From: a virus
Virus record (IMG/VR): IMGVR_UViG_3300025120_014979
Span: 1-23,717 of that record
Reading direction: 5' to 3' (one strand)
DNA length: 23,717 nucleotides
Part shown: one piece after another, positions 1 to 23,717 of the stretch
Layout: each line of letters begins with the position of its first letter
Numbering within the stretch: the first letter of the stretch is position 1
Made by a program: the position numbers and the translations under genes
The notes under the pieces: model-generated
What the model saw: the letters and a program-made list of their open reading frames with translations, nothing else
Database searches by the model: none
Told to the model about the DNA's origin: nothing

Positions 1-126
1 TTCAGATTTATTATATTCAGGTAATTTTAAATCTACTCCTCTAACGAAATAACCTTCTTTTTTAAGACGAGAAACTAAATGATTGCCGATGAATCCACCG
101 GCTCCAAGAACTAAAGCTGTTTTCAT
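1..126 (-). CDS. NAD-dependent epimerase/dehydratase, N-terminus only
   Basis: The gene runs off the left edge, so only the first 42 codons are visible, starting at the ATG at 126. They encode MKTALVLGAGGFIGNHLVSR followed by a charged helix and the strand VRGVDLK. This is the first beta-alpha-beta unit of an extended SDR enzyme with the GxxGxxG dinucleotide-binding motif. The G-A-G-G-F-I-G start and the following G-V-D resemble the GDP-mannose 3,5-epimerase branch of nucleotide-sugar epimerases, but the catalytic Tyr-Lys region is outside the window. It is the last visible gene of the minus-strand sugar operon, 26 bases after the cupin gene, so it probably acts on a nucleotide sugar made by its neighbours. 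The exact reaction cannot be assigned. Confidence 0.85.
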   Translation of the reverse strand, partial: MKTALVLGAGGFIGNHLVSRLKKEGYFVRGVDLKLPEYNKSE

Positions 127-152
127 AAATATATTATAAATTCCAACTGCTA

Positions 153-494
153 TTAATCAACCATATATTTATCAGAAGGTATTGAAGGCCATCTTACTAC
201 TATTAAATCCGAATCTTCTAGAAAAACAACATCTGATATTTCATTAGGAAAAAATGTAAACATGTGACCTGCAGATAGAGTTCGATCTCTACCTAACTGT
301 TTATCCTTTATTACCATAGAGCCTTTAACAATATAAGTAACTTCTGTAGTAAGTTTATGAAGATGCTTATCACCTATTTTTCCTTTAGGGTGATGCTGAT
401 GTGCTACCTCAAAAAAGGGATTTTTAAATAATGATGGTTTAAAATCTCCAATAAACCAACCATTAGTAAAATCATCTATATGCTTTACATCCAT
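153..494 (-). CDS. Cupin-fold protein, possible nucleotide-sugar epimerase/isomerase
   Basis: The product is 113 residues, a single small cupin barrel. Cupin motif 1 is visible as H44-x-H46 followed by E51 and the G58 turn, and a shorter motif 2 surrounds F82-P83-N84. A second histidine cluster (H32, H34, H35) lies just upstream. Cupins of this size in sugar operons are often RmlC-like or WbcA-like epimerases/ketoisomerases, but some only bind metal or ligands, so the function is inferred from context. The start overlaps the stop of the upstream nucleotidyltransferase gene by one base (TAATG), which suggests translational coupling. An SDR epimerase follows. Together these two could carry out the late epimerisation steps of a nucleotide-sugar pathway. 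Confidence 0.85.
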   Translation of the reverse strand: MDVKHIDDFTNGWFIGDFKPSLFKNPFFEVAHQHHPKGKIGDKHLHKLTTEVTYIVKGSMVIKDKQLGRDRTLSAGHMFTFFPNEISDVVFLEDSDLIVVRWPSIPSDKYMVD

Positions 495-1660
495 TACTTA
501 CCGGCTTCTGCTTTTTGAATTCTTGTTGCATGTCTACCACCATCAAAAGTAGTAGTTATCCAGATATAAATCATATCATCTAATAACTCTGTATCTACAA
601 ACTTACTTGGTATAGAAAAATAATTTGCACAGTTATGCCGGACTGCATATTCTGCTGTATATTCATTGAATACTAAAGCACTTCGAATACCTTTTTGTTT
701 GTTGCCTGAAATATTCATACCTTGACCAGTTCTACAAAAAGCTAAAGCAAAGTCACAATTACCTTTATTAATAAAATCTGTTACTTGAAAAACATAATCA
801 TTATAATCACAATCTTTATCCACAAAAGTACCAAAGTCAGTGTAAGGTAACTCGTACTTACCTAATATAGTTTTAGCCTGCTCTTTAAGATCCCAACCAG
901 AGTGATCTGCGCAAAGAGCAATAGGCTTATCACCAAAAGTTTTTAATGAATGAGTTACAAAGAAATTTAATTCTTCAGGTGTACCCATAAGATGCATCTT
1001 TTCAACATCATTAGTCTTAATAGTACAACCATCTTGAATCATTAAATTATATAACGGGCAAATATAAAATTCATTATTAGTAGTAAGATCTAAGTCTATC
1101 ATTTGTTTAGCATACCTTACAAACTCGCTCCCCTTCGTAAAAGTATAAACTCCAACTGCAGCATTTTCACTAATAACTTCTTTTTCTGCTGTCTTAATTA
1201 CGTTTTTATTTTTATCTAATGATGCGTAACTATAAGCAGGATTGTTACTTTTAAATGTTAAAATAGAGCCATTTATAGAAGTATCAATATCCGTGGGATC
1301 AAAGAACGGTTCAAAGAAAACATCTAATGTATAAACTACTAAAGGAGCATCATTATCAATATATTCTTCTGCTTGTAGGCATGTTTCTACTGATCCCCTA
1401 GTAATCTTATCTATAACAATAATCTTAATGTCGTCACCATAGCGAGTTTTGAGTATTTTATCTAGAGAAAAATTACTTATATGATCTCGTCTTATTGCAA
1501 AAATTAAATTACACTCATCTTTCTTTTTAATTGAATCTAAACTCCAATCAATCATCTGCTTATCATCTACCATAATAAGCTGTTTAGGCATTACGTATCC
1601 TTGATCAACAAATCGCTGACCTCTACCTGCTATAGGAATTAGTATATTAGTTTTTTTCAT
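494..1660 (-). CDS. Sugar nucleotidyltransferase fused to RpiB-type sugar-phosphate isomerase
   Basis: This 388-residue protein has two catalytic domains. Residues 1 to about 240 are a sugar-1-phosphate nucleotidyltransferase: the signature P9-I-A-G-R-G-Q-R-F17, then P25-K26, and the metal-binding aspartate in T-L-D113. Residues about 245-388 are a complete RpiB/LacAB isomerase domain: A-D252-H253-S-G, D-F-G (275-277), the catalytic loop C309-R-T-G-Q-G, N320-K, the R341-H342-N motif, and D373-G-G-R-H near the end. The catalytic Cys and Thr of the Cys-type RpiB enzymes are both kept, so the domain looks active. RpiB interconverts aldose and ketose phosphates. The gene overlaps the PfkB kinase gene by 14 bases and the cupin by one. 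I infer a bifunctional first-and-last-step enzyme of one NDP-sugar route. Confidence 0.9.
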   Translation of the reverse strand: MKKTNILIPIAGRGQRFVDQGYVMPKQLIMVDDKQMIDWSLDSIKKKDECNLIFAIRRDHISNFSLDKILKTRYGDDIKIIVIDKITRGSVETCLQAEEYIDNDAPLVVYTLDVFFEPFFDPTDIDTSINGSILTFKSNNPAYSYASLDKNKNVIKTAEKEVISENAAVGVYTFTKGSEFVRYAKQMIDLDLTTNNEFYICPLYNLMIQDGCTIKTNDVEKMHLMGTPEELNFFVTHSLKTFGDKPIALCADHSGWDLKEQAKTILGKYELPYTDFGTFVDKDCDYNDYVFQVTDFINKGNCDFALAFCRTGQGMNISGNKQKGIRSALVFNEYTAEYAVRHNCANYFSIPSKFVDTELLDDMIYIWITTTFDGGRHATRIQKAEAGK

Positions 1661-2336
1661 TTATATCGGCTAAAATTTCTGAAGTAACGCGGTGCGCTTC
1701 TTTTATATTATTCTGTAAATCTGATTTATCAACTGCATTCAAAATACTATTAATAGTAGCTGCAGCAAACATATCACCGGCTCCTAATACATTTATATTA
1801 TTAAGTATTTGTGTTTCTATAGTAAAAGATTTTTCTTTGTTAATACACAAACTACCACCTTTATGATGTAATATAACCCATCCTTTTACTTTTGAAGCAA
1901 GATCTTTAATATCCATAAACAAGTCTTCATCTGATATAAAAAAATAATCTACATATTTTAAAATTGATAGCTGGTTGAAAATTTTACCTTTACATATATC
2001 TATTGAAAGGATTTTACTTTTATTACTAACATCCTTTATAAAGGAAAGATCATCTAATTCATTAACATATAGTATATGCGACCATATTGAATCTCTGATA
2101 ATAGGTTTTCTATCTTTTTGATTTAGATTAGCAATTGAAGCTCTCTCAGACTTTTCTTTATCAACCAGTATTAAAGCTTCGCCAATATTGGTAGGTTCAA
2201 TATTAACTTGATAGTTTTTACATATCTTAGATAGCATTAACCATACATTAGCAATACCACCTACAGATTTATATGTAATATTACCATCAAATATAGTATC
2301 AGTAGTTATATGACCATATAAAGATATACTATTCAT
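1647..2336 (-). CDS. PfkB/ribokinase-family sugar kinase
   Basis: The product is 229 residues from the ATG at 2336; an in-frame GTG lies further upstream at 2378, but the ATG places S-L-Y-G-H, the usual first strand of the family, at the N-terminus. The N-terminal PfkB signature is reduced to G-G-I-A-N-V near residue 27. The C-terminal signature is clear as L-G-A-G-D-M-F-A-A near residue 187, where the aspartate of GAGD is the catalytic base. At 229 residues it is clearly shorter than typical ribokinases (about 300). Its start overlaps the end of the KdsC-like phosphatase gene by 8 bases and its end overlaps the nucleotidyltransferase-RpiB gene. HldE/HldA heptokinases belong to this superfamily, so a role in phosphorylating C1 of a sugar phosphate is plausible; the substrate is unknown. 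Confidence 0.88.
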   Translation of the reverse strand: MNSISLYGHITTDTIFDGNITYKSVGGIANVWLMLSKICKNYQVNIEPTNIGEALILVDKEKSERASIANLNQKDRKPIIRDSIWSHILYVNELDDLSFIKDVSNKSKILSIDICKGKIFNQLSILKYVDYFFISDEDLFMDIKDLASKVKGWVILHHKGGSLCINKEKSFTIETQILNNINVLGAGDMFAAATINSILNAVDKSDLQNNIKEAHRVTSEILADINEKN

Positions 2337-2793
2337 TATATATATTATCGTATAACTCAGCAATAACTCCAGTACCACCAGGTTTACTTAGTACATGCTT
2401 AACAGTATTCTTTATAAGATTGATTGCATCGCTAGGACAGTAGGTATGATTTAACTCTTTAATAATTTTGTAATCAGGTAAATCATCTCCTATGTATATA
2501 ACTTCATCCTTATTAACGTTATATTTTGTTAATAGAAAATCTAACAATTCAACTTTATCTTTAACATGCATATCTCTTGTATAGTAAAAATCTACCTTTC
2601 GTCTAGACGCCATTTCACGATTAACTCTATCGTCTGCAGTTAAAAAACATACATTGAGATTATCTTTAAATCTTTTTATTGCAGTAAAATCTTTATCATT
2701 AAACTTCTTATTAATAACGTTACCTAAAAGATCATACGTCTTGCAACCATTTGTTAGAACTCCATCTATATCTATAATTAAGAGCTTATACAT
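2329..2793 (-). CDS. KdsC-like HAD sugar-phosphate phosphatase
   Basis: This is a 154-residue capless HAD phosphatase of the KdsC/YrbI type. Motif I is D8-I-D10-G-V-L-T, motif II is L-T52-A-D-D, the motif III lysine is about K80 and motif IV is I-G-D103-D104. The C-terminal loop K-P-G-G-T-G-V-I-A-E matches the KdsC loop that closes the neighbour's active site in the tetramer, except that the usual Arg before Glu is Ala. The start at 2793 gives the normal KdsC N-terminus and an 8-base overlap with the upstream gene; an ATG at 2823 would add ten hydrophobic residues and is less likely. The absence of KDO synthase or a CMP-KDO gene nearby, and the presence of a sugar kinase and nucleotidyltransferase, suggest that it dephosphorylates a sugar bisphosphate rather than KDO-8-phosphate. 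That is inference. Confidence 0.9.
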   Translation of the reverse strand: MYKLLIIDIDGVLTNGCKTYDLLGNVINKKFNDKDFTAIKRFKDNLNVCFLTADDRVNREMASRRKVDFYYTRDMHVKDKVELLDFLLTKYNVNKDEVIYIGDDLPDYKIIKELNHTYCPSDAINLIKNTVKHVLSKPGGTGVIAELYDNIYNE

Positions 2794-3271
2794 ACATTTT
2801 AATATAATCACTACATATACCATAGCAACGATTTAATCTATCATACCGTCTATTTTTTCTTGGAAATATGTTTTTGTTTTCAGGTAATACTATTATTGAT
2901 TTACTTGTAAGATCTGAAAGAGGTGATTTAGAATGATGCCATATAAAGCCTTTTGATGTTATCACAAAATTCTCTGTAGTATGCCAAAAATAATTTATGT
3001 TTTCATTTTCTAATACATCTACAATTTGCTTTAAACATTCTGTATTTTTTAAATGACACCATAAACGACTATCATTTAAAAAATCTATATTAACTTTATT
3101 TTTTTTATTATCATGACCTAACCAAAAATTATTATCTTTAAAACTTACATCTATTTCAACATCATAACCTTGGTCTAATGCTGTAATAATATATTCCGGG
3201 TCATTTTCATACTTAGTTTTTCCTGTAATATTACCTCTATGTGATATAAGTTTATTCCCACTCTTCGTCAT
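2786..3271 (-). CDS. Glycerophosphodiester phosphodiesterase-like protein
   Basis: From the ATG at 3271 the product is 161 residues. It carries the core GDPD/PI-PLC-like residues in order: I-S-H11-R12-G13, then E39-I-D41-V, then L-G-H53-D. In GDPD enzymes these are the catalytic histidines and the acidic metal ligands. The spacer P-E-Y-I-x2-A-L-D-Q-G-Y-D matches the helix that links the first two motifs. The protein is shorter than classical GDPDs (about 240 residues), so the second half of the barrel may be reduced. An ATG at 3295 is also in frame but adds nothing conserved. It overlaps the WavE-like gene by 20 bases and the phosphatase by 8. A role in hydrolysing a phosphodiester in a surface polymer or lipid is possible; the substrate is unknown. 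Confidence 0.8.
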   Translation of the reverse strand: MTKSGNKLISHRGNITGKTKYENDPEYIITALDQGYDVEIDVSFKDNNFWLGHDNKKNKVNIDFLNDSRLWCHLKNTECLKQIVDVLENENINYFWHTTENFVITSKGFIWHHSKSPLSDLTSKSIIVLPENKNIFPRKNRRYDRLNRCYGICSDYIKMYV

Positions 3272-4037
3272 AATAATATTCGCCTTGAGGTTCATATAAA
3301 TCGTACTTATACCCTGTATTATACTTTTCCCACCACATTTTTATTCTCGGAAGGACGCCAAAAATCTTATCTCTTAACTCTTCAGATATTTGCATAGCTC
3401 TATATCTGCCTGGTGATGTATCTAATAAAAAATTTCTATAGTCTGCTATATGATCATAAACTTCATCATTAAATTTAGCAAAATAATGTGATCCAAAATA
3501 ACAAGGTATTCTTACTGTTTCGTTTTCAAACCCACCTTCCCATGTTGGTGTTATTGGTTCACCTTCTTTATACAATGGACAACTATATAGTGATTTTATA
3601 TCTTCTGTATATCCCCAAAAAATATGATCTTGTGGATGGTACGGGAAGTGACTACCCATGCCTACTGCATAAATTTTACCCTTAGGCCCGGTGCCATCAG
3701 TATATTTTACATCACAATCAAATCCCATTTTATCTACAAATCTTTTTAGCATTTTCATACTACTCTTCATAACAGTTTGATCGCTTCTAAACTTCATAGT
3801 AAAATCAGATGTAACTTGTTTTAACCCTTCATTTAATGAAACTAACTGCAAATTTAAATTCATAGGTGGTGTATACGGCACAGGACTCTTTACCACTATA
3901 ATATTATCATCTTCAGACTCTAATGTCTCGTTATCCCAAGTAGATATAATTACTTTATCTATAAAATCTAAAGTAGTATAACACTTAGCTGTATCATAAG
4001 TTCCAGAAAAAATTTTACCTTGTATTACAACATCCAT
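3252..4037 (-). CDS. WavE-like lipopolysaccharide synthesis protein
   Basis: The 261-residue product starts at the ATG at 4037 with M-D-V-V-I-Q-G, the characteristic opening of the WavE family. It continues with the strand I-I-S-T-W and later with L-K-Q-V-T-S-D-F-T-M-K-F-R-S-D, which matches the family's metal/nucleotide-binding strand. An upstream in-frame TTG at 4055 would only add residues with no family counterpart and would overlap the FkbM gene, so I prefer the ATG. WavE proteins are glycosyltransferase-like (GT-A fold) proteins first described in Vibrio cholerae LPS core loci. The C-terminus is rich in Tyr and acidic residues. Context, between a GDPD-like protein and an FkbM methyltransferase, supports a role in building or modifying a surface glycan. 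Confidence 0.85.
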   Translation of the reverse strand: MDVVIQGKIFSGTYDTAKCYTTLDFIDKVIISTWDNETLESEDDNIIVVKSPVPYTPPMNLNLQLVSLNEGLKQVTSDFTMKFRSDQTVMKSSMKMLKRFVDKMGFDCDVKYTDGTGPKGKIYAVGMGSHFPYHPQDHIFWGYTEDIKSLYSCPLYKEGEPITPTWEGGFENETVRIPCYFGSHYFAKFNDEVYDHIADYRNFLLDTSPGRYRAMQISEELRDKIFGVLPRIKMWWEKYNTGYKYDLYEPQGEYYYDEEWE

Positions 4038-4039
4038 AT

Positions 4040-4783
4040 CTACTCTATACTCCAATTTTTATTTTTAAATATTATTTCACCCTCCGGTAAAGGACTATGT
4101 AAATATTCTGTAAACAAATATGGTTCAAATCCTTTTTCATCTAATACCCTTATAAGCTCTTTTGGTCCGGAGCCTTTAGCATACATCTTATTTAAACTAT
4201 CTAAACCTATTTCTGTTTCTATAAACAGAATATCTTTTAAGAAAACTCCAGCACCTTCAATAGCTTCAAGTTCAGCACCTTGTATATCTAATTTAAGATA
4301 ACCGGGTATAAGTGCTTTTGTTGTAAGAATTTCTTTATAAATCTTATCTAATCTATATGTTTTTATTTTGTCTATTTTTGATACCTTTCTTTTTTTAAAC
4401 AAATATTCACTCTCTTGAAGATTACGACTTGGTTCTTTAAGAGAGCTGCAACCTATTTCACTCTCAACAACAAAAAACGGAACTGAATGTTTGTTATGAT
4501 TAGATACCGCTCCTTTAACAAAATAGTCATATCTTATATTAGTAGGAGACTCAATTGGATCAATACCAACAAAAATAAATTTACTCTTAGACCTTTCTAA
4601 TTTTAAGCCTAAACAACAAGTAGCTTCATGAATCCATTTACCATCTCTACAGCCAGCATCAATTATTATACTATTGTCAGGTAGTGAAGAAAATATTTTA
4701 GTTTTTAATGGATCCTTCCACAAATCATTATAGTTTGATCTAATTTTAGATAAACTATATTCTGTTTTAAGATCCAGTCTCAT
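4040..4783 (-). CDS. FkbM-family SAM-dependent methyltransferase
   Basis: The product is 247 residues. The SAM-binding motif I appears as I-I-I-D-A-G-C-R-D-G at about residues 39-48, followed by F-V-G-I-D-P, where the Asp should contact the ribose of SAM. The FkbM hallmark strand L-K-L-D-I-Q-G-A-E-L-E is present near residue 167, followed by the expected E-T-E-I-G segment. FkbM enzymes O-methylate sugars or polyketide hydroxyls. The start overlaps the stop of the upstream methyltransferase gene by one base (TAATG). A sugar O-methyltransferase acting on the glycan made by this operon is the best reading, but the acceptor cannot be told from sequence. Confidence 0.9.
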   Translation of the reverse strand: MRLDLKTEYSLSKIRSNYNDLWKDPLKTKIFSSLPDNSIIIDAGCRDGKWIHEATCCLGLKLERSKSKFIFVGIDPIESPTNIRYDYFVKGAVSNHNKHSVPFFVVESEIGCSSLKEPSRNLQESEYLFKKRKVSKIDKIKTYRLDKIYKEILTTKALIPGYLKLDIQGAELEAIEGAGVFLKDILFIETEIGLDSLNKMYAKGSGPKELIRVLDEKGFEPYLFTEYLHSPLPEGEIIFKNKNWSIE

Positions 4784-5511
4784 TACTTTTTACGGAAAGG
4801 CATTATCCACGTATCAAGTTCTGTAGCTGATTTTGCGAAAGGTTCATCATATTCTAAACCAAATTCATCTAAAATTGGCTGTACTTGATGTGGATGAATT
4901 TCAATATTCCAATCATGCACTGCAATTCTATCTCCGCTTTTTAATAATCTCGAATATAGATTCAATTCTCTTAATTTATTACCACCATCACAAAAAATAT
5001 AAGTTTTAAATTGCTTTACGTTTTCACTTATATGGTTAAATACATCTTTGTCAAAAACGTTTTCATAATGCATATTAATATATGGAGAAATTTCAGCCAT
5101 TTTTTCAAACCAGTGACCTACACCTTCGTGTTCTCTACTAAACCAATGACCAGTTCCATTGTAACGTGTACGAGACTCTATATCACTACCATCAGTTTCT
5201 TCCTGTGGGTATGGAAAAGCTTCATAAGTATCAAAAATATATGATTCGGTTATAGCAGCCATATTTGCTAAATATGTACTTAAGGCTCCTTTTTGACTTC
5301 CCAACTCAACTATATATTCAAATCTATTTGACTCAACAAAATATTCTTGCCAGTATATAGCAGAGTAACTCTGCGACATTCCTGCTCCCATAAATCTACG
5401 ACCAACTGTCTTAAGATCTGTAAGAGGTATAATACTATTTGTATATACCTGCTTATCTATACCTTCATGTGAGCCATGAACCGTCTTTAATAACTCTTTA
5501 TCGTATTTCAT
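4783..5511 (-). CDS. Class I SAM-dependent methyltransferase, CmcI-like
   Basis: The product is 242 residues. A Rossmann methyltransferase motif I is seen as Y-I-V-E-L-G-S-Q-K-G-A-L-S near residues 66-78, with the acidic D of I-F-D-T-Y following at the next strand. The later strand Y-I-F-C-D-G-G-N-K and the loop A-V-H-D-W-N fit the cephalosporin hydroxylase/CmcI-like group of small-molecule methyltransferases, in which the D-H-D/D-W loop binds metal. The gene overlaps the C-methyltransferase upstream by four bases (ATGA) and the FkbM gene downstream by one. It is one of three consecutive methyltransferases, which suggests a heavily methylated sugar. The target is not identifiable. Confidence 0.85.
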   Translation of the reverse strand: MKYDKELLKTVHGSHEGIDKQVYTNSIIPLTDLKTVGRRFMGAGMSQSYSAIYWQEYFVESNRFEYIVELGSQKGALSTYLANMAAITESYIFDTYEAFPYPQEETDGSDIESRTRYNGTGHWFSREHEGVGHWFEKMAEISPYINMHYENVFDKDVFNHISENVKQFKTYIFCDGGNKLRELNLYSRLLKSGDRIAVHDWNIEIHPHQVQPILDEFGLEYDEPFAKSATELDTWIMPFRKK

Positions 5512-6776
5512 ATGTTTTCTTTTGTTACAACTGCTAACACCGGTAAAGGAAAAATAAATCCTCCGCCATTTTCTATAAATTCAGATTCTCGTTTAACTAT
5601 TTCATCTTTAAAATGGTAAGGACCTACAAGATAATAATCTGGTTTCATATCTCTACTCTCTTCTTCTGATATAAGTTTTATACCGCTAATAGTTTCTGCC
5701 CCATGCTTTTCAGGACTACGCTCTGACGCGTAAGGTATTAATTCCGGACCTATACCACAATAATTTAAGATAGTATTAAGCTTGGTTGAAGCACCGAGTA
5801 TATGTATAGTTTTCTTTTGCTTGTTTACTATATCATCAACTAACTTACATAAATCCTCTTTATGTTTTTCAACCTTTTCTCTAAACTCAGCATAAGGCTT
5901 ATCCGTATCTAAGTAAGCTTCATACTCTTCTATTTTTAAATTTAAAATATTCTGTCTACGCTCTCTATTATCGTATTCAAAATTATCTTCATGTGTTATA
6001 TAACACATTATAGCTCCACCGTTTGTAGGAGTTTTTTGCACATCAAAAAACTTTAATCCAGCTTTTTTCATTATAGCTTCAAGTGGTTGTAAATGGTAAT
6101 GAACAATATGTTCATTTACAATTGAATCATAAGCCAAATTATCAAGTAATGACTTCCAATATGCTACTTCAAATATCCAAATACCTTTCGTAGATAATAA
6201 CCTTTTTATTTCTTTTGCAAAACGTACAGGGTCATCAATATCATAATAACAAGCAATTGATGTTACTATATCAGCTGAATTATCCTCAATTAAATTATTA
6301 ACTTGTTTCGATGGAAAGGTAGTATTAATAACCTGTATATCTTTATCTGTCTGTCTTGCAGCAATACTTGATGGATCTATTCCAATCTTAGTAAACTCCT
6401 TAGGATAATTTCTTAAAAGTGTATTATCATTAGAAGCAATATCTAGAACTTTTCCTGACTTAGAGCCAGTTATATCTAGAGCTGTATTAACTATACCCTG
6501 TAAATGATCTCGCATTGTTTGACTGATACCGCTCTCGTACCAATAATTGCAGTATAGTAAATCAGTATCAATGCTATGTAATGTTTGAACCAACCCACAT
6601 GCATCTTCATGATCTTCAGGGCAGCACCTTACAATAACATTAGGCATGGGTCGTCTCGGTGGTGGTTGTACCCCATCTTTAACAAAGCATCCTTGAAAAT
6701 ATTGCTCACCTAAATCAATTACCTCTTTTAAATTAGGATTTCCACACACCCTACATTTTTGTTTATGAACTAACAT
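5508..6776 (-). CDS. TylCIII/NovU-type sugar C-methyltransferase
   Basis: This 422-residue protein shows the three-part architecture of NDP-sugar C-methyltransferases. The N-terminal zinc module has C8-x2-C11 and a second cysteine group at C51, C52 and C60. The central SAM domain has V-L-D-I-A-S-N-D-N-T-L-L at about 110-121 and I-G-I-D-P after it, plus E-H-I-V-H-Y-H, which matches the family's catalytic histidine region. The C-terminal third contains I-H-I-L-G-A-S-T-K-L-N-T, the start of the family's C-terminal Rossmann-like domain. These enzymes methylate a carbon next to the 4-keto group of an NDP-4-keto-6-deoxy sugar. The gene directly follows Gmd, which produces such a 4-keto sugar, so a C-branched GDP sugar is a reasonable prediction. 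Confidence 0.92.
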   Translation of the reverse strand: MLVHKQKCRVCGNPNLKEVIDLGEQYFQGCFVKDGVQPPPRRPMPNVIVRCCPEDHEDACGLVQTLHSIDTDLLYCNYWYESGISQTMRDHLQGIVNTALDITGSKSGKVLDIASNDNTLLRNYPKEFTKIGIDPSSIAARQTDKDIQVINTTFPSKQVNNLIEDNSADIVTSIACYYDIDDPVRFAKEIKRLLSTKGIWIFEVAYWKSLLDNLAYDSIVNEHIVHYHLQPLEAIMKKAGLKFFDVQKTPTNGGAIMCYITHEDNFEYDNRERRQNILNLKIEEYEAYLDTDKPYAEFREKVEKHKEDLCKLVDDIVNKQKKTIHILGASTKLNTILNYCGIGPELIPYASERSPEKHGAETISGIKLISEEESRDMKPDYYLVGPYHFKDEIVKRESEFIENGGGFIFPLPVLAVVTKENI

Positions 6777-6805
6777 ATATATAATTAAAACTTAAATAGG
6801 GTTTA

Positions 6806-7846
6806 TCAAGATGCTATAAGATTAATATCATTTTCAACCATACTATAAGCTAAATCTCTTAATGTTGAATCTAAGTTCCAATCAAGATCCTCTTGAGCCT
6901 TAGTTATATCCGCTGTTCGTATATCTTGCCATGAATTAATTGCATCCGGTCTGTAAAACTCTGGTGAAACTTTAATTAATACATCTCCTTTATATATATA
7001 CTCTTCGTTTACACCTTCTCCTGACCACTCACCTTTAATACCTATGCACTCAAAGCAAGGATTAATAAAATCTTTAATAGTATACGAAATACCACTCCCT
7101 ATTACATATTCATTAGGATTACGTAAATTTAAAATATCCCAAATTAATCTAACACAATCCCTAGCATCAGTCCAATCGCGTTGAGCGTTTAAATTACCTA
7201 AGGTTATAGGTTCTACTGGCTTCTTATCTTTATATGCTTTATGTATTTTTGCTACTCCATTTGTAATCTTTCGTGTTACAAACTCAATACCTCTTCGCGG
7301 GCTTTCGTGATTAAATAACCAGCATTGTATTGCAAATAAATCAAATGAATCTCTATAAATTTTTATAAATTGTCTCGCAGAACATTTAGAAACGGCATAT
7401 GGATTACGAGGTTCTGAAGGATGTTTTTCATCTTGAGGAGCATACTTTACATTACCAAACTCCTCACTAGATCCTGCATTATATAGTCTACACTTAGGGG
7501 CATGCTTTCTAAGGCTCTCTAATATATGTAAGACTGCTGTAGCATTAACGTCAAAAGTCTGTTGTGGAAATGACCAACTAGCACCAACAAATGATTGAGC
7601 TGCAAAATTAATAAAATAACTAGGCTCGTATTTAGTTATAGATTCATTAATACTATGTACATCAGAAAGGTCTAAATCTATTAATTTAAACCTTTCGTTT
7701 TTAATATGGTGAATATTTTTATAATTTGGTACACTTAATCTTCTTACACCTCCAAGTATATTATAATCGGTATTAGCAAGTAGATGCTCCACCATATAAC
7801 TTCCATCTTGCCCTGTTACTCCTGTTACTATTATATTCTTCTTCAT
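6806..7846 (-). CDS. gmd: GDP-mannose 4,6-dehydratase (Gmd)
   Basis: The product is 346 residues, the normal Gmd length. It has the SDR cofactor motif T8-G-V-T-G-Q-D-G15, the catalytic S-S-E-E-F-G segment at 126-131, Y150-x3-K154, and the signature N179-H-E-S-P-R-R-G186 typical of GDP-mannose dehydratases. The reaction converts GDP-D-mannose to GDP-4-keto-6-deoxy-D-mannose, the precursor of GDP-fucose, GDP-rhamnose and GDP-perosamine. Close homologues (DmhA) act on GDP-manno-heptose in Campylobacter, which matters here because a heptose-like activation set lies downstream. The start overlaps the upstream small gene by four bases (ATGA). No fucose synthase (GMER/Fcl) is visible unless the epimerase at the left edge plays that part. 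Confidence 0.95.
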   Translation of the reverse strand: MKKNIIVTGVTGQDGSYMVEHLLANTDYNILGGVRRLSVPNYKNIHHIKNERFKLIDLDLSDVHSINESITKYEPSYFINFAAQSFVGASWSFPQQTFDVNATAVLHILESLRKHAPKCRLYNAGSSEEFGNVKYAPQDEKHPSEPRNPYAVSKCSARQFIKIYRDSFDLFAIQCWLFNHESPRRGIEFVTRKITNGVAKIHKAYKDKKPVEPITLGNLNAQRDWTDARDCVRLIWDILNLRNPNEYVIGSGISYTIKDFINPCFECIGIKGEWSGEGVNEEYIYKGDVLIKVSPEFYRPDAINSWQDIRTADITKAQEDLDWNLDSTLRDLAYSMVENDINLIAS

Positions 7847-8199
7847 TTTAATCTCTCGTATCCTATTTTAACTTCCTGAAGCTTTGTATCAAAAAACCGT
7901 TCTTGTAATTCTGTCTTAGCTAGCATTCGATAATAATTAGTCTTGTCAACTTCACTTGCTAATAGCTTATCTTCTTTAGCAGCGTCTACTGCATCAAATG
8001 TAACACTATTCGCTTCATACATATGTTTAAATTGATCTGACTTTAAGATTGTCTCAAACAACTCTTCACCAACTTGTTCTTTTAAATGATCAAAGTTTTT
8101 CTGTATATCAGCCCTATCCATATAACCTTTATCAGCTTTTAACTTTAAGATACAAATATAATCGAAAGCGAAAGCTTCATCAACCAGTAAATTTACCAT
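7843..8199 (-). CDS. Small conserved-looking protein of unknown function
   Basis: The product is 118 residues, soluble and mostly helical by composition, opening with M-V-N-L-L-V-D-E-A-F-A-F-D-Y and containing many Lys and Glu residues. I recognise no enzyme motif, signal peptide or membrane segment. It sits between the GT9-like gene and gmd, overlapping gmd by four bases, and a sigma-70-like promoter (TTGATT, 15-base spacer, TATAAT) lies immediately upstream. It is therefore the first gene of a subtranscript that also carries gmd and the methyltransferases. Its position suggests a helper of the sugar pathway, but this is only context. Confidence 0.75.
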   Translation of the reverse strand: MVNLLVDEAFAFDYICILKLKADKGYMDRADIQKNFDHLKEQVGEELFETILKSDQFKHMYEANSVTFDAVDAAKEDKLLASEVDKTNYYRMLAKTELQERFFDTKLQEVKIGYERLK

Positions 8200-8204
8200 A
8201 CTAT

Positions 8205-8231
8205 ATTATACTTTAATTTATTAAAAATCAA
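8205..8231 (-). promoter_or_regulatory. Sigma-70-like promoter inside the sugar operon
   Basis: TTGATT (8226-8231) and a perfect TATAAT (8205-8210) are 15 bases apart on the minus strand, with the ATG at 8199 five bases beyond the -10 box. It would drive the small unknown gene, gmd and the downstream genes, again with almost no leader. Confidence 0.4.
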
Positions 8232-8980
8232 TCTATATGACCAAAATACTGACCGCATAAATTCCACTTATCATCGCAATAGCCTTTGCAATATTCAAAT
8301 GTAGTTTGAACTCCTCTACCATAAAGAGATAGATTAGTAATATTTAAAACTCTAAATATCCAACAAAAAGAAGTATCAACAGTATGTATTTCCTTGGCTT
8401 TAAGAGCTAATCCTATCCAGTCAAAAGGTCTATCAAAATCATATTCCTTTATAGTAACTTCATTATCAAACTTTGGAATATTAGCTTCTCGTCTTTCTTG
8501 ATGAGTTGTACCGTAAAATCTATTAACTAAAACAAAATCCTTTTCATTAAATGGCTTTTCTTTTTGTAAAAACTCTTCTAATTTTTTCTCACGTTCTAAA
8601 TTACGTTCTATAGTAGGGTACTTATACCAGTCTGTATAATCCAATCCAACAAATTCATATTTACAATATAACGGACCTGGCTTATTACTTCTAACTAATT
8701 GATCGGCAATCTGAAAAGGTATATAAAGAAGTTCATCATTATTAATAATCTCACGAGGTTCTTTAGTTTCTAAAAAGTCTTTAAAGGGGTAATCCTCACT
8801 ACTATCTATAAAGTTAATACCTGGGTACTTTATATAATCACCTATATAATTGTAACCACTATATACAGGCCATATTACTTTACTTACTTTTTTTTGCTCT
8901 AACAGCTTAACAGCAACTTTAAATAGATGTAAAATATCTCCTAACCCTGCTGGTTGCTTAATAATACATATTTTTTTCAT
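8228..8980 (-). CDS. GT9-like (heptosyltransferase-type) glycosyltransferase, tentative
   Basis: The product is 250 residues. It begins M-K-K-I-C-I-I-K-Q-P-A-G-L-G-D15-I-L-H, which resembles the N-terminal L-G-D loop of GT9 ADP-heptose:LPS heptosyltransferases and related GT-B enzymes. Near residue 210 it has H-T-V-D-T-S-F-C-W-I-F-R, similar to the nucleotide-sugar-binding turn of that superfamily (D-T/S-x4-H). The protein is shorter than GT9 enzymes (about 320-350 residues), so it may be a reduced or related GT-B protein. It ends just before a small unknown gene and its start overlaps the GT10 gene's stop (TAATG). A heptosyltransferase-like enzyme would fit the heptose-like activation set downstream. 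The family call is moderate. Confidence 0.6.
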   Translation of the reverse strand: MKKICIIKQPAGLGDILHLFKVAVKLLEQKKVSKVIWPVYSGYNYIGDYIKYPGINFIDSSEDYPFKDFLETKEPREIINNDELLYIPFQIADQLVRSNKPGPLYCKYEFVGLDYTDWYKYPTIERNLEREKKLEEFLQKEKPFNEKDFVLVNRFYGTTHQERREANIPKFDNEVTIKEYDFDRPFDWIGLALKAKEIHTVDTSFCWIFRVLNITNLSLYGRGVQTTFEYCKGYCDDKWNLCGQYFGHID

Positions 8981-9798
8981 TATTTAAATAGAAATGAATA
9001 ATTTAAATACATCCAATCTTCAGGAATTCTATATTCCTCAACCTTGTTAAAATTATACTCAATAGCTTCTATCTTTGAATTGTAAATATCATTACCATTC
9101 TCTTTAAGATCTTTAATTATACTATCTAATTCTTTTTGATCGTTAAAATAAATAATACCATCTTTATCAAAATGATCATTTACTGAATCATCACCCCAAA
9201 AAATAGGAATAGTTTTAGTAGCAAAACAGTCTACTATTTTCTCCGTCCAGTATCCTGGCTGCCGGCAATTTTCTATTGTGATAGAATACATATATTTTAA
9301 TAATGATTCTTCTTTAAACTCTACAGGATTATAACCATTACCAAACACTTCAATATCATCATTTAATTTAGATATAACCTTATGTCTAAGTTGATGACCT
9401 TCTGTAGTGTTCTTACCTGACGCGATAGTTGATACTTTATTCTCTTTTTTGGTATCTTTATAATTATTAATCCAACATCTACCATGTGGATAATAGAGAT
9501 AATTCTCACCTTTTGATAAAAGATATTCATCAAAAGTTAAAACAAAATCAAATAATCTATTATTTTGCTCTATCCATTGGTATATATGTGGGTGTATTGC
9601 ATTAGGTTCTAATAACCAAGCAACTTTTCTCTTTACACCAGATGCTTTATGAATATCGTTTAGAGACATATCTGTAATAAAACAAGTATCACTTACTGGT
9701 TTATTACTAAAGTTCCATTTAACATGCTTATTTACACCTTGATGACATGATGAAGGTTCACCACCAAAATTTTTATCTCTTATATTTACTTCTACCAT
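8980..9798 (-). CDS. GT10 fucosyltransferase-like glycosyltransferase
   Basis: The product is 272 residues. The C-terminal half carries the alpha-1,3-fucosyltransferase motif of family GT10: I175-E-N177, then Y183-W-T-E-K187, then P198-I-F-W-G202, which forms the GDP-fucose-binding site. The N-terminal half has L-L-E-P-N (62-66) and a later Y-Y-P-H-G acceptor-side segment. GT10 enzymes use GDP-fucose or related GDP-6-deoxy sugars, which pairs well with Gmd in the same operon. No signal peptide or membrane anchor is seen, as usual for bacterial cytoplasmic forms. It overlaps the double GT-A gene by seven bases. Confidence 0.88.
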   Translation of the reverse strand: MVEVNIRDKNFGGEPSSCHQGVNKHVKWNFSNKPVSDTCFITDMSLNDIHKASGVKRKVAWLLEPNAIHPHIYQWIEQNNRLFDFVLTFDEYLLSKGENYLYYPHGRCWINNYKDTKKENKVSTIASGKNTTEGHQLRHKVISKLNDDIEVFGNGYNPVEFKEESLLKYMYSITIENCRQPGYWTEKIVDCFATKTIPIFWGDDSVNDHFDKDGIIYFNDQKELDSIIKDLKENGNDIYNSKIEAIEYNFNKVEEYRIPEDWMYLNYSFLFK

Positions 9799-11372
9799 GA
9801 TTTTATATATTCTGTTAACTCTTCCTTACTCATTGCTTCAACTTTTTGAACTTCTTTTTCATTCTGAAGGTAGTATTTATGTTTATCTTTGTCTTTTATA
9901 GCTACACCACCTTCTTCATGAGGTAAATGAAATAAAAACCAGTTAGGGTTATTGTTTCCTACTTTCGCAACCGGTACATCGAGTTTATCTGATCTAGAAA
10001 TAATTTCATTATCTTCATACCCCCAACCTATAAAGTTAGGATTAAAACCATTAATTTTTTCAAATGATTCCTTACTACCTATTAAACATCCTCCACATGC
10101 CATTGTATTACCAACGCAATAAGCTTGTCTGTCATAATAACCAGTTACAACATTATCTTCATCTACATTACTCGATAAAAATTTAAATAGTTGTGTACCA
10201 GTCTTATTATTAATCTTATCCTTAAGAGGATGCTCTACGTAAATAGCTGTTCCATTATAACCAACCACTATCATTCCTTTTTTAGCTAAACTAGTACTTT
10301 TAATTAAACTATCTATACTAACTAAACAATCTATATCTAAAAAACATACTATATCATTAGAAGCTTTTTTTAATCCCATATTATAACCTATACACTTATT
10401 ATATGTACTATCATTTTTATAAAATATATATTGGTCTTCTTTTCTTACTAAATTTTTTATTCTTTCTTCTGAATCATCTTCTACAAAGATAAATTCGCAA
10501 GATGGGTATATAGATTTATAATATTTGTATACAATATCTAAATTACTCATTCTATGTTCGGTATCTTTTCGAAAGTGAACAATAAACGATATATCAGGTT
10601 TAGGTTTTTTAACCTTAAGATATTCACCTACATCTTGGAAGGTTGTATCTAATACTGATGTAGGGCCTATACCATGCTTGTTTTCAAAATACTCCCATGA
10701 TGCGTTAATATTATCTTGCCAATCAGCTCTAGGTCTAATAGCTGAACTTTTTTCAGAGCATGCTTGCTCTTCTACGTAATCTAAACTATTAGCCAAGTCA
10801 GGCCACCACCAATACGGTGTTGTAAAACCTTGTTTGGATAGATTATAAGAATGATCCACATGTTCAAAAGCATTAGTATAATTTTCGTCAAATAAGCCTA
10901 CCTTTTCTAAACTATTACGTGTATAAAAGCATACTGCTCCTACACAGTTTTCATTAAGAGAAATCTTAAAATCGTAATAATCAATAATTTTACGTGGTTT
11001 AGGTTCACCACCACTTACCATTCCCTTATTAGCAGGTCCATGATAAGCGAACATAAAATGTTCTATTCCAGTTTTCTTATAAGCGTTAATATATTGCTCA
11101 AATATATTACCTTTAAACTTCATATCATCTTCTACCAGAATAATATAATCACATCCTTTATCTAGTAGATGTTTAAGAGCTTTATTCTTAGCCTTACCTA
11201 CCCCTTCACCGCCTTGAGTACGAATAAATTCAGCCCCTCTACGTTTAAAAGGTCCTTGTTCTTTGCTATCATCTACAACTACTAATTCATCATACCATTC
11301 ATCGCTTATTGACTCAAAACACACATCAAACATTTTTACTCTATCACAAGTAATAATACCTACACCTATCAT
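9792..11372 (-). CDS. Two-domain glycosyltransferase (tandem GT-A domains)
   Basis: This 526-residue protein contains two glycosyltransferase domains. Domain 1 (about 1-250) starts M-I-G-V-G-I-I-T-C-D-R and has V-V-V-D-D-S at 31-36 and the metal-binding L-V-E-D82-D83-M. Domain 2 (about 258-526) starts I-S-F-I-V-H-F-R, has F-V-E-D-D-S (296-301), the DxD motif C-F-L-D346-I-D348, and the acceptor motif G-W-G-Y-E-D-N-E at 449-456, typical of GT2/GT7-C polypeptide GalNAc-transferase-like enzymes. Both domains keep their acidic motifs, so both may be active and add two sugars in sequence. It lies between the P-loop kinase-like gene and the GT10 gene with short overlaps on both sides. Confidence 0.9.
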   Translation of the reverse strand: MIGVGIITCDRVKMFDVCFESISDEWYDELVVVDDSKEQGPFKRRGAEFIRTQGGEGVGKAKNKALKHLLDKGCDYIILVEDDMKFKGNIFEQYINAYKKTGIEHFMFAYHGPANKGMVSGGEPKPRKIIDYYDFKISLNENCVGAVCFYTRNSLEKVGLFDENYTNAFEHVDHSYNLSKQGFTTPYWWWPDLANSLDYVEEQACSEKSSAIRPRADWQDNINASWEYFENKHGIGPTSVLDTTFQDVGEYLKVKKPKPDISFIVHFRKDTEHRMSNLDIVYKYYKSIYPSCEFIFVEDDSEERIKNLVRKEDQYIFYKNDSTYNKCIGYNMGLKKASNDIVCFLDIDCLVSIDSLIKSTSLAKKGMIVVGYNGTAIYVEHPLKDKINNKTGTQLFKFLSSNVDEDNVVTGYYDRQAYCVGNTMACGGCLIGSKESFEKINGFNPNFIGWGYEDNEIISRSDKLDVPVAKVGNNNPNWFLFHLPHEEGGVAIKDKDKHKYYLQNEKEVQKVEAMSKEELTEYIKSW

Positions 11373-12091
11373 AATCCAAATCTCTTATAAAGCTCTTTCT
11401 CTTTATTTTCTTCATCAAGAGCACCTTCTTGTTGCAATAATAATGCTTCTAATTTATCTACATCTCCTAAAATTGATGGCTCATCAGCTATTAATGTACC
11501 GTCATCTCCTACATACTGATGTACAAGATCTATTCTCTCTTGAGCATTATGCGGAAGCTCTATAACTGCTGGTGAATCACCTTTAGGAAAGAAAATATCC
11601 GCTTCAGGATTTTGAGTATATTGTTGAAAGAAGGAATTAAAAATATTATCTATTTCAAGTATAAACTCAACGTTTGTTTCTCTAAATCCATCATCTTTTA
11701 CTTTTTGATTTACATCAAATCTACATAGAAAAATAATATCCAAACATCTCATAGTCTCTTTCATGAGATTTATTTGTTTTGTTACAAATTCACGCGTAAA
11801 CCCGTCTTTCTTTTTTTCGTTACACCATATTGTATAAGCTAAATTATCTAAAGGACATCTATCATAAATTACCTTACTATCTTTATCATAACTGGTCACC
11901 TGATCGACCATAAAGTCTAAGATCTTATTTTGAGTTTCAGGATTAGTTTCTGTAGAGTGTGTTAAATCTTCTTCTTTTAAGATATCTCTATAAGTTTTTT
12001 CTGGTGTTTCATACTGTTTCCATGTATGTAAGAAACTTTTTACCATTGTGGACTTACCACTATTACCTGTACCGGAAAACGCAATTCTCAT
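11369..12091 (-). CDS. P-loop NTPase, nucleoside/nucleotide-kinase-like
   Basis: The product is 240 residues with an N-terminal Walker A motif, F-S-G-T-G-N-S-G-K-S-T. It is followed by Y-D-R-C-P-L-D-N, which matches the D-R (lid/substrate) segment of thymidylate-kinase and NadR-like kinases, and by I-F-L-C-R-F-D as the Walker B-like strand. It resembles AAA_28/dNMP-kinase-like phage proteins. The last 40 residues are charged and probably disordered or coiled. It overlaps the tandem glycosyltransferase by four bases (ATGA) and follows queE after 15 bases. A role in nucleotide metabolism or in repair is possible; the substrate cannot be assigned from sequence. Confidence 0.8.
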   Translation of the reverse strand: MRIAFSGTGNSGKSTMVKSFLHTWKQYETPEKTYRDILKEEDLTHSTETNPETQNKILDFMVDQVTSYDKDSKVIYDRCPLDNLAYTIWCNEKKKDGFTREFVTKQINLMKETMRCLDIIFLCRFDVNQKVKDDGFRETNVEFILEIDNIFNSFFQQYTQNPEADIFFPKGDSPAVIELPHNAQERIDLVHQYVGDDGTLIADEPSILGDVDKLEALLLQQEGALDEENKEKELYKRFGL

Positions 12092-12106
12092 ACTATATAT
12101 ATTAAA

Positions 12107-12865
12107 TTATACCTTTAATGCCATATCCCATATAAGCAAATGAAGCCTAGGAGAAAAATTAACATTCATTGCCTTAGCATATTCAGCTACAGCAGGAGCT
12201 CTTTCTATATGCTCTGCCCTACTACCACTACAAGGCATAAACCATATTCTATTTTTAGGTAAATTAATATCACCATCATCAACATACTTACGCCAGATTT
12301 CATCTATATCTTCAGAAGCGTTAATAACAAACTTAAATCCTGAACCAACATCCTTATGCCATTTTAATACTTCAGGTTTATAAGTCTTCTTCTCAGGATC
12401 TCCATTAGTAGTTAACTTAGGTGAAGTAGTAAAAGTAGCTCTATAATATTCAATCCATTTTTCATCAGGCTTAATAGTAGCATTAGTTTCAAAATCAATT
12501 AAAGGATGAAAATCATACTTATTAATAAACTCTGCCATAAACTTAAGCAGCTGCTTTTGCTGTACCATAGGTTCTCCACCAGTTAACTTAAAAATAGCAC
12601 CAGCTTTCAATTTATCTACTAATTTATGCTCTTCAAAATATTCGAATATTTCATTAAAGGTCATCTTATTCTTGACAGACCATGAAACAAAGGAATCACA
12701 ACCATGAGGAGAATCTTCAGATGCAAAACCTTCACAAGTTAGGTTACACATTGACATTCTAAAAAATACTGAAGGCATACCTACAAATTCACCTTCTCCC
12801 TCAAGAGTATAGAAAGCCTTATCATCAGATACTAACAATGTTTCTTTATTACAATCTACAGACAT
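12107..12865 (-). CDS. queE: 7-carboxy-7-deazaguanine synthase, phage-type QueE
   Basis: The product is 252 residues. It opens with the QueE-type segment F-Y-T-L-E-G-E-G-E-F-V-G-M-P, which binds substrate, then F-F-R-M-S-M-C40-N-L-T-C44, and later H-G-C56-D-S. The glycine-rich SAM motif L-T-G-G-E-P-M-V-Q-Q is intact. QueE is a radical SAM enzyme that turns 6-carboxytetrahydropterin into 7-carboxy-7-deazaguanine, the third step towards preQ0. The cysteine spacing is C-x3-C-x11-C rather than the canonical C-x3-C-x2-C. Partners QueD and FolE2 are encoded nearby. A sigma-70-like promoter sits directly upstream, divergent from phoH. In phages this pathway commonly serves DNA hypermodification, or queuosine in tRNA. 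Confidence 0.92.
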   Translation of the reverse strand: MSVDCNKETLLVSDDKAFYTLEGEGEFVGMPSVFFRMSMCNLTCEGFASEDSPHGCDSFVSWSVKNKMTFNEIFEYFEEHKLVDKLKAGAIFKLTGGEPMVQQKQLLKFMAEFINKYDFHPLIDFETNATIKPDEKWIEYYRATFTTSPKLTTNGDPEKKTYKPEVLKWHKDVGSGFKFVINASEDIDEIWRKYVDDGDINLPKNRIWFMPCSGSRAEHIERAPAVAEYAKAMNVNFSPRLHLLIWDMALKV

Positions 12866-12872
12866 CTATATG

Positions 12873-12900
12873 ATTATATGGGTTTAGAAGCTAAATTCAA
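12873..12900 (-). promoter_or_regulatory. Sigma-70-like promoter of queE
   Basis: On the minus strand TTGAAT (12895-12900) is separated by 16 bases from a perfect TATAAT (12873-12878). The -10 box ends only 7 bases before the queE ATG at 12865, so a normal start site would fall one or two bases before the start codon. No Shine-Dalgarno sequence is visible. It lies in the 50-base divergent region shared with phoH. Confidence 0.5.
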
Positions 12901-12907
12901 CTAAATA
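12900..12907 (+). promoter_or_regulatory. Late-promoter-like octamer upstream of phoH
   Basis: ACTAAATA, a variant of the T4-type late octamer TATAAATA, lies 8 bases before the phoH ATG at 12916. The same variant precedes the gene starting at 15601 on the other strand. In so AT-rich a genome this is suggestive only. Confidence 0.3.
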
Positions 12908-12915
12908 TATATAAC

Positions 12916-13644
12916 ATGAGAAAAAAAGCTACACGTCTTGTACGTGAAACGCAGTTGGAAGAAATTGAAGAAAAAATGAAAGATAACTTTCTACTTGACT
13001 TTAAAATCAAAAAACCTTTTTATCTTAACCACAACCATAAAGAGTTTTATTCGCAAATAAAAAACTCTACAACAAATATGGTATTTGTTGATGGACCAGC
13101 AGGATCCGCTAAGACATATATCGCTGTATATGCAGCATTAGAGGAGCTTAGAGATGAGAAAGTAGATAAAATAATCTACATTAGATCAGTAATTGAATCT
13201 GCAGCAAAAAGTCTTGGCTCTTTACCAGGAGAGGTAGATGATAAATTCCTACCTTATGCAATGCCTTTACTTGAAAAGGTAAGAGAAATTACTAGTGATA
13301 GTACATGTGGTATACTAAAAAATAAAGGAATGATAGAAGCTATACCAGTTAACTTTGTAAGAGGTTTAACTTTTAACAATTGTGTAGTAATAGTAGATGA
13401 AGCTCAAAACTTAACTAAGAGTGAGATTACTACAATTCTAACACGGTTTGGTAGAAAAACAAAGTATATTGTTTGCGGTGATACGCATCAATCAGATATT
13501 AATAAATCAGGCTTTACTGAAGTATATCAAAAGTTTTCTTCCGTTGATTGTGTTGAAAACGGTATAAGTTCCTTTAGATTTGGAAATTCTGAAATCGTTA
13601 GAAGTAAAATATTACGATTTATTTGCAAGATACTTGGTGCTTAA
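12916..13644 (+). CDS. phoH: PhoH-like ATPase
   Basis: The product is 242 residues, the compact phage form of PhoH. Walker A is G60-P-A-G-S-A-K-T67, Walker B is V-V-I-V-D161-E-A-Q-N, and a later sensor-like strand Y-I-V-C-G-D-T-H-Q matches the family. PhoH is a P-loop NTPase related to superfamily 1 helicases and is very common in marine phages; it is linked to phosphate stress in some hosts but its activity is not settled, with RNA helicase-like roles proposed. It is alone on the plus strand here, divergent from queE and abutting queD end-to-end with no room for a terminator between them. Confidence 0.95.
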   Translation: MRKKATRLVRETQLEEIEEKMKDNFLLDFKIKKPFYLNHNHKEFYSQIKNSTTNMVFVDGPAGSAKTYIAVYAALEELRDEKVDKIIYIRSVIESAAKSLGSLPGEVDDKFLPYAMPLLEKVREITSDSTCGILKNKGMIEAIPVNFVRGLTFNNCVVIVDEAQNLTKSEITTILTRFGRKTKYIVCGDTHQSDINKSGFTEVYQKFSSVDCVENGISSFRFGNSEIVRSKILRFICKILGA

Positions 13645-14334
13645 CTATTTATTACCCCATGAAGTGCCTGCAAAAGGATCACTGAAGTTACCTTGAGTCT
13701 TATTTGGACCTACGTGAGCAGCCTTCGGATTTGAAGTTGGTTTAGTATCCTCTTGCTGAGTATCTTCTTGCTGAGTATTTTCTGTTACAGGAATCCTACC
13801 TTTTTCTGACCACTCTTTCCAAGTTTTTTCAAACTCTTCATGAGATACGTAAGTTGTTGTACCTTCTTCGTCTTTAAATACTGTATTCTCTTTAACAGGT
13901 CGACTTACACTTGCATAGTTATTACTATGCTCGAATACAGTTACATTTTCAACCCATACTCTTCCATCAGTAGACTCATCAATGTAAGTATCGGCTGTCT
14001 TATATACCCACTCAGCAAACTTTTCAATACCAACACCACCTTCCATAATTCTAACATCTGCAGCCCCAACTTCACCTAGAGCAATAAATTTATCTCTATG
14101 AATATCATTACCTGAAATTACTAATGTATGATCAAATTGATTATTAAAAATATTTTTAAGTTCTTTTAAACCGCCGAAATCATAAACCCAGTTATTACTA
14201 TCTAACTCTTTACAACCAAAAGTTATTTCCGCATTAAGCTGATATCCATGTACAAACTTACAATGCGAATCAGCATTGGGTTGACGAAAGGCAGTTGATC
14301 CAAGTTCAATTCTTTTTGAAGACGTATAAATCAT
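13645..14334 (-). CDS. queD: QueD-like 6-carboxytetrahydropterin synthase with C-terminal tail
   Basis: The product is 229 residues. Residues 1-145 are a 6-pyruvoyl-tetrahydropterin-synthase fold: S-H24-C25-K-F-V-H29-G-Y, W-V-Y-D-F-G-G-L-K (49-57), F-D68-H69-T and F-E135-H, which supply the catalytic Cys, Asp-His pair and Glu. Two of the three zinc histidines of E. coli QueD are replaced (A-F16-R for A-H-R, and H-G-Y31 for H-G-H), a pattern I associate with a divergent phage/alphaproteobacterial subgroup. QueD makes 6-carboxy-5,6,7,8-tetrahydropterin from dihydroneopterin triphosphate. Residues about 181-229 form a low-complexity tail with a T-Q-Q-E-D repeat, not part of the fold. A sigma-70-like promoter abuts the start. 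Confidence 0.88.
   Translation of the reverse strand: MIYTSSKRIELGSTAFRQPNADSHCKFVHGYQLNAEITFGCKELDSNNWVYDFGGLKELKNIFNNQFDHTLVISGNDIHRDKFIALGEVGAADVRIMEGGVGIEKFAEWVYKTADTYIDESTDGRVWVENVTVFEHSNNYASVSRPVKENTVFKDEEGTTTYVSHEEFEKTWKEWSEKGRIPVTENTQQEDTQQEDTKPTSNPKAAHVGPNKTQGNFSDPFAGTSWGNK
13744..13773. repeat. Two tandem 15-base units in the queD tail
   Basis: AGTATCCTCTTGCTG (13744-13758) is followed directly by AGTATCTTCTTGCTG (13759-13773), differing at one base. On the coding strand they give the doubled pentapeptide T-Q-Q-E-D in the disordered tail of the QueD-like protein. The next bases (AGTATTTT) begin like a third, decayed unit. Confidence 0.9.
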
Positions 14335-14340
14335 AATATT

Positions 14341-14369
14341 ATTATAGCTTATAAACTTGTAATAATCAA
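14341..14369 (-). promoter_or_regulatory. Sigma-70-like promoter of queD
   Basis: TTGATT (14364-14369) and a perfect TATAAT (14341-14346) are separated by exactly 17 bases on the minus strand. The -10 box is 6 bases from the queD ATG at 14334, so transcription should begin at or next to the A of the ATG. No Shine-Dalgarno sequence is seen. Confidence 0.55.
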
Positions 14370-14771
14370 CTATATTTGTTCATGTCTATCTAATTCATCT
14401 TTAATACGCTGTTTATCCATTTCCTTAAAACTTGTTAACCAACCAGCTTCTTGAAAAGCTCCTCTTAAAATAAGAGAACCTTTATTAGATTTAAGGATTT
14501 TATAAGGATAGAAGCAGAATGATTTATTATACTTTTTAAGTGATTCATTAATAAACTTATTAATACATTCCTTTATAGACTCCTTAGATGATCCAACAGC
14601 TGTAGATATGGTTTCAGTTGTACCGATAGAAGTAGCTTCTGCAGTTATATGCTTATCTTTACCATCTATACATCGTGTTAAAGCGCTTACTGGTGTAGGC
14701 ATATATTCATTATTACAAACCTCTAATAAAAGCTCATATAGCTCACTATCTGTAAATTTTATATTGCTCAT
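14370..14771 (-). CDS. Hypothetical protein
   Basis: The product is 133 residues, with no signal peptide or membrane segment. It reads as a soluble protein with an N-terminal helix (F-T-D-S-E-L-Y-E-L-L-L-E-V), a Thr/Ser-rich middle (residues about 44-65) and a basic second half with a highly charged C-terminal helix. I recognise no family. It lies just upstream of queD in the same direction; the queD -35 box begins directly after its stop codon. An exact TATAAATA octamer lies 18 bases before its ATG, which suggests late expression, although a TATAAT (14778-14783) is also present. Confidence 0.75.
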   Translation of the reverse strand: MSNIKFTDSELYELLLEVCNNEYMPTPVSALTRCIDGKDKHITAEATSIGTTETISTAVGSSKESIKECINKFINESLKKYNKSFCFYPYKILKSNKGSLILRGAFQEAGWLTSFKEMDKQRIKDELDRHEQI

Positions 14772-14789
14772 TTACAAATTATAATCTAC

Positions 14790-14797
14790 TATTTATA
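14790..14797 (-). promoter_or_regulatory. T4-type late promoter octamer (TATAAATA)
   Basis: The minus strand reads C-TTATAAATAG across this site, an exact match to the T4 late -10 octamer. It lies 18 bases upstream of the ATG at 14771, which would leave a leader of roughly a dozen bases. Confidence 0.55.
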
Positions 14798-14818
14798 AGA
14801 AGCAAAAAGTAAATTTAA

Positions 14819-14831
14819 GAGGCTTTCCCTC
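14819..14831 (-). terminator. Weak hairpin terminator candidate
   Basis: On the minus strand GAGG and CCTC can pair around a five-base GAAAG loop, followed by TTAAATTTACTTTTT. It lies about 20 bases after the stop of the gene ending at 14852 and upstream of the late octamer of the next gene. The stem is only four base pairs, so this is a weak call. Confidence 0.35.
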
Positions 14832-14851
14832 GTCTGGTCTCGGTTAATTAG

Positions 14852-15601
14852 CTATTTGGAAAGCAAAGTCAACTGTCGTAACAGACTAGCTTGTGAAGTT
14901 CCTTCCTTAATTCCAGTACTATAAAAATTAGTTGCTTCATCAGCTGAAGATTCTTCAATTTGATCTACCTTTTTACCATATATACCCGGTGCACGTGAAC
15001 CTTTAAATGGTTGTATACCTACTTGATCCTCTTCATACGTATACCCAACAACTGTACCGTATGCTGGTTTACCTTTAGCTGTTAAATGTTTAATAACTTT
15101 ACCAGTAAGTGGTCCTTTTTGATCTGGCTCTTGTACCTCTTCTACCTCTTCTTTGGTTAACATACTATAACCATCTTTTATTTCACGGGATCCAGCAACC
15201 TTTTCCCAACCACCATCTTTGAATTTATACTTAGCTAATTCAGCCTTAGCACCTTTCATTGGTTCTTGATTACCTTTATCATTGTAATCATATTGAACTA
15301 TATTTACAACTGCTAATTTCTTTTTACCACGTATATCAGTACCAGGAAATACCATTACACCTTGGTCGTCTAAAGTCTTTAATAATTTTTCTTTTTTACT
15401 AGTTAATAAATCATCCGCTTTATCATATCCAGCACGTGCACCGCCTACTACATCTCCTATACCAGCCTCGATACCAGCATCAGACGCTGCTTTAAGAGCA
15501 CCGCCCACAGCTCCAATGCCTTTACCAATACCTTTTCCAACACTCTTTATCTTATCAACAATACCTTCACTTAAGAGTTCTTTTTGAGATAACTTATCCA
15601 T
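14852..15601 (-). CDS. Unknown protein with capsid-targeting-like N-terminus and glycine zipper
   Basis: The product is 249 residues from the ATG at 15601 (an upstream TTG at 15607 would add only two). It begins M-D-K-L-S-Q-K-E-L-L-S-E-G, in which L-L-S-E fits the hydrophobic-x-Glu cleavage rule of T4-type prohead proteases. Residues about 16-58 are a run of G-x3-G-like repeats with lysines (K-G-I-G-K-G-I-G-A-V-G-G), a pattern seen in membrane-active or tightly packed helices. The rest is a Lys/Gly-rich beta-type region, and the C-terminus ends S-L-L-R-Q-L-T-L-L-S-K. I know no function. The N-terminus and the late-type promoter suggest a virion or internal head protein, perhaps one acting at DNA ejection; this is inference. 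Confidence 0.8.
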   Translation of the reverse strand: MDKLSQKELLSEGIVDKIKSVGKGIGKGIGAVGGALKAASDAGIEAGIGDVVGGARAGYDKADDLLTSKKEKLLKTLDDQGVMVFPGTDIRGKKKLAVVNIVQYDYNDKGNQEPMKGAKAELAKYKFKDGGWEKVAGSREIKDGYSMLTKEEVEEVQEPDQKGPLTGKVIKHLTAKGKPAYGTVVGYTYEEDQVGIQPFKGSRAPGIYGKKVDQIEESSADEATNFYSTGIKEGTSQASLLRQLTLLSK

Positions 15602-15607
15602 ATACAA

Positions 15608-15615
15608 TATTTAGT
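15608..15615 (-). promoter_or_regulatory. Late-promoter-like octamer (ACTAAATA)
   Basis: ACTAAATA on the minus strand lies 6 bases before the ATG at 15601. It differs from TATAAATA at two positions and equals the octamer before phoH. Transcription would start at about the start codon. Confidence 0.35.
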
Positions 15616-15616
15616 C

Positions 15617-15643
15617 TTGATAATAAAATAAGGTAACTATAAT
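15617..15643 (+). promoter_or_regulatory. Sigma-70-like promoter of folE2
   Basis: TTGATA (15617-15622) and TATAAT (15638-15643) are 15 bases apart; an overlapping TAATAT (15640-15645) would give 17. The ATG is at 15654, leaving a predicted leader of only a few bases. No Shine-Dalgarno sequence is seen. Confidence 0.4.
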
Positions 15644-15653
15644 ATAACTATAA

Positions 15654-16703
15654 ATGAGTAAAGGTAAAGAAGATTCTAATTATGAGTGGTTAGGTGAAGA
15701 TGATGAGCTAACTGGTGAAAAGGATATTGTTGCAAAGGAACTTATGGGTGATGAATATAGTAAGAGTTATTTTCCTCCTATTCGCGTTTATGATAATAAA
15801 GTTAACGCTAGTAAGAAATATATCTCTTCATTACCTGATCTTCAAAATGGTCCTTCGAGTTTAATTCAAGGAGCTGCTGTACCTATTCAGCAAGTTGGTA
15901 TTCATAATTTTAAACTTCCTCTAACTTATAAGAAGCGTAATGGTAAAACTATTGAGCTTGAAACTAGTGTTACTGGTAGTGTGAGTTTAGAGGCTCATAA
16001 GAAAGGTATTAATATGTCTCGTATTATGAGAAGCTTTTACGATCATAAAGACGAGACGTTTAGTATTGATAAGATTAAAGATGTATTAGAGACTTACAAG
16101 AATAATCTTAAATGCTTTGATTCAAGAATAATGCTTAAGATTTCATATCCTATTAAGCAGAATAGTTTACGTAGTGGTCTAGAAGGTTATCAATATTATG
16201 ATGTAGTATTTGAAGGTGACTTAACTAAAGAAGGTGAGTTTAAAAAGTATATTCATTTTGACTTTGTTTATTCTTCTGCTTGTCCTTGTAGTTTTGAGCT
16301 AAGTGAGCATGCTGAAAAGTATCGTAATAGAGCTACTGTACCTCATAGTCAACGAAGTGTTGCTCGAGTAAGTGTTAGATTTGAAGATATGCTTTGGATT
16401 GAAGATATTCAAGAGTTGTGTTTAGAAGCTTTACAAACTGAAACGCAAGTTATGGTTAAAAGAGAAGATGAGCAAGCATTTGCTGAGAAGAATGGTGCTT
16501 ACTTAAAGTTTGTTGAAGATGCTGTTAGATTACTCTATGAGCAGTTTACTAATGAATCACGTATATTAGACTTTAAGATTGTAGCATCTCATAATGAAAG
16601 CTTGCATAGTCATAACGCTGTATCAGTTATTGTAAAAGGTGTTGAAGGAGGCTTTAAGGCTGGTGTTACTCGGGATGTTTTTGAATCTGCTGGATTAAGA
16701 TAA
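15654..16703 (+). CDS. folE2: GTP cyclohydrolase IB (FolE2)
   Basis: The product is 349 residues. From about residue 75 it follows the FolE2/MptA family: [10 protein letters not shown] (81-90), K-G-I-N-M-S-R (117-123), the catalytic S-A-C210-P-C212-S, P-H231-S-Q-R-S, and E-S-L-H-S-H-N-A (315-322). The enzyme opens GTP to 7,8-dihydroneopterin triphosphate, the first step of both folate and 7-deazaguanine synthesis. The first 70 residues are acidic and family-atypical, an N-terminal extension. With QueD and QueE nearby, its product most likely feeds the 7-deazaguanine route. It is on the plus strand, divergent from the gene at 15601 and followed after 21 bases by the DNA-glycosylase-like gene. 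Confidence 0.93.
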
Positions 16704-16724
16704 GGAACTTCGTCATAATAAGGC

Positions 16725-17255
16725 GTGAATATATTTGTAACAGATGACGATCCCGTATACTCTACTTTAAATCTTTGCGATCAACATGTAAGATCTAAGA
16801 TGCAGATTGAAGGAGCTATTATGCTAGCTCATGCTTTCCCTCAAGAGTTGTTAAATCATCCTTCTACGCCTAGAACATCAACTGGTAAACCTCGAAGAAG
16901 AGGTAAAGGTTATTTCAATCATCAATGCTCGATATGGGCTAGAGAAACTAAAGATAACTTTAAGTGGTTAGTTGATCATACGTTAGAGATGTTTACAGAG
17001 CGTATGTATAGGTGGCCTGATTCAAATGAACACTTTACAAAAACGTTTATTGAATGGTGCGGTAAAAATATTCATAATACTATTATGAGTAAGACCGGTC
17101 TAACAGAGTACGCTATAGCTATTAGTGATAGCTGTGATTGTAGAAAAGTAGAAGGTTTTGATGATCTTTCAACTATAGACAAATATAGAGAGTATATTCG
17201 TTGCGATAAACCTTTCGCTACTTGGACAGAGCGTTATATACCTGCTTGGTATTAA
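16725..17255 (+). CDS. Conserved phage protein, pyrimidine-dimer-glycosylase-like annotation
   Basis: The product is 176 residues and starts at a GTG. The N-terminus M-N-I-F-V-T-D-D-D-P, then L-C-D-Q-H-V, then a helix ending M-L-A-H-A-F, and the central N-H-Q-C-S-I-W-A-R-E, match a widespread marine phage family usually labelled pyrimidine dimer DNA glycosylase or left unnamed. I do not see the N-terminal catalytic Thr arrangement of T4 DenV, so the glycosylase label is uncertain. The gene follows folE2 in the same transcript. Its stop codon overlaps the stop of the convergent gene on the other strand within a shared TTAA. A role in DNA repair or base modification would suit the neighbourhood. 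Confidence 0.75.
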   Translation: MNIFVTDDDPVYSTLNLCDQHVRSKMQIEGAIMLAHAFPQELLNHPSTPRTSTGKPRRRGKGYFNHQCSIWARETKDNFKWLVDHTLEMFTERMYRWPDSNEHFTKTFIEWCGKNIHNTIMSKTGLTEYAIAISDSCDCRKVEGFDDLSTIDKYREYIRCDKPFATWTERYIPAWY

Positions 17256-17692
17256 ATTTTAGCTTCGACTTCTTTATGAGCAATGTTTTCTTGACTAACA
17301 TCAATTAAAGCATCAAGATCCTTTTCAATAAAGTCTTTACTAACTAATATCTTAAATAAGTTAGTTGTTCTATCTCCTATAGAGAATGGAATATTTCTAT
17401 ATTCTTTATTACCAATCTTAAGATCAAAATTTACCACTGGTCTATCTTCTGTATGACCTGCTCCAACGTTAATAGTAATATCGTCTACCTTATCTTTCAT
17501 TAGACGTTTATTGTTAACTGTCTTAAAGTGTACTTTATTACCTTGTACTTGGATATCTTCACCATGTATAACGTTAAATGCACCGTTACCAGAATCTAAT
17601 TTAGATGGAATCTTACCTATACCATCTACATCAAAAAATTCAATAAGACCTAATACAGCCTTTTCAGCAAAGAACTGTTTAAACTTCTTCAT
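17252..17692 (-). CDS. RimB-like retropepsin-type protease with capsid-targeting-like N-terminus
   Basis: From the ATG at 17692 the product is 146 residues; the longer reading frame needs a TTG at 17728. It begins M-K-K-F-K-Q-F-F-A-E10. The rest resembles the retropepsin-like RimB/ATP-dependent zinc-protease family: I-P-S-K-L-D33-S-G35 (the D-[ST]-G catalytic motif), R-P-V-V-N-F-D-L (84-91), and D-R-T-T-N-L-F-K-I-L-V-S-K-D-F, which matches the family's final D-R-x-N-x5-L-x-G-R segment. Such proteins are single-domain aspartic proteases that would act as dimers. If the first ten residues are cleaved, the protease domain begins at the cut. The gene ends the minus-strand late-type operon and overlaps the gene before it by 14 bases. 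Confidence 0.8.
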   Translation of the reverse strand: MKKFKQFFAEKAVLGLIEFFDVDGIGKIPSKLDSGNGAFNVIHGEDIQVQGNKVHFKTVNNKRLMKDKVDDITINVGAGHTEDRPVVNFDLKIGNKEYRNIPFSIGDRTTNLFKILVSKDFIEKDLDALIDVSQENIAHKEVEAKI

Positions 17693-18047
17693 ACCCTTTA
17701 TTAAAATTACCTTGTTCAGGTTTAACAACTATAGCTATTTGTTGTTCACTGTGATTATGACCTTTTTCGTTCATCTCGTAATCAAGATAATGGAATACTG
17801 ATGAGAGATAATCTGAAGCTTTAGTTATCTTTGAAGCTACCCAGCCTTCTAAACCAGGAAGCTCTTGTACCATCATACTTAATTTTTCAGCATATTCTTT
17901 TGCCTTGAGAAGATCTCTACCAGCCATATCAATTTCTGATTGATCATTCTCACCCATACAACTAGAGCATTGACAGTCAGATCCATGACCAACATTCATA
18001 TATGCAGCTTCCATTAAAGCTATTTCTTTACGCTTCTGATCTCTCAT
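17679..18047 (-). CDS. Conserved-looking phage protein with Cys cluster
   Basis: The product is 122 residues. Near the N-terminus is H-G-S-D-C-Q-C-S-S-C (about 21-30), a C-x-C-x2-C cluster that could bind a metal. The second half contains L-P-G-L-E-G-W-V-A-S-K-I-T-K-A-S-D-Y-L-S, a helix segment I recognise as recurring in T4-like marine phage proteins without a known function. The C-terminal tail is polar. A CATAAATA late-type octamer lies five bases before the ATG. It ends 14 bases inside the protease gene. I cannot assign a function. Confidence 0.8.
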   Translation of the reverse strand: MRDQKRKEIALMEAAYMNVGHGSDCQCSSCMGENDQSEIDMAGRDLLKAKEYAEKLSMMVQELPGLEGWVASKITKASDYLSSVFHYLDYEMNEKGHNHSEQQIAIVVKPEQGNFNKGYEEV

Positions 18048-18052
18048 ATTAA

Positions 18053-18060
18053 TATTTATG
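18053..18060 (-). promoter_or_regulatory. Late-promoter-like octamer (CATAAATA)
   Basis: CATAAATA on the minus strand lies exactly five bases before the ATG at 18047. If the octamer spans -13 to -6 as in T4, transcription would begin at the A of the start codon. The same octamer and spacing occur at 23130-23137. Confidence 0.4.
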
Positions 18061-18718
18061 CAAGTATGTTTTTTATTCGCTCTTTATCATCTGATGAAAC
18101 TTCTTCTGGAACGAAATAGTTTAAAGCTTTATCTATATCCTTACTAATTAATTCACGTGTTTGACTTCCGGAAATACCACCTTCTTGCATAGGTATCTTC
18201 ACTACATTAACTAATGGATACTTATCAATATTATTAGTAAAGTAAGCATAACGCTTTACATCTTCATCTTTAGCACCTGCACCTACGGATAAAGTTTTAT
18301 CTAAATTATCATCTGCAAATTCATATACTGCTCTTACTGGATTAGGTACATATACAACACTTACAGGTTTACCTAGGTAATTAGAATATATGTTCCATAT
18401 TTTTTCTGATTGCTCAGGTGTTATACCATCTCTCTCTTTACCACCTATAAAAACAACTCCCTTATCTGCATCTTCTAGTAAATATCTTAAAGCATTAAAG
18501 TGACCTTTAGTAGGAGGTTTAAACCCTCCAGGTAGAAGAGCTACTTTTTCTGAAGTAGATTCTGCATTTTCACTTTTAGAAGCTCTTAATTTGTTTCCTG
18601 CTTTTTTAGCTGCTTTATACGCTTTACTACCTTTACGTGCACTCTTTCCACCACGCTTTTTCTTTGCGTTAATGTTTGCCCATAGACTTTCTGTATAATA
18701 TTGTTTGAAATTTTTCAT
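18056..18718 (-). CDS. Cytidylyltransferase-fold nucleotidyltransferase with basic linker and capsid-targeting-like N-terminus
   Basis: The product is 220 residues in three parts. Residues 1-10 are M-K-N-F-K-Q-Y-Y-T-E. Residues about 19-48 are strongly basic (K-K-K-R-G-G-K-S-A-R-K-G-S-K), suggesting nucleic-acid binding. Residues about 58-220 are a nucleotidyltransferase of the NMNAT/PPAT-like superfamily: L-L-P-G-G-F-K-P-P-T70-K-G72-H73 replaces the usual H-x-G-H, and I182-S-G-S-Q-T-R188 is the C-terminal I-S-x-T-x2-R motif. The first motif histidine is Thr. Related phage proteins may make NAD or CDP-linked products, but the substrate is not clear. The gene overlaps the preceding one by four bases (ATGA). 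Confidence 0.85.
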   Translation of the reverse strand: MKNFKQYYTESLWANINAKKKRGGKSARKGSKAYKAAKKAGNKLRASKSENAESTSEKVALLPGGFKPPTKGHFNALRYLLEDADKGVVFIGGKERDGITPEQSEKIWNIYSNYLGKPVSVVYVPNPVRAVYEFADDNLDKTLSVGAGAKDEDVKRYAYFTNNIDKYPLVNVVKIPMQEGGISGSQTRELISKDIDKALNYFVPEEVSSDDKERIKNILA

Positions 18719-19218
18719 TTATCTTCCTCCATACTATCTGGATACCAATCAGGTAAAGGTGCTTTTTGTATTCTATTAGCATATTCCTTTTTAGCTTCTT
18801 CAAAATCTGTTGGAACTTTACCATCTACCATATCTTTAACAAATCCTAAAGTAGCAGCATTAGCGTATAAGTCACCACATCTTGCAGTTACTTCTTTTTT
18901 AAGACCATCATATATAATACTACCGGTTACATGACCTAAAGTATCTAACATATCAGCTGGTACATCTATATTCATAGTTGAATATACATAATCTCTATGC
19001 GATGCAGGAAATTCATGAGGTATACTCTCATCTTTGATATATACAGACTCAAATGGAGGTTCAATATTATTCCAAAGCAACATATTTTCTGTTACTTCAT
19101 CAGGTTCACCAAATTGCTTTATAAGTTTTATTGCATAATCTCTAGCATCATCATGCTCCCAACCTTTAAGAGATTCAACAGCTTTATTTTCTTCAAAAAA
19201 CTCTAAAAACGTCCTCAT
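18715..19218 (-). CDS. Unknown protein with capsid-targeting-like N-terminus
   Basis: The product is 167 residues beginning M-R-T-F-L-E-F-F-E-E10, followed by an acidic/aromatic soluble domain with L-K-G-W-E-H-D-D-A-R-D-Y-A and A-S-H-R-D-Y-V-Y-S. There is no membrane segment or recognised catalytic motif. Four-base ATGA overlaps link it to both neighbours, so it is part of one transcript with the nucleotidyltransferase and the gene ending at 19215. It is likely a virion-associated protein if the N-terminal peptide is a real targeting signal; the activity of the main domain is unknown. Confidence 0.78.
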   Translation of the reverse strand: MRTFLEFFEENKAVESLKGWEHDDARDYAIKLIKQFGEPDEVTENMLLWNNIEPPFESVYIKDESIPHEFPASHRDYVYSTMNIDVPADMLDTLGHVTGSIIYDGLKKEVTARCGDLYANAATLGFVKDMVDGKVPTDFEEAKKEYANRIQKAPLPDWYPDSMEEDK

Positions 19219-19649
19219 GGTCTATTCGATCTTATAATATTTATTCCGTCAGGTTCAACAAAAAACACCTGCATATCACCAAACTCTTCTCCAGTAAAAC
19301 CAGCTCTTGGCAAGAACAACATAAAGTCTTTTAACTCACCAGTCCCAATATCAATTGCAATATCCCTATACTGATCACCGCTTTCAGCAACAGCTGCAGC
19401 TATTTGCTTAAGGGCTTCAGGGTCATCAACAGTATAATAAGACTCCTTACCGTCTGCAGTTGGATCTATACCTTCAATGTTGACATCAAAAAGACTTTCA
19501 CCGGATCTATATATTAACGGTGCAATTTTTTTACTATTAAGTTCGCTAACGAAGTCTATAGGAGAGAGATAATTGTTTTGTATATCTTGATACTCCTCAA
19601 ACGCAGCTTCATCTATGTTTTCAGTAAAATATTGTTTAAATGTTTTCAT
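19215..19649 (-). CDS. Unknown protein with the clearest capsid-targeting-like N-terminus
   Basis: The product is 144 residues beginning M-K-T-F-K-Q-Y-F-T-E10-N. This is the closest of the set to the T4 internal-protein leader M-K-T-Y-Q-E-F-I-A-E. The remaining 134 residues are acidic and soluble, with D-I-A-I-D-I-G-T-G-E-L and a beta-rich C-terminal part. I recognise no family. The start overlaps the stop of the KxDG-containing gene by one base (TAATG) and its stop overlaps the next start (ATGA). Confidence 0.78.
   Translation of the reverse strand: MKTFKQYFTENIDEAAFEEYQDIQNNYLSPIDFVSELNSKKIAPLIYRSGESLFDVNIEGIDPTADGKESYYTVDDPEALKQIAAAVAESGDQYRDIAIDIGTGELKDFMLFLPRAGFTGEEFGDMQVFFVEPDGINIIRSNRP
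19238..19245 (-). promoter_or_regulatory. Late-promoter-like octamer (AATAAATA)
   Basis: AATAAATA on the minus strand, 19 bases before the ATG at 19218 and inside the end of the upstream gene. It fits the NATAAATA late consensus described for cyanophages, but a single match in AT-rich DNA is weak. Confidence 0.3.
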
Positions 19650-20860
19650 TACTTAGAACTTGTTTGACCTCCACTAAAATTAGCACGGCTAAACTCTAAT
19701 CTATCTACTAATTTAACTGCATCACCAGCTTTAGATACACTTACATAACCTTCAGGAGACGTTACCTTTAACGTACCGTCCTCTGCGTCTAAGAAGTGCT
19801 TCGTGTTATACACAGCGTTATTATATTTGTTTACAAATATTTGCTTAGCTTGTGAGAGTAACTTACTAACTTTAAAGATGTTTACTATATCATCTTTTTG
19901 CTCCTTAAACTCAGCCATTTTCTTCTTAAAACTCTCTTCAACTTTAAGTTTACCAGCTTTTGATTTACGTTTATCAATCTCTTTTGCCATTCTTCCGGTA
20001 AACCAATCAACAAAGTTATTAAATGAATCTTCAGGATCTTCTAAGAACTTACCTTTTTGAATTTCAGAGTTAGCATAAATGTTAAGTAAATCTAAAGGAA
20101 GGTCTCTATAATCAACTTTAATTGAATCAGCAGTTTTAACAAAATCTCTCACTTGTTTAGCTTCATCTGTTGTAAGAGTAACTGTTCCTGTAGTGTCGGA
20201 AAATACAGCATCATCAACCCATACACCAGGAACCTTCTTAAGACCCTTAACGTTAATACCATACTGTGGAGGACTATCTAAATCTGCATATCCTGTATGG
20301 AATATAATACCAAATACTGAATTAGCTATTTCTTTACCTAACTTAGAGTCCTTTTCTACAGCATACTTAATTGTGTTTGGTTTAAAGGTAAAATGTTTTA
20401 CTCCATCAATAATTTCTTCGTTTACCGATGATGAATCAAACATGAAATCACCTTGAAGTACTCCTTTGATACCAAGCTTTGGAAGATACTTAAGAGCTTT
20501 CTTTAATTTATCAGCTAAACCTGGTGCATGTCCATGGTTCATCTCTACATCATTATCAGTATAGTTAATCTTTGGACCAGTTTTATTAAAGACCGATTTA
20601 GTACCTACAAAAAACTTACCAGTATCAGGATGCTTACCTACAAACATAGCAGGTGCACCATCCCATTTTACAGTAGTATTAACTTTCCTTTTACTCTTAC
20701 CTTGTAAATGAGATAATAAGTCAGTTATAAATCCTCTAGCTGTCTTATAACCAGCTTCACCCTTAGTAAGTACCAGCTCTTCTAAATGAGTAAGGTGGGT
20801 ATTAGCCTTAGCTTCAGTTAAGAGCTCGTATTGTTCAAAATATAATTTAAATGTTTTCAT
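19649..20860 (-). CDS. DUF6267-type phage protein with ligase-like KxDG motif
   Basis: The product is 403 residues from the ATG at 20860, which I prefer to the ATG at 20899 because it begins the leader M-K-T-F-K-L-Y-F-E-Q and follows the upstream stop with a short overlap. A second potential cleavage site, L-L-T-E16-A, follows. Residues 62-92 contain T-V-K65-W-D-G68-A-P-A-M-F-V-G-K and then F-F-V-G-T-K, resembling motif I of the ATP-dependent ligase/mRNA-capping superfamily. V-L-Q-G-D-F (134-139) could be a motif III-like strand, and F-G-I-I-F-H-T-G-Y follows at 183-191. I cannot find a convincing motif IV, so ligase activity is only a hypothesis. The sequence pattern matches a recurrent marine phage family of unknown function. 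Confidence 0.82.
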   Translation of the reverse strand: MKTFKLYFEQYELLTEAKANTHLTHLEELVLTKGEAGYKTARGFITDLLSHLQGKSKRKVNTTVKWDGAPAMFVGKHPDTGKFFVGTKSVFNKTGPKINYTDNDVEMNHGHAPGLADKLKKALKYLPKLGIKGVLQGDFMFDSSSVNEEIIDGVKHFTFKPNTIKYAVEKDSKLGKEIANSVFGIIFHTGYADLDSPPQYGINVKGLKKVPGVWVDDAVFSDTTGTVTLTTDEAKQVRDFVKTADSIKVDYRDLPLDLLNIYANSEIQKGKFLEDPEDSFNNFVDWFTGRMAKEIDKRKSKAGKLKVEESFKKKMAEFKEQKDDIVNIFKVSKLLSQAKQIFVNKYNNAVYNTKHFLDAEDGTLKVTSPEGYVSVSKAGDAVKLVDRLEFSRANFSGGQTSSK

Positions 20861-22208
20861 ATTCTTCATCTTGTTCAGGCCCATATGGTGAGAATGCATA
20901 TGTGTAATCTCTATTACCAGCTGGACCAGATTTTATAATTGATGGTAAGCTTCTCTTTGCTCTAACGTTTAGTAATTGGTCTCCCGACTTTACTACAGCA
21001 ATTCCACCTCTACCAGGGTTAGTAGTATTGATAGCAAGTAAAATATCCCATTCACCTTCACCAGATTTTTTACTTAGCTTATAATTATCAAACAAGCTCT
21101 TTATATAATCTTTTGTAAACCCACCTAAACTTTTTGCATTTATTGAATTAACTAGTTCATTAATAATATTACCATCAGTAAAAAATTCCTCAAATAATTC
21201 TTTAGGAAGATTATTTTCGTAACCACTCGGTAATTTTAGATTACCGTTTTTCTCATTTTTATCTAAGATTTTCATTAAATACCACAGTCCTTCGATATTT
21301 AGAGTAGCTTGACCTGGCCTAGAATTATGAACATTCTCGTTAGCAGCATCTTTAAGCTTTTGATTCCAATTCTCACCTAGATATTTTTTAAATATACTGT
21401 TTATTTTTCCTGAAGTAGGATTTTTGCTTTCTAATCCTATACGTCCATCTCCTTCTTTAAGTTCAACCAAGTTTCCAGCTATATTAATATCACCCTTACC
21501 TTCTTGCGAAATGCTAGGAGATAGAGCAGCAAGTGCTGCTTCACCAGGACCAGCTTGCTTTCCACCAGTACCTACTTTTTTAGCAGCAATATACGCTTTA
21601 AGCCCTTCATCTGTAAAAATATCTCTATAAGAAAATACTTGACCATCAGATGCATTTAAAATTTTATCTACATTTATAGCTGTACCGTCTTTAATTTGAC
21701 CGTATAAAGCTTTCATATCATCTGAAGTAATGTCATCAGATACTATTAACGCTTCAATAAATTCATCTTCAAGCTTTGGTGATATTCCGGATAGACCACC
21801 TTTAAAAAGTTCTTTAAAGTTCTTTTGAGTATCTTTCTTACCCAACAATCTATTGATTCTATGCTTTACTTCAGGTTGTAAAGAATTTATTTCCTCTAAA
21901 TCATCCGCGGTAAAAGTAAAATCAGCCTTACTACCAGTTGGAGCATCAACAAATTTAGTTTCTGGTTTAAATTTTGGATCATCAACTATATCATACACTG
22001 GTTGACCATCACTATCTACTACAGACTTACCGTCGGCATCTTTCTTTTGAATTTTTTTCTTACCTCTTCCACCACCTTTATCTTTTCCTGATGCATAAGT
22101 GAGACCAAATTCCCCTTGCTCGTTTTCACCTAATATATTTAAATGTTTACGAGGAGGTATATTACCGTTAACTTGCTCTCTATAAATTCTTTCTAGCGAC
22201 CATTGCAT
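20847..22208 (-). CDS. Phage protein with PD-(D/E)XK nuclease-like motif
   Basis: The product is 453 residues. Residues 30-90 are a low-complexity Gly/Lys/Asp linker. The central part has G-P-G-E223-A-A-L, then K-G-D240-I-N-I-A-G-N-L-V-E249-L-K251 and G-R-I-G. The order E, D, (8 residues), E-x-K is the restriction-endonuclease-like PD-(D/E)XK core. The C-terminal third contains W-D-I-L-L-A-I-N and G-R-G-G-I-A-V-V-K, plausible further core strands. It begins M-Q-W-S-L-E-R and lacks the capsid-targeting-like leader of its neighbours. It could be a virion nuclease or a structural relative that lost activity. It overlaps the KxDG gene by 14 bases. Confidence 0.8.
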   Translation of the reverse strand: MQWSLERIYREQVNGNIPPRKHLNILGENEQGEFGLTYASGKDKGGGRGKKKIQKKDADGKSVVDSDGQPVYDIVDDPKFKPETKFVDAPTGSKADFTFTADDLEEINSLQPEVKHRINRLLGKKDTQKNFKELFKGGLSGISPKLEDEFIEALIVSDDITSDDMKALYGQIKDGTAINVDKILNASDGQVFSYRDIFTDEGLKAYIAAKKVGTGGKQAGPGEAALAALSPSISQEGKGDINIAGNLVELKEGDGRIGLESKNPTSGKINSIFKKYLGENWNQKLKDAANENVHNSRPGQATLNIEGLWYLMKILDKNEKNGNLKLPSGYENNLPKELFEEFFTDGNIINELVNSINAKSLGGFTKDYIKSLFDNYKLSKKSGEGEWDILLAINTTNPGRGGIAVVKSGDQLLNVRAKRSLPSIIKSGPAGNRDYTYAFSPYGPEQDEEYENI

Positions 22209-22212
22209 AATA

Positions 22213-22758
22213 TTAATTTTCTAAAAGTTCATCTTCTAAGGGCTCATCAGTAAATTGAAGTAGTCTTGAAATAGTTTCAACTACTTTCATGGGTTCTGTT
22301 TCATTAAATTCATCATTAACTGCGCTAGCAATTTGTGCTTCTTGTGTCGTAGGCTTATATCTAAATGCATCAGCAAGTATCTGAGCTAAATATAGCTCTG
22401 ACTCAGGAGTAATGCCACCTAAACCAGGTCCTCTAGTATATACTGCTCTTAAAGCTACAGGCAACCTAATTACTACACTCTTAATTAGTGATCTTGGATT
22501 TGGATCTTCAGTTTTAGGAGCTATATTATGTGATCCTATTTCTTTTAATTCAAGTTTCTCAATATCATCAGCCTCATCATCAGTAGGCATAAACGCAAAA
22601 GCAGCTGCTATAAGTTCTGCCATAGCTTGTACACCGGGAGATGGAGCTTCTTCAGTTGTTTCTGCGTCAGTATCAGTTGTTTCAACCTCAGCAATATCTA
22701 CATCTTCCTCTTGTTCAAAAAGAGTCATAAGCTCTTCCATTATTTTTAAAGTTCTCAT
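22213..22758 (-). CDS. Acidic hypothetical protein
   Basis: The product is 181 residues. It begins M-R-T-L-K-I-M-E-E-L-M-T-L-F-E-Q, which partly resembles the targeting leaders of its neighbours. It is followed by a very acidic Glu/Asp/Thr stretch (about 17-40), then a mainly helical domain with G-V-Q-A-M-A-E-L-I and R-G-P-G-L-G-G-I-T-P-E-S-E-L-Y. No catalytic motif or membrane segment is evident. An internal ATG at residue 7 is an alternative start. The gene is four bases from the nuclease-like gene and shares the late-type operon. Confidence 0.75.
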   Translation of the reverse strand: MRTLKIMEELMTLFEQEEDVDIAEVETTDTDAETTEEAPSPGVQAMAELIAAAFAFMPTDDEADDIEKLELKEIGSHNIAPKTEDPNPRSLIKSVVIRLPVALRAVYTRGPGLGGITPESELYLAQILADAFRYKPTTQEAQIASAVNDEFNETEPMKVVETISRLLQFTDEPLEDELLEN

Positions 22759-22764
22759 TATTTT

Positions 22765-23124
22765 TTAGCTTTTAGCTGCTGTTTCCAATTTCTTAGCAAT
22801 TGCCAACGCAGCTGAAGACATTTTTCTCTTAGCCATTTGTAATTGTCTTTTAGTTTTACTTGTAAGCTGTCCTCCAAGAGATTGATCCGGTAAGCTTGCT
22901 ATAGCATTTATAGCCTCAACTGAATTTTTAAAGTCTTCATTATCCTCAACCCTTAAATGTCCTCCACTTTCTTCAGCAAATTTTAAGAAGTTTTCATATG
23001 AAGAACCTACATCGTTAGGTAACGTAACTGTTGCCATTAAATTACCGTCTTTGTCTTTATATTCTACAGTAAAAGGTCCTTCTCCTGGTTTGTTCTCTTC
23101 TATCAACTTCAGAAACTTGCTCAT
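22765..23124 (-). CDS. Small unknown protein with capsid-targeting-like N-terminus and basic C-terminus
   Basis: The product is 119 residues. It begins M-S-K-F-L-K-L-I-E-E10-N, with I-E-E at the position of the T4 I-A-E cleavage site. A beta-type middle (V-E-Y-K-D-K-D-G-N-L) is followed by an Ala/Lys-rich C-terminal helix, K-T-K-R-Q-L-Q-M-A-K-R-K. A basic helical tail would suit contact with packaged DNA. Two late-type octamers lie upstream, one of them an exact TATAAATA. Confidence 0.78.
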   Translation of the reverse strand: MSKFLKLIEENKPGEGPFTVEYKDKDGNLMATVTLPNDVGSSYENFLKFAEESGGHLRVEDNEDFKNSVEAINAIASLPDQSLGGQLTSKTKRQLQMAKRKMSSAALAIAKKLETAAKS

Positions 23125-23129
23125 GTATA

Positions 23130-23137
23130 TATTTATG
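23130..23137 (-). promoter_or_regulatory. Late-promoter-like octamer (CATAAATA)
   Basis: CATAAATA on the minus strand ends five bases before the ATG at 23124, the same octamer and spacing as at 18053-18060. It overlaps the stop codon of the upstream gene. Confidence 0.4.
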
Positions 23138-23627
23138 GCAATAAAGAGAGTTTTATATTTATATTTGTTAGAAACTCCTTTTCAATTTGCTGAAGTTCGT
23201 ACCTTCTTAAGAATAATCTAAACTTATAAAACGAAACAGCTGAAGTATCTTTCTTATTAAATGACATATAGTCACGATCATCTAAAAAAGTACTAAAGTC
23301 TGCATCATTATATGTAATATTAGTAGGTAAAGCATTAAAAATACGCTTAACTAGAGTATGTTCAATGGATTTACTATTAGTTTTGTAGTAAAACCACTTT
23401 TTATTATTAGTTTCCCTACATATTCTTACTAATTCCTTAATAATAAAGTGTACTCCGAGCTTATTCTTATCTTTTCTTGTTAGTTTTAACTCATTTTCAT
23501 TAATATAGAGTAGATATTCATTAAAAGACCTATCTAAACATTTATTAAAGTTAATAAACTCAAATCCACGTACTAGGTCCCTTACGACCCCCGATTCTAA
23601 CATTGATAATTCCGTTGTAGTAGTCAT
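23133..23627 (-). CDS. Hypothetical protein
   Basis: The product is 164 residues from the ATG at 23627; a second in-frame ATG at 23603 would remove eight residues. The composition is helical and basic (L-K-L-T-R-K-D-K-N-K, F-R-L-F-L-R-R-Y-E-L-Q-Q-I), with K-K-W-F-Y-Y-K-T-N in the middle. There is no recognised family and no membrane segment. Its first 68 bases overlap, in another frame, the end of a SegE-like gene. It is transcribed towards the late-type operon and carries that operon's octamers at its end. Confidence 0.72.
   Translation of the reverse strand: MTTTTELSMLESGVVRDLVRGFEFINFNKCLDRSFNEYLLYINENELKLTRKDKNKLGVHFIIKELVRICRETNNKKWFYYKTNSKSIEHTLVKRIFNALPTNITYNDADFSTFLDDRDYMSFNKKDTSAVSFYKFRLFLRRYELQQIEKEFLTNINIKLSLLP
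23156..23163 (-). promoter_or_regulatory. T4-type late promoter octamer (TATAAATA)
   Basis: Exact TATAAATA on the minus strand inside the last codons of the gene ending at 23133, 31 bases before the ATG at 23124. It could give a conventional leader for the late-type operon, in competition with the closer CATAAATA. Confidence 0.5.
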
Positions 23628-23717
23628 CTCGAAGTAATACTTCTTCTTTAAATTGTAATCTAGCCTCGTAATAACTCAACTCCCACTTCGAATCACACCA
23701 TCTAAGTATTTCAAACT
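23560..23717 (-). CDS. SegE-like GIY-YIG family protein, C-terminus only
   Basis: An open frame enters from the right edge and ends at the TGA at 23560, giving 51 residues: F-E-I-L-R-W-C-D-S-K-W-E-L-S-Y-Y-E-A-R, then V-L-L-R-D-D-Y-Y-N-G-I-I-N-V-R-I-G-G. This pattern (K-x-E-L-S-Y-x-E-A, then S/R-D-D-Y-Y-N-x-I-I-x-x-R-I) is the C-terminal end of the SegE-like GIY-YIG family common in T4-like phages. The catalytic GIY-YIG part lies outside the window. It overlaps the next gene by 68 bases. Most relatives are phage endonucleases or their inactive descendants. Confidence 0.7.
   Translation of the reverse strand, partial: FEILRWCDSKWELSYYEARLQFKEEVLLRDDYYNGIINVRIGGRKGPSTWI

Follow-up and report, generated by a model that had tools for sequence, protein, structure and literature searches.

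Six proteins from one viral gene run share a T4-type leader and are probably cargo of the phage head

The window analysed here, from a marine T4-like phage, is a 23,717-base fragment of the virus record IMGVR_UViG_3300025120_014979. On its minus strand lies a run of adjacent genes with overlapping starts and stops (Table 1), six of which begin with the pattern M-[KRS]-x-F-x-x-[FYL]-[FYI]-x-[E/Q], in agreement with the original prediction, which had placed starts of the form M-(K/R/S)-(K/N/T)-F-x5-E/Q at exactly these six positions. Two of the leader starts are internal ATGs within slightly longer ORFs (17728 TTG and 20899 ATG), and in both cases the leader ATG is the start used in relatives. 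Phe4 is present in all six leaders and residue 7 is Phe, Tyr or Leu in all six, these being the targeting positions of T4. Five leaders carry hydrophobic-x-Glu10 with Phe, Tyr or Ile at residue 8, as predicted; the sixth (leader 5) reads Y-F-E9 and has Glu9-Gln10. A neighbouring UvsY-like protein starts loosely alike (MELLKKYIEE) and was set aside as a leader carrier, the match being a loose one.

Table 1. Coordinates of the leaders, cargo proteins and neighbouring features in the window
Feature	Position	Strand	Remark
Leader 1, MKKFKQFFAE	17663..17692	-	predicted cut after E10
Retropepsin-like aspartic peptidase (PF05618/RloA-like) behind leader 1	17252..17692	-	conserved K-L-D-S-G
122-aa protein, start MRDQKRKEIALMEA (L-x-E|A)	17679..18047	-	in the same gene run
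T4-type late-promoter-like site, NATAAATAY	18052..18060	-	13 nt before the 18047 start
Leader 2, MKNFKQYYTE	18689..18718	-	predicted cut after E10
Basic LWANINAKKKRGGKSARKGSKAYKAAKKAGNKLRASK module	18572..18688	-	between leader 2 and the enzyme
NMNAT/cytidylyltransferase-like protein behind leader 2	18056..18718	-	PPTKGH
Leader 3, MRTFLEFFEE	19189..19218	-	
167-aa protein behind leader 3	18715..19218	-	
Leader 4, MKTFKQYFTE	19620..19649	-	
144-aa protein behind leader 4	19215..19649	-	
Leader 5, MKTFKLYFEQYELLTE, first ten residues MKTFKLYFEQ	20813..20860	-	CTS-like start and second gp21-type site LLTE16|A
DUF6267 protein (PF19782, Pfam)	19649..20860	-	K-x-D-G
28-aa conserved N-terminus MQWSLERIYREQVNGNIPPRKHLNILGE of a 453-aa protein	22125..22208	-	
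181-aa protein, start MRTLKIMEELMTLFEQ	22213..22758	-	lacks the CTS-type F4 start; L-x-E near N-terminus
Leader 6, MSKFLKLIEE	23095..23124	-	
119-aa protein behind leader 6	22765..23124	-	bodies diverge widely in relatives
T4-type late-promoter-like site, NATAAATAY	23129..23137	-	13 nt before the 23124 start

The proteins behind the leaders are diverse. Homologues of leader 1 in relatives read MKTFLQYIQE, MKSFKEYIVE and MNTFKQFFIE, and 26 of the 28 distinct N-termini in its family keep a hydrophobic-x-Glu at residue 9/10. The peptidase it precedes matches Pfam PF05618 with E=9e-5 and 22.8 bits, below the curated cut-off of 27 and with D-S-G present, and the NCBIfam RloA model with E=9e-7, also below cut-off; the homologue in one relative (L094) reaches 28.9 bits, above the PF05618 cut-off. 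The protein behind leader 2 is 35% identical to a Flavobacterium phage NMNAT (E=5e-21), gives weak cytidylyltransferase/NMNAT profile matches below cut-off and contains the TKGH of the (H/T)xGH motif. Its homologue in the related genome G001 runs MKTFKEYFEDQESTSEKVALLPGG; in the window protein, leader and enzyme are separated by a basic LWANINAK module, which is missing from the G001 homologue and occurs behind similar leaders on other proteins. In leader 3, F4, E6, F8 and E10 are invariant across seven homologues; the 167-aa protein that follows has no match in Pfam, PHROG or NCBIfam, and its structure model is of low confidence and too poor for a fold search. The 144-aa protein behind leader 4 occurs elsewhere only in one near-identical contig. 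Profiles of defence systems match none of six cluster proteins. In the same run, the MQWSLERIYREQVNGNIPPRKHLNILGE N-terminus precedes very different bodies in relatives and is possibly a second type of leader, one that ends in L-x-E.

The DUF6267 protein behind leader 5 is assigned by profile (324.6 bits against a curated cut-off of 27 for PF19782). All 49 aligned homologues keep Glu16, while their residues 1-15 are not conserved, and the site that it closes directly precedes the domain, a layout like that of T4 ipI. In all the distinct DUF6267 N-termini listed, L/I-x-E stands 0-3 residues ahead of a conserved K(A)NTHL; these fall into two branches about 40% identical, one long (MKTFKLYFEQYELLTE|AKANTHL) and one short (MELLNE|DKNTHL). 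The exception is S-SZBM1_141, which has no leader and starts MAKNTHL. The structure model predicts the greater part of the domain well; its residues 1-21 are of low confidence. The K-x-D-G after which the original prediction named this protein is indeed invariant in the 49 aligned sequences (K65-W-D-G68); for a place in the covalent nucleotidyltransferase/ligase superfamily that sequence motif is the only sign, and PDB sequence and fold searches gave no match. No mention of DUF6267 was found in the literature searched.

For counting, the fixed ten-residue pattern M..[FY]..phi-phi-(E.|.E) was used (phi, hydrophobic), because phi-x-E anywhere in residues 6-30, tried as a diagnostic and rejected, is too frequent elsewhere (389 of 669 genes). 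The fixed pattern occurs in 6 of the 32 called genes of the window, all in one gene run. Internal methionines give a background of 5/5188 (binomial 7e-13; about 0.03 expected in the window) and N-termini of relatives outside the cluster one of 6/1326 (binomial 7e-9; 0.14 expected). AT-rich phages often have short protein starts that are hydrophobic and rich in lysine, and lone matches are scattered outside the cluster in relatives, so that chance likeness among short N-termini deserves mention; with 0.03-0.14 expected and six observed in a single run, we give it next to no weight.

Likeness between the six proteins is confined to the leader. Residues 2-10 are identical at 2-7 of nine positions between pairs, residues 11-20 mostly at 0-1 of ten (three of ten once), and beyond residue 10 the bodies are unrelated. 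At the DNA level, codons 2-10 are 37-81% identical. The original prediction had held that the codons differ between genes; this is true of pairs at 37-60% identity and fails for the one pair at 81%. That pair, together with the adjacency of the genes and their overlapping starts and stops, is what might be expected if the leader were a recently copied 5' cassette, kept for efficient translation and encoding a peptide without a role. Copying of a 5' segment may have taken place; a cassette whose peptide has no role is highly improbable given that the remaining pairs keep the key residues at 37-60% DNA identity, that the same peptide pattern recurs in T4 and in the cyanophage S-CREM2, and that conservation is one of residue class.

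A Megablast comparison of the region with annotated phage records found no match; protein searches and IMG/VR contigs were therefore used. Scans with two proteins yielded more than 100 related loci. Among ten larger related contigs, eight encode a gp21-type protease and seven a gp23-type capsid protein. The original prediction had proposed to look for a gp21-like protease in the genome; most of these larger relatives have one, and the window itself, a 23.7 kb fragment, holds no head genes. The PF03420 profile has no match in this fragment and gave none in the controls either. Five relatives have the cluster in full; there the pattern is carried by 26 of its 65 genes against 3 of 669 genes elsewhere, the cluster genes being homologues and not independent; HTVC008M and G003, both more distant from the window, have one match and none, respectively. 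When bodies of the relatives were grouped with the leader removed, 14 clusters resulted, one of them UvsY-like and several of them single cases, possibly due to chance. The largest unites DUF6267 and NMNAT-like proteins because some contigs encode both as a fused protein. The idea of a portable tag on unrelated bodies, put forward from the window alone, is borne out by the exchange of bodies behind the leader in relatives and by the abrupt end of the likeness at residue 10. Late-promoter-like NATAAATAY sites precede two window genes and, with similar spacing, many genes of G001, among them the one right after its capsid gene; as supporting evidence only, they would fit late timing.

The closest parallel is found in the internal proteins of T4, which carry a ten-residue N-terminal M-K-x-aromatic-x-x-hydrophobic-hydrophobic-x-E on otherwise unrelated proteins (PMC9026906). 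As the original prediction stated, ipII and ipIII start MKTYQEFIAE; ipI starts MKTFKEFTSTTTPVSTITEA. All six leaders align ungapped to the ipII/ipIII peptide, including residues 4 and 7 and, less exactly, residues 8 and 10. Among 267 called T4 genes the pattern matches only ipII, ipIII and 61.1, and it is therefore specific in that genome. In the T4 CTS, residues 4 and 7 serve targeting and residues 8 and 10 processing; the gp21 protease cleaves behind L/I-x-E, and a leader with Asp10 is still targeted but no longer cut (PMC9026906). As in T4, a gp21-type protease is encoded by relatives of the window, and the DUF6267 leader resembles ipI in its predicted cut site a few residues later. The window differs from T4 in that likely enzymes (NMNAT-like and retropepsin-like) are among the cargo of one gene run, that residue 8 (P3) is mostly Phe or Tyr (five of six leaders) instead of the T4 consensus Leu or Ile, which occur at P3 only as I8 of leader 6 and in L-T-E16, the second DUF6267 site, and that Glu9 can replace Glu10. 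In T4 packaging and cutting are known; in the window phage they are predicted from sequence.

Residue 10 bears on whether the leader is removed. NMNAT homologues mostly have Glu9 followed by a variable residue (D, Q, G or S), so that the cut may fall after residue 9; many read Glu9-Asp10, and given the Asp10 block in T4 the cut may lie one residue further forward in some of the cargo, or be missing there. Alternatively, the proteins could enter the head with the leader permanently retained as a scaffold or DNA-binding anchor. The Gln10 and Asp10 variants speak for this; Asp10 in T4 allows targeting and not processing (PMC9026906). This is unlikely in view of the gp21-type protease encoded in relatives and of the five leader families examined, in most of whose distinct N-termini the hydrophobic-x-Glu is kept. 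Removal of the leader would be the likelier course. Two other known systems are comparable in part. The T4 ADP-ribosyltransferase Alt (start MELITE) is an enzyme with a short propeptide that is packaged and delivered, and pelagiphage-type DUF6267 proteins start similarly with MELLNE|D; the Alt leader lacks the M-K-x-F form, and the window cargo contains no recognisable ADP-ribosyltransferase. Ejection proteins of the SPN3US/phiKZ type, which are injected, likewise have N-terminal propeptides that are cut after Glu by a prohead protease, but these propeptides mostly exceed 100 residues and share no common ten-residue tag (PMC5694885).

The chief support for head loading comes from published virion proteomes of cyanophages. 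In S-CREM2, 52 of 217 proteins were detected in virions by MS (PMC10665884). A strict pattern, M[KRQSN].[FYL]..[FYLI][FYLIV].E, run on annotated starts, matches 5 of the 52 virion proteins and, among the remaining 165, a single one (p=0.0033 in a one-sided Fisher test; p=0.003-0.012 with three variants of the pattern), so that five of six matching proteins are in the virion. A motif equally common in non-virion genes would have spoken against the original prediction, and in this proteome it is concentrated among virion proteins. The five are ORF6 (SAM hydrolase, MKDFDSFLEE), ORF13 (MKDLHSFLTE), ORF14 (APH kinase, MKRFDAFLTE), ORF136 (MQTFSMFFSE) and ORF154 (cytidylyltransferase, MKNFSSFLTE); the other 47 virion proteins have no tag. 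In S-SCSM1 only three starts match: the virion NMNAT (MKSFLQFLKE), ORF30 (MKTFKQFMSE), which is tagged yet not annotated as a virion protein, and a recombinase. The virion cytidylyltransferase of S-SZBM1 starts MRFRQFIIE, a form one residue shorter, and its neighbour, the DUF6267 protein without a leader, does not appear in the published virion list. Enzymes of the cytidylyltransferase superfamily, to which the window NMNAT-like protein may belong, are present in purified virions of three phages, with the leader or its shorter form (PMC10665884, PMC9602691, PMC9146016). The window protein is only distantly similar to S-CREM2 ORF154 (E=0.003), unlike the cytidylyltransferase in the corresponding position of the related locus L051 (leader MKSFKEYFTE, directly after the DUF6267 gene), which is a clear homologue (E=2e-33); leadered NTases of two further loci, L075 and L078, are homologous to S-CREM2 virion ORF156 (E down to 5e-38). 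The S-CREM2 authors noted that enzymes in the virion preparation could be CsCl contaminants (PMC10665884), and the available text of the three papers names no targeting signal (PMC10665884, PMC9602691, PMC9146016).

These data also weigh on a role for the leader outside the head. As a short amphipathic docking helix, it could hold the proteins together or attach them to a membrane, the replisome or the tail, with no head-targeting propeptide involved. Positions 4, 7 and 8 do lie on one helix face, the DUF6267 model has a short helix at residues 4-10 (within the low-confidence residues 1-21), and the UvsY-like neighbour with its loosely similar start (MELLKKYIEE) is not expected in heads. Docking of this kind is nonetheless very unlikely, as it leaves unexplained why Glu9/10 is conserved and Glu16 before DUF6267 invariant, why the likeness stops so sharply at residue 10, and why the motif goes with virion detection in S-CREM2.

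Taken as a whole, the best explanation, and a probable one, is that the common ten-residue start is a T4-type CTS whose cargo would be docked, cut, packaged and delivered. The claim that such leaders mark head-loaded proteins draws on the match to the T4 CTS and its specificity in T4, on body exchange, on gp21 and gp23 in relatives and on the late-type promoter sites, besides the proteomes. The six proteins would be made late; the aromatic or hydrophobic residues 4, 7 and 8 of the leader would dock to the prohead scaffold core; and a gp21-type protease would cut after Glu9 or Glu10, in DUF6267 also or instead after Glu16. The freed bodies would stay in the head with the DNA and be delivered at infection. 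Packaging of tagged proteins is well supported by inference. For these particular six, loading into the head, trimming by its protease and passage along with the DNA are probable, docking and cutting being predicted steps. Delivery into the host and the job of each cargo, for which the original prediction named DNA repair, NAD or RNA metabolism and defence against host systems, are less certain. The portable tag would let a retropepsin-like protease, an NMNAT-like enzyme, the DUF6267 protein and others be carried and exchanged between phages; most plausibly, the NMNAT-like cargo would serve NAD supply and the protease would act on host or defence proteins.

The mechanism itself has been described in T4. 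What appears to be new is which proteins are carried, and a probable reason why enzymes so far unexplained turn up in cyanophage virions; for neither was a prior statement found in the literature searched. Purified cyanophage virions have repeatedly yielded NMNAT-type enzymes, and those of S-CREM2 also a SAM hydrolase and a kinase (PMC10665884, PMC9602691, PMC9146016); a CTS-type leader gives a specific and testable reason for their presence. It is moderately likely that marine T4-like phages (Kyanoviridae and relatives) share a widespread CTS code that has gone unrecognised and that marks out an exchangeable module of packaged enzymes. If so, the code would account for the NMNAT, SAM hydrolase and kinase already found in cyanophage virions, and the tag would let the injected enzymes of each phage be predicted from sequence, giving a rule by which to list what enzymes may enter the host at infection by abundant marine phages.

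The family of the 453-aa protein keeps a 28-aa N-terminus (MQWSLE.IY..QV.GNIPPRKHL..LGE, with L-G-E at its end) ahead of bodies that differ strongly among relatives. This N-terminus is possibly a second leader type, longer than the 10-residue one. Leader-like sequences occur on other proteins. In related phage contig L080, the protein at L080:4932 combines the leader MKTFKEYFED with the stretch ICYHVSDLNL..LHVGP, which may be reminiscent of ADP-ribosyltransferases. In T4, the start of 61.1, annotated solely as hypothetical, is CTS-like. In S-CREM2 ORF12, FASFMAE|A lies ~20 residues from the N-terminus and resembles the leader, as if the protein were extended at its N-terminus or its start had been called wrongly.

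Small proteins from the leader-gene cluster copy the N-terminal arm of the major capsid protein, in the stretch just beyond the predicted gp21 site. The copies match the arm at 49% over 63 columns in related contig G001 (E=4e-13) and at 75% over 24 residues in S-CREM2 (E=2e-11); ORF160 and ORF97 are present in virions. These proteins are possible capsid-arm mimics.

Proteins and their locations
Protein	Location	Character
453-aa protein	window 20850-22208	conserved N-terminus
G001 small protein	L141:4090-4758 (G001 84090-84758)	capsid-arm copy
S-CREM2 ORF160	L275:8343-9236	small, capsid-arm copy
S-SCSM1 ORF97	L280:38122-38307	small, capsid-arm copy
T4 61.1	L191:18966-19130	54 aa, MKTFKEFIKED
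S-CREM2 ORF12	L276:7704-10313	virion protein, annotated Cas9

Finally, window proteins at 12107-12865, 13645-14334 and 15654-16703 look like putative QueE, QueD and FolE2-type enzymes, which would suggest 7-deazaguanine DNA modification.
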